From Hericium rajendrae (Eukaryota > Basidiomycota > Agaricomycetes > Russulales > Hericiaceae), in the NCBI GenBank assembly GCA_033439255.1, contig CM065878.1, forward strand, positions 2,976,001 through 3,040,000: a stretch of DNA of 64,000 bases. Reading direction: 5' to 3'. A model generated the notes under the pieces. It had not been told where the DNA came from and searched no databases. It was given only the letters and a program-made list of their open reading frames with translations. Made by a program: the position numbers and the translations under genes. Each line of letters opens with the position of its first letter. The first letter of the stretch is position 1. Shown here piece by piece: positions 1 to 64,000 of the stretch.

Positions 1-1357
1 TTTTCCAGTTTCACAAGGAAAGCTTCCTGCCATCGTTGGAGACGGCGGCCAAGCCACTTTGAAACCGGCAGCTGTATTGGCTGAAAGCGATGCAGATGGT
101 AGACTTTCAAACGAAGTGGCAAAGGCTGTGGCAAACGCCTTTGTTTCGCATGCGGCATTCATGAAGATGTATTCGACATATATCAAGTAAGTCGATTTCT
201 GATCGTTCTACATTCCCTCCTTACCATCGATTGTAGTAATTTTGATAACTCGGTTCAACGTATCAAATATTGGCTTTCGGATCGCTCGCTTGCTGGGACA
301 GCAAGTCCTCCGTCCCACATTTCACCATCGTCCAGCAATGCTCAGATGATTGGTCTTGGATTAGCTATATCGGCGATCAGTGCTCCGGCTATGAGTCCTG
401 ACGGTGTTCCTGCTGGAGTAGGGCCGTTGTCGTCCAGTCAACGCAAACGCATCAAAACATATCTGAAGCGATGCCGGATGAGCCCGCGCCACTCCCAGTT
501 AAATTTGGAGGGTTACTTGTTGCTTCCTGTACAACGGATACCACGATACCGACTGCTGGTGAGATGATGCCATTTACTTGTTTTCAAGTAAGAATTCTGA
601 CATCGTATTAGTTGGAAGAACTTATTCGGAGTACTCCTCCGACCTACGATTACTTGGATCCTTTGGATAAGGCCCTGGCTGAGATATCATCACTGGCTAC
701 GAACATGAACGAAGGAAAGCGGGAATCGGAGTCTCGACGCAAGCTTGTTCAATGGCAAGCGAGAATTCGCGGAAAGTTCCCAAGTCCATTGGTCCAACCG
801 CATCGGTGAGTGAAGATTCTTCCTCTCGCCTGTAATAAATAGCTTAGGTATCTGTAGACGCTTAATCATGGATGGACCATTGCTTTTGACGAGAGTAGTG
901 CGGAAGGCAACTATCGCATTTGAGGTGATCAATGCTCAAGGCGATCCATCCAATGTTCAAGTAGAATGCTTGTCGCCCGAACAGACCCCTCGATCACTCA
1001 TCGGCATCTTGTGCAACGACCTACTTGTTCTCTGTCGCGATCCCACTGACGGCAAGGACCCGAATGCATATGTTGACCTTTGGGCTGTCCTTCGCATGCA
1101 GACCCTGCCGCAACCTGCAAGTATTGTACATGGAAATGGTCAGTTCTGTCTTACATTCTAAACTCACATCTACTTATTTCGAGTACACAGTATTGCGTCT
1201 CGTCGATAATAAGGCCATTCTTTATTTCGAGGCATCATCGACATCAGATGCTCTTACTTGGTTCCGTGGTAAGTGTGCGCCAGGATTTATCACGTACACA
1301 GACTCACGTCAAATTTTTCCAGCAATCAACCTCCATATCCCAACCAACAAGACCTGA
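1..1357 (+). CDS. RhoGEF (DH-PH) protein, 3' end
   Basis: This is the C-terminal part of a guanine-nucleotide exchange factor for Rho-type GTPases, which would act at membranes in polarity signalling. An intron acceptor sits at about position 8, so the gene begins outside the window. Exons end at 187, 558, 805, 1138 and 1268, and the stop is at 1355-1357. The hallmark is the conserved third helix of the Dbl-homology domain, read across the 559-611 intron as LLLPVQRIPRYRLLLEEL. It is preceded by an S/P-rich insert and followed by a pleckstrin-homology-like module (RRLIMDGPLL to ALTWFRAINLH). The frame is open across all junctions, with no indel seen. The family is clear; the exact orthologue (Rom/Bem/Cdc24 type) cannot be told from this portion. 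Confidence 0.88.
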
Positions 1358-2223
1358 AAAGGGAAGTCCGTTATCGCCACTTGTTCCGTAACCGCATTTT
1401 CTCTTCGTGATCGCAGCGCGTGAACATATCCTGTCATTTATGCACCTTTCGAACTCGTCCACATTGTACCACATGCATCATTCCATCATCTGTGCTCGTA
1501 TCCTACCTCAAACCCACTCGTTCGATCTCAATAAATATTCATTATTCCTTCCCTTCGGATCGCACTTTTGCCGTTCGAAGACCTATTTGCTCGTATTATA
1601 ATACTTTGCTCATAGATTTGTCGTATATACAAATATACGATGTGTATGGTCGACGAACCAGCAATTTCTTCGATTCCCGTCGCCGTATGAGGTCTGCCAA
1701 CAATTTTGGTCGGAAGATCTCGGAACAGAAGCGGATGCAGCGCAGACTAATATTTCACGGTAACGACAAAGGTCACCTATTTAGATTTTTTTGCGATGCC
1801 GCTTTGGGGAGGGGAGTAGTCGAAGATTTCGGACATCCCGGATGAGGGAGCCTCGTGTCGGGAAATAAATCCTCGGGGCGTCTTAGTGCCGTTGGTTGTC
1901 TTCCAGCGACGACACGCGACACGAGAACCTGCAGCTGATATCCGCAGCTTATTTCTCCACCCATTCATGATACCCGGACAAGCCACGGCTTGACCTTTTT
2001 GCCCCGGTCTACTGTATATAGTCTAGTTTGCATCGAGAATGCAGCGCTAAGACCCGTCCGTGAACGATACAAAGACGATGCTGGAGACTAGGAAGAACTT
2101 CCTATTGCAAGAACAAAACGGTATGAATAATTGCACATTATAATAGCTTGAAGTTCGACGCATGCTATGTGGAGTATAGAGTACATCCCCAACCAAACCT
2201 TACACATCCAGGACTAACTTGAA
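1358..2223. other. Intergenic region between two convergent genes
   Basis: It holds the 3' flanks of the RhoGEF gene (left) and the first permease gene (right), which converge here. Open frames of up to 141 codons exist on both strands but show no recognisable protein, splice structure or codon pattern. No RNA gene or repeat was recognised. Confidence 0.6.
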
Positions 2224-4425
2224 TTACATCTGTACCAAAGCCATTAGCATTCTGCCAGTTGCATTAGCAATAAAAAGATACTCACCAGCCATTGCCAGAA
2301 CGCTTCCCACCTGTTCCGCGGCGGAGGCTCATCGTAGCACTCCGCCTCGATCTCGGCGATGTCAGAGATGAAGTCCATGTCTTCCGCCTTTACCCACGGC
2401 GTGCGATACCACAGCCGCGAGCCGGCGTAGAGGATCGGGAAGAGGATGAACGGCAGATAGTTCGTGACGAAGAACGCGGTGTCCCAGTTGTCCTTCAAAA
2501 AGACCGACCACCCGCTAAACTGTACTCGAGATAGAACGTCAGCAGCAGTATCATGGCACCCGGCAGGCGGGCGGATACTCACAAAGCAGATGACGACGGT
2601 CGCTCCGGCGGACCAGTACGCGGCGTACGGCTGGAGGGGGGACGAGAACGGGAGCTTCCTGCGGTCGATGCCCTGCGCCTTGCAGCCCGCGTAGAAGCGG
2701 ATGTACGTGACGGAGATGCCGAACCACGTCATGAGGCCTGCGACGGAGGTCATGTTCGCGAACCAGCCGAAGACCTTGCCCGAGCCGGACTTAACACCCA
2801 TATATGCGAGGAAGGAGAAGGCGGTGGAGATGAAGAGCGCGTAGATGGGCAGGCCGTTGCGGGTCACCTTGGAGAAGATTTTGGCGCGTTTCCGGATACC
2901 GCGAGGCCATCTATGCGCGGTATATGAGCGTTGGGAGAATTGTCACTGTTCGGGAGGAGCTTACAGAGTGCGCGAGAACTGGTGTACATGTCGCTAGACG
3001 CTGCAGACCACGCGGATGTCAAGAGACAAGCATTGATGATCTGTACAAGGATGAAATCAGCAACAGCACCCAAAAGCATAACGAAGACGCATACATGTGG
3101 CAGCACCTTGATACCGCTGTTCTGGATGGCAATGACGAAGGGAGACGCCGCAGCCGTACCGGAGGTCAAGTTGAGACGCGGATCGGACGACGGGACAAGC
3201 CAGCCGATGATAATGACACCCCCAACGTAGAACAGCAGGATACGAACGTAGACACGGCGGATAGCCTTGGGCAGGTTCCGCCTCGGGTTCTTCGCCTCAC
3301 CGGCTGCGATCTGTCAAAAATGAGATGGGCGCTGCGCAATAGATGATGAGGGTAAACGTACCGCAGTGATTTCTGTGCCAATGAACGAGAATGCCGCTCC
3401 GGTCATCACGGCCCACCAGCCAAGGAAGCGGCCCTCAGAACCACTGATTCCATTGTACTGCACGAATGGACCAGGGTGTTTCCAGTAGCGGAAACCGATA
3501 CGGTCGTGATTGGGGCCTCCTCCGAGATCAAGCACGATCCCGAGGATGATGAGACCTGATTATTCAAATCCAGATAAGCCACCTGCCAAAAAGCAAAAAC
3601 GCCATCCAATACGCACCAGTAATGGTGATGACCTTGATGGACGCGAAGATAAACTCTGCTTCACCATAAGCACCTGAATATTTTCTTATAGATCAATGGC
3701 GCTGAGATGTGAAGCAGGGGATTACGAACCAGCGCCGAGGAAATTGATAGTGACGACGACAACCAGACATATCGTGACCCATGCGGCATTCAAGTTGACA
3801 TTCTTATCCCAGAAATTGATAAGCACCGCCGCGGCGCTCAGCTCCGCGGGTAAGACAATGGTCCAGTTGTACCAGTAATTCCAGCCCATGGTAAAGGAGA
3901 GCGCGGGGTCCACAAAACGCTCGGCAAGCTTGATATGTCCACCGGGTATGGGCAAGTACGAAATCATCTCGCCCAGAGAGATCTGTGCTTTGGCTTCAAA
4001 CGTAATTCAGAGACGTTCAGTATGGTGACTGACCATTGTGCTATAGCAGATCGAACCGACGACCAGGTAGCCAAGGAGGAGACCAACGGGGCCTCCATTT
4101 GCTAAAGAAGAAGCGGTTCCCAGGAACAGACCCGTACCGATAACACCTGCGATAACTGTCTCTACGATACTCCAATGTTGAGATAGGGATATACATACCG
4201 CCAATACTGCAAGAATAGTCACGTCAGAACGCACAGAAAACACAAACGTAAGACATACCTAATCATAGAAATGTGCCGGTTCTTGAGCTGGCGCTTCAGC
4301 CTGTGCACGGGCTCGCCGCCCTCGAGGTGACCCTCCCCATGATAGTCGTTTGAGGCGGGCGCGGTGTACGCCTCATGCTTGCCCGCCGAGTTCTTCTCGG
4401 AAGCGGAATCGTCGGAGGGGGCCAT
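2224..4425 (-). CDS. Amino acid permease (YAT/GAP1-like), tandem copy 1
   Basis: This is a 12-TM amino acid:proton symporter of the fungal YAT family, located in the plasma membrane. Eleven exons (high to low): 4425-4259, 4206-4199, 4146-4034, 3982-3730, 3673-3617, 3555-3362, 3310-3095, 3040-2965, 2910-2583, 2519-2286, 2229-2224. The hydrophilic N-terminus ends in RQLKNRHISMI. It is followed by the signature SIGGVIGTGLFLGT, whose SIGG is carried by an 8-nt exon, and later by GGHIKLAERF, SFIGTEITA and AYMGVKSGSG. The acidic C-tail EDMDFISDIAEIEAE ends in WQWLM, the final Met plus stop forming a 6-nt exon. The sum is 1652 nt: one base is missing in the T-run 2879-2882 (between NAPK and the IFSKVTRNG reading), and correcting it gives 550 aa. 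Substrate specificity cannot be read. Confidence 0.9.
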
Positions 4426-5633
4426 AGTGAAGGCCTGCGGGGCTTATGAGGACCACCGGGAGAAGAGCAACCAAAAAAAGAGCTAGGTTACAGAAGCACA
4501 TGTGGCACGGGAGCGCCCTCTTATATGGGAGATTGGAGACGGTGGAAGTAGCCGAGCAGGTCGTTATCGTATACAGTGTCTTGGCCCTGGCTCATTGATG
4601 CGTAGGTCCCAGATAAAGACGCGTGCCTGAAGGGGCGCGTCTGTCCAGGCAACCGCCAACACGCCAAATGTCAAGATAAATCCTTGCGCCGATAAGACGA
4701 ACGAACGTTATCGTCGAGCCCTGGCTGGAGCAACCTGCAGCCGCAGGTCGCTGTACCGTGGCGTACTCGATTTATGCATACGCCCGTCTGTGTCTGGAGG
4801 GCCATGGACCAGTATGAGCATGTGTCTTTGACAAGGCGAACCTGTGCACGAATTGAAGTGCATCTTGGCTTCGTTGTATGAATCGTGCCTGTACTTCTCT
4901 TAAGCGCTGAGCTATCATATAAGTCGCGAAGCCTACCTCAAGATTTACCTGCCTCCCGTTCCTTTTTATATGTCGCCTGGAACCGTGTCCTTAAACACAG
5001 CACGACTGTCTTCTATGCAACCCCATTGTAGGAAGCCAGGATTTGGTCTCCCAGTGGCCCAAAGGCGTCGCGGACCCATGTGATGGCGCAGTGTCGCGTG
5101 CCACATCATATACATCATGTGAAGTTAGACAACTACGGAGATAAAAACCCAGTAAGTAATTCAGTTGACAGGATGCAGGGATACAGACCATCAGTCGCTT
5201 AGGAACGTCCGGCCATAGTTCCCCCGCTGTCATGTTGAAAACTTTCAACCCGGAACGCGACGCGCGACGCAGACAGACGCAGACCGTCGGCGTCGGCGTC
5301 GGAGGCGGATCTGATAGCCGCGACTGTACCTGGCCCCGGCCGATACCCCACAACACTCCGCATGCCGTTTCACAGCAACATCTCAAAGTTGCAAATTTTT
5401 GCCTTTCACACAGCTGACCTGAATCGATCGACAAAACTTGCAAGAACCGTCAGAACACAAATGCCTTTGATTGCGTAGCAGAACAACAAATGAATGGGTA
5501 ACGGACTGTTACAGGGTAACACAGGGTAATTATACTTGTTGCCGGGGTATTTTACACGAGGGAACGGGCCCTCTAAATGTATATGCACGAGCTTCCAGGT
5601 AAGTCCGCACTACAGTACACATTGACACGCGGA
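4426..5633. other. Intergenic region between the tandem permeases
   Basis: It holds the promoter of permease 1 (with the GATA cluster described separately and a TATA-like ttatatgg near 4521) and the 3' flank of permease 2. The longest open frame (4991-5443, minus) has no recognisable features. No remnant of a third permease copy is visible. Confidence 0.6.
4564..4713. promoter_or_regulatory. Cluster of GATA-factor sites upstream of permease 1
   Basis: Five HGATAR matches on either strand lie 140-290 bp upstream of the permease 1 start: 4564-4569, 4611-4616, 4674-4679, 4690-4695 and 4708-4713. By chance about 0.4 would be expected in 150 bp. HGATAR is the site of AreA/Nit2/Gln3-type activators of nitrogen-uptake genes, so this cluster suggests nitrogen-responsive expression. 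That link is an inference from known fungal permease regulation. Confidence 0.5.
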
Positions 5634-7860
5634 TTACATCTGTTGAAGTGTCAGAATCATCGATGTCGCGGCACAGGCGAAGTCCAACGTACCAGCCACT
5701 GCCAGATCGCCTCCGTCCTGTTTCTAGGAGGGGGCTCGTCGTAGGTCTCGGCCTCGATCTCTGCTAGACCAGACACGAAGTCCATGTCTTCCGCAGCGAC
5801 GGGTTGCACGCGCGTCCAGAAGAACGAGATGGCGTACAGCACCGGGAAGAGCATGAAGGGCAGGTAATTCGTCACGAACGACGCTGTGTCCCAGTGACCC
5901 TTGATGAACACCGCGAAACCGCTGAACTGAAAACAGGCAGGCGCGTCAATTTCACATGTGGGCAAGATAGAAAGCAAGGCCACGTACGAAGCAGATGATG
6001 AAACACGAGATGGCTGCGTACCACGCCGCGAAAGGCTGCAGACCCGAGGCGTAAGGCAGCTTGGTCCGGTCAATGCCCTGAGCCTTGCAGCCTGCGTAGA
6101 AACGAATGTAGGTCACGGCGATGCCGAACCAGGTCATCAGACCTGCGATGGACGTCATGTTCGAAAACCACGTGAAAACTGCGCCGGAGCCGCTGTTAAT
6201 GCCCATGAACGCGAGGAGCGCGAACAAAGTCGAGAGCACGAGGGCCACCCAGGGCAAGGCCGTTGCGTGTGGTGCGTTGGAAGATCTTGGGCGCGTTTCC
6301 GGCCACCGACAAGCCATCTGTTGTCAACGGCAATTGGTCAGTGAACGAAATGACAGAAAGACGACTGCTACTTACACATAGCGCGGGAACTGGTGTACAT
6401 GTCACTAGAAGCCGCAGACCAGGCAGATGTGAGAAGCGCCGCATTAATGACCTGTCATACATGACGCTCAATTAATAGCCGAGATACGCACGTCCCTCAA
6501 GAGACTCACACTTGGAAGAGCCTTGATCCCGGCATTCTGGATGGCAATAACGAATGGAGATCCTCCAGCGTTGGTCGAGTTCAGACCGAGGCCGGGCTGA
6601 TTGGACGGGACGAGCAGGCCAATGACTACGACACCACCGATGTAGAACAGCAGGATCCGGACGTACACCCGGCGGATCGCCTTCGGGAGATTGCGTCGCG
6701 GATTCTTAGCCTCACCAGCAGCAATCTACAGCAGGTTACTTCAGATTGACTGCGGCACAACAATGGAAGTTTCGACACATACTGCAACAATCTCGGTTCC
6801 GATGAAGGAGAAGGCGGCCTGGGTCATGACAGCCCACCATCCCAGGAAGCGCCCTTTCGTGCCAGCAATGCCGTCATACTGAACGAAGGGGCCAGGATTC
6901 TTCCAGTACCGGAAGCCGAGTCGGTCATGGTTGGGCCACCACCGAGGTCGAGGACGATACCAAGGATGATAAGACCTATGACGTCGGGTGAGCCCCAAGC
7001 GATTATCTCCAATCGGACAGCACCCACCAGTGATAGTAACGACCTTGATCGAAGCGAAGATGAATTCGGCTTCCCCATAAACACCTGCGCGCGGGATCTC
7101 AGTTCCGGGGAAATCGAGGCAATTGATGATGTCGCTTACCAGCGCCCATGAAATTGATAGCGACCACGACGAGCAGGCATATGATGATCCACACCGAGTT
7201 GTTGACGGTCCTGTTCCAGTAGTTGATGAGCACGGACGCTGCGCTCAGCTCCGCGGGCAGGATGAACGTCCAGTTGTACCAGTAGTTCCAGCCCATTGTG
7301 AACGAGAGCGCCGGGTTCACGAAGCGCTCCGCGAGCTTGATATGCCCACCGGGTATAGGGAGGAAGGCGATCATTTCGCCGAGGGAGACCTGATACGCGC
7401 CCGGTCAGCTGGGTGCACATGAAATGTTCGTGGGGACAGCCGGACGGACCATGACGCTGTAGCATACGGTGCCTACGACGGCATACCCAAGGAGCAGACC
7501 GACGGGGCCGCCGTTCGCAAGGGAGGTCGCGGTTCCCAGGAAAAGACCAGTCCCGATGACACCTAAATATAGTCGCGTGCTCAATAAATCATGACCCGCG
7601 GAGGGTGATCGATATGTACGTACCGCCAATACTGCAAACATCGACAGGTCAGACGAGGCGACGCTACAAGCAGACGGGACATACCTGATCATGGCAATGT
7701 GTCTGTTCTTCAGCTGCCGCTTGAGCTTCTGCTGCTCGGGCGGCGCACCGCCGCCTTCGAGGTAAGAATTGGAATCATCTGTGACATCGGCCGCGGCGGT
7801 CGTGTGCACCTCCGTCTTCTCATTCTTCAGTTTCTCATCGTAGCTGTCCCCGGAAGACAT
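5634..7860 (-). CDS. Amino acid permease (YAT/GAP1-like), tandem copy 2
   Basis: This is a paralogue of the gene at 2224-4425, same orientation, with all ten introns at the same positions: exons 7860-7685, 7631-7624 (8 nt), 7562-7450, 7389-7140, 7084-7028, 6975-6783, 6725-6510, 6451-6376, 6317-5988, 5926-5693 and 5639-5634 (6 nt, Met plus stop). It has the same signature IGGVIGTGLFLGT, GGHIKLAERF, SFIGTEIVA and acidic tail EDMDFVSGLAEIEAE. Two compensating indels are seen: a base missing in the G-run 6933-6935 (before PNHDRLGFRYW) and an extra A at 6256-6257 (between TTRNG and LPWVAL). With both corrected the protein is 552 aa. It arose by tandem duplication; the two N-terminal tails differ, so the copies are not recent. 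Confidence 0.9.
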
Positions 7861-8630
7861 AGCGAGGGACGTCGCTGGAAGGGATGGTCGGGAGAGATGG
7901 TGGCAGAAGGGGGGAAGATCTGAAAAATGGGCCCCGCATAATTATAATTATAATGACGCCCAGTGGAGAAGGCCGCATGACCGCATGATGAGGGTTTGAT
8001 GGGGTAGAACATATGGTACGAAGAACACCATTCGGGCTACTTCGGCGCGTCGCGCTCGGTCATCCGGGTTCCTGTCGTCGTCGGGCAGCACGCGCATTTC
8101 TCTCCGTCGCGCCAATCCACCGGCGCATCGCAAATTTCGAGCATAGCCGTTCGCGTACTAACGCGCCCCGCACCTGCTATCTCGCTTGCCCGACGTCGCT
8201 TCGTCTTCGTATATCGTTGCATGCGGCGGTGCTTGATGAATCAAAGGACTCATCGCGTCCCGTTCATTCGATTCTCGTAACGCACAGAGCTCGACTCGTT
8301 ATCGCGCAGAATCAGCTACGCGGTTTGAAAAATCACCCCACGTCTGGCTTTCAACGGCCTGCAAAAATTCTCGATCACCTCCCCCGGTGCTGGATCGCGA
8401 CCGACTGTTACCGTTTCGATTTGCATGTTCCGGCAAATTCCCCGCATCTTTATCAGGCACACCCGTGGCCGGATCAGCCTGGAACTGTCAGTCTTGCAAT
8501 GCTCCACCAGATGACTCGACAAACCTGACTGGAAGGCTCCGCCCGAGGAAAGTTATATATTCCACGCAGTCCTGGTGCAATCCATACAGTTAAAACAAAT
8601 AAGTTAAGAGTGTGCCAGAAGATACACGTA
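7861..8630. other. Intergenic region
   Basis: It holds the promoter of permease 2, with an AT-rich stretch around 7937-7953, and the 3' flank of the membrane-protein gene to the right. A 171-codon plus-strand frame (8013-8528) is R/H/S-rich, without domains or splice support, and is judged non-coding. Confidence 0.55.
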
Positions 8631-10226
8631 TCATCGCCATAACCAGAGTCCTGCAACAACCAGGCATGGGAGTCCAACCGTTAATCTCCACAGAATGCGT
8701 TCTACAACCCGTATGAAAGCCGGCTCCTTTCTCCCAAATATTCTCAGCACTGTCCTCGGTAACAAGATGAGTACGATTCTAGGTAGGTTTAGTGGCGGAG
8801 GGAAGACATGCGGGGCGGAGTACATCATCACGGCGGAGACGAAAATCCTGCGCGCCTGGTACCCCACCGGCTGCGAATACCGGTCCCACGGATTCGACGG
8901 GCGGTGAGGCAGGGAGAGCAGGGATGCGCTGAAAAGCACGAGTAGGGCCGTTGAGGCGAGGACGAGGAACTGGACAATGGCCCAGAGGATGAGCAGTCCC
9001 TGCCGTGTCTGCATTGGTGCTGTAGAGCTCAGCAGGAGCGTGAGGGGAAAGTGAGGGAAGGATTCAATGATGGACACCGAGAGCAGATAAGACGATACAA
9101 GGAATGCGGGGAGGTAGAAAAGCGCCACGGGGAAGAGCGTCCGCGTGAATTCGTACCAAAGGAGCGACGACAGCGGTAATGTGATGTGGACCGGCAGAAA
9201 GAAATTGGGGCTGGGTGGACGGGGTAGATGCAGGAGGAGGATGTGAAGAACCAGAGAGAACAAAAGGATTGTGTAGGATGTGTCGCCAGGAAATGGAGCA
9301 GCTGGTAAGCTGTACAAAAATGCTAAGATGACGAGGGCTGACGGGAAGACCTGAGGAGTGGATGGCCGACACAGTATACTGAATGAATACAGAAGGAGCA
9401 AGATTTCTCGCGCCCCTATAACTCTAGATGCCATGGTGATTATGGGTCTTTCTGGAGGATTCAATACATAGTGGGCAAGCAAAGCCAGATACCCGAGCTG
9501 CAATAGCGTGTCGAAAGCGTGTATTACCCTGAAACCGCGCGTTCATTACGACATCTTTGTAAAGCCATATTGTCAACTCACCTCGGGGTCGACTTTGCAT
9601 CAAAATGCTGGACTGCACGCTCCCATAACGAAGGCGCGGGATCCACTAGTCTCCCGTGACGCCAGGTACGCTCTAAACTCAAGAGGACCAGCCGGTGCGA
9701 CAGCAAAGCTTCCGGCGCATCTGACTGCTTGAGAAAATCCACGACTATGGAACGCTGCGTATCAGCACACCATCCACGTACGCGGAAGACAGTAGCACAA
9801 ACCTCGAACGACCTCCCCCTGTGCGTCCACCAGCGGGAACTCGCACCACAAGCACTGTTCGATCTCCAGGCTCGTCCTCTCCACCTCCACGAAATCCGAC
9901 CATGTCAGCAGCACATGCCGCTCGAGCTCCTGCGCGTCGTCCGCGGCTACCAGCTCTTGCGACCACACTTCCCACACGTCCCCGCGCGCGCAGGTCGCGC
10001 GCTTCGTCAGGATATACGACTGTAGTAGTACAATGAGCCGGAACGCGGTCTCCTCCACGGTCGACGGTAAGGGCGGGATGAGCGTGCCGTCGCGCGTGAT
10101 GGCCTGCGCGCCCTGCGCGCGGATGCGTTCGACGGTGGGCGTGATGGGTGGACGCGAGGGCGTGCGGGGGCGGCGGTGCTCGCCGAGGAGGGCAGTCGCC
10201 TCATCTGGTGTGGAGAGTCCGGACAT
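8631..10226 (-). CDS. Multi-pass membrane protein of unknown function, faintly TRPY/Yvc1-like
   Basis: Two long frames are one spliced gene. Exons: 10226-9813, 9754-9582 and 9528-8631, total 1485 nt, 494 aa, phases consistent. Start at MSGLSTPDEATALL; an upstream in-frame start at 10364 is possible but would overlap the divergent promoter. The N-terminal about 190 residues are helical and soluble (VEETAFRLIVLLQSYI, then VVDFLKQSDAPEALLSHR). They are followed by about eight hydrophobic segments starting at LLQLGYLALLAHYVL. The order 'helical region, W..G.LV, HFD, then first TM' recalls the vacuolar cation channel Yvc1 of yeast, but no pore motif was recognised, so this link is weak. The gene is divergent from TVP23 over a 170-bp shared promoter. 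Confidence 0.7.
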
Positions 10227-10396
10227 GGTCTGGGATGAGGGGCATCGAGAGGGGCGGGAGGTCGTCGGTGAGGCGAAATAGGCGCACGTGCATCGGATCA
10301 GTTGTAGGCGTTTATGGATCCCTTCTTCCGTCACCGCGCCCTCGCCCCGCCACCGCCGTATCATACCTGCCCCATACTCACAGGTCCGACTCTGTC
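10227..10396. promoter_or_regulatory. Short bidirectional promoter (membrane protein / TVP23)
   Basis: Only 170 bp separate two divergent start codons, so both genes must be driven from this interval or from within each other's 5' region. It is GC-rich, with no TATA box recognised. Confidence 0.5.
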
Positions 10397-11664
10397 ATGA
10401 GCATTGCCACTCCCCTGCTCGAGACAATCGAGCCAGATGAGCCCAGTGCGCCAACGCAGCCTGTCTCAGGAAATCAGAATGCCACGAGCAACACACGCCC
10501 CGCAGTCATCAACCCGAACAACCAATCTGCAGGTCTTGCCCCCACACAGAACGACGCAGAATCAGGTGCGCATTGCACTATCTGTCTATTTCTCGCGACT
10601 TACATCCATTCCAGGTCTCGCAGGCATATTCCGCCAAGTACGTACCCGCTCATCTGTGCGCAGTGCATACTCACTGGCCGTACACAGTCCGCGCATCCTC
10701 TCGCGCTCTTCTTCCTATTCATATTCCGCATCGCCGCAATAACGACGTACATCCTATGTGGATTCTTCACGAGCAACTATGTTGTCTCAGTCCGTCTTCT
10801 TCCCTCACACGCGCCGCTGCTTCTGACTGGTGCATGTACAGACCGTTGTGGTGGTTGTTCTGCTCGCTATGGACTTCTGGAACTGTCGGGTGCGTTTCAT
10901 CTGTCTTTCTCGTGTGGTTTATGTTAATAGGCGCATAGAACGTGTCGGGGCGCACGTTGGTAGGCCTCCGGTTCTGGAATCAGGTATGCTTCCTCGATCT
11001 GCGAACCTGCGCGTGAGGGCTGAATGCCATGTCCCAGGTGGATGATGACGGCGAAAGCTACTGGGTCTTCGAGAGCCGAGATGTACGTGCTTTCATATCG
11101 ATGGGCCTGTCCGGTAAGCGTACACCTGACGGCGCGATCAGCCCACACGACCCGCGAACCCTGTCGATTCCAAGTACGTGTATCTCTCCATACTCGTCGC
11201 GCCCACATAACCCATTGCGGCCTCTTCTCAGGATGTTCTGGGTATGTGTATCTGTTTCATCCGTCCAGTGCCTACCACTCATCGCCGGATTGACAGACGG
11301 CGCTCTACCTCTTCCCCGCGCTCTGGCTCGTCCTCTTCATCGTCTCCTCCTCAAATTCAACCTCTCGTACGTCCCTCCCGCATAGCCCAAAAATGTCAAT
11401 CACACCGTTTCAGATTCGCGCCAATAGTGCTCCTGGCCCTCATCTTCAACATCACCAACGCCGTTGGCTTCACCTACGCGTACGCACCCCTGCTCCTCCA
11501 GATAAACTCACACTCACACACCGTCCGACAGCGATCGCGATGCGAAACAGCGCTGGGCGCGCAACGCCGCGTCCGCAGGGTGGAATATGGGCATGGGCGG
11601 TCTCGGTGGGACGATCCTCACCGGCGTCATGAAGAACAGCGTCGGGCGCGTCTTCGGCTCCTAG
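10397..11664 (+). CDS. TVP23: Golgi membrane protein Tvp23 (FAM18/TVP23 family)
   Basis: This is a small four-TM protein of late-Golgi vesicles, implicated in vesicle traffic. Eleven exons: 10397-10565, 10615-10637, 10688-10789, 10842-10889, 10939-10983, 11038-11082, 11142-11173, 11232-11241 (10 nt), 11297-11366, 11414-11479 and 11532-11664. Family landmarks read across the junctions: [55 protein letters not shown], then ADRDAKQRW. In the ninth exon the frame changes between LWLVLFIV and LLKFNLS, consistent with one missing base within 11341-11351. With that base the total is in frame and gives about 248 aa. The N-terminal about 55 residues are polar and poorly conserved. Confidence 0.88.
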
Positions 11665-12130
11665 CTACCCACACGCGCACCATAATCGCAGTATCCGTCT
11701 ATCCTGTTTATTGATTGCCTGAAACGCAAACCGACACCAACCGCGGAAAACCGAAGTGAGATGCAGTGATAGATACAGAGTCGACCGACATGGAGGAAAT
11801 AAGCGCGGGTAAAGGGTAAATGGGTCGCAGACGACAGAATGGAAATAATATACAACAGTGCCAGTGCAGTGTGCGGGGTCCAAATGGTGTGAATCAGACA
11901 AGAATGAATAACGACAAGAAATAGAACCAGGCGGATGCGAGGCCGCAGGGCCGAGTCAAAGAGCGTATGTGCATCGAGAAGGCGAAGATTGTCCGTCCAG
12001 CATAGGTATGAGTCAATCATGGGGTGTAAAAACAAACGCGCGGGGAGGACGCCATAGCATGAGCTGTAGAACACAACAGGCAGAGCCTGCGTTGAATACA
12101 TAGCAGCGAGCACTTTATGGCCTGAGGTCG
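11665..12130. other. 3' flanking region between convergent genes
   Basis: TVP23 (plus) and the phosphatase gene (minus) end toward each other. A 150-codon minus frame (11661-12113) is hydrophobic but lies directly over the TVP23 3' end and has no recognisable motif. It is treated as non-coding. Confidence 0.55.
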
Positions 12131-14293
12131 TCAGTTCGTGCCGCCGCCGATCCAGCCGCGCGCATCCACGCGGGAGTGCGCGGTGGTTGGCGTCGGCGGC
12201 GACATCAGGCCGATGAAGGACCGACTGCGCCCGTGGCCTTTGAGCGCGGATACACGCGGGGTTGACACGGCGGGGAACGGCACGGGCGCGTGGTTCGAGG
12301 TCAGGGTCATGGCGGAGGGCGTGCGTGCACCGCGTGTCGGCGACGGGGGGAAGACAAATAGCGTCTGCGACGGCGTCGAAGCGGCGGCATCAGATGAAGA
12401 GGAGGAAGAGGACATAGAATTGGAGGACCTCCGCGAGTTGTACTGGCGGAGATAGAAGGGTGGCGTTTTGGGCTTGCGCGAGGCGGTGCGTTGCCGGGGT
12501 GGCGGCATCGACATCGGATCGTCGACATCATCGAGCTGGACGGCGGTGATGGGGGAGTGCGGGACGGGAGGGAGCACGCCGATCGGCGGTGGACGCCGCT
12601 TTGGACGTGATACAAGTGTCGATCGCGGCTCGATATCAAATGTGGACCTGATCGCCGTAGCAGGGACGGGGGGCAGCGTGAATGATGACTTGGTTGCGGG
12701 GGCGGACGGAGGCATGCGGGCAACGCGATTGTTGATGCGAGATGCCATTGGAGTAGCTTGGCTGAAATCGATCTCATTTTCGCTGGAGGGGAAGGAGTGC
12801 ATGTCCTCGGAGCCATCAAGGTTGGATGAGTTGGTGGTCTCTGTGCTCGTGGCATCAAAATCCATGCCAGTGCCCAACAGCTCCTGCTCCTCGTCCTCCT
12901 CAACCAAATTCTCGCTGAGGATGCTATTTGATGTGATGTTGCTTGCAATAGAGCCTGCGCGTTTCCGAGACATTGATCCGTAGCGATTCCGCCATGCGGG
13001 CCCCATGCCGATCCCAGATCCGATGGATGAACTGGACGACTTGCGGGCGACGATCCGGTCCTCCATCGCCTTGTCGAGCGCGCGTGCTTCGCGCATGATT
13101 TCCGAGCTCTCACGCTCGTCCTCCGCCTCTGGGAAGTCCTCCATTGCCTGACGGCGGCGGCCCCACTCCTCATCGTCTGCGACATGGGAAGAAGATTGGT
13201 CAGAAAATTCGGGAGAAGCATCGCCTCCGCGGAGGTTGCGTTCATAGTCTAGTAGTTGGTAGATTAGGCTAGGAGGGGACTTCAGAGACAATTTCCGAAA
13301 GAGACAGGGACATATACATACGACATATTAGGTCCTATCCATGTGCTTTTTTCTTTGACATAGGAATAGGCTGCTTGCATACCCTTCAGCTCCCACACTT
13401 CAGGCGGGACAGAAGGCGAGCGGGTGGCAGCGGCTCGCATGACCAGGGCAATAGCCATGGTGGCTGAGCGTGAGATGCCACATTGACAGCTATTGGAGAT
13501 CGTCAGTGATCTTGGCGTGCAAGTGAAATGATGCGGACGCACTGGATCAACACGCCATCTCCACGCTCCAGCGACTGATCGACGAAAGCCATGGCAGATG
13601 CGAACCCATGCTGCACCAGGTCGGACTGGCCGTGGGACCACTGGAGCTTGAGGTAGTGCATGCCGGGCCTGCCCGTAAGCTTATGTGCGGGGTAGTAGGT
13701 GTCCTGGGGTGCGCGGAGGGTCTCGCCGAGGTTGGGAGTGGAGGAGAACGGGCGCAGGGCTGCGCGGAGAGCGCGTCAAAGGGAGAGTTGACTTCCTTGG
13801 CGACGTTGAGGATGGAGCGGATGCCACGTTCGATGAGAACAGGCCAGTTGCGCGCATTGTCTTCTGAGCCTAGCCAAATGTTGGGTAGAATCTCGACGGG
13901 ACCATCGACATACGGCACAGAGGGCGAGCTTTCTTCTTCCTTGCGGAAGGGGACGTTGATGACTGGGAGAGAAGCAACAGAAGGGCGGCGAGGACGGCCG
14001 CTCTGCGGAGGCTCTGGGTCGGGGATCGCGAGGGAAGCGGTCGACGACTGGGCCGATGGCAGGGTCAGGGAAAGCCTCTTCATGTTTCTCGAGGACCGCG
14101 ACTTGTTTGGAGGGGGGAACTGGAAAGAAGAGTCTGAATCGGAAATGGCAGAAGAGGGGGCAGTGGAAGCAGAGGCAGAAGCTGAGGAGGTGTCCGCAGA
14201 AGCGAGCGCTAATGAGGAGTGTGCGGGAGTGTCAATGCGCAAGAGGGTAGGAGGCCGCTTCTTGCGTGGCATGGGGGGGTTGACGCTTTGCAT
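12131..14293 (-). CDS. Dual-specificity protein phosphatase (MAP-kinase-phosphatase-like)
   Basis: Cysteine-dependent phosphatase that would act on Tyr/Ser/Thr, most like fungal Msg5/Pmp1-type MAPK phosphatases. Exons: 14293-13543, 13489-13322 and 13268-12131. It has a disordered S/P-rich N-terminus with basic start MPRKKRPPTLL, then the DSP core from EILPNIWLGSEDNARNW. The catalytic loop HCQCGISRSAT is intact, but its His codon is split by the 13490-13542 intron, so an unspliced reading wrongly shows Gln. The general-acid region and WIGPNMSLIYQLLDYE follow. The C-terminal about 350 residues are low-complexity with acidic and S/T/P-rich stretches. One G is missing in 13757-13759 (before LRPFSSTPNLGETL); corrected length is 685 aa. 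Start chosen at MQSVNPPMPRKK, the first ATG of the frame. Confidence 0.88.
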
Positions 14294-15006
14294 CGTTTCT
14301 GCTGGGTGGTCAGACACGCGCTGCGTAGCCTGGGCGAGATAAGACAAGGAATAAAAAAGCAGATAGACAAAAAGAATGGACGGTCAAGAAACAGACAGCA
14401 AGAAGAGAAGAGAAACCCAACAGCGGTCCCGGCCAATATGAAGGCAGTCGTGGTCAACGTCTGGCCAACCAGTTCAACATCTCTCCGACTCTACCGCCCT
14501 TTGCTCAGCCTTCCCACGCTCCCAATCCTGCACTGCCTGATCAACCGCCCTTCCACGCGATCATCAACTGAGGCAGCCAGATGTTTCGGATCTGTAGCAT
14601 GCAGATGTTGCGGTCTTTGGCAATTCAATTGTTGTTCTCATCAATGCGCGCACAGAAAGCACATTGTCATCGCACGGATGTTGTACGGAGGCCACTACTA
14701 ATGAGCCCGATCTCGGCCCCTGCGGCCGGCGTGACGCGTCCGAAAAGGCAGGTGGGATTGCGGTGGGTCGAGTTCGCTCCGGACTTTCCATTGGGGACGC
14801 GACGTACTAGTCTACCTTGGTTTACTGACGGGCAGATGGTCAACCACCTCCAGGTCCTTTTCCTCCTCTCTTTTTCAGTTGTCCTCGTCTCCCTCGTCAC
14901 TGGCTTTCGTTGGCTCCAGTCTGCTCTTAGAGACACGGACTACGATATCTCCAAGCTCATCCTCATCGGTCTAGACAGTTCGTCAGAACGCGCCTCCACG
15001 TCAAAC
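14294..15006. promoter_or_regulatory. Divergent promoter region (phosphatase / CBR1)
   Basis: The 713 bp lie between divergent starts. The plus-strand frame of CBR1 is open back to 14581, with ATGs at 14581 and 14839, so an N-terminally extended CBR1 cannot be excluded. The extension adds a second hydrophobic stretch not typical of the family, so it is taken as promoter and 5' UTR. Confidence 0.5.
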
Positions 15007-16194
15007 ATGTCCCAGTCAGTTCCGACCTTCCTCAACATCCGTGAGAGCAATTTCGCGCAGCTGGTCGCGCTTGCACTTGCCCTCGCCAGCAGCGCATTTA
15101 TCTACCTCAAATTCGGGCGTTCCAGTGAGTTCGCAGCTCCGTGTTTAGCGCCCATAGTGCCTTACCATGCGTCCGTGCAGAGCGCAAGCCCGTCCTCGAC
15201 CCCAAGCAGTGGCAGACATTCACGCTTGTCGAGAAGATCGTCATCTCTCCGAATACCGCGATGTACGTCACGTCCGAGTGTGCCAGCAGTTCGATCGCTG
15301 ACCCGCCTGCACAGCTACCGCTTCGCGCTCCCGCACCCGGAGGACGTGCTCGGCCTCCCCATCGGCCAGCACATCCAGATCTCCGCGGAAATCAATGGCA
15401 AGGAGATCATGCGCAGCTACACGCCCACCAGCAGCGACGACGACCGCGGGCGCTTCGACCTGCTCATCAAGGTAACGTACCCCGCGTCACGCGCCGCGCC
15501 CCACTCACCCCCCGCAGGCGTACGAAAAGGGCAACATCTCGCGGCACATCTCACTGCTCAAGCTCGGCGACCAGATCCGCGTCAAGGGGCCCAAGGGCCA
15601 GTTCACGTACCACGGCTCGCTCTCGCGCGAGCTCGGCATGATCGCAGGCGGCACCGGCATCACGCCCATGCTGCAGATCATCCGCGCCGCGCTCAAGAAC
15701 CCGCTCGACCGCACGAAGCTCAGCCTCATCTACGCGAACGTGAACCCCGAGGACATCCTGCTCAAGAAGGAGCTCGACGAGCTCGCCGCGGCGCACCCCG
15801 GCCGCTTCAAGGTGTACTACGTGCTCAACAATCCCCCGGCTGGCTGGACCGGCGGCGTGGGCTTTGTCACGAAGGAGCAGATCGCGGCGCACCTGCCGCC
15901 GTCGGACCACAACATCAAGGTTTTGCTCTGCGGTGCGTGGTCGTCTTGACGTTGCTGTGACGCGTGGTATTCATGATGTGTACAGGTCCACCGCCCATGA
16001 TGACCGCGATGAAGTGAGTGGATGCTCCATATATGCACATTGTTGCGTTGCTGACGTGGGACACAGAAAATATCTCGACGACTTGGGATACCCGAAGCCC
16101 CGCACCGTTTCGAAGCTCGAAGACCAGGTATGCTGCTCTGTCTGGTCATTCTCTATCCCGACTCACTTACGGGTACTAGGTCTTCCTGTTCTAA
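15007..16194 (+). CDS. CBR1: NADH-cytochrome b5 reductase (microsomal type)
   Basis: This FAD enzyme transfers electrons from NADH to cytochrome b5 for sterol and fatty-acid desaturation, anchored in the ER or outer mitochondrial membrane. Seven exons: 15007-15124, 15181-15262, 15315-15471, 15518-15932, 15986-16013, 16067-16127 and 16180-16194, total 876 nt, 291 aa, the usual family length. It has one N-terminal TM ([16 protein letters not shown]). The FAD-binding motif is RSYTPTS, followed by GPKGQFTY, the NADH-binding [12 protein letters not shown], and CGPPPMM. The C-terminus VFLF is encoded by a 15-nt last exon and matches the family ending VF+F. No frameshift is present. The upstream in-frame ATGs were rejected because MSQS gives the canonical single-anchor architecture. 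Confidence 0.93.
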
Positions 16195-16514
16195 GCCGCG
16201 CTACCTTCAGCTGGTGTTGCATGCAGGCAGGGTCTCAACAACTGCTCTGGGATTAGATTTCTTGCCTTGGGATATCAGACGATTTGCATTGTTGATCTAG
16301 AATACATAGCATGTTGTTCATCTGACGGAATGAACTCGTGACATCCTTCCAAAGTGTGATTTGATTCATTGTCATCTCGTAAAGAGAACTTGTCGAAAAG
16401 ATCCATACAGTCGCTCCGTACATATATTACGAGTATATATAATAGGTCTGTAGATTATAAGCTAAAGTACTCCAATAAGGTATCGTGAAAGCGGCAAAGC
16501 AAGAAGATCCTGTG
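16195..16514. other. 3' flanks of CBR1 and DLT1 (convergent)
   Basis: AT-rich, with repeated tatata-type stretches near 16430-16440 that could serve as polyadenylation elements for either gene. No gene recognised. Confidence 0.5.
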
Positions 16515-17492
16515 TCATCGTTTTGTAGGCAATGTTCGATCCAACAAGCTCGTCGACGATCCCTCCAGCATTTCCATCCTACACTCCTCCAATCTGCGAA
16601 ACAAAGCCCATCAGCACGCACAGCACATATCGACGGAGAGAAAGGAACACGCACATGCGCTTGATCTCGCCCGCAGCCTCGATCCCGATGCGGAACTCCT
16701 CCGCAGTCGGCTCGCGCTCCGCGTGCCGCGCGAGCTGCACCGCCGAGTCGTAGTAGTGCAGCGCGGACAGCCCGTCCTCGTCCGCGGGCAGCAGCGGCGC
16801 GATGTAGCGCAGATGGTGCAGCATGCGCGCGGACGGGCGCATGCGCGGCAGGCTCGGGATGATCAGGTGCGCGAGCGCGTCTGCATATCCACCGCGTCAG
16901 TTCCGGTGCCAGTTGCGGGGGAAGGGGAGGGGCGCACCGATGTCGGGGACGGTGTCGAGGAGCGCGCGGCGGAAGTTGAGGTTTGCGTAGCGCGTGCCGG
17001 GGCGGCCCCAGCCCTCCTGGACGGTGTCCTTCGGCATGCTCTCCCACGCGATGAGACACGCGCGGGCGTACTCCATGCTGATGTACTCGTACACGGGCTG
17101 CACCTGGCGTGAGGCGCCGCGCCTGGTGCACGAGCAGGGAGGGAACGCACCTTGGAGACCTCGCCTTTGCCGATGGCCATGTGGCCCTTGGAGATGCGCT
17201 GCAGCCGTCTGAAGACCGCGATGCGGCGCTTCAGGCAGAACAAGATGGACACCGCGATCTGGGTCCCGTAGATCAGCTTTCGCGCTGTTGCAAGGTGAAT
17301 TGGAGCACGCACAACGACAGAGTACGCAATGATGATGATGAGCACATTGATGTTGTTCGTCCAGGAGCGGCGGGAGGAGGTGCGCACCGCCTGGGAGAGG
17401 AGGAAGATGCAGGAGATGGAGAGGGCGAAGCCGAGGACAAGCCAGACGAAGAGATAAGCCGCACCGCCGAGGGTGCGGGCTTTGGTGAGCAT
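16515..17492 (-). CDS. DLT1: Dlt1-like membrane protein (defect at low temperature)
   Basis: Exons 17492-17151, 17103-16938, 16880-16655 and 16593-16515 sum to 813 nt, 270 aa. There are two N-terminal TM segments (GAAYLFVWLVLGFALSIS and NVLIIIIAYSVVV), then a cytosolic region. The diagnostic part is ARACLIAWESMPKD...EGWGRPGTRYANLNFRRALLDT, which matches my memory of the fungal Dlt1 family (LIAWE...GWGxPGTxxEN+xFKxALL). The conserved tail TAEEFRIGIEAAGEIKR follows. The first intron sits inside the run-on frame that ends PRNWHRN, so an unspliced prediction would truncate the protein. The molecular function of Dlt1 is unknown; yeast mutants grow poorly in the cold. Confidence 0.78.
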
Positions 17493-17656
17493 GGGTCGGT
17501 CAGCTTGGGCGGGAGGGATCAGGAGACATGGAAGCCGTTAGAGCGGCAGCCCCGTCGTCGTCTACAGTGAAGAGGTGCCGTGATGCTGGGACCACTAGTA
17601 TAGGGTTAGGGATTTATATTCATCACATATATTTTGCATAGGTAGACCAATTCAAG

Positions 17657-17737
17657 TCGGATATGGTGTAACGGCTAACATTATCGCCTCTCATGACATG
17701 AACGCGATAGCTCGGGGTTCGACTCCCCGTATCCGAA
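17657..17737 (+). tRNA. tRNA-Glu (anticodon CUC) with a 9-nt intron
   Basis: Acceptor stem tcggata (17657-17663) pairs perfectly with tatccga (17730-17736), discriminator A at 17737. The D stem is GTGT/ACAT. The anticodon stem atcgc (17683-17687) pairs with gcgat (17704-17708). The T arm is cgggg-ttcgact-ccccg. The loop is 16 nt instead of 7: anticodon CTC at 17690-17692, A37 at 17693, then a 9-nt intron 17694-17702 at the canonical position between bases 37 and 38. The mature length is 72 nt. Checked by hand pairing only. Confidence 0.93.
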
Positions 17738-18056
17738 TGAAAGGGATTCTCCCCTTCCAAACATTTTTTTGTTGTTCGAGGTCAAGCCAGCTTTCTGATT
17801 GTGATCAACTCAGGCAATAACTGACTTGCGCTGTATGTACTCGACTTTCTCTTCACTCGCCATGCTCAGCAGAGCCTTACCTATGTAGACCGACAGCAAA
17901 CAAATGCATGCGATGACAGAAATAAGACAACCATCACAATAAATTGAATCAATAAAGGACCGGCGCGCATGCATGCCAGATGCAGCACAGACAAACAATA
18001 ATCGAACATAGTCCCTAGGACGAGATAGAAAAAAGAGCAGGCACGCCTGCTTACCT
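17738..18056. other. Intergenic region right of the tRNA gene
   Basis: A T-run (attttttt) at 17764-17770, about 27 bp after the tRNA, is a plausible RNA polymerase III terminator. The rest is the 3' flank of the CAP gene. A 101-codon minus frame here has no recognised features. Confidence 0.5.
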
Positions 18057-19438
18057 TCAAACCTGCACATTTTGCCTGAACAACATACATCAGAAACAAG
18101 CCTGCAAACAGTCAATGAGTGTCACTCACCCGAATTCGCCGCCGACGTTGCCCTGCGGGGAGTACTCGCAGACGAAGAACTTCGCTTTCTGCGTGTGCAA
18201 GCGGGTGATAAGTACATGCTCACAATAGAATGAGAGCGAAACACGCACCCCGAAGCTCGGGTCGAAGATCCCGTCGCACGACGCCTCGGCGCAGCCCACC
18301 TGCGTCGACGCCTTCCACACCACTTGCGTAAAATGCGACGCCACGGGGTTATTCGGATCGTACTGGGCTGCACACAACAGTCAATTCTTGCGCTTTCCAG
18401 AGACCACAGCACAACCCGGCACTTACAAACTTCATCCGTCCACGACTTGACCGCAGCCGCGATATCGTAACTATCGCCCGTGCCAGCCGCCAGGTTCTCT
18501 GCAGAATATTGTAAGCGCCCGCGCTACTTAGTGGATGAGAAGAGGGGTGAACGCACCGCCAAAGGGCCCGAGCGAGCCGCCGGAGTGCTCGAACACGCAG
18601 CCGTTCGCCCACTGCTGGGCCTTGCTCGCGAGGTTGTCGCTCCACGTCAGGGCGGACGCGCCGTGCTGCGCGCGGACGGTGTTGTGTGCGGAGAGGTAGG
18701 CGCTGATGTCGCTGCCGGAGGTAGAGCCGGACGAGCCTGAGGCGGGCGCTGGAGCGGGTGCCGATGCGGGCGACGGAGAGGGCTTGGGCGAAGGCTTGGG
18801 CGAAGGGGACGGGGGAGGAGGGGGCGGGGCCTTTGAAGAAGACGAGGGTGGAGGCGGGGACGGAGCAGCAGAAGTTGTAGGGGCAGGCGGGGGCGGGGGC
18901 GGAGCAGAAGAAGAGGCAGGTGGTGGAGTCGGCTTGGCGGCAGCCTGGTTCACGTGGACAGACGAGGTAGTGGGCTTAGCAGAGCTAGACGAGGACACCT
19001 CCGACGAGGAGGATGGGGCGACGGGGGTAGATGGGGGCGGAGAAGGCGGGGCCGTCGAGCTGGATACAATGGTCGTCGTCTCTGCCTGGGGAGAGGGCAC
19101 GGCCATGGCGGGCTCCGTGGGGCCCGATGCAGCCGCACCGGCGAGCGGCCCTTGCCTGGACGGAACTCTCGTGAGCCATGCATAGCATCAAGTAAATGCC
19201 AGACGTACGTGGAGGATGCAGAGCAAGCATCCGACAGAGCTGACTTTATGTCGCCGGCCGAGGGCTGAGCGACAGCGCCCCAAGGGTCGGTGCCCATCTG
19301 GTATCCCGGCCAGCCGAACTTGGCACGGCATTTCGAGACGCACTGGTCGGCCGCACGGCTCTTGTGCGTGCAGGTGGGCGACGCAGCTACGGACGTGAGC
19401 ACAACGGCGCAGGAAAGAAGGTGGAGAAAACGGCCCAT
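18057..19438 (-). CDS. Secreted CAP (SCP/PR-1-like) protein with long Pro/Ser linker
   Basis: Six exons (19438-19209, 19155-18557, 18498-18427, 18367-18249, 18188-18130, 18075-18057) sum to 1098 nt, 365 aa. The N-terminal signal peptide is MGRFLHLLSCAVVLTSVAAS. A short Cys-containing segment (CVSKCRAKFGWPGYQ) follows, then about 130 residues rich in Pro, Ser and Lys (repeated SPKP units), then the CAP domain: YLSAHNTVRAQHGA, QWANGCVFEHSGG, ENLAAG, HFTQVVWKAS, VGCAEASCDG and FFVCEYSPQGN. The usual CAP His/Glu residues are present (HNTVR, E in ENLAAG, HFTQ). Fungal CAP proteins such as Pry1 bind sterols and fatty acids outside the cell, so a similar role is plausible. The linker suggests wall attachment or O-mannosylation. 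Confidence 0.92.
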
Positions 19439-20006
19439 GCTGAAAGCGAGTGGGTTTAGAAATGAATTGTCAATAAAATGAATGTGAAGGGCCGGCGAAG
19501 AGAGCCAGCAATCCTTGGCCCCTCGACGTTGGGAGAGGAAGAGAAGATGGTAATGAAGAGATGGACTGCCGTCCCCATCCATATGTTTATATCCCGGATC
19601 GCGATCCAGGAATGCATGCGTGCAGTACTTGTCGTCAAGGAGATGTAAGTTGTCATGAGGCACATCAAACCCTGACGAGCAGGGCGTTGTGGATCCAGGA
19701 TAGATCCAGTCAAATGTGTTGTCTAGTCAGAAATGCAGTGAAGATCATGCTGTAGCGAGCAACGCAGTATCTGTATAGGTTAGGAAATCGACTCAATAGA
19801 TGGGTGAGTGTGCGCATGCCTGCGCGATGCCCACGTACTGGTTCCGATGCTCTGGCGTCGGCGAATCGGAGATCATTGATCCGTTCTTAACCCCACAATC
19901 GGTGTACGTGTTTAGTACGTGTTCCTGGAATCGAGGCTTCAAATCGTCCTCTCACTTGACGACTCTTGCCGCACATCAACTCATATTCAGCGACCCGAAC
20001 TTCACA
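19439..20006. promoter_or_regulatory. Divergent promoter region (CAP gene / 171-aa gene)
   Basis: The 568 bp lie between divergent start codons. The plus-strand frame of the right-hand gene stays open to 19800, but the more 5' ATG adds residues without pattern. No conserved site was recognised. Confidence 0.5.
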
Positions 20007-20624
20007 ATGACGACAACAGCAGAAATACCATACTATCTCCTCGTCTCAAATATCTCTCGACCATCTAGCTCCTCAGGACAATCATCCAAATCTCTTTCCC
20101 ACCCCGTCATACAATACCACTACGCCGACGACATGCCCCTCCACCTGCTGCCGTCGTCGCTCGAAGAGCATGTCATAGTGCTCGACTACGATCCTGCACA
20201 GTTGGAGCCGGTACGCGCCCAGAGCATCTCTGGCAGTCTCGCCGTGACAGGTGTCAAGGTGACCGACGCGCCCGGCGCGGGCGCTGCAGAGGAAGACGAG
20301 AGCCACAGCACGAAGATGTTCGTATTGGAGACAACGCAGTTCTTTCAGGATAAGTAGGTCTGTTGCTGCACCAGAACCTCATGTGCTCATATGGCTGCAA
20401 CAGGGCGGAGACAGAGCGCGTTGAGCCCGAAACAATCCTGGCGCGCTTCAGACAAAGGTACGTGCTGCCTCTCCCGGCGTTTACTCGGCTTCTGGACATT
20501 GCTTGTCAGAAATTCCGTTCTGCGGGAAGTCCTCGAGTACCAAGGCCACAGCCGACAAGCAACTGCACCAGATCAGGCTCAGCCCGCACCTACACCTCAG
20601 GCTACTTCGCCGCAGATGTCATGA
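20007..20624 (+). CDS. Unknown small protein, 171 aa
   Basis: Three exons, 20007-20353, 20404-20457 and 20510-20624, sum to 516 nt with consistent phases. The protein starts MTTTAEIPYYLLVSN and contains HPVIQYHYADDMPLHLLP, VIVLDYDP and LAVTGVKV. The tail is basic then Gln/Pro/Thr-rich. There is no signal peptide or TM segment. The ordered middle and regular introns argue for a real gene, but I recognise no family and assign no function. Confidence 0.7.
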
Positions 20625-21123
20625 AGCTACTTACCACACGACAGTCACTTCGTCGACGCATTCCTTTGCTTATGCTTCATTCAGGTGTACGGTCTGCTGA
20701 ATCACAGTCCATCGAACCAGTTACCTGTCCTGGTGCTTTATGGCGCTTGCTGAGGCTGATGGCCTTGTAGAAACTTCATGCTGGAACTCCGCTCATGGTT
20801 TGATCATCACTTGATATTATTCCGGAGTTACCTTACCATTCTCTCAGCCCGTTCTGTATAACTACTGTACCGCACAATTTAGCAAGAGTGTAGATAGCCC
20901 TGACCTACCTTATTCCTGCAGGCTCAGGAGGAGAGCTGCGTGCATCTAATCTTATCGTAGAGCAAATTTAATTCCCGCTACCCTTGGGTAGAGGGTTTTA
21001 GTTCTTGAACTTGTCCACGCGTTTTCTCGAGTGTTTTAAGGTTCAGGTGGCAGTGCCGATTACAACGCTCCGCCCGGAAAATGCCCCACTCACGCAGCGT
21101 CACACAACCTTGAGCCCGATCTC
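20625..21123. other. Intergenic region
   Basis: No gene, RNA or repeat recognised; stop codons are frequent in all frames apart from the 3' neighbourhood of the 171-aa gene. Confidence 0.5.
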
Positions 21124-21929
21124 ATGGATTCATGCAAAAAGCTTCGCAGGATTTCCTTCGACGGCGACGCCAGCGTGATCATCGATCCACGCACCAGTCT
21201 CCCTAAGGCAGAGTAGACGAATACTCAACCATCGTGCCTCAGGATCGTTTCATCTGACCCACACACCCGCGATATCTTCCTGCGCGGCTTCCCGCACCTG
21301 CAGACCATTACCGGCGGCGTCTGCCTCCTAGACTGCACAGCCGGCATGTCCGCCCACGCGAACATCACGACGCTCACCATCGATAGCTCCGCCTCTTCCT
21401 GCGGCACACCTCATAACCCCGCCCGCCCGTCATTCCCTAGCGTCACGCAAGTGATCCTGCGTCTTATCATCGAGGAAACGCACACCGAGTCCTGGCTGCA
21501 CTTCCTGCAAGCCCACGGCACGCAGCTGCACACCGTGCACATCGACTTACGAGAGGCCCGCTTCTCTGCGGCGGCGCGCGCCTCGTGCGCCTGCTGCTCG
21601 TGCGCTACTGCCCGCAGCTCACGACCGTGCACCTCGCCTTGAACCACGCCGCGGACCTGGACAACGTGCCGACGCTTCTGCGCACGCTCGCTCGCCTCTC
21701 GCTCTACGTCGGACTACTGTACGAGGAGGACGGGTTTGCGGACCTGCTTGCGACGACCGCGGCGCTCGCGCCGCCTGCGCTCGAGGTACTGCGTTTCACG
21801 AACTCGGAGCTCACGCGCTCGCTGCGGCAGCACATGCGGAGCAGCTCCGTACGGGCGTCGTCGCCGTTTGCGGAGCGGGGAACGCGGCTCGAGGACCATC
21901 GAGGGCGCGATCTGCTCCAACCGGCGTAG
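21124..21929 (+). pseudogene. Decayed or mis-assembled leucine-rich-repeat (F-box-like) gene fragment
   Basis: Three pieces of protein-like sequence lie in series: MDSCKKLRRISFDGDASV (21124 on), HTRDIFLRGFPHLQTITGGV (from about 21245), and VTQVILRLIIEE...LHTVHIDLREARF (to about 21567). The reading then continues in another frame as ARLVRLLLVRYCPQLTTVHLAL...DNVPTLLRTLARLSLYV. The spaced L-x-x-L pattern is typical of basidiomycete F-box/LRR proteins. The frame change at 21568-21580 (GCG repeats) may be an indel; in addition no F-box or clear start is visible and a stop separates the first piece. It could be a gene relic or a gene with assembly errors. Confidence 0.45.
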
Positions 21930-22738
21930 CATTGATGTGAATGGACTTGAACGACGCATCTGCGAAGGCTTTGCGACCTGACTTCGTTGACACTTGTGAT
22001 ACCTTGTAATGTGAAGCACCAATGGGGTATCGGACTACTCGAATTACAGTCGGCACAAGGAGGAGCTCGATGAGGAGGACGAGTTGAAGATCAATCAATG
22101 GCCGAAGTGGTATAACTTTCTTTGCCTCGAGCATTCATCACACTGTCTTTTCCGGATCGTGCTATAAATTATTTGCTTCGACAAATTCGATACAGGCACT
22201 GCATCCACTGGTTGAAGGCGTGCTCTGGACGTCGCGTCGCTATCATGTCTGGTGCGTGCCCATCACTTACACTCAGCTTTCCGAGGACCAGACAGAGTCC
22301 TCAAAATGAGTGACTCTTTCGTTTCGGTGCTCCATGCCACTGTCGGTCGCGCTGATCACTGAAGTCAGATCAAAGGCCGCAGAGTCTCTGCACGACACCT
22401 CGATGGGAGAGTGGACAAACGCGAGTGGATCGAGCAGCCAGTACTAGCGAATAGCTTCACAACATGATAGAGCGTTTCCTTCATAGCGAGAGCAGGGGAA
22501 TATGGTACATGACATAAAACAAAACCATGCCAACAAGTTTTGTGATAAACGTATGCGAAAATCCACGGGACAATGAGAACACGAAACCGGGAGATAGCCG
22601 GGGGAGAATGCAAGCGGCACGAACTGAAAAATGGCGGGGTAGTAGGCATGTGGCACGGCTGAAAAATGGTTGGATAGTGTGAGCATATGGCACGTCTGCG
22701 AGTGAGGAGGGCAACGTACTGGGAGGACAGTGCAATGA
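21930..22738. other. Intergenic region
   Basis: It holds 3' flanks only. A short plus-strand acidic stretch near 22055-22105 could be a further scrap of the preceding LRR-type gene. A minus frame (22365-22763) overlaps the end of the next gene and lacks recognisable features. Confidence 0.45.
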
Positions 22739-23444
22739 TTAAGACAACGAGTCGTAATACCACATCGGCGGTTTCTCAATCTTCAGCTCCTTCTTGATGA
22801 TCTCGACGACGTCCTTCTCATCCTCAGGTATGAGTGCCTCATCATACCAGGTGTAATTCGAATAGAGTCCGACGCCCCATTCGTGCTTCATATCAATGGG
22901 CATCACGAGCTTGAGTGACCACAGCTCGCATAGGTCCCTGAGACGCGACATGCCTTGCTTGACAGCCATGGAGATCCGCATGGCGTATTTCTCATTGGGG
23001 ACATCGACGAGTGGAATGCCGTGCCGCTCGTTGAAGTCGAGCATCTGCTGCGTGTCGAAGGGCAGCGCCCAATATAGCATCGGCGGATGATTGTAGGGGG
23101 TTTCGGGGAGAACGAGGAGCGTCGAGGAGATTTGCGACATCGGCTGTCGGTCCTTAAAATTGACCCTGCGGAACTGATACCATGCTGATCAGACACTCGG
23201 CCGTAGAGCGAGTGGCAATGATACTTACCTCGTCTTCAGCAGCGCGCCCGCGCTCTGACAACTTCCATCCCAGGATTCCGTCAGGAATCTTGTTGCCATT
23301 TGAGTCGAGCTCGCACTCGTAAAGATAATCGAGTATGTCCGAGGACGCAGGGGAGTTGGGCCGGGAGGGGGAGTGAGACGACTCGAATGATCCTGAGGAT
23401 GAAGGAGAATCGGGCAGAGAGGGAGTTTTGTCTGACGAAGGCAT
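22739..23444 (-). CDS. Unknown protein, 209 aa
   Basis: Two exons, 23444-23229 and 23152-22739, sum to 630 nt. The acceptor at 23153 is preferred over one 12 nt upstream because that one runs into a stop. An S/P-rich N-terminus (to about residue 45) precedes an ordered domain: SDILDYLYECELDSNGN, then ISSTLLVLPETPYNHPP, MLYWALPFDTQQML and a C-terminal KKELKIEKPPMWYYDSLS. No TM segment or known motif. The ordered, evenly composed second half supports a real gene; the function is unknown. Confidence 0.65.
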
Positions 23445-23936
23445 AGCGTTCAAGGATGATGTCTGCGGGGAGTGGGGGACGGAGAGAACGAAGCTTCCGT
23501 CGTGCGATTTGCGATTATAACCCGTTGACGCGGTCACGTGTTTAGCGAACAGCTATTGTCCTCGGCCGCGTGGCAAGCCACGCTCAGCCACTTCAACGAT
23601 CCCGGACCTCAAAGCCTCATGAGCCTTGACTATTGCATTGTTCCCAGTTGGTTCCAGGTAAATCAGGGCCTCGTGTGATGTGTTCAATTTACACGAGGCA
23701 TACTCGGCAATCTCACAATGACGTCCAGAATAAGTTCAAAGCTCAGGAACCGAAGATAATTGGCTGGCTGGGACAGCAATTGTGCAAAGCGTATCGTGGT
23801 CCACTACGTAGCGCAAAGCGCACGCACGAGGCGGGACAATGGGGGAGCTACATATAAAGTCCAGCAAGGACTCGTCCGACCTTCTCCAGACTTCGCTGCT
23901 CCTTCTCCGCCCCAGGTTTCTCTATCGCCCTGGAAA
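23445..23936. promoter_or_regulatory. Divergent promoter region (209-aa gene / 481-aa gene)
   Basis: The 492 bp lie between divergent starts. It contains a CACGTG E-box at about 23535-23540, upstream of the minus-strand gene. Nothing else recognised. Confidence 0.45.
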
Positions 23937-25543
23937 ATGCCCAACAAGGATACGTACGATTCGTTGTATCGCGACCCCAATGTGAGCCGTCTCCTGCACT
24001 TTATGGGACATTTAATCATAGCCATAAACTATTCCAGTATATCGTTCTCAAAGGTTCAGAGTGCTTCGAAAAGCTCTGCAATTTCTTGGACTACGGTGCT
24101 GAGCACATCCCTTTGGAATCCTACTGCTATGCGGCATCAAATTGGATCATCTCGCTGTACAGCGCCGTCTGTAAACCCAAGGATCCGAGCGGCGCGGTAG
24201 GTGCTCATCCGCAAATACTATTCGAAGACGTCGATCCGGCAGCAATGAGCGTTAGAGCATACAAACGCCGCAGTCCTGATCTCGGAGCTGTCATCAGCCA
24301 TGTACAAGAAGCGAAGCGCCTATCCAAAAACTACAAGAGACCAGTCCTTCTATTCTGGTGCGAAATCAAGCCTATGACAAAGACGGTCAAAGCAGTCTTA
24401 GTACCCATCCGAGTTTCTATGACCGCACATCTACCTCAAGTGATCGAGCAAGCAGAGTATGCCATGAAGCATTATACGCAGCAACACGTCTTCTACGGCT
24501 TTCTCATGATCGGCAGCTCGTTCTCCCTCTGGAAATTTGTTCGCCCTTCGAACTATGCCGAATCCCGTCTCCCTGGAGTTCCTGTATCCGGCAAACGACC
24601 GCGCACTCCAAGCCATGATGGTGAGGATTTTGTAATTTCACGAAACCGCTGGTGCTAATCATTTTTTTGTACTAGGACTTGGTGAGAAGACCAAGTTAGA
24701 AGCAGTGACCTTGTACTACTGTGAGCAGTTGATAGCTGAAGACCACAAGAACTTCAGTCCACAATATCTACATGCGATGGCTCTGGTGAACAAAGACCAC
24801 GGCATGGAATATCAGCCATCCATCTTTGATCCTCCCCCCGGTGACTACTCCGCGGATCCTCTCACACTGGTATGTTTCTAGAGCCTTTTGAAAAAATTTC
24901 GGTTACTGATACGCACCAGAAAGAAGCAAAAGATGATATCGAGGAGGCGGAGAGGGCAGCCATGCAAGCCGCAATCGAGGCGGATCCTCCAGAGGAGGAC
25001 GACGACAAGGAGTCACCACGCAACGGAAGGAAAAGGCGCAAGATCAAGCGCGACGATCTGAGCTTCCATGTCACGGTCCCAAATATCATGTGGGCCGTCT
25101 CCCCGGCCCGAACTCGAAGTCGTTCTGCCTCGGTCAGATCTTTCGGAGCGGGTCCCTCCATCTCACGGAACGACGACGACGACGACGACGACGATACCCA
25201 CGACCTTGACAATACCAACGACAACTATGACGATGATGACGACAATGACATGGAAGTCGGACCTGTGTTTGTCCCTATCATCTCAGATGACGAAGATGAC
25301 GCCGGAATTTTCTCTGGCAGCATGTCGCCGACGCCATACGACATTCTTCCTGGATCGGAGTACGACTCGGAATACGACTTCGAAGTGCGGCACAGCCTTC
25401 TTTCCACCACTACCGATGCCTCGTCTACTAGCGCGTCACAGCACGATGGCCCTCTAGATTCGGAGTATGCCTCTGAAGAAGAACTTGACGACCAGTCCGA
25501 TGACATCTCGCCCAACTCACCTCCTGCTAAGAACGCGTCCTGA
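23937..25543 (+). CDS. Unknown protein with acidic, disordered C-terminus, 481 aa
   Basis: Four exons, 23937-23981, 24038-24620, 24676-24869 and 24920-25543, sum to 1446 nt, exactly in frame. The first 270 residues are ordered (YIVLKGSECFEKLCNFLDY, LLFWCEIKPMTKTVKAVLVP, HVFYGFLMIGSSFSLWKF). They are followed by a bipartite basic stretch GRKRRKIKRDD and a strongly acidic tail with an Asp run encoded by a GAC repeat. The basic-then-acidic layout suggests a nuclear protein. I recognise no family; such genes are often lineage-specific in agaricomycetes. Confidence 0.7.
25171..25194 (+). repeat. (GAC)8 trinucleotide repeat coding poly-Asp
   Basis: Eight uninterrupted CGA/GAC units lie inside the last exon of the 481-aa gene. 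Length variation would change the Asp run without shifting the frame. Confidence 0.85.
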
Positions 25544-26449
25544 TGATCTCCAGGTCTCAACAAGTCACCTTTTGCGGTGGCTTCCTCCATTCTGATGTAT
25601 TATATAGTCTTCTTTCGATGATAATGTTTCGTTACTATGATCAGACCATTGTAGATATGTGACGGTGAAGATGTGGCATGTGACTGTATCCGACGGCAGA
25701 AACCTAACCCTACGCGCATGCCGCATGTCCCGTTGCCCGTGTCACATATGTACCCTCTGTATTTCGACCGTCGGCACGTACTAAGCTCTTTAACTCGCCA
25801 GGCTCCTCCGTCCTCACTGTTACAGATGTTATGCTAAGTCAAATTCTACTTCCTGCATACTTTCGCGACCAGAGAAGGGTGTCACACTTCGTGACGTACC
25901 ACAGCATGTGTGACCAGCCTGGTAGCGGGTGCTGCCGCCAGAGCGGCCATAGACGTTATCTCCGACACCTTCGTCATTCGCAGGGTTTTGAACGGTCGAC
26001 CGTCCTGAGCGATCACGACCGTTTTCGACCGATTTCCGTCAGGTGCGGCAGTCGTCACGTGACTTTTTGCATCTGGCCCCCTCCCGCAAGATCTGTAACC
26101 CTACTAACCCTACCAACCCTAGCGCCGGGTTCTCGAGGCTCGAGGGACCAAGTCGAAAGGCGGGCGCGCGATCCACGTTCCGGGCGCGCTGCTCGCCCGC
26201 GTTCGTTCTCAACCACTCGGGTAGGCAGTAGGAACGTATATTAGCCAGACCTAAGGTACAGATGACAGGAGGGGCCATGCTGAGGGCCCGAGAAGCAAGG
26301 GAGATGTTAAATGTAAGTAGGGAGTGCATTAATAGATTAGATTCCCGGGCCTGTTCAAAAGCTCGTGAAGGCTCATTCTGCCTGGGGCGCGCTCTCCGTG
26401 TCCGGCATCAGCGCTGGCACCAGCGCGAGCGGCGCGACGAGCGACACGG
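25544..26449. other. Intergenic region left of the mobile-element island
   Basis: It holds a 12-bp perfect palindrome acggtcgaccgt (25992-26003), a 10-bp palindrome gtcacgtgac (26054-26063), and telomere-repeat-like units (listed separately). No coding sequence recognised. The left end of the island's element probably lies here, but no terminal inverted repeat was identified by eye. Confidence 0.45.
26097..26122 (+). repeat. Telomere-like (AACCCTA) short tandem array
   Basis: Three copies of a 9-bp unit starting aaccctac/g lie in a row; aaccct is the fungal telomere repeat on the C-rich strand. A single similar site lies at 25704-25712 and agggttaggg at 17602-17611. Too short to be a telomere; it could be a telobox-type site or trace of a repaired end. 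Confidence 0.5.
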
Positions 26450-29400
26450 CTAGTTCTGAGGGCCCGAGACACCCGGGGCGACCGCGGTCGAACTGAGCTG
26501 CCCAGCGCGGTTCTGCCCAGCGCAGTTCGCGCTGATGACGAGCACGAGCGGGTCGATGACGAGAAACTGTTTGCCAGCGACCTCGATCATGCGCTCGTCG
26601 AGGGGCGGGCCGTCGATCTCGAGATCCTCCCAAAGCCTGAAGAGGATGCGATCTTCTGGTAAGTTCTTGACGAGCCGTGCGTCGAGTGTGCAGGCGAAGT
26701 TCAGGAGGTCGGGCGGCAGATCGAGCATCTGCTGTCCGTCGACTACGAGCCGCTCGTAGTAGTCACGCACGGTGTCGAGGAAGGTGGCCGCGTTGAAGTG
26801 CGTGCCGTCCTTGTAGATCCCGCTTGGCTGTGGCCACGGCGGTGGCATGTCCTTATCATCGGTGATCTTCACGCCGTCCGAGCAGCATTTGAGCTTGTGG
26901 TTCTCTGGTGAACCGGTCGGACCTGGGTACTTGACCGTTTTGCAGCGAGTGCAAACCTGGGTCTTCCGCTAGGGAGCGAGGCACGTCAGTGGCATGATCG
27001 GCGCGCCCGATGGCGCACAACGCGCGTGATTCGGGATGGGTGTGAGCAAAATCGGTACTCACTGGCTTTGCTCCCGGCTTTGAGAGCACCACGGCAGCGC
27101 ACTGCGTCGTCCAGAATTCTGTGTTCTTCGACCCCTTAGCTGGAGCGAAGCACACATGTTAGTAGAGAATATGTAGCACAGTAGTACGTTCTTACTCACA
27201 AACGAAGTCCCCGTCACGAATGCGATCCGTGACCATCTTCTCGATGGTCTTGAGCTTCTCGATGAGGGCGTGTGGGTGCTTCTTGATGGTACACATCTTG
27301 TCTTTGTCGTTCTTAGCACGCAGCCTTACGTTGTAGTCCACCGTCGCATCGATCCACATGCGGGATGTCATCGCAAATGATGCCCAACGTCGCTCGACGC
27401 GCATCTTCGCGAAGATCCGGAATTCGTTGTCAGTTTCGATCTTCATTGAATGCGGATGAACGCCGGTGAGGACAGTGAAAAAACGCTGTGAACGTGTAAG
27501 ACCGTCCAAGGGCGGGATCGGAATGGATGGTAGCACGACGCCTTGGGTGCGCTGCTGCAGTGGGGAGGGCTGCGCTGGGGCCTGGGCGGCCGTTGTCGAG
27601 GCTGAGGTGGCCGTCATCGAATCGGGGGCCTGCGCCACCAGCGCCTCCGGCGTCTCCGTGTCGTCGTACGGGGGCTTTTGCAGCCCGAAAAATGCATTGA
27701 TCCGAGGCCCGACCTTGCTCCCGCCGCCCGGGACAGGGATGTTAGATGGCACCTAAAATGGAAGCAATGAAGAGACGAGCGACTCAGCAGGGCACGCAAC
27801 ACGGAAAGAAAGACGATGGGCGCACCATGGATACAGCGATGGGGCCCTTGTAGTGAGGCGGGAGCCGGGCGCGCTTCGCTGCTCGACCCGTCTTAGCACT
27901 CGAGTCGGCGGCATCTGCTTGTCCCGCATGCGCGTCGGCTGCGGGCCGTTTGCGCTTCGTCGACTGCATCGGCGCTATGCTCAGCGTCGATGTCGTGCTC
28001 GTTGTTGGTGTTGTTCTCGATGGAATGGCACCTGGTGTTGGCACCGTGCTCTGTGGTGCTGCACGCGATGGAATCGCCGCGGTCGTCGCGCTCAGTGGCG
28101 CGGCGCTCGGTCCCATTTGGGGAGCGGCAGCTGCGGTAGTGGACGGGAGGGTGGACGGGAGGGCATCGTGTTCGGAGTCCTCAGTGAGATCCTGAATAGA
28201 CTCCCATCAGAACGAAACATCGGTGCATGAAAATCCCGAGGACTTACTATGCAGTCCTCTGGACTTCGCACCGCACTGGCGGCAAGTTCGGCTTGCCGAG
28301 AGTCCGAGACCGTCTTTGTCAAAGCGGGCTGCGCAGGAGTATGGGAGATAGCGCGAAGGCGCGGATCGACTTGCTCGTCCGAGACCGTCTGCCGCGGTAC
28401 TGCGGGCTGCTCTGTGGTGGTAGAGCCCGAGTTCTGGGGGAGCAGGCGAAGGCCGGGGTCGATGTGCATCGACGCCAGAATGGCGACGCTCTGCGGCTCG
28501 ACTCCATCTGGGTCCTCGAGCTCCACCCGGTCCACCAGGTCCAAGGGATCATCTACCTCCTCTTTGGTGAGTGGAGAGGCGCCGATTTTCTGCACTTCAG
28601 ACTCAACAAGGCCGTTGAAGTCCTTCGCATGAGCTGGCGAGCTGGTGAGACCGAAGATCTCGCCGCTCTCGATGTTGGGCAGCTGGGGGCGATCGGTCCG
28701 CACTGCGGCGCTATCGCGCCGTCGATTGGTGGCAAGGAGCTTGTTGTACTGTGTTGCGATGTGGTCAGTCAGGTGGACGTGATGACATCCGTGGGTAGAA
28801 ACCACGAAACGCTCTGATTCCGTCACCGCATTGTCCGCATTGAGGCGCGTGAATCCGATTCGCATGTTGCGACGATGGACGAAATCGTGAGCAAGGCCGT
28901 TGAAGAGCTCGATGCCGCACGGATGTGCGCGCATGATAGAATTCCAGTGTTTGTTAGTGCCCTCGATGCGGCTCCCGTCGGAGCGAATGTCTTGCCTGCA
29001 ACGGGACAGGCAGCCCTTTTGAACGTGCCGAAGCTGGTCCTCGTGCACCTGAACAAAATGACGATCAGTTACAATCCATCAGAAGTGAAGGAAGCATGAT
29101 GTAGGAGTCCAAATGTGACTTGCCTTTTGTGCCGCTGCCGACCAGACCGATCCCTTCTTCACCCATTTCTCATACATCTGTACCAGCCTGACTTCCTGCT
29201 CCTCCTGGCTCCAGTACACAGCAGGCTGGCCTTTGACAGCACGCTGTTTCAAGATCGCGTCCACGACATCATGCGACACGGCACTGCGGTAGGGATTTTT
29301 CAGCCCGTTGATGACGGCGGCAAGATACCTGCACGAAAAATGTGTCAGCGCGACCCGAAGCTGCGAGAGGAGCAAGGAGAGACCATACCGCATCATAAAA

Positions 29401-31084
29401 TGGTAAGTGTCCAGTACGACTTGGGTGTTCGGCATTGCCATGAGGATCGCGTTGCGGAAGTGACAACAGGAATCCACGACGGTGATCTCAGGGAGCTCGA
29501 CTCCTTGAATTTCGCACCGCCGAGCATAACCGTTGAGCGAGTTGGTGAGTTCGATGTGCGCCTGAGTCTGCGACATCCACTGAAGAAAGAACAGAGTCAG
29601 CTGCCGTTGCAAGGCCGAGGCGCCGACGGCATGATCATCCACTCACCCAGAACATGGTCTCCGTGTGCTCATTGATCGCGGTGCTGAGACCGCCCTTCAT
29701 GACTTTCATTCGCTTGCGCTGGCTGTCGGTTATTGTCGCCTTCTTCACGACCTTGAAGGTTCCATCCACGGACAGCGAGATACCTGTTGGGGTTTGAAGG
29801 TAAGCCTCTGCTGTCATGTTCGTTCGGCGCGCACTTACCGCGTATCGTTCGCATGTACCTCTGCGACTCCACCTCGCGTGAGCGCGCGGTGAAGTCCAGG
29901 TACACCTCGGAAATGATTTCGTCCGAGATAGAGCGGCCGCCGTACCCGGTGACGACGAAGGGCTCTGAAAATTGCTGTAATGGACGGTAGTGGAAGTATG
30001 CGCTGTGCATTGCGCGGTAAGTCACTAAGTATTCTAGTACTGCCTTGTTGTACTCAAGCAGGTGAAGCTCTAAGAAGCAGATGAGGGACTTCGCATGATC
30101 ACAGCGAGCAGAACGACATACGGCGTATGTTTTCTGCAAGGCCGCTTGACGTCGTTGAAGGCCGGACCTCAGTGATCAGGTCGAGGAGGTCGCGCGTCAC
30201 GCCACAGCGCTTGGTGAAGACCGGCATCCCAGCTGTCGAATCCCGCGATATCAACGACGAATGCATCATGAAGACCGGGATGAGCGACTTACGAGGAAGG
30301 GCCCACAGCTCCCATTTCTTCCAGAACTCCCGGTTCGTTGTCGAGAGGCAGTACGACGGCAGTTCGACGGTGTCGTCATCCGCTTTCTCCGCTGCCTTGC
30401 GCCCTGACTTGACGCTCTTCTTTTTCAGCTTCGGGCCAGCCTTTTTCTCTGCCGCGGCCTTCGCCTTCGTCCGCTCTTTCTCGCAGGGCGTGCAACGAAG
30501 CTGAACCCCAATGGCATACTCCTCCCGGTGTACACCGTGGATATGCCGATGCCCCTTGGTGTTCCATCCCTCCCAGGTGATCATCGTGGAGTCGCAGACG
30601 GGGCACATGCCCAGATTGGGAAAGTAGAATGGATGGACGACGTACACGGGCATGAGGTAATTCGTTGTTGGCGTGATTTCGGCATTCTTCTGACGCTTCA
30701 GGATATCGCGGTAGCTCGGTGGTTCAAATCGAGGGCCGTAGAGCGGCAGCTCATCTGGGAGGAATGACGCGAGCTTCCCCCTTGCCGGCGCGGTGAGTCC
30801 ATGTACGTAGTCGACGTACTTCACGATATTGGCTTCCCATTCGAGCTGATCTTCGTTATGTGAGTTCGCATTCCGGTGCTTGATCCAGGATTCCTTCTTG
30901 GTCTTCACCTACAGGGCATCAAAATCGGTGACCGGTGCATGACAGTCAGCAACAAAATCCGGTACAGATAAATGACCGCACGACATACCGCCTCGTCCCA
31001 CTCTGTGTCGAAGGCGGTGTGCTTGTCGGACGGAAGCGTCTTGCGGATCTGGGCGCGCACGACGCACGGATTGAATGTCGACAT
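26450..31084 (-). CDS. Giant transposase-like protein (zinc-ribbon, RNase-H-like core), 1,320 aa
   Basis: Eleven exons (31084-30989, 30908-30122, 30069-29839, 29783-29647, 29579-29389, 29328-29124, 29048-28248, 28191-27826, 27752-27200, 27139-27063, 26968-26450) sum to 3963 nt, exactly in frame. Order: a Cys pair module (CPVCDST, HIHGVHREE, LRCTPC) near residue 130, and a Lys-rich linker. Then comes a catalytic-type core: LSVDGTFKVVKK, VVDSCCHFRNAI, VVLDTYHFMMRY, and SRIEGTNKHWNSIMRAHP. An S/T/P linker with KRKR and KRAR basic clusters follows, then a second Cys motif (CTRCKTVK...CCSDG) and a conserved PPWPQPSGIYKDGTHF tail. The sixth intron (29049-29123) uses a GC donor. The Asp/Asp/Glu-type spacing suggests DDE/DDD nuclease chemistry; that is an inference. 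Transcription start and a longer N-terminus (ATG 31126) remain possible. Confidence 0.7.
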
Positions 31085-31556
31085 CCGGAGATGCGGAGCG
31101 GACAGGACGAGCAGGTGCGCAGACAAGCAAGTGGGCGAAAGGTAGAGGAGGGACGAGGGACGAGCTGCCTAGGAGACACACCGGAGGCAAATCGTGCGCG
31201 GCATATCTATTGTACATGACTTAGTCTGTACGTTGCGCTGGCGAAACGTCTCGGCTAGCGAGATAGTGAAATTGTATCACACTTCACAACTTTGTAAGGA
31301 ACCACTGGAGTGACAATTCGGCAGGCAGTAACCAAGGTACAGTATAGTAGTGTACCCTCCATCCACAAGAGATACACATATAGTAAGGATGCTTTGTGAG
31401 CCAGACAGACATTTCGAACGAGAAATTAAGCATACAGATGGCCCCAGAACAAGATACAGAACAGATAGAAGTACAATTGGCCATTGGGACAGGGAGACAG
31501 ATGAAACACAAACCGTGAGCACAGCTGCCGCAGAGCGCGCACGTCGCTCTTCGCGA
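31085..31556. other. Spacer between two island genes
   Basis: The 472 bp form the promoter of the transposase-like gene and the 3' flank of its companion. Short frames only; nothing recognised. Confidence 0.5.
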
Positions 31557-32347
31557 TCACATAATGTGCATCGCAAGCAAGCGAGCGGCCATTATTTCGG
31601 TCTTGGACGCACCCTCGGGGCGCCCGCATTCTATCGTGAAGCGAACTCGGATGCGAGCGCCGAACGGCACCTCCTCGAGTGTCTTGAAAGGGCGCTGGTT
31701 TTCCTCCATGTCATACACTGGCATGTACGACATCGGATTCTTACGGCTGCCCTTCACATCCTGTAGGAGAAAGAAAAAAAAAGAAAAGCATGAGTGAGCA
31801 AGAGATACGGATCAGCGCGGGGAGTAGCAAATACCGCTTTGACGACACTGGATGGCGACCAGTGAACCTGGAGCAAATCCAGGTCTGTCGTAGTGCGAGG
31901 CTTTCCCGGCTCCGGTCGAACGAGCTCGGATGTGATAGCGCCGTTCGCCCTGCCGATCGCCAGAAGGCGTCGCAGCCCCTGCCTCCATACGGCATTCTCC
32001 AAGCCTGCGTTGGCTGGGGGACCGAACCAGCAAGACGCATGCATGCGCCGCCCACTGGCATCGGACTCGAAACCAGGCTCGAACCGGTCGCCGCGGGTCG
32101 TGAAGTAGAAGTCCTCGCGCCTGAGACTTCCCTTCATTTCGAAGATGATCGCCGGGTTGTCGAAGTGGTTCCCCTTGGCGTCAGTGTTGGGGCGGTGCTC
32201 GCAATAGAGGCGGGCGGGCTGCGAGTCGAGGCAAGTAATGAGCTGGGCTGTTGCGGGGGGTGCGGGGAGGAGTCCCGGGTTGTATACAGTAAATGTCTCC
32301 TCTTGGTACTTGTGGCGAGCAGCGTTGATGGCGCTATCACTGTCCAT
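31557..32347 (-). CDS. Transposon-island companion protein, 238 aa
   Basis: Two exons, 32347-31835 and 31760-31557, sum to 717 nt in frame. The intron carries a strong polypyrimidine tract before its acceptor. The protein begins MDSDSAINAARHKYQEE and includes CLDSQPARLYCEHRP, FYFTTRGDRFEPGF, CWFGPPANAGLENAVW, VPFGARIRVRF and ASKTEIMAARLLA. No known motif recognised; the even mix of hydrophobic and charged residues suggests a folded domain, perhaps nucleic-acid binding given the neighbour. It lies 472 bp upstream of the transposase-like gene on the same strand. Confidence 0.6.
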
Positions 32348-32828
32348 TGTCGACGGGCGAGGTGGTGGTTAGATTGACAGTTAGCTGAAGCCCCTTACCT
32401 GGCGCAGCACTCGTCCTTATTGGAGCGCGGCACGTCCTTACTTAGAAATCGTGCGCGCGAGTGGCACAGAGAACAGTGTCGAGCTACATGTTTCTCGATC
32501 TACTGTCGAATCTAACATACCATGACCCGGACTTTTGGACATCGGCACGAACGGGCAAACCTGGAGATCGGATGGGCGCTTGATCCCCATCAAACGAAGC
32601 TCTGGTTATGACACAGGCAAAGTACCAACGGGACCTCCAGCCATGGACCGACCCTTCCTAGCCACCGAAGACGGCCCCGAAACCCCCCTTCCTACATTTT
32701 TTCCGGCCTGCGGCAGCCACACCCCTGCGTATGACCGATTTCGGGTTATCTCCAAATGCGTTCACGTGATGATCCGCGCTTGAGTGGGCGGAGTACTGGC
32801 AGGGTACAAGCTCGAAGGAGCTCAGCGC
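32348..32828. other. Spacer inside the island
   Basis: It holds the promoter of the 238-aa gene and the 3' flank of the truncated gene to the right. A plus-strand 82-codon frame (32535-32783) has no recognised pattern. Confidence 0.45.
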
Positions 32829-33362
32829 TCAAGCGCTCAGGCTCCTCGATAAAAACTTGAAACCCGAGAGCGATATAATGGCCTGCAAAGGATGCGCAAT
32901 GAATCCAGATTATGGTGCGGAGTCGAAAGAACGAGGAGGAGACGGCGTGAGGGATTCAGGTCGGAAGTTGGATGCATGGTCTCGTCTGTGAGCGGACTTA
33001 CCTCGTCCCAATGCCGAGACGCGAAAACGAGTGGAATATCCACGGTACCCAACTCACACTGCCAGTTGGCCCAGAAAATGTGGTGCTTAGAGACCTTGGA
33101 TGACTGCGCGCGGGAGGCGTGAGCGTTAGCAATTCAGCTTATGGGGAATGGGGCCTCCGTGTTGGACTGCAGAGCTCCGGGACTGCGGGAACTTAACCAA
33201 GAGCGACATTGTATGCTTAATATGGAGCGAAGACTGTGTATTGTGTGCAACTACTGGGGAAGGAATCCCGACGATCTGGAGGGTGTAGAGGCGTGAGGAA
33301 CCGGGCGTCAAGCTGGTGAGTCCGTGCAGGTCGGCAAGCGACGCGGGGAGCCAGGGGCGGTA
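32829..33362 (-). pseudogene. 5'-truncated three-exon gene abutting ITC1
   Basis: Three exons join in consistent phase: 33362-33255 (YRPWLPASLADLHGLTSL then PGSSRLYTLQIVGIPSP), 33103-33002 (SSKVSKHHIFWANWQCEL then GTVDIPLVFASRHWDE) and 32882-32829 (AIISLSGFKFLSRSLSA, stop). The first exon has a good acceptor at 33363-33364 but no usable ATG exists upstream before the divergent ITC1 gene, so the start is missing. It is either a relic of an island gene cut at the island edge or an unrecognised start. Confidence 0.4.
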
Positions 33363-33647
33363 CTGGAAGAGAAGGGGTGATGCTGATGGCCTAGCAGGGG
33401 GACACGCAGCAGAGGAACGAGAGACGAGGGTGGGTGCAGAGAGCGTGGAGAAAATTGAAGGTAGTTTGAGAGTTCACGCGAGGAGAGGACGCGTTGTGGC
33501 TCTGCCTCGGAAGGCAGAGAGGGCGAAAATGCGAAGGGACGGCCTTACGGATTTATATCCTCCCAAGCCACCCGCGGCCCCTTCCTCCCCTTACCCGCTC
33601 CTCCCTCCCCGCCTCCCCACACATCCTCCCCCTCTCCTCCCTCCACT
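33363..33647. promoter_or_regulatory. 5' flank of ITC1 and right edge of the island
   Basis: It is pyrimidine-rich just before the ITC1 start (about 33580-33647). A hairpin-forming ctctgcc/ggcagag pair lies at 33500-33519. No start codon for the minus-strand truncated gene occurs here. Confidence 0.45.
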
Positions 33648-36600
33648 ATGCCCACCTGCAGACGAAAACGCGTTCTTCTCACCGAACCCTCCGAGGCGCT
33701 CCTCCAGGCCCTCAAATCCGACCCCAATAGACCCGTCTTCTACCTCGAACGAACTGGCGAAATCTTCGAGAACTATGAGCACGTCGTCTCCCCTATGACG
33801 CCCCATCCGTGCTGACCTCCCCTTCCTCCCAGGGCCTATGCCGCACGCATGTCCTTCTACCGCCTCAAGCAGTTCCAGTGCGAGGTCACTGGCAAGAGCG
33901 GTCTCGACTATTTCCAGGCGCTCGAGAGCGAACAACAAGAAGCGCGGACGTTGCATTCCCGCTTCCCCGAACCCCTCAAGTCTGCTATCCTCAAAGCAGT
34001 CCAATGGCGTATGTCTTACCTCCACCTCGTTTCATTCGACGTGTCGCTCATAATGCCATGTTCGCCTTCTGCCTACAGAGGTCATGGGGCGCCTCGATCA
34101 TCTGGTTGAAGCCGTGTTTGATCGCTACAAGGACCGATATTTCGCTGGCGAGAGTGCGTGTTCCACCACTGCGAGCTATCGCATACATCTCACATCTTAT
34201 CCCTAACAGAAATATATGTCGATATCCAAGGAGACAAGTACGTACAATGAGCCTCATCTATAGCAGCACTTGTTCTCACACTGCCACCTCCTCAGGTTCC
34301 TCGCTCGTATCGTGGAAGTCTTTCCTCCTCGTTCGACCCCCACCAAGGCGGAACCTTCCGAAGAACAGCCCGTGGCGTCTTCGTCGACCGCCCTCATCAA
34401 GAGCACCCCTTTGCCGGTGCACGCCATCGGCGGCGACCTCAAGGTCCCCGCTAAAGAGGTGAACGCCGCAGATGACCCACGCAAATATTACTATCGAGTA
34501 CAGATTCTCGAAGAGGAGCGACCTGAAGGTCGCGATAAGCTCGCTGCCTCTGTGAAAGAAGCCCGAGCGAAATATAGCGGGAGCTTCATGGAGGTGCAAT
34601 GTCCTGTCATGAGGTATGTCCAACCACTCTGTCCTCCGTCTGGTGCTGAGCTGACGCGCCCACCTCCGTGTCTAGCCGTGACCGCCTTTCCTTCTCCAAG
34701 AGCATCCTGCGCCGCTTCATCCGTGACTGCGTTGACCGCGATGCAGCTGTCGCCTCGCCCTGGACTGTCAAACCCCAGGTCGCTAAACGGTACGGCGTCT
34801 CTACCGTCATGCCGGAGGAGACACGACTGGGTGTTGAGGACATTAAGAAGGGCGAGATTCAGAAGCGCAAGAAGGTTTGGGAAGAGAAAGAAGGCCCTAT
34901 GACTAAAAAGCAGAGGAAGCTGACCGCCGCTCAAGAGGAGAAGGGTAGGTTGCAGGTCACTATACATGCCTCTCCCTGTCTGACAACGTTTTCAGCGAAA
35001 GCCATGGCGGCAGTCGCGGAGAGGAAAGAACGCGAGGCTCGCGAAAAGGCAGAGAAGCAGCAGAAGGCCAAGGAGGAGGCTGAGCGTCTGGCGGCCGAGA
35101 AGAAGAAGAAAAAGCCCATAAGATACCCTACGGAAGACTTAGACGTCGTGCTGACGGAGAAGGAGAAGAAGGCAGGCATGAAGGTCAAGAGGCCCGTCCC
35201 GAGTCGGGTCGCTTTACCGTTCAACGATGATAAAGGGACGTTTGAGAAGTTCCTCATGGCCTGGACTTTTCTCGTCGTCTATGGGTAAGGCTACCTTGTT
35301 CAACTTGCGACCATCGTTCTCACACAGTCCGCCAGACATCCATTGCATCTCTCGACCTTTACTCTAGATGAGTTTGAGCATGCTATCCGACACTCACTGC
35401 TGGAGCCCGAGTGCCAGATCCTGGCCGAGGTCCATTCCACACTCATTTACAACCTCCGCACACTGAACTTTAACCGACACTCCGCTGTTCTCTCACTTCT
35501 GAGCCTCAAAGATGCATCTGCATCTGAGGGCGAAGAGTGGGGCGTCAGTGTTGACACGCTTCTGGAAGCGATGGCTGACGTAGGTAATAACTGGGAACGA
35601 GCTCCGCTACGTCACAATGAAGGCCGCGAGGGATGGGAGGAGTCGTTAGTTGGCTGCCTCAAAGACGTGAGTTTCCATGTCTCTTATCTATTAGTTGTTC
35701 ATGGCTCTGACGTTCCATTGCCCCTAGCACGCCACTCTGGAGAATTTTCCAGCGTTACGACGTGTTCTTACCCACCTATTATTTGCTCCCGTCTCTTCCG
35801 CCGAGCCTATCAACACCCCGCCGAGCTCTCGCGCATCATCACCCTCGCCTACGCGCACAGTCGTCCGCTCAGTTACTGCTCAACATCCTGCTCAGCGATA
35901 CCATACACTCCCTCCCGAAGATCGGATCACTATCCTTTATTTCATGTGTAACGTCGCCGTATCTAGCAAGGCCATCCATGTCTACATGGAGTCTTGTGAG
36001 GAGCAGCTGACTGCATTGCGGAAAGAGAAAATTGAGGTCAATCGGTCGAGGAAACAATAGTATGTCGTCGTTCCCTTCCTGTATTCACTTTCTAACGGAG
36101 TTCACCAGCATCGAGGAGCGCGATGCTCTCCTTGGAGACAATAACCAAGAGAAAGGAACACCAAACGGAACCTCTAACGGGAACGGTAATGGCCGTGGTA
36201 CTGCATCCACGTCTACCAATGGGGCGGAGGAGGATACGCCGATGAACGACCTGAGCGACCTTTCAGACGTGTCCGCGTCGGAGGCAGGCTCCGAATCTGG
36301 TTTGTCTGGGTCCGGCAACGGCAACGGCAAATCCACCAGGTCAAGTCAGGACCTCCGCCGGAAAGCACAGACACAAGCGCACGCTAAGGAGCGTGAGGCA
36401 GCGCGCATGCGCAACGCCTCCGCGAAGCAAGCGCTTGCGGAGCATCGTCGCCTCGACGAAGAGGTGAACAAACTCGAGCGGCGACTGAAGGCATCGAGCG
36501 CGAGTTCAGGAAGCTCCTTGGATCCGTGCGCGTCAAGCCAATGGGCAGGGACCGATTCTACAACCGCGTGTGGTGGTTCGATGGTCTGGGTTCCGCTTCG

Positions 36601-37133
36601 CTCATAGGTAGCGGCGGCGTCGTGCAGTACGGCACGGGCAGGATCTTCTTGCAGGGGCCGAGCGTCTTCGATCAGGAGATCCTGGACCGGCGCGAGGAGG
36701 GTGAAATCCATGCGCGTCGGTTGCAGGAGGAGGGGGAAGAAGGGATGTTGGGTGTCGGGGAGTGGGCCGTTTACACGGATCTGGAGGAGGTACGTTCAGC
36801 ACTTGCCTAACGCAAGCTCCGTGCTCATTATCGCTCTCTAGATGGACGAGTTCACGGCGTGGCTGAACCCGAAGGGCAACCGAGAGCTTGCACTCAGAAA
36901 CACTCTGACCAAGTGGTGGCCGCACATCGCTCCTGGGATCCGCAAGCGTCAGGCGGTTCGTATCTAGCTTTAGGTTACTTCGAATCAAGCTGACGCCCTA
37001 CTCGCAGGATCTAAACATCTCCGCGAAGCTGCCTGAAGCCCGCAGGAGCGCCCGCGTGAAGCAGGCCGCGGCCGACATTTCACGCGACCCCTACATGATG
37101 TGGACGAACCGTAGAGCAGTAAATTCATCGTGA
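33648..37133 (+). CDS. ITC1: ISW2 chromatin-remodelling subunit Itc1 (WAC/DDT/WHIM protein)
   Basis: Accessory subunit of the ISWI-type remodeller; binds DNA and positions nucleosomes in the nucleus. Thirteen exons include a 28-nt one at 34210-34237. The WAC domain begins at GEIFENYEAYAARMSFYR and runs through FQCEVTGKSGLDYFQAL. An acidic/basic coiled region (REAREKAEKQQKAKEEAER) precedes the DDT domain: FLMAWTFLVVYGHPLHLS, FTLDEFEHAIRHSL. WHIM motifs are RYHTLPPEDRITIL and RDRFYNRVWWFDGL, and the tail contains KWWPHIAPGIRKRQ. The first intron must use a GC donor (33779). One base is missing at 36491-36492, between KLERRLKA and IEREFRKLLGSV; with it the sum is 2871 nt, 956 aa. Yeast Itc1 is longer (about 1,260 aa), mostly in linkers. 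Confidence 0.9.
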
Positions 37134-37890
37134 CGTGCCCATTGCATCCTATTCGGTGATTCGCGCAATATCTGTAGCCCCTTCACTTTGCACTGGAATG
37201 GTTCCCCGCAATACTGTTGTTACATTTCTAGAGCACGCGTCCCAAGACACAGTAAAGAACATGGATTTTGCTGTTTGTATATATCATAAGTCTAATTTTA
37301 TGGCTGCCGTACTTATATAGTTGCTATTCGCCTTGAAGTCACTGTAGCCGCAGCAGTCGGATAACCGCGGAGGCGGCGTAAGTGATGGCAGGAAGCGTGT
37401 AAGCGCCCAACAGTCTTGGAGCTGGTTTGGCCTCGTGCGAGACGGAGACAAGGCGAAAGTGTCATCTCCGTCAACGAGACGCCAGAACGAATGCTTCCAC
37501 AGACTCCCATTTCAGTCCTCCGGTCATCCTCTGAAACCATGTGTGTATTACAGGGATCCACCTCGAGGCGCACGCGAAAGCATGAAGATCCGCCGGATCT
37601 AGTGCACAAAGTGCCGAGCTCCATTGCAGAATCGAGAAAATTCGCGATTCGCCCTCCATTTCAGCCCTAACGACGTCGTAGCTCCGGTCGCTTCTCTTCA
37701 TAGCCTGAAATTTTCCGTGATGATGTTGACCTCACAGCGGATATAACAATCGAAGGCGATCCGCCGTTGTCTCATACATAAGAGCTGCGTCAGGTTCCGA
37801 CCGTGCAGGGTCGTTTCAGACCGGCCTACATCATACCCACTCTTCTCTGACTTCACTACTGATGACTTCTGACGAATTTCACGCTTCGCT
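37134..37890. other. Intergenic region ITC1 / vacuolar transporter
   Basis: It holds the ITC1 3' flank and promoter of the next plus-strand gene. Open frames of up to 103 codons overlap on both strands without protein character. Nothing recognised. Confidence 0.5.
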
Positions 37891-40072
37891 ATGACATCTT
37901 TGCCTGTAGACTTGACCGTTGGCTCTGCCTCCAGCGGTTACTCCATTAAAGATGCGATCGCGTCCTGTGCGTGGTTCTCAGAGCACTGTTATGCCGTCAT
38001 TACTGACTCTCTTTTCCATGCGTAGATCGTCGCTCGCAGTTTCTCATTTCAGACGGGAGGGTTCGCCCTCCGTCAAACGATCCCTATTTCGCGGAAGATG
38101 CAGAGGCTGCCCAGATAGGTTATGAGAGCGAGCCTGATGATCTGCCGACGCCGCATTCTACGAATGGTGGACTGGACGGAGCCATGAGTTCCCTTGAATG
38201 GGATGAAACTCCACCAGTGCAACCTGAAGACAACCTTCAGAGAGCGCCAGCTCTTCTTCACCGTCGTCCAGGACACCGAGCACGTCCCGTTCGCGCACGA
38301 CTCCCAAGCCTAAAGGCGCGGATGAACGGACGCCTTTGCTCCGCAAATCAAAGTCGATGGCAGAGCGCAGTCCTGCCATTGTTTCTAAACCTTTAGAGAT
38401 CAAATATCGCGATATGCCCCGCCTCCAGACGCCGCCAGCTGTTCGTCGGATCTCGGTTGATTCCGCCATGAAGGTGCCTACTGTGGAAGGCAAGAGCACG
38501 TTTGGTCAAACGGTGAGTTGATACTTACGTCTCTAGTAGACCTTGCCTTAAGTTTTCCAGTTATTCAATACGATAGCGATTCTGCTAGGGATTGGGATGC
38601 TCTCGGAGCCTCTTGCCTTCGCGTATGCCGGCTGGATTGGTGGAACCATTCTCATCATTTTTGTGGCCTTGTTACTTGTTACACGTGAGTTCCTTTCGTT
38701 CATTAAAGAGCCTGATATGACTGTTCATGAAAGCGCGAAAATTGTTGCGCGAATTGTCTTTTCAGATACCCGTATACGATCTTATGCAGACATAGGACGG
38801 AAAGCATTTGGACCCAAGTCCATGCCCTTCATCACTTTCTTGTTCTGCGTCGAGCTGTTCAGTGTCAGGTAAGGTCTTCTTGCTATTTTATTCTTCCATC
38901 GTTCTCATCAGGATACAGCGTGGTCCTCGTCACTTTGTACGCAGATTCCTTACACGCCATCGTTCCTGCCTTCTCGGCGGATGCATATAAACTCACGGGC
39001 ATTGTACTGTAAGCTCATCGCTGTCGTCTTTCATGTATGAATCAATCTGATCTCCAATATTTTCTAGATTGATACCCACCGTTTTCCTGCCTCTTTCGGT
39101 TCTTTCTTATACCTCGATATTAGGCATCATCTCCACCGTCTTCCTCATCGGTGTCGTTCTCATCGACGGATTTTCAAAACCCGATGCGCCTGGCAGTCTC
39201 ATTGAATCAGCAGATACAAGTCTTGGAATTTGGGGACTTGAACAACTAGGTATAGCATTCGGGCTTTTTATGGCAGGTTTCAGCGGCCATGCTGTCATTC
39301 CATCTCTGGCCCAAGACATGGTAGATCCAAGTCAGTTTGACCTCGTCATGGACTATGCCTTTGTGCGTGTCCCAGTTGTGTCATTGAGGTCCTCTTCACT
39401 CACGTTGTCGCAGGCATTCGCGACGTTCATCTATGCGTTGATTGGTGCTGCAGGTTATCTCATGTTCGGCAACGATGTGAGCGATGAACTCAGCCAAAAC
39501 TTGTTGGGCGTCCCCGGGTATAGCCCAACGCTGAATAAGATAGCTCTTTGGATGCTTGTTATCACCCCACTGTAAGTTTCCCAACATCAGCGTTTGTCAT
39601 GAAAGTTATTGATAGCGATGTCTATCAATACTAGAACAAAATTCGCGTTGACTGCCAGACCGGTGCGTTTCAAGTTGCAGTCTGCATTTTGCAATTCACT
39701 CACGTCGATAACAGCTCAACGTGACGATCGAAAACCTCCTCGGTTTGGACATGATTTCGTCCTTGTCAGAGAATTTTTACAAAGCTGTCCCGACCAAGCC
39801 CAGCACCACGCTCAAGCGCGTCCTGACCGTGATGGAGCGAACTGTTTTCGTGTTCATGGCCGTCGGGGTATCCATCCTCGTCCCCGAATTCAGTTCGATG
39901 ATGGCCATCCTTGGCTCTTTCTCTGCATTCATCATGTGCGTCATTGGGCCGATTGCAGCGAAAATCTGCGCTGGAGAAGAAATGCAGCGTTTTGGATGTT
40001 GCGCTGCTCCTCGCGGGTGTGGTCATGGCTGCGTGGGGGACGGGTGCGGCTTTCTTGTCTACGGCGGATTGA
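37891..40072 (+). CDS. Vacuolar amino acid transporter (AVT1-like, AAAP family)
   Basis: Moves neutral amino acids across the vacuolar membrane, 11 TM segments expected. Nine exons: 37891-37966, 38026-38512, 38561-38684, 38734-38868, 38919-39008, 39068-39362, 39414-39571, 39635-39662 and 39715-40072. A soluble N-terminal domain (GYSIKDAIASYRRSQFLI) is followed by the family core LFNTIAILLGIGMLSEPLAF, YADIGRKAFG, SVVLVTLYADSLHAIVPAF, GFSGHAVIPSLAQDM and YLMFGNDVSDE. Three indels are inferred: 38234-38246 (before SASSSSPSSRTPS), about 38673 (needed for the conserved TCYTAKI), and 39966-39972 (before LEKKCSVLDVALL). With them the total is in frame, 583 aa. Three hits in one gene leave true decay open. 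Confidence 0.85.
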
Positions 40073-40301
40073 GCCAGTTACTCAACATGTGTACAGCTTT
40101 CTGTAGTTTTATATCTTTAGAGTTTTATTAGAATGTTAAGCGTCTTTATACCTGAATCAAGGGCGAATTAGCCGGATCTGTATCAGATTGACATAGTTCG
40201 CTATTTCCTTTCACTGGAAGTTAGTGATATTCGATACACCGGTCAGAAGTACATCGAAAGATACATGTACTATAATTTTGGAAATCGGAATTCTATACTC
40301 T

Positions 40302-41240
40302 CTACGCAGAAGAGATGGCATGTGAGATGATTTTTGACAACTCTAGATGATGGCATAATTAGTAACCATAGGGCATAGCAAGTGTCTTAACGCACGGGGA
40401 AGCTTGATGTCCTCTTGGACTACCGATGATTCGATCTGGTTGTCTGGGTTTGCTGGAATCTCGACCACACCGGTCGCCGAGTCCAGCTTCCAGCCAAGAC
40501 GTTCAATGTATTCGTCCAGCTCCGAACCTATCGTGAAGCATCAATAGTGCCCATACGCTGAGAAGGCAGCAAACATACCGCTCAAGTCGAGGTACATGCC
40601 CAGGCGCTTGGTGTTTATCCGCTGGAAGGTGGCCTTGACCGACCGCACAACGACCTCCCTGATCGCATCTTCAAATCCAACAACCTCGACGGTGTAGTTA
40701 TCGCGTAAGGATTCCAGCTCCTCTGATCGGTAAAGCGTCCAGAATGCTGGAAAGCGGCATTGTTGAAGGAGACTGTGAAGTGTCGTCAAGTGAGGGAGAA
40801 GGGTGGGGAGCGGGTCAGGTTCGTCGAGATTTGCGCTCGGCACTCGGTCGTCGAGGAGGGCGATGGACAGGTTAAAGTCGGGGAATGGGACGGAGGTAAG
40901 AGCTTTGACGAGGATATTGATGATGACGTCGGGGTTGTAGAGGTCGTGGATTAAATTGGTAACTAAAAACCTTGTCAGCAGTAGACTAGGAAATGGGCGA
41001 TCTAAACTCACAGCTTCAGGATGGCCAGGTTAGCTAGACAATCGTATTCCTGACTACGAATCTGATGGTACAGATAGTCCTCCAGGATCCCAACATTGGT
41101 AGGATTATACCGATCTGTGTTACGTTCAGAGAAAAGTTCGATGAAGGAGAAACGACTTTCTTACCCACACCGGAGACAAGATTTTCGATGAGCTCTGGTC
41201 TCGTAGGCGGCGTCACCCATTCAGCAGTAGCAGAAGTCAT
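40302..41240 (-). CDS. EIF3K: Translation initiation factor eIF3 subunit K
   Basis: Non-core eIF3 subunit (HEAT-like plus winged helix/PCI-like fold), forming a pair with eIF3l in the cytoplasm. Exons 41240-41165, 41114-41012, 40962-40579, 40527-40396 and 40342-40302. Hallmarks: RYNPTNVGILEDYLYHQI, YDCLANLAILKLYQFNP, VIINILVKALTSVP, LLQQCRFPAFW and GSELDEYIERLGW. The last intron has a perfect tactaat branch site; its removal gives the ending QLSKIISHAISSA, like the family's C-terminus. The sum 736 nt is one over: an extra base within 40944-40950 sits between YQFNP and DLYNPDV. Corrected length 244 aa, typical for the family. Confidence 0.9.
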
Positions 41241-41437
41241 GCTGGGAATGAAGTGGGATGAAGTAGAGTGGTTTGCGCGGGTCGGGGTACGATTCGGTGC
41301 AAATCAATACTTTTCCAATTTCGTTGTGGTGGCGGCGTCATCGGGTCGGGTCTGCGCGACGCGCTATTTCGCTTCGGACAACTTTCTTCTGTGAATCCAT
41401 CTCATACGTGCTGTTCAAAAGTCTTCGTGATCTCTCT
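41241..41437. promoter_or_regulatory. Short bidirectional promoter (eIF3k / WD40 gene)
   Basis: Only 197 bp lie between divergent start codons of two conserved genes. No TATA box recognised. Confidence 0.5.
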
Positions 41438-44885
<3,448 letters not shown>

Positions 44886-45118
44886 TGATTTGACGTTGCA
44901 CAGATCGGATTGCGTTGTACTGTACTTCTATCATGACTATCATCACGACATTTGTTATCGCCATACACTCTTTCCGTCGATTGGGAGTGTCCAGAAGACA
45001 CGAATACATTTTGTAGTGGTCTATTACCAGCGCTTTCTCGTCGTAAGGTTGTTTGCAACGGTTAGAACTGCATTGTGAGATATGTGCAATCATACGGTTT
45101 AAATCTACCGCGAGTGGA

Positions 45119-46219
45119 TCAGGTAGGTAATACATCAGCTGAGGCTGCCTCTGAGGAATTTGGCTTTCGTCGCCGCCGCCGCCGCTTCTCATGACCTTCA
45201 CCGACCGTGCCAGCATGTGCATTATCGCTGCCCTCATTTGCCTCACCGGCATCAGCTTCATGGTCATCATCCTCCCTCTTCCTCTTTTGTCCAGCCTTCG
45301 CCGGGACGGAGGGCTTGGTCGCGTCCACTCTGGCCTTTTCTTTCGCCTTCTCAGTTTTCAACGGTTGTGGAGCAGTCTTCTTTTTCTTCACACTCAGCGG
45401 GTTTGGACCTTTCGGACCCTTGTGCTTCTTCTTTGGCGGCGGCTCGACGTCTGGCGCAGCAGCCTTCAGTTTCGCCGATTCGGAAGTAGAGGGATTCAAT
45501 GCTTGGAGGTCAGCCTGCAGCGATACGGTCAGCGAACGTCCGGTTTGGAGGACGAGCGAAAATCTTACAAGCTCTTTCGCGCGTAGCGTCATGTCGGATG
45601 GCGGCTCGAGGATCATGACGGAGCGGTTGATGTGCAGGATGGGGACGCCTGGGACTGAACGTAGCTTTGATCGCAGTGGTTGCGACTGGGTAGCGACTAC
45701 GTATCGATGTTTGTTGGTTTCCCCTGCCAATAATACGTTTATAATTCCATCGTTTGGGCAAGTGTGAGAACGAACGCACCTATGACACTGGTCAAGCACT
45801 CGTCCCCTGGTATGGCCTCCTGTGGTTACATTTTCGCCGCTCAAAGATCTTCCCAAGGTCCACGGCAGGCTGTTGTGCCTTCCCCTGGAGGTATAGTTCG
45901 TGTATGCAGCACTGCGTGATCACTGAGATAACTTTCGCGTTAGAGTCATTTGAGCTGAGGCACCTGGACGGAGGTGAATACGCACTAGGTTTGACCGTCC
46001 CTTGAAGCACGATGCCCAGCTGTTTAACAAAGTCAAGCTTTTGAATGATCGCGGTTTTGCACATCTCGGAATCAACTGTGATAATATGTCTCGTTTCAAT
46101 TAGTTCCAGAACGACTGAGTATTCTGCTCACCTAGAACTTGGTATGGCTGTCTGAAGCCAAAGGACATGCAATAGAGCGCCATAAGCTTGCGGTAAGCCT
46201 TGGCTCTTTTCTGCCTCAT
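45119..46219 (-). CDS. UTP23: rRNA-processing protein Utp23 (PIN-like, SSU processome)
   Basis: Nucleolar protein of 18S rRNA maturation. Exons 46219-46132, 46075-45986, 45922-45780, 45723-45569 and 45514-45119. The start MRQKRAKAYRKLMALYCMSF is family-typical, followed by FRQPYQVLVDSEMCKTAI, the CCHC-type zinc motif residues (TQCCIHELY, ERRKCNHRE, GDECLTSVIG) and THRY-like NKHRYVVATQ. The C-terminal third is Lys/Arg-rich and nucleolar in character. One G is missing opposite 45819-45820, between KCNHR and EAIPGDE; corrected sum 873 nt, 290 aa. The gene is essential in yeast, which argues that the indel is technical. Divergent from EMC7. Confidence 0.92.
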
Positions 46220-46449
46220 TTTTGGGCAAATTTATGTCTGAAGGGAGAGAAGTGAGTGACTCCGAGTAACTTATGAAATTCGGGGAAGCAGATAGGCTGA
46301 AGGACCACCACCGGTGCGTGCAATCTGCAAATCACGAAGACCGTGCTTTGAGGATTATCTGATGAGTCAATCGCGCTGACAGGATTTTATTTGGCGCTGT
46401 TGTCCAAGAGCCTCTGCGAGTTGCCATTTCCGGCCACTTACACCTTGCT
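46220..46449. promoter_or_regulatory. Bidirectional promoter (UTP23 / EMC7)
   Basis: The 230 bp lie between divergent starts of two conserved genes. No specific motif recognised. Confidence 0.5.
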
Positions 46450-47481
46450 ATGGCGCGTCTCATCTCGTTTCTGGCACTCCTTGGGTGAGCTTCTCCAATA
46501 TGCCATCGATGGATAACGTGTGTTAATACTGCTATTGAACTGTCAGCGCATGCGCGTCTGTCTTTGGGACCGACATCGCGGGATTCGTACGATGGAATGA
46601 ACACTGTACAAGTAAGCTTGATGCGTATACGTTTTCCTGACCTTGTCCGACCGGTCTTTCAGATATCACAGATTTGGGGCAGGCAAAGGTCGTTCTCGAC
46701 AATGGCGATGCATGGGGTAGCGTGAACAGGAATGGCAACTTTGTCATGTACGTTGCATATTCAGTTTTGTCGACGTGCGAAGCTCATCTTCTGGACTTTA
46801 TCTTCAGCCCAGATGTGACACCCGGAACATATCTGCTTTCTGTGATATCCCATGACCACCAGTTTGACAAAGTAAGCCAGCCCTTGTTATTCTGAGGTAA
46901 TGGTATACTGAGTTCGTTGGCCACAGCTCAGGATAGACGTGCTTCCACACGCCGAGCTGCCTGAAGTGCGGCCCTATATTGCTGGTACCCCGATGAACCC
47001 GCCTTCCCCTATAAAACTCCCATACCCTATCAGGATCTCTGCCCGACAGCGCAATACCTATTTCGTCCCTCGGGAGGGCTTCAATGTGCTGGGCATGTTC
47101 CAGAATCCTATGATGATGATGATGGCCGCTGCCGGTGTGATGATGCTGGCAACGCCATACCTCATGGTATGTCGTCTATCGATTGTCCTTAACGACCGCT
47201 CACACAATGCGGCTGCAGAAATCTATGGACCCCGAAATGGTGCAAGAGTTCCAACAAAATCAAGCTAAAATGGCCAACTTACAGAGTTCGCTACAGACTG
47301 GCGATATCAAGTCAGGGTCAGTGTGGCTCTTGTCTCATTTATTCCATTTCCTAAAGCCGTATTATATTCAAGATTCTCTGCGCTTATGGGAGGCAATGAT
47401 TCCCAGGCGGCTGCCACGACAGCCACAGCGAAGCAAGGAAATTCTGCCGCGAAGAACAAATCCACGAAGAAGAGGCGATAG
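46450..47481 (+). CDS. EMC7: ER membrane protein complex subunit 7
   Basis: Single-pass lumenal-domain subunit of the EMC insertase. Seven exons (46450-46484, 46547-46611, 46663-46747, 46808-46871, 46927-47166, 47219-47316, 47373-47481) sum to 696 nt, 231 aa, with no indel. Signal peptide MARLISFLALLGACASVFG; beta-sandwich domain with VRWNEHC, NRNGNFVIPDVTPGTYLL and SVISHDHQFDKLRIDV. The diagnostic segment is YFVPREGFNVLGMFQNPMMM, then the TM helix AAAGVMMLATPYLM and the tail MDPEMVQEFQQNQ, ending in Lys/Arg-rich KNKSTKKRR. Confidence 0.93.
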
Positions 47482-47824
47482 ACATGCCATTGTATACTAT
47501 CATAGTATAGAGGATACGAGATGAGCGGCGCCGAGCCGCCTTCCGTACTCTGCGGATAGGCTTATTCAAGGAATATAATTATGGTATTAAGTGAAGTCTA
47601 GAGATCGTGATCAGTACATGAGTGTCGTGACATAGATAAGATGGGTCCAATAGGAGCGAACTGTAAGTAAAAAATCTCCCAGACGTTTACCGGTATCATA
47701 AGACAGTCGTTATAGGAGTGTGTTACAGTCCATCAAGTCCATCAACAGCAGAGGGTAAAAGGACGTCATGAAGCACTTCCGCGGGTGTCACAAGACTGTG
47801 GCTGAACTAGATGTCCGACAGCAT
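47482..47824. other. 3' flanks of EMC7 and the disordered-protein gene (convergent)
   Basis: AT-rich; no gene recognised. Confidence 0.5.
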
Positions 47825-50573
47825 TCAATCCACCGATACCCTCCTCGAACTCTTTGACGCCTCCGTAGCACCGAGCCTCCGCAGTCGTTCGCGAAATCCG
47901 ACCTTCTTCTCCACCACCTTTGCCTCGTGCTCGAAGCTCCGGGACTTCTTAATGCCTCTCACCTGCGCAGGTGCATCAGGTGGCTGTTTCGTCGCCTTGT
48001 TCTTCGACGTCGAGTTGCCCTGAGAAAGGACAATATCCGCCGCAGCCCGGACGGCGGTAACGAGTGTCTGTCGACCTTCTTCTCCACGTCCCGGCGCGCC
48101 TCGATGGCGTCGACGACAACGATGGCCTTCGCAGCAGGGGACATGCTCGACGGATGCGTGCCGTGTGGAGAAGGAGAGTGCGTCACGCTCTTAAGATTCG
48201 GCGTCGAATTCGAAGACGGGCCGCGGGGTGCGGCGGGGCGTCGCGCGAGTGCGGGATCGGAGCCGTTCTTGGGACGGGAGGATGCAGGCGTCGATGGTGG
48301 CATCTGGCTCGACGGAGAACCTGTCCCGATGTTGACGAGCACCCAGCCCTGGTTATCAGTAACATGGGCGGGCTGAGCTGTGTGAGCTGGTCTGTGTGGT
48401 TCGTGCTCATGGACGGGCTGAGCTCTGTGAGCTGGTCTGTGTGTTTCCTGCTCGTGGCTCGGATGATGAAGGGGCACAGGAGGCTCCTTCTCCTTCCCCT
48501 TGTCAAGCCTATGTGAGAAGTCTCCGACGACCGCAGCTTCACTATTGCGCCCAACCATGGGGTGAACGACCTTTGGTGCAGCGACCTTCACTTCATGTCG
48601 CTCGGGATCGTTCTCGCGCTGGTGCGATCCGGGCCGATCGAAATCCCTTCGTCGAGGAGACTCCGATGCAGAACGATAAGTGCTGCCACCTGCAGCTTGC
48701 TGCACCTCTTCTCTCGGGTCCTCGACGACTGGGCTCACCCAGCCACCTGGAAGATGAGGCTCTCGCGAGACAGCCCCGTTCTTCTCGTGATCTGGACCTG
48801 TCCACTTGATGGGGATCTCACAGGTTTGCCCCGTGTTAGAGCTGAATGCTGAATCGCGGAATGCGCCTGGACTGAGGAGGGGCGGCGTCAGATTACCTGG
48901 CATATGTGATTGGGAGTGCGGCGAGTGGGACGAAGAGCTGCCAGAATGTGAATGACCTGGATCGCCACTAGATGAGGGAGTTGGATGTGGGCGGCTTGCA
49001 GGCCCTGTATGTCGCGGAGCCATGTCTGCTGACGACGAGGCCGGGTGCGTCATGTTGTGTTTTGTATGGGTATGGTGTGGCGCGGTGGGGCCTATCGCGG
49101 CAGAATGTGGAGTGGCCGGGTCTTCTGGATGCTTAGGAGGGAAAGACGGGAAGTACGGATTGTGCCCGCTAGGGGATGCTGTATAGAAGACAGTAGGGCT
49201 GGTTCGTGGGGGCGCCGCCTGATGGGTAGCTGGATAACCCTCCGCGGGGGATGGGATGGGCTGGAATTTGTGTGTGCCTATGCCCGTCATGTCGACAGCA
49301 CTGCCAACAGTACTGGCCATCGTAGCGCGAATGAGCTCCTCCGACGTACGATGCATGATCGTATGTCCATCTTCAGGGGGTAGGTTCTCATGTGACGAGT
49401 TGGATAGTCTGATCGATTCGGGCAGCTTAGCCCTCGGCGCAGGCTTGCGCAGAATGCCATGATGTTGCGGTATGACAGGAGGATGCTGGCGGATTGCTGC
49501 GGTATCACTGGCAGAGCGAGCATGGCCAGGGCCCCGCGCGAACACGTCACCTTGAGTAGTCAAGGCGAATGCTCCAGCGCCGGACGCCTTTGGATCAGAC
49601 ACGGCCGCTCTTCGCACTTCTGCCGTGGAATGATTCGGACTCGAGATGGTCGACTCTGAACTTGGAGTATGAGCGGGGCCGGTGAAAATCCAAAGGTCCT
49701 TGACACGCGAAGGATTCTCAAGTGACAAGGATGTCAACAACGTAAACCCGTAGGAGTCGAGAGAGCTAAGCAGACTGATGACATGGCGAAGAGAATCTGT
49801 TGCGAACGTATCCTGCTTGAACCCTGCGGAAGAGAAGTAATGAATATGGTAGTGCTGAGAATAGAGCGAGAGTAGATGATACATTTGTAGCCCTTCAGCT
49901 TGAACTCGTAAACGTTGTTGCCTGCTGCCTTCTCTGAAACGACACGGCGAGGGCATGAGCCACGCACAGTTTTCAGAATAGCAGGGGTAGAATGGAGTGG
50001 GGGAGAAATGACACGCAGTGTGTTAGAGTTGGGGAAAGAGAGTGCGAACAACGTCTGCGTGACGTGAGGAGAACATGTGGTCACCGACTCGTTGCCGACG
50101 CCTTGAATAACAGATGTGGACGCCTTGGGAGAGTGGGAAGGAGGAGTATTAGGTCTTGAGAATGTCATGATTAGGCGGTCGTCTTGTTCGCGGCCGTAGT
50201 CTATGGTAGACAGAAAATGGTAACCGTTCTGTAGAATGATACTCAAGAGGTCGATGAGCAGTCTCTCAGACTGGACACGTCTGGGATTGTTCCAAGGCTT
50301 TCCAAGGAGAGCGAATTCGTAAAGGTCCTCGGCTGTATCCTCGCGGTACTGAAGTATCAATTGCCGGAGTTCCAGATGTCTCCGGAAAGCAGCCGCTACA
50401 GGCGGCGGAAACCCATAGGCCCTGATGAAGGCGGAGCCCGAAAGGGTGAGTACAGAGAATGAGGACGTGATACGGTCGTCGGGTCTAAACTCAGGTCTTG
50501 GAACGAACTGTGAGTCGGATGACGATGTTGGCATAGGTGCTAGATTGAGCGGATGTGGGAGTAGGTGAGCCAT
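47825..50573 (-). CDS. Large, mostly disordered protein of unknown function, 896 aa
   Basis: Exons 50573-49883 and 49823-47825. The N-terminal 280 residues are ordered, split by the intron (RITSSFSVLTLSGSAFIRAY, ERLLIDLLSIILQNGYHF, NVYEFKLKGYKWFKQDTF, SLDSYGFTLLTSLSLE). The rest is S/P/H-rich with an imperfect tandem repeat HRPAHRAQP / HRPAHTAQP near residue 740, then GWVLVNIG and a basic coiled C-terminus (KVVEKKVGFRERLRRL). One C is missing at 48047-48049; without it the protein would end early in an artificial Arg-rich tail. The corrected sum is 2691 nt. No known domain recognised. Confidence 0.75.
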
Positions 50574-52287
50574 GGCGGCTGGCTAATCAAAGCTAATGAT
50601 GGACGACAAAATCGATGTCAGTAAGATGGCATGGACCGAAGACAGCGGAGAAGTGAAAGATAGAAAGGGCGTAGAGGAGTTGTGACGAGGAGAGCATCCT
50701 GCTGGCCAACGCACGCAAAATTAATCGTAAGGGCTACAACACGTTGGCCCACACGTTGACGTCACAACGCTAAGCGAGGCTGATTCAACGGTTTCTTCGC
50801 GTCTCCAACGAGGCTCACATGCCTTGACCACTCTGCACCATCTTCATCTTGTGCACGCCGACAGCTCGCTCTTCGTCATATATCGTAGACAACATGGACT
50901 TCGATTCCGTTTGCTTCGTAAAGAAACAAATGCACCGAGTTGCCAATACACCACCTGCTTTTGGGCGCATCAATGTGAGCGGCTCATCTAGATGTAACTT
51001 GTAAACCTGTGCATCAGATACCGCACTCCTTCACGGTCAGAGAGCGTGTCAAGGCATGTGCATACAGCACATGAGAAGAGACGAGACTATGAAAAAGCCT
51101 GGGCCACGTATCCAAATGCAGGAAGTTGAAAGGACACAGGGTACGTGTATAGAGCCATTTTATTAGATCCGACAGGACTATCCGACGGAGTGTTCCTCAT
51201 GTGAACATTCCCTACCAAGGAAATTAACATGGCTTCGAAGCACCGCGGTCCAGGACTTGTAGGGCCTCCTGGTCGGGGAAGTCAACGGCGCGTCAAATAG
51301 CTCGAATATACGGACATTGATAGACCACTTCCGATACAAACAACTCCATGTGGTCAACACGCTTCCCAGAGAGATATACTGACGCCTACACGGATCATGC
51401 GCTCACTCCCTCGTTACGAGCATTCTCGAACAGAATTTCAGAAGAACAGCGCAAGCAGAACCTTCATTGGAGTCGCCGTTTGCGAGGCAGTTCCTCATGC
51501 GGAAGGTTCAATGCTTTGCTGGGAACAAGGAGCTTGGAATAGTATCCCAACTGCCTCCGCAGAGCGGCCGGCGGATAGCGAATTAACATCCAGCCGGGTT
51601 CGCTGGCACGGCACCGACTATCGTCCTCCAAATGGCGCCTTCGCGAAGGCAGAGGGCAGGAAAGTTGAGCGGCGTTCCATTGGTACCTATGGCGGAATTG
51701 AAAACGCTGTGTCCCATGTGCTGTGGGATCGACGGCGAATCTAGCGGTCTCTGGACTTCGTATCTCTCCGAGCGCTGAGTTGAGCGAAATGCTAGTAAGT
51801 CGTACGACTTCTGGTTCGAAGCGAAGCCAGGAGGCTCGCAGTCGGGAGTGGAAGCCTTCCATCGGCCAGGACCCAGCACGTATGTAACTCACCGAAGAGA
51901 ATTTGCCAGCTTCCAGCGCTTTGAAGTCGAAAGAAGCCTATCATGCAACGTGACTTCTCACAAGATTCCGTATCTGCGTCTGCATTACAGTGCAGAGGTG
52001 GTGCAGAGGTACACAGGACTCTAAGCATGCTGAAACAGTGTTGAAGGAGGCTGAAGTAGAATGTTGATGTTCTCGCGATGAAAGGAATCGACCATCCGCT
52101 AGCCCGGGCCGGCGCGACCGTGCCCGCGGGTGGCGGGCCAGCGGGCCGCTCTGAAGACAAGGTGACCGTGCTCTCTCGATTCTACCGACGCTCGTATTTA
52201 GAGATGAGCTGACGATGCGATGGCAGAGATACCTCCTCTCTTCCACCCCCGATTATACTGCAGATTACGCTTCTTGAAACTACCAAG
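50574..52287. other. 1.7-kb intergenic region
   Basis: It holds the promoter of the disordered-protein gene at the left and of the oxidoreductase at the right. Between them only the possible small gene at 50894-51129 shows coding character. Open frames at 51397-52160 on both strands overlap each other and have no recognised features. Confidence 0.45.
50894..51129 (+). CDS. Possible small two-exon gene
   Basis: ATG at 50894 follows a reasonable leader and gives MDFDSVCFVKKQMHRVAN then TPPAFGRIN up to a gtgagc donor at 50975; an acceptor (catcag) lies at about 51017. The direct splice reads a further 18 residues to a stop at 51074. The alternative frame of the second exon reads SRSESVSRHVHTAHEKRR then DYEKAWATYPNAGS to 51129 and looks more protein-like, which would need one indel. 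Weak evidence; it could be chance. Confidence 0.25.
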
Positions 52288-54231
52288 ATGTCCGCAGAAA
52301 AGAAATTGAATGTGTTGATGTGTGAGTAGGCTAATCTCGCGGCTTCGTGCCTTGCTATGGCTGAAGAGAAGATTGAATGAATGAACCATCAGGTGGTACC
52401 GTAAGCATCTAGACGGAAATTATGTCGACCTGTGTATTAAGTGTGTTTCAGGGAGAGTACACAACCGGATGGACAGGATCGGGAGCCTCCAAATCGGACA
52501 AGAAGGTACGCACGTTGCCATTGACATCCGCAACTTCGCGCTGATCAAAGCCGGGCAGATTGGTGTCAGTCCAAACAAAAATGTATTGAATCGTAGCTCT
52601 TCCTGACGTCTGCTGTTTCATGCAGGTCGTTGGCTTGACGCTGTTTGATCTGCGCAGGTTGGGCAAAGTGCGCCTACGACCTTGATATAGCCGAGGAGTT
52701 GCTAAATGCACATATCGCATCTTAGGTGGACAAGCTTGGTATGGTCGGCGTAAACGGAGGCAAGTTCCCGGCCATCCGACAGCATCTTCAGGAGAACATC
52801 GCGAATGTCTATAAGGATTTGGATATCACGTACGCCGCGGTGTTCATTTCAGTCGGGCCCATTGTTGTTCTGATACAAATTAGCTTTGACGCTTTCCCAG
52901 AAGAAAACCAGGTGGACCCGCAGGCTTGTAGGCGTTATTACTTCCTGGCCTGCGGGCTGGTATCTCATCTTGATGCATTGCAGATAAAGCGGCGATTGAC
53001 AAGCTATCACCTGGCGACGCTGTCATCATTTTCACTCCTGATAGTAAGTCGTTATTAGAACAATTATTGCCTGGGCTCACAGAAGACATCAGGCACTCAC
53101 TATCCTATCGCTCGCTACGCCATCGAACATAAGCTCCACGTTCTCGTCACCAAGCCAGCGACGCAGCTGCTTTCCCACCATCTTGACCTGATTGATCTAG
53201 CTAAGAAAAATGAAGTCGTGTGCCTCGTTGAGCATCACAAACGGTGTGTCTCCGATTCCTATCTTCCATAAAAAGAGTCAGTTCTCACACTGTCGGCCAA
53301 GGTATGACCCGGTGTACAGCGACGCTCGCGCTCGTGCTGCGACGCTTGGCGAGTTCAACTTCTTCAACGCATGGATGAGCCAGCCAAAGAGCCAGCTGGA
53401 GACCTTCCGCGCCTGGGCAGGCAAGGACTCCGACATCAGGTGCGACCGCTCCGCGCCTTCCTTCCACAGCACTCACACGCCGCGGCAGCTATTACCTCTC
53501 GTCACATCACATCGACATCTGCTGCTGGATCCTGCAGAACCGCGCCGTGCCCACGCGCGTCGTCGCGAGCGCGGCGACCGGCATCGCCACGAGCGAGCCG
53601 TACAACTGCGTGCCTCAGACGGAGGACACCATCACGCTGCTCGTCGACTGGCAGTCCATCAAGAGCCCCGCGCACCGCGGCACGGCCGTGTACACTGCGT
53701 CGTGGACCGCGCCGCTCAAGGCTGGCGTGCACTCCGCACACACTGGTATTACATGGGCGAAAAGGTGCGCATGCCATCCCATTTGATCGCGCGCTGCCGG
53801 CAGCGGTCTGGTGCTGATGAGATCTTTAATTAAAGGGCGACATCAATGTCGACCAGGCTCATCGTGGGTACGACGTCACCGTCGACGACACCGGCAAGGC
53901 GTGGTACAACCCGTTCTAGTAAGCCCCTTCTCCCGCACCTGTATCACAGGATCTCATCACACGCACGTGCAGCATGAAGTACTCGCCGAGCGAGAGCGGG
54001 CACTTTGACGGGCAGCGCGGGTATGGCTACGTGTCGATCGAGAAGTTCATCGACGCGGCGCGGAGCGTCAACGCGGGGCAGGCACAGCCGGGCGACTTCG
54101 ACAAGCACGGATTGCCGACCATCGCAAACACGGTGCTGACGACCGCGATCCTCAACGCAGGGCGCATCAGCCTCGACGAGAAGCGCGCGGTGGGCATCAG
54201 AAAGGACGGCGAGCAGTGGGTGCTCGAATGA
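52288..54231 (+). CDS. Gfo/Idh/MocA oxidoreductase, D-galacturonate-reductase-like
   Basis: NAD(P)-dependent sugar-acid oxidoreductase; the closest family I recall is the basidiomycete D-galacturonate reductase, used in pectin breakdown. Twelve exons, the second only 8 nt (52393-52400), which completes the nucleotide-binding [19 protein letters not shown]. Later landmarks: [48 protein letters not shown], the substrate-domain motif [32 protein letters not shown] and [12 protein letters not shown]. One base is missing within 53736-53743, between GVHSA and HWYYMGEK; the corrected total is 1254 nt, 417 aa. Cytosolic, no signal peptide. Substrate assignment is by memory only. Confidence 0.82.
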
Positions 54232-55713
54232 GCGCATTAGGCATTATGAACGGTACGGGGAGTTCCTGATGCCGTTGACTTTAGAGTAGTGTTGGCGCAA
54301 TCTGTATGACGAAATGTAAGTTGTGGAGGACAGCAAAGCGATACAATGTAATTGCGATATCACCGGTTCCGGATTTAACTTGTCTCAACGCATGCGTTGT
54401 TGCGCGTGATCCTGATACATATATATGCGTGCCGTAACTCGTCCCGTCGCGAGAGCCAAGGCAGGGTCGACCCGTAATCCCCGGAGCAGATGGTGTTCTT
54501 ATCATGAAATTCCAGGCGCCAATCTGGAAAGCTTGATGGACAGGCCTCAACTACGGGCGCCGTCTATCATATGGTAAAATCACGCAAGAGATGCTAACTC
54601 ACCGGGACAGCAGCATTTCGGAATGAACATGGACTTCTGACGTCCATGATCAACTCCGCATACATGTGTGCAGCGGAAGGACGGCCTGGTACCTGAGTCA
54701 GAAGGCGATGCCTTATTCGTGGTAGGCGGATTTTTGGAATGGAAGGACCAGGCTCGCATCGCTCGCGCGGATGTCGGGCAAGGTTGGGCGCCAGGAGTTC
54801 GTCATGGGTGAACACTGCTGCTTGTTATCTCTTCATGCATGACGGTTGCGATCAGGAACATTTGTATTGTAGCCCGGTGCTCTGCTGCGATATGGTGATG
54901 ACACGCCCTTCAGGCGAATGAAGTAAGGACGACAGTAAATGCGGGGAATCGGAAGACGACTGAAAGACGGTGTTGCAACATGACATTGTGAAATTATGGG
55001 ACAGTGCGCGAAAAGTGGAATGAAAATGATGGGCAGATGATCGTTCGGATGATTGTGGATGAGGAGAAAAAGTGTAAAGGTAGATGCTAACGCCGCCATG
55101 CAATGAGAGACTGTAGTCGACGACCGAGAAATGAAATAGGTATGGTAATGAAGAATAAAATAAAAGTCTTGCGAAAATACTAAAAAAGTGAGATAGGCTG
55201 TCGACCCCATCGCGTGAAAAATAGGAGAGAGAATAAGGGATGTAATGGGGGTAACGAAGATGAGGTTTGCATAAGGAGAAGAGAATGAATGATGGTGATG
55301 ATGCGCGAGGGGACCGCCGAAACTCACAAACCCTACACGATAGAAGACGGAGAAACCGAGATATCTGGGTGAGCATGCCGCTGGTTGTACATTGAAGACA
55401 AAGGAGTCAAAGATATACAGTGACGGTACCGTCTGTCGAAGCTCGCCCTTCTCGGTGGGTTATGTGCGCTCCGTGGAGGATAGTGATGATAGATGAGACC
55501 AGACAGTGCAAAAGAGAGAATGCATGGATGATGGGACTTGCTGGGACACAAATTGCACGAAGTTGATGTTGTCGACGACGACGTGTATGGTGATACATTT
55601 TGACACAGTGAGATGATGAATGTGATGAAAGGCGACAAGAGACGTTGCCGTACGCAGACAACAGGTGGTCGGGGAGGAATGGACGAAGGCGTGCCCGCCA
55701 AAATTTTGAACAC
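54232..55713. other. 1.5-kb intergenic region
   Basis: It holds 3' flanks of the oxidoreductase (plus) and cyclin (minus) genes. The minus strand is pyrimidine-rich from 54850 to 55710, giving long meaningless frames; it may be a long cyclin 3' UTR. No RNA gene recognised. Confidence 0.5.
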
Positions 55714-57226
55714 CTATGATACCATCGCGCGGGGAGAAACGATGTTATTGTTGAGGTTGTGAAGGGCCGGGCGACCGAATGCGACGAAGTCGTGTGGAAG
55801 ATACTGCTCAGATGCTGCCTCCGTCCGCTTATTGACCACCACCTCGAATTTGGGCGACGACAGATTCTCTTTGTCACTCTCCGACATGACGGAGCTTGAG
55901 AATGGGTCGCTCGAGAAGCATGGACTTGTTGGGGTGGCAGGCATGTCATCCGATAAATCTGATGCGCTCGTTGTAGCGCTGGTAGGTGTGCTGATGGTGG
56001 AGACGACAGAGCGATTCGGCGTGATGGGCAACGACAAGAGCGGCTGGCGAACAAACCGCCCACCCTGGAGATAGTACTGCACAACGAACGTCGCCGCCTT
56101 GGAATAGAAGGCGTACGAGTATTTCTTGACGAGGGTTTCTGAGAGGTCGTTGACATGCTTGGCGAGGCGGGTGTCCAGAAACTCGACGATCTCCAAACAC
56201 TCCTCCGTCTCCTCGAAGATTCGTCGCCCCTTGCCGCACAGATAGCGCGCAAGCGTAAGAGAACCAAGGGCAATGGAAGACGGCGGAAATTTGACAAATT
56301 CGCGATAGAAAAGCGTGATTTCCATCAGGAACCGCGCTACATGCTGAACCCTGGGCTCTTCCATGTATGGAACGCAACACATAATGCGAAGCCAAGCCTC
56401 GGCTGTCGGATGCCCTAAGTGTCCACTGGATTGTTGCAAGGACGTGGCCTTCCATCTGGATAAATGCGGATTCGTCGTATGCCTCACGGCAGTAATGGAC
56501 GAGCTCTTGGACTGTCGGCACTCGCTCCTTCGCATCCTCGAACTTGGCTGCGATCCAAAGGGCGGCACATCCAACGAGTTGATAGTGTTTGATGTATACG
56601 ATGCGGCGGGACACGTAACGGTCGACGATGTTCAACGTGAGGTAAAGCGTTTCTGGGCGGAGCCGAAACGTAAAATGAAGTTCCACCAGAAACTCCACGA
56701 GACAAGGGCGCATATGCCACTTGATTTCCGGCTGCTGGTCCATCGATGTCGTCGAGCCCATGGTATAGCGCTAGGGAAACGTAAATTTGTGTAAAAATAA
56801 TTCGGCAGGCGAAAGAAAAAGACGACGAACCTCCATCTCGTGCATGTAGTATCGGATCTCATCTCGGTATTCCTCCTCGAGGAGGACGCCTTCTTTCCGA
56901 AGGGCGGCAAGCTGCAGCTCGCGTTGGCGCTGGAGAAGCATCTCAACCTTAGCGGCGGCTCGCGGAGATTTGCGCGCAATGGCAGTGACATAGCCGACAG
57001 GAGATTGTTGCTTCCGTGATTTGGAGATACCATGGGGAGAAGGACGCTTCTTAGGATAGACGGAAGTGCGGGAGGAAGACCTGGAGGTGGAGGTTGCGTC
57101 CTTCATGTTGAGAGAGAGAGAAATCAGATCGGAGGGGGGTACGACTGATAGAGGACTGGATGTAGGAGGGCGATAAGAAGATTCAGAGTTAGCACAGGTC
57201 GTGTCCAGAACGGCGGAAGAAGACAT
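55714..57226 (-). CDS. G1-type cyclin (CLN/Puc1-like)
   Basis: Regulatory subunit of the cell-cycle CDK. Exons 57226-56831 and 56770-55714. A basic, disordered N-terminus (YPKKRPSPHGISKSRKQQ) leads into EEYRDEIRYYMHEME and the cyclin box: WHMRPCLVEFLVELHFTF, LYLTLNIVDRYVSRRIV, HYQLVGCAALWIAAKFED, RVPTVQELVHYC and QMEGHVLATIQWTL, then GHPTAEAWLRI. The paired VSRR / HYQLVGC / AKFED pattern fits the CLN/Puc1 group better than mitotic B cyclins. A second cyclin fold follows (LMEITLFYREFVKF, ARYLCGKGRR). The tail is S/T/P-rich with KENLSSPKFEV, as in phospho-regulated cyclins. An extra base at 56416 breaks the frame between TL and GHP; corrected length 483 aa. Confidence 0.88.
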
Positions 57227-57906
57227 GATTAAGAGATATTAAGATGCGTCTCGAGCGTACAAACAGCGTCCCATAAGACAGACGAGCGAGTACTGGCAAA
57301 CAACAGCAGACGTGCCGGGCGTGCAAGAATTGGCAGAGGCGTGCAAGACGCAGTGGGAGTAAAGAAGAAAGAGCGCGGGTTCGCACATGAAAAGGGCAGA
57401 GCAACAGGCATCCATCTAGACAACGACTTAGTCTCGGGATCGAGCGCCGCAGACATCTAAGCATCGCCCGGGAACCTCGATCATTGGTCGTACAAGAACA
57501 AGAAGACTCACGAGAAGCAAGACGGGCAGTGTTATGCAACGGGCGACCGTTTGGGCACGACGGGCGAGTGGGGATAGTGGGAGATGTGGCGAGTGTGTAC
57601 GACGGTTAAGTGGACACACAAGGATATGTGGCAGCGCCTAATACAATGGTGGTTGTGAGCATAGAAGGTCGTCAAGGGAATGAAGGGATAAGGAGAGAGA
57701 AACGTCGACGAGCAAGGCGTCGTCGTGAGAGACACAATGCGAAAACCAGCGCCCGAAATATAAGGGCGCCGACCAGCCGGATCCCATCAAAGACGGGGCG
57801 ACGGGCAGCGTGAACAATACGACTCTCCCCCGTCGGCCGTTAGCCGACATCGATCATCCTGCCATCTCATTTCAAGGCGCCCAGTCCCTCATCCCAGGGC
57901 AGCAGT
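57227..57906. promoter_or_regulatory. Promoter / 5' leader region of the cyclin gene
   Basis: The 680 bp contain several short minus-strand ATG frames (for example 57229-57456 and 57189-57539) that could act as upstream ORFs if the transcript starts far upstream, a feature known for G1 cyclins. No direct evidence of transcription start. Confidence 0.4.
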
Positions 57907-58770
57907 CTACGCACTGCTAGACTCCCAGCTAGACCCGAATGGACCACCCCTCAATAAACATGCAACGATAACCACGCGCTCTTCGTCTCTTGCAAATTCG
58001 ACACCATCACCAGAATGGAATGCACTGCTTGCACTGGGTCCAAGATTGCGGACATCGATAATGGCACCGAGCACGCGCACCCGTATTGATGGCCCCGGAC
58101 GCCTTTCCACGTTTCCCACGCCCCACGTTCCTCGACGCCGCCTCCCCTCAATGACGTACAATGAGCTCTCACCTCTAAATCGTGGACCAACAACTGTAGT
58201 CCGGGCGAGTGTCGAGTGCTGCGTGTCACGTCTGTCCTCAGCATTCGCCCACTCGATCATAATACGCTGTCACTCACCAACAACGATATCAGGGATGCTG
58301 ACAGCTTCAAAGTTCCGTCTACTGTATCATCCCAGTGTCAGCTGCTTTGATCCACTCTCGTCGATCAACAATTGCCACTCACGAGGGTAGATCGCGGTGT
58401 CGACTGAGGCAGTGGATGCGTCGGGACCGCGGTGTAGGTAGGGATAGAGAAGATTAAAGACAGTCGATTAGGTGTAGGGTGCTGGATAAGCTGAACGGGT
58501 AGCGAAAGGCTGGGGTCAAGAGAAAGAAAGGACTGGTTGAGCTGGTTGCTAGTCTATCGGTTGCAGGGAGACGAAACGTTTGAAGCCACAGTGTGAAAGA
58601 AGCCAAGCGAGATGCAGGGCGTTCACAGAGCTGACCTCGAAATGCCAACGGTGAGCAGATGGAGGTCGGGGAAGGGGGAAGAGTTTGTCGCGTTTATCGC
58701 AAACGCTGCCTTTGAGGATCGGGGCGAGTTCTACAATGTGCAAGGGGCGTGCATCAACTAGTAATGGCAT
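57907..58770 (-). CDS. Possible unknown protein, 214 aa (four-exon model)
   Basis: Exons 58770-58636, 58553-58383, 58304-58278 (27 nt) and 58218-57907 are all phase 0 and sum to 645 nt. The first reads MPLLVDARPLHIVELAPI then RPPSAHRWHFE; the second TSNQLNQSFLSLDPSLSL then VQLIQHPTPNRLSLIFSI; the last ARTTVVGPRFRGESSLYV, RRGTWGVGNVERRPGP and SIRVRVLGAIIDVRN. The first and last exons look like genuine protein; the 27-nt exon is the least certain. No family recognised. Confidence 0.45.
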
Positions 58771-60973
58771 TCCTTGTTTCTCGGTGATATTGGCCCTGTA
58801 ATCTACGGTGTGAAACTTTCACCACGTTGTCCTGCCTGCAGGCAGAGCATGTCAGTGATTCGCCCATAAGCGTGATAGTTATGTAAGGTCTTTCTATTGT
58901 CTCGTGCTGATTCTTGCGTCCTTCAAAACCGCCTTCCGTCCATCGACGTCTGCTTCTTACGGCGCCATCCAGCGCTGTGTGCAGCCCATTGCAGACCCTC
59001 CAAAACACTCTGCGAACGATGTTGGGAGAGCCGTTTACTTACAGGCCACAACGCTGGCTCTTCGGCCCACCGGTCCACTGTAAAGGATATCTGAGATCGG
59101 GATCGGACGATCAGAATTCGATTAGCAAACCACGTCCGGTGAAAATCCAACCCTGCGGACGCTCGGTCCACCAAGGAGGTCCAGGGAGCCCACCCTGCTG
59201 GATGTTCACTCTACTTCAGTACGCCCTTCCATCAGTCACCTCTTATCGGCTACCCATCATGCCCTCTTCCATGCCTTGTCTTTCGCAGATTGGCATCGAC
59301 GTGACGCAGATGCTGTAAGTCCGACATCCCAAAAACCAAGCCGAGGAGCACCGTTGCCAATGGGGTGCCGAAGAGATGTGTTCCGTGTTCGAAGCTCATA
59401 TCGTATTCGTGAGACGCAAGCCGCCCGGAACGAAGAACTGCAACGGTACGAGCGGGCTGCCGCACCGTCTTACCACCAAGCCAGACATGGTGACGCCTAC
59501 ACACAGCGGGCGCGTGAATCAGCGGGATGCGGGATGCGCGGGAAGGCCGACGCGGATTTGGACAACCGAGGGCGAGTGCGGTGGATCTATTCTGGAATGC
59601 GCGCTGCTCTGCGCGCAATTCCGGATGCTATCACGCCAGCGCAGGTACGGAGAAATTCGAGATGAGAAAGGCAGATCGTGTCCATAAGCGTGCGCCGGTG
59701 AGAACGAGAGCGCCTGCAGAGGATCAGCTGCCTGGACGGGCCGACGTAAATAGGGAAGAAACACACCGACCATCGTGCACCTGATAGCGTTTTCAGGTCG
59801 TTACGGCGTCAATCACTTCATAGTCGCACGCGAGCTTCACCCTGAGAGAATGGCAACAATGGGGCCATATGTAACCACTTTTCTGTCGCTCTGATCGTTT
59901 TTTTTGCGCCACGCAGAGGTGGTCCCGGACGGAGGGAGACGAGTCAACGTTTGGACGAACGTGAGCGCGTCAATGCGAGTCGTCTTGGCGGGCCCTGGTG
60001 CGCCGAGACATGGAGATAGCAACTTCCCGATCTGGAACAAGCAAATACGTGTGGGCCACTTTGCCGGGTCACATCGAAGATCCTCAGATCTCAGATCGCT
60101 GACCACGCAGACGGCCCCGCAAAGGCTACACCGTGCCGTGCCGCACCTTCCATTTGCAGACAAGGTTGACAGCGCTTCTTTTCTGCTCGTATCAACGTGC
60201 TCCGCCTTTTCCTTCTTACATGCACATCTTCCAGCGAATGCCTGTCAGACGTTGCTTGCATTACTCTGTACATCACGCGCACCTTCTCCAGTGCACGAGA
60301 ATGACTGACGTTCTAGTCGTAGATGCAAATAATGGACTGCTCTTTAGGCAGAACTTGCTTTTCAGGCAGAACTTTGACAATGAAATGGCAATGACTTGAG
60401 CTTTCAGTTCCTGTACGCCATTCCCTCAAACAATCAGGGCAGCCGAAACATACGGCCTTCTTAGCCTATCTCCTGAGTTGTTCACGCACCTGTAACTGAT
60501 TGTCATCGGCCGGGACAATCGGCCAGGTCTTAGCCTCGAATGAAGTCATCTAGGAGCCTTAACCTTCAGCTTCAACCTTCAGGCATTTATCAGACGTCAG
60601 GAGCGGAGTAGAAGCACTGGACCAAGGCATCGGAAGGCATCCCATGAATGCATAGGTTTACGGTCCAAATAAGACACAGGGTGCGGAGACTCGGAGATAC
60701 CGCAGCCGATTCTCGTTCACTCGTCACCCGACGAGCCTCGACCAACTTAAAAGTAAATCGCCACGGCCTGCGGCGGCGTGCGGGCATCGCGATCGCCCGC
60801 GGGCAGCGTGCTCTCATTACTACATGCGGTGTACATTTGAAAATACGTGTTCTCATGATGGCGCAAGGGACAAAAAATCGAAAAGTCACAGCGAAAGGAA
60901 AGTGGTGCGGGGCACAAACAGTCCGACTAACAAGAGGATATGCTACAGGTCAACACCAAGGAGGGAACAGCGT
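58771..60973. other. 2.2-kb gene-free region
   Basis: No frame shows conserved motifs or a consistent splice structure; open frames on both strands overlap. A short direct repeat (aggcagaactt at 60346 and 60364, period 18 bp) is present. It could hold a non-coding transcript or decayed gene, but nothing supports either. Confidence 0.5.
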
Positions 60974-63900
60974 CTAGTCGCGTGGGGGGCCGCCCATCAG
61001 CAGCGCCATGAGGTCGTGTGCGGGCTGGTTCGCGCCGGGGGGTCCCTGCTGCTGCATGTGTGGGGGCAGCATTTGCGGGAGCATGTGCGGGGGGAGCTGC
61101 TGCTGCTGCTGCTGGCGCATGGCCAGCTGGAGCTGGTGCATCTGCGCATTGCCCTGCGGGGGAGCGAAGCCGGCGCCTGCACCGCGCATGCCGGCGCCGA
61201 TGCCATTGCCCATGCCCAGCAGCTGTGCTTGGCTTGGCCCGCGCAGGTCCTGCCGCAGATCCTGCTTGAGAGGAAGACCTGCCATGTTGTTGTGAGCAAG
61301 CGGGTTTTGTTGCAGCTGGTGGGACGCAGAGGGAGGACCGCGAAGTTGAGGGTTCCCCGCAAATCCCCCCATGCCGGCGCCGCTGGCGAAGTTGTTGAAA
61401 GGAAGCTGCCCGGGGCCGTTCATGGGGAGGTTACCTGGCCCGCCAATGAACTGTGACGGCTCGTGCGGAGGGCGCACGCCCAGGTTCGCAAGGCCTGGAG
61501 GGATACGCTGGGACAGATGAGACTGCATGGGGTTCTGGTTGGGGATAGGCGACGTGCCATTGCGGAAGGGCTGCTGCTGGAGGGGAGGGCCGGGATTGCG
61601 GAGCCCAGCCGACTGCTGGGAATACATAGACGGCACACTGCCAGAGTATATCTGCTCTATGTTGCGCTGCTGTGGCTGGAGACGAGGGTGCACGCTAAAT
61701 GCGAGGTCGTCGAGTTGTTCTTGATACATTGGCCCACTGGCATCTCTGCTGCGCGGTGGAGGAGCCGAGCGAAGACCAGGGACCATGCCATCTGGGACAA
61801 AGCGATCGTCCATGCGATTGTCGTAGAGGATATCGAGACTACCACGTCCCGCAGGTATGTTTTGATGATGCTGTTGTGCAGGAGGGAGACTGGAAGAACC
61901 TGGTCCGTAATGACCATTACCAAATGATGACATTTGGCCTGATGAATTGAGTGGGGTTAAACGCTGGGCCTGTAAACAACTTCACTTAGCACAACTACAA
62001 CGAGTTCTGAGTTTGATTACTCACCTGAGTGGAGTTCTGAAGCATTGCGAAGATATCCTCCATCGTCCTGCCTTCGGTCTGGAAATCATTCATACCACCC
62101 ATTTCACCACGCTGGTGCGCGAGTGGCGATGGCGACGTCTGGGCATGGATGCCCTGTGTTTTCGGCATCGCGGTCGTCTGCATTTCTCGTGGCTTGCCGT
62201 CAAAGAACTTGGCAAAGCGACTGCCTCTCGCCCGAGGGTCGACAGGGCCGCCGAGACCATTTCCAGAGAGACCAGACTCGAATGACGGACTTTGGCTGCC
62301 AAGCGAAAAGCTTGTTTGCATGCCAAGGTTGTTGCCGCCGACATCAGAGTACGCGTTGGCTTGGTCGTTGAGCTGGCCGCGTTCGTTCATCAAAACCCCT
62401 GTCTGACGCCGCAGAATCTCCTGTTGGATGAGCGCTTCTCTTTCTTCCGGAGTATATGTGGTGCGCAGCTGCTGTTCAAAGGGAGAGAAGTCCCGCTGAG
62501 ATCGTGATGGGTCAGCCCTCATTTGAGCGAGAATCTCTGCATCTGAGCGGGAGTCGGGAGAGAAGGGGCTAGACACTACAGGTTGCAGTCCCGGATGCTG
62601 TTGTTGAGCCGACGGAGGTCCACCAAGTACAGAGCTCTTCGCACTATTGGAGGTAGCAGAAGGCGTGCGAGAACCGAAGGCAAGAAGGCGCGAGCCAGGC
62701 GGAGGGTTGAATTGCGCCGGAACAGGAGACTTGATAAGGCCGGTCGGGTTTCGCTCCAAAGACGGGCTCTGAAGGGGGCATCGGTCGGCGAAGGGTTGGG
62801 GAAAAAGCGAGAGCCAGTCGGCTTAGGAAGGTCAAACGATGGGGTGGTAGGTTTGCCAGAAGCAGAGATAGCATCGATAGATGCAGAGGGGGTAATGAGA
62901 GAAAGCAGAGACCGAGAGCCATCCGGTGGTGCTTGAGCGAATGGAGGCGCCGTGCCGGGGGCGTTTGGTGAATTCATGGATGACGCTGAAGATGCATGTT
63001 GCGAGAAGGCGATAGAGGATTCAGAATCAAGGGCACTCAAGGGTGCGGATAACACTTTGGAAAGGACGAAGAATCAGCAGGAGAACTTAAAGCGTGAAAA
63101 GTATAAACCACTCACCGTTGGTCGCGGTGCCTCCAAGAACATCGGTAGCAACGCCTGACATTGGCGACTCCCCAGCGATATCTGACCGGCTGTCACTGCG
63201 TTTTTTATCCTCCTCTCTCTTCATCATCATCTTGAACAACTGGATTTCATCCATCTGGTTACCCATCGGCATGGTGGAAGAGCCAGCTTCGCCTTGCTGT
63301 ACCACTGGACTGTCAAGGTCGGATTTGTTGCGCGATTCGTCTGCTGCCTTCTCCTTCTCCTTCTCCTTCTGCTCCTTTCCTTCATGCCTTTCTTCCACGC
63401 CTGTATACCGTCCAGCTCACCGTCAGAGGTTTTCCCACCAAGAATGCCACCTGAAGCACCGCTGGGAACGTAGGTGTCCATCCACGCCGGCTCCTTCTCC
63501 CCTCTGTCTCGGTCCCGACGCTCCGTCCTGCCCTTGCCCTCGTCGCCGCTATCATCGCGCTTGTCACGGCCACCTCCGCGCTTCGGACGACCGTCGCGTT
63601 CATCTAGAGCCCAGCGGTCGCGCGGACGGTCGGATTCCCAGTTACTCTCCGACCTCTCTCCTCTCCCAGGTCTCTCCCTATCTCCTCGTTCCTTATCCCG
63701 AAGCTCACGATCCCGAAGCTCCCGACGAGCGGCCAGCCTCTCGTCCCGTCGTCCATCGTCCCGCCAGCGCCGTGAGTCGTCGGGGCTCTCTCGGTCGTTG
63801 TCCTTGTCACGACGAAGATGATCATCTCTGTTGCGGCGATAGTCGTCGCGGTCACGGTCCCAGTCGTCGCGGTCGCGATCTCGTCGAAGACTCGGCGAAG

Positions 63901-64000
63901 GGTCACGTCGGGATCTTGAACTGTCTCGGACACGGGAGCGAGGTCTATCGCGGTCTTCTCGATCCCTTCTGGAGATGTCAGAGCCTGTAAAAATGAACAA
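60974..64000 (-). CDS. Long disordered RNA-metabolism-type protein, 3' part (possibly 4E-T-like)
   Basis: Incomplete at its 5' end: an acceptor at 63985-63986 shows another exon beyond the window. Exons here: 63984-63116, 63054-62025 and 61969-60974. The first is extremely rich in RD/RE/DR dipeptides, then has WMDTYVPSGASGG and DGIQAWKKGMK. The middle carries SRFAKFFDGKPRE, resembling a motif of eIF4E-transporter proteins, and FSPFEQQLRTTYTPEER. The end is Gln/Pro/Gly/Met-rich with a CTG-encoded poly-Gln and closes HDLMALLMGGPPRD. Two single-base losses are inferred: the T-run 63376-63378 (before KEQKEKEKEKAAD) and at 62771 (before QSPSLERNPTG). The 4E-T idea is tentative; an mRNP or P-body role fits the composition. 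Confidence 0.75.
61097..61114 (-). repeat. (CTG/CAG)6 repeat coding poly-Gln
   Basis: Six uninterrupted ctg units on the plus strand read as Gln codons in the last exon of the disordered gene. Confidence 0.85.

Follow-up and report, generated by a model that had tools for sequence, protein, structure and literature searches.

Does the gene for a 1,320-aa transposase-like protein in the genome of Hericium rajendrae, together with a neighbouring gene for a 238-aa companion, form a complete transposon, and to which group does this transposon belong? The window, which is the whole stretch of DNA analysed, is 64,000 nucleotides long. The sequence-only reading had placed a candidate transposon island with three same-strand genes at 26450..33362 of the window and had named KDZ (Kyakuja-Dileera-Zisupton) as the nearest idea. 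The results described below favour, with a probability of roughly 0.7, a complete two-gene DNA transposon, in which a DDE transposase of the Mutator/MULE-ISL3 type and a companion of the SSB type act as proposed below.

Borders and copy family of the element

The element in the window is located at 25964..32744 on the minus strand, is 6,781 bp long and is bordered by a perfect 9-bp target-site duplication, which reads GTTATCTCC on the plus strand both on the 5' side (32745..32753) and on the 3' side (25955..25963). The similarity of other copies begins and ends at these borders or a few tens of bases from them. When 7.9 kb of DNA was used as a query, no non-self match among the best-scored candidates started before query position 754 (32747 of the window). 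The terminal inverted repeats are short and imperfect: the 22-bp repeat at the 5' end (32723..32744, minus strand) is identical to that at the 3' end (25964..25985, plus strand) at 14 of 22 positions, a level reached by 2 of 20,000 random pairs. The 3' subterminal stretch (25964..26033) contains four CGGTC/GACCG words, the maximum among all 70-bp stretches of the window, and is probably a transposase-binding region. A scan of the 3' end for bacterial promoters was uninformative. Thus, the ends and duplications that were to be derived from aligned copies have been obtained, but the island does not stand as drawn. The transposase gene and the companion gene lie within the element, which ends at 32744. 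The third gene is not confirmed; for the two minus-strand ORFs tested past this position, Pfam gave nothing at E<=1.

Target duplications were scored by script for eight copies including that of the window, and match at 9/9 positions in five and at 8/9 in three, while 3 of 20,000 random 9-mer pairs reach an 8/9 match. This scoring covered 8 of the copies represented in two alignments of 12 and 15 stretches. Excluded from the count were the second copy of a tandem (C6:1105), the copies with a right end cut short (C11:60k, C1:644k and C1:5258k), those without left-end sequence (C7:2367k and C12:1921k) and one judged by eye (C1:5114k). One further copy has an 8-bp duplication, or a 9-bp duplication if its border is shifted by one base. 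The 5' end is similar in a second subfamily that has diverged; of its two copies examined, one has a 9/9 duplication and the other none.

The transposase core is present at 23 loci in the genome, so that a single ordinary gene is rejected within this genome, and single-copy presence, which the sequence-only reading had named as evidence against a transposon, is excluded to the same extent. Six short copies (0.86-0.91 kb) match solely at the element ends, and the last right-end bases are missing in three of them. The copies of one pair are nearly identical (2,197/2,236), and those of another agree in 621/621 columns at their 5' ends and in 1,032/1,035 at their 3' ends. In a 16.6-kb copy considered for cargo, the ORFs of at least 130 aa at positions 5800-9901 of locus L027, which reach up to 8.5 kb into the copy, represent low-complexity sequence or sequence of transposase exons 7 and 9. 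Because the inverted ends are defined, the duplications are of fixed length (at least 8/9 in 8/8 scored copies) and the family has many members, among them short ones in which the ends are retained, the element belongs, by the criteria tested, to the cut-and-paste (DDE, TIR) DNA transposons. The ends, the 9-bp duplications, the end-only short copies and the near-identical copies together bear out the claim that the locus is a transposon. A delimited family with near-identical copies is also useful for tracking movement in this fungus.

Transposase and companion

The transposase gene extends over 26450-31084 on the minus strand, with 11 exons and 3,963 coding nt including the stop. The predicted splice form encodes 1,320 aa without an internal stop. 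Nine of its ten introns are GT-AG and one (29123-29049) is GC-AG. The open frame is partly a matter of construction, because the splice sites of the prediction were hand-picked to preserve it, but the predicted frame is supported by related exons elsewhere in the genome. The intact 11-exon gene of the sequence-only reading therefore holds as a prediction with which related genomic exons agree.

Exon 1 (30989..31084) is followed by exon 2 (30122..30908), which encodes an N-terminal CPVC...CTPC module (C134-C174) and a basic linker, and by exon 3 (29839..30069). The first catalytic-type Asp, D378, is encoded by exon 4 (29647..29783), the second Asp, D453, and DxxH (474-477) by exon 5 (29389..29579), part of the D2-to-E stretch by exon 6 (29124..29328) and the Glu motif RIEG with E578 by exon 7 (28248..29048). 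Exon 8 (27826..28191) encodes a linker with KRKR, and exons 9 (27200..27752) and 10 (27063..27139) precede exon 11 (26450..26968), which encodes a C2HC-type Cys/His module and the PPWPQPSG tail. All these exons are on the minus strand.

The motifs SVDGTF, VVDSCC and LDTYHF noticed earlier are present and provide D378, D453 and D474/H477 respectively. Within the core, which lies between the two cysteine modules, the motifs D, D, DxxH and E are conserved. In alignment A5, which consists of 38 rows from selected loci, some of which read through intron sequence, the first Asp is conserved in 8/8, the second Asp and DxxH in 10/10 and the Glu (IEG) in 15/15 of the rows that reach the respective sites. 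The D2-to-E spacing is 124 residues and the D2-to-DxxH spacing is 20 residues; for prokaryotic Mutator-like transposases, an excerpt of PMC3942029 gives 99-138 aa for D2-E and 11-19 aa for C/D(2)H. Both separate Cys modules are confirmed among selected paralogs, with CxxC...CxxC conserved in 14/14 aligned N-exons and C-x2-C-x14-H-x4-C in 13/13 aligned C-exons.

When six cores were compared with Pfam at E<=10, ISL3 matched 4/6, MULE 4/6 and KDZ 0/6. DDE_Tnp_ISL3 (PF01610) gives a best E of 1.8e-6, with one core above the cut-off (27 vs 23 bits) and the window protein under it. MULE (PF10551) gives a best E of 0.0097, and its four printed scores (13.2-16.8 bits) are under the cut-off of 27.6. 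Zn_ribbon_ISL3 (PF14690) matches one of 14 N-exons at E 0.18. The alignment with one MULE fragment by hhalign places the D2-to-His stretch in register at a probability of 1.2, which shows little. The 9-bp duplications fall within the 8-11 bp criterion for Mutator (MULE) elements, as stated in part of PMC6446971. Duplication length, motif pattern and weak profile matches together point to the Mutator/ISL3 group rather than to KDZ.

The structure model of the core is poor, although helices in the D2-E stretch are partly confident. With this model, Foldseek returned ISCth4 as the best row (E 0.43) and Hermes, both non-significant, together with Prp8 RNase-H-like rows. VIA-align of the core was uninformative, and a family missing from its list is not ruled out by that. 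A sequence search of the PDB with the core profile gave four matches at E 0.11 or more, none of them a transposase. The earlier assignment of an RNase-H-like core is therefore supported by the motif pattern and the weak ISL3/MULE profile matches, but not by the fold, for which the model is too poor. Searches for relatives of the core in prokaryotes and viruses were negative: tblastn with one core found none in plasmids, and of the stretches that fitted the pattern, 127 in genome contigs and 107 in viral contigs, none was confirmed.

The companion gene (32347-31557, minus strand) encodes the expected 238 aa in two exons. Exon 1 (31835..32347), for which paralogs are found, encodes part of this SSB-like protein, and exon 2 (31557..31760) follows. 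The companion is located upstream of the transposase core at 20 of 23 loci. Its AF2 model has a pTM of 0.76, and six of the best eight entries of VIA-align are gp2.5, Enc34 SSB or CP312R. The other two are the phage proteins 4klk (DUF2815) and 4jg2, which we take to be akin to this SSB class. The predicted shape is that of a candidate OB fold of the T7 gp2.5 / NCLDV SSB type.

Proposed transposition and its alternatives

The ends, the duplications, the family of copies, the conserved pairing of the two genes and the conserved D-D-DxxH-E pattern are observed, and the following joint action of the two proteins may be proposed. The DDE-type transposase would attach, probably with its zinc modules, to the short inverted ends and to the 3' subterminal region rich in CGGTC, and would catalyse excision of the element. 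The excised element would be joined to a staggered target, giving 9-bp duplications. The companion, with its predicted fold, would most probably coat the single strands that arise during transposition or gap repair, or anneal them.

It is rather unlikely, but the most serious alternative, that the element is a Mutator-like transposon whose companion is another OB-fold or beta-rich protein, binding DNA or counteracting silencing, rather than an SSB. The companion has no detectable sequence similarity to SSBs, OB folds have many functions, and the Foldseek PDB list for the companion mixes MCM and SSB domains, none significant; the VANC proteins of VANDAL elements provide the anti-silencing precedent. 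A domesticated host gene pair, as the relic of an old transposon, is very improbable. In its favour, the window copy has no close counterpart (where its matches are longest, DNA identity is about 70%) and its genes are nevertheless open. Against it, the copy retains a perfect duplication and both ends, and other members of the family are near-identical pairs at separate places, with short copies and with internal stops in many genomic matches.

A KDZ transposon is equally improbable. KDZ domains are plentiful in the same genome (172 matches counted) and, by eye, have a DxxC, H, EG-xx-W flavour in common with these cores. However, the KDZ model PF18758 matches 0/6 cores at E<=10, hhalign of the core to one KDZ fragment gives E 0.41, and the duplications are 9 bp instead of the 7-8 bp described for Kyakuja, a Dileera lineage and Zisupton in part of PMC12730594. 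KDZ is rejected by profile and duplication length, and is no longer the nearest idea. Of the 9 CxC6 matches in the genome, none is at a core locus of this family.

Novelty and comparison with known systems

The preferred two-gene Mutator/MULE-ISL3 transposon leads to a further possibility, on balance somewhat doubtful, that it represents an undescribed eukaryotic DDE lineage between prokaryotic ISL3 and eukaryotic MULEs, with a double-zinc transposase and a virus-type SSB as a fixed cassette. If true, such an intermediate lineage implies that long single strands become exposed at some step of transposition. No transposon consisting of a transposase and an SSB-type companion was found in the literature searched, Repbase and eukaryotic protein databases being outside its scope. 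What second genes do in Mutator-type elements is only partly understood: mudrB is described in an excerpt of PMC6446971 as having an unknown function and as apparently needed for integration. The pairing of a transposase with an SSB-type protein at 20/23 loci would offer a testable case for a need of such elements to handle single strands, and would connect virus-type replication proteins with cut-and-paste transposons.

MULE/MuDR elements, such as Mutyl and MuDR with mudrB, resemble this element in duplication length (8-11 bp) and, as far as the available part of PMC6446971 describes them, in the DDE core, the C/DxxH signature, the long D2-E stretch, the zinc modules and the second gene of some elements. 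In contrast, the inverted ends are short and imperfect here, the MULE Pfam matches are under cut-off, the transposase has a C-terminal C2HC-type module, and a companion like the present one, with a predicted SSB-type fold, is absent from the second genes in the excerpted part of Table 1. Basidiomycete KDZ transposons and CxC5/CxC6 proteins are alike in occurring in the same genome and in having cysteine modules, but the six cores examined here do not match the KDZ profile. The SSBs T7 gp2.5, Enc34 and ASFV CP312R differ from the companion, which is transposon-borne and not detectably similar to them in sequence. Prokaryotic ISL3 (DDE_Tnp_ISL3) gives the best single-sequence profile match and likewise has a zinc-ribbon-like module ahead of the core. 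ISL3 target duplications are usually 8 bp, whereas the element described here is eukaryotic and intron-bearing, encodes a 1,320-aa transposase, carries a companion gene and is flanked by 9-bp duplications.

Borders, ends and flanks of the element

The element at 25964-32744 (6,781 bp, minus strand) is a two-gene cut-and-paste transposon akin to the Mutator/ISL3 assemblage. The genome search and end alignment proposed by the sequence-only reading yield copies and define inverted ends and 9-bp duplications. When the own genome of the window (46.77 Mb, 19 contigs) was searched as DNA with a 7.9-kb query, none of the 60 matches listed, except the self-match, starts before query 754, and many stop at query 7508-7510; two weak matches further out, at query 7542-7749, seem to be unrelated to the element. 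The ends were fixed from alignments of the sequence around each end, which comprise 12 and 15 rows, the window among them. The element, which had been placed at 26450-33362, instead runs from 25964 to 32744 and is bordered by GTTATCTCC on either side. The flank duplication, scored by script on the alignments in eight copies, is 9/9 in five and 8/9 in three, while 8/9 identity occurs in 3 of 20,000 random 9-mer pairs taken from the window. For the tandem copy C6:1104k (contig and position), which has two candidate right ends, the first gives 3/9 and the second the 8/9 match. A ninth copy, C1:5114k, shows by eye an 8-bp match, or 9 bp if the border is shifted by one base; it is aligned outside the script count, as are C6:1105, C11:60k, C1:644k, C1:5258k, C7:2367k and C12:1921k. 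The terminal inverted repeats are identical at 12-16 of 22 positions across the eight scored copies, and the random control for inverted ends, which covers the 14/22 level only, reaches it in 2 of 20,000.

The final 70 bp of the element contain four CGGTC/GACCG words, the top count within the window, where all 32 70-bp frames with four words begin at 25962-25993. The end pattern fits 13 of 17 copy ends, both subfamilies among them, and these 13 have 4 or 5 of the words within their terminal 90 bp; the other four were excluded from the word count. Judged from these words, the CGGTC-rich 3' end is a probable binding region. Immediately outside it, 25752-25958 is similar to C2:4749547 and C2:4499446, and is perhaps an unrelated repeat adjoining the insertion. 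An ORF beyond the right flank (33465-34106, plus strand) has a WAC_Acf1 domain of the chromatin remodelling subunit type (E 1.5e-19), and this gene seems to start about 0.9 kb past the element end.

Copy family and apparent recent movement

The window copy has no close copy in its own genome. Some family members seem to have moved recently, because two pairs are nearly identical in sequence. C9:414k and C3:298k, of the second subfamily, are identical at 621/621 columns at the 5' end, where CGGTCATA is present again in both, and at 1,032/1,035 columns at the 3' end. Their flanks are unrelated; C3:298k has a 9/9 duplication, and C9:414k has none. C2:4236k and C3:3688k are identical at 2,197/2,236 positions, with 5 gapped columns.

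One member, C6:90930-107512, measures 16.6 kb from end to end and is flanked by a perfect 9-bp duplication. With exon 7 near 94.8k, exon 9 near 98.8k and the final exon at 106.8k, this member has extra DNA, either nested insertions or cargo, on either side of exon 9. At C6:1104919-1106792, two short copies follow one another in tandem, the right end of one lying only 6 bp before the left end of the next; in addition, there is a repeat of the right end sequence itself. The short copies C11:59928-60804, C1:644239-645116 and C1:5258183-5259061 have the left flank and a shortened right end in common, and resemble segmental duplications more than independent insertions.

Genes, companion and kinship

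The predicted transposase gene (26450-31084, minus strand) has 11 exons, one of its introns being GC-AG. The intact 1,320-residue gene of the sequence-only reading holds as a prediction, in a single open frame with splice sites picked by the analyst, and so do its two separate Cys modules. The N-terminal CxxC...CxxC, weakly like several zinc ribbons, is kept in 14/14 aligned N-exons, and the C-terminal C-x2-C-x14-H-x4-C, without a convincing Pfam match (best E 0.0079), in 13/13 aligned C-exons.

In an alignment of transposase cores (38 rows from chosen loci, several with intron sequence read through), the first Asp (D1, SxD[AG]TF) is kept in 8/8 covering rows, the second (D2, DxCC) and DxxH in 10/10, and Glu (IEG) in 15/15. 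KDZ had been named as the nearest idea, and KDZ domains are very abundant in the own genome (at least 172 matches), where canonical MULE domains are rare (at least 6) and CxC6 has at least 9 matches. Together with the intron structure, this KDZ abundance is suggestive of a basidiomycete. KDZ as the nearest idea is not supported, as 0/6 cores match the Pfam KDZ model at E<=10; at this threshold ISL3 and MULE each match 4/6. Four of the six cores were also scored one by one: one of them is above the ISL3 cut-off, and none of the four reaches the MULE cut-off. NCBIfam gives ISL3 for 2/6 cores and IS256 for 1/6. The AF2 core model is poor (pLDDT 57; the input reading included three introns) and is confident only near residues 71-125, which contain the D2 strand-helix-strand, and 161-215. 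Its top Foldseek row is the transposase ISCth4, an IS256-family enzyme, at a non-significant E of 0.43. Kinship is assigned to the Mutator/ISL3 assemblage without claiming formal MULE membership, because the MULE scores are under the domain cut-off and the core fold is one that we infer, the AF2 model being poor outside two stretches.

The distinctive feature of the element is the conserved SSB-like partner protein, predicted at 32347-31557 (minus strand, two exons, 238 residues). Its eight best structural matches reduce to only some five distinct proteins, and two of these (4klk DUF2815 and 4jg2) are regarded as SSB-like. This slightly lowers the odds of the main reading, a complete two-gene transposon with a DDE Mutator/ISL3-type transposase and an SSB-like companion, to which we assign a probability of roughly 0.7. 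No transposon of such make-up was found in the papers searched, to which this statement is limited.

The motif residues of the window protein are D378, D453, D474xxH477 and E578, with D1-D2, D2-DxxH and D2-E spacings of 74, 20 and 124 residues. According to PMC3942029, prokaryotic Mutator-like families have 99-138 residues between D2 and E and a C/D(2)H 11-19 residues past D2; the D2-E spacing of the window protein is inside the former range, and its D2-DxxH spacing of 20 compares with 11-19.
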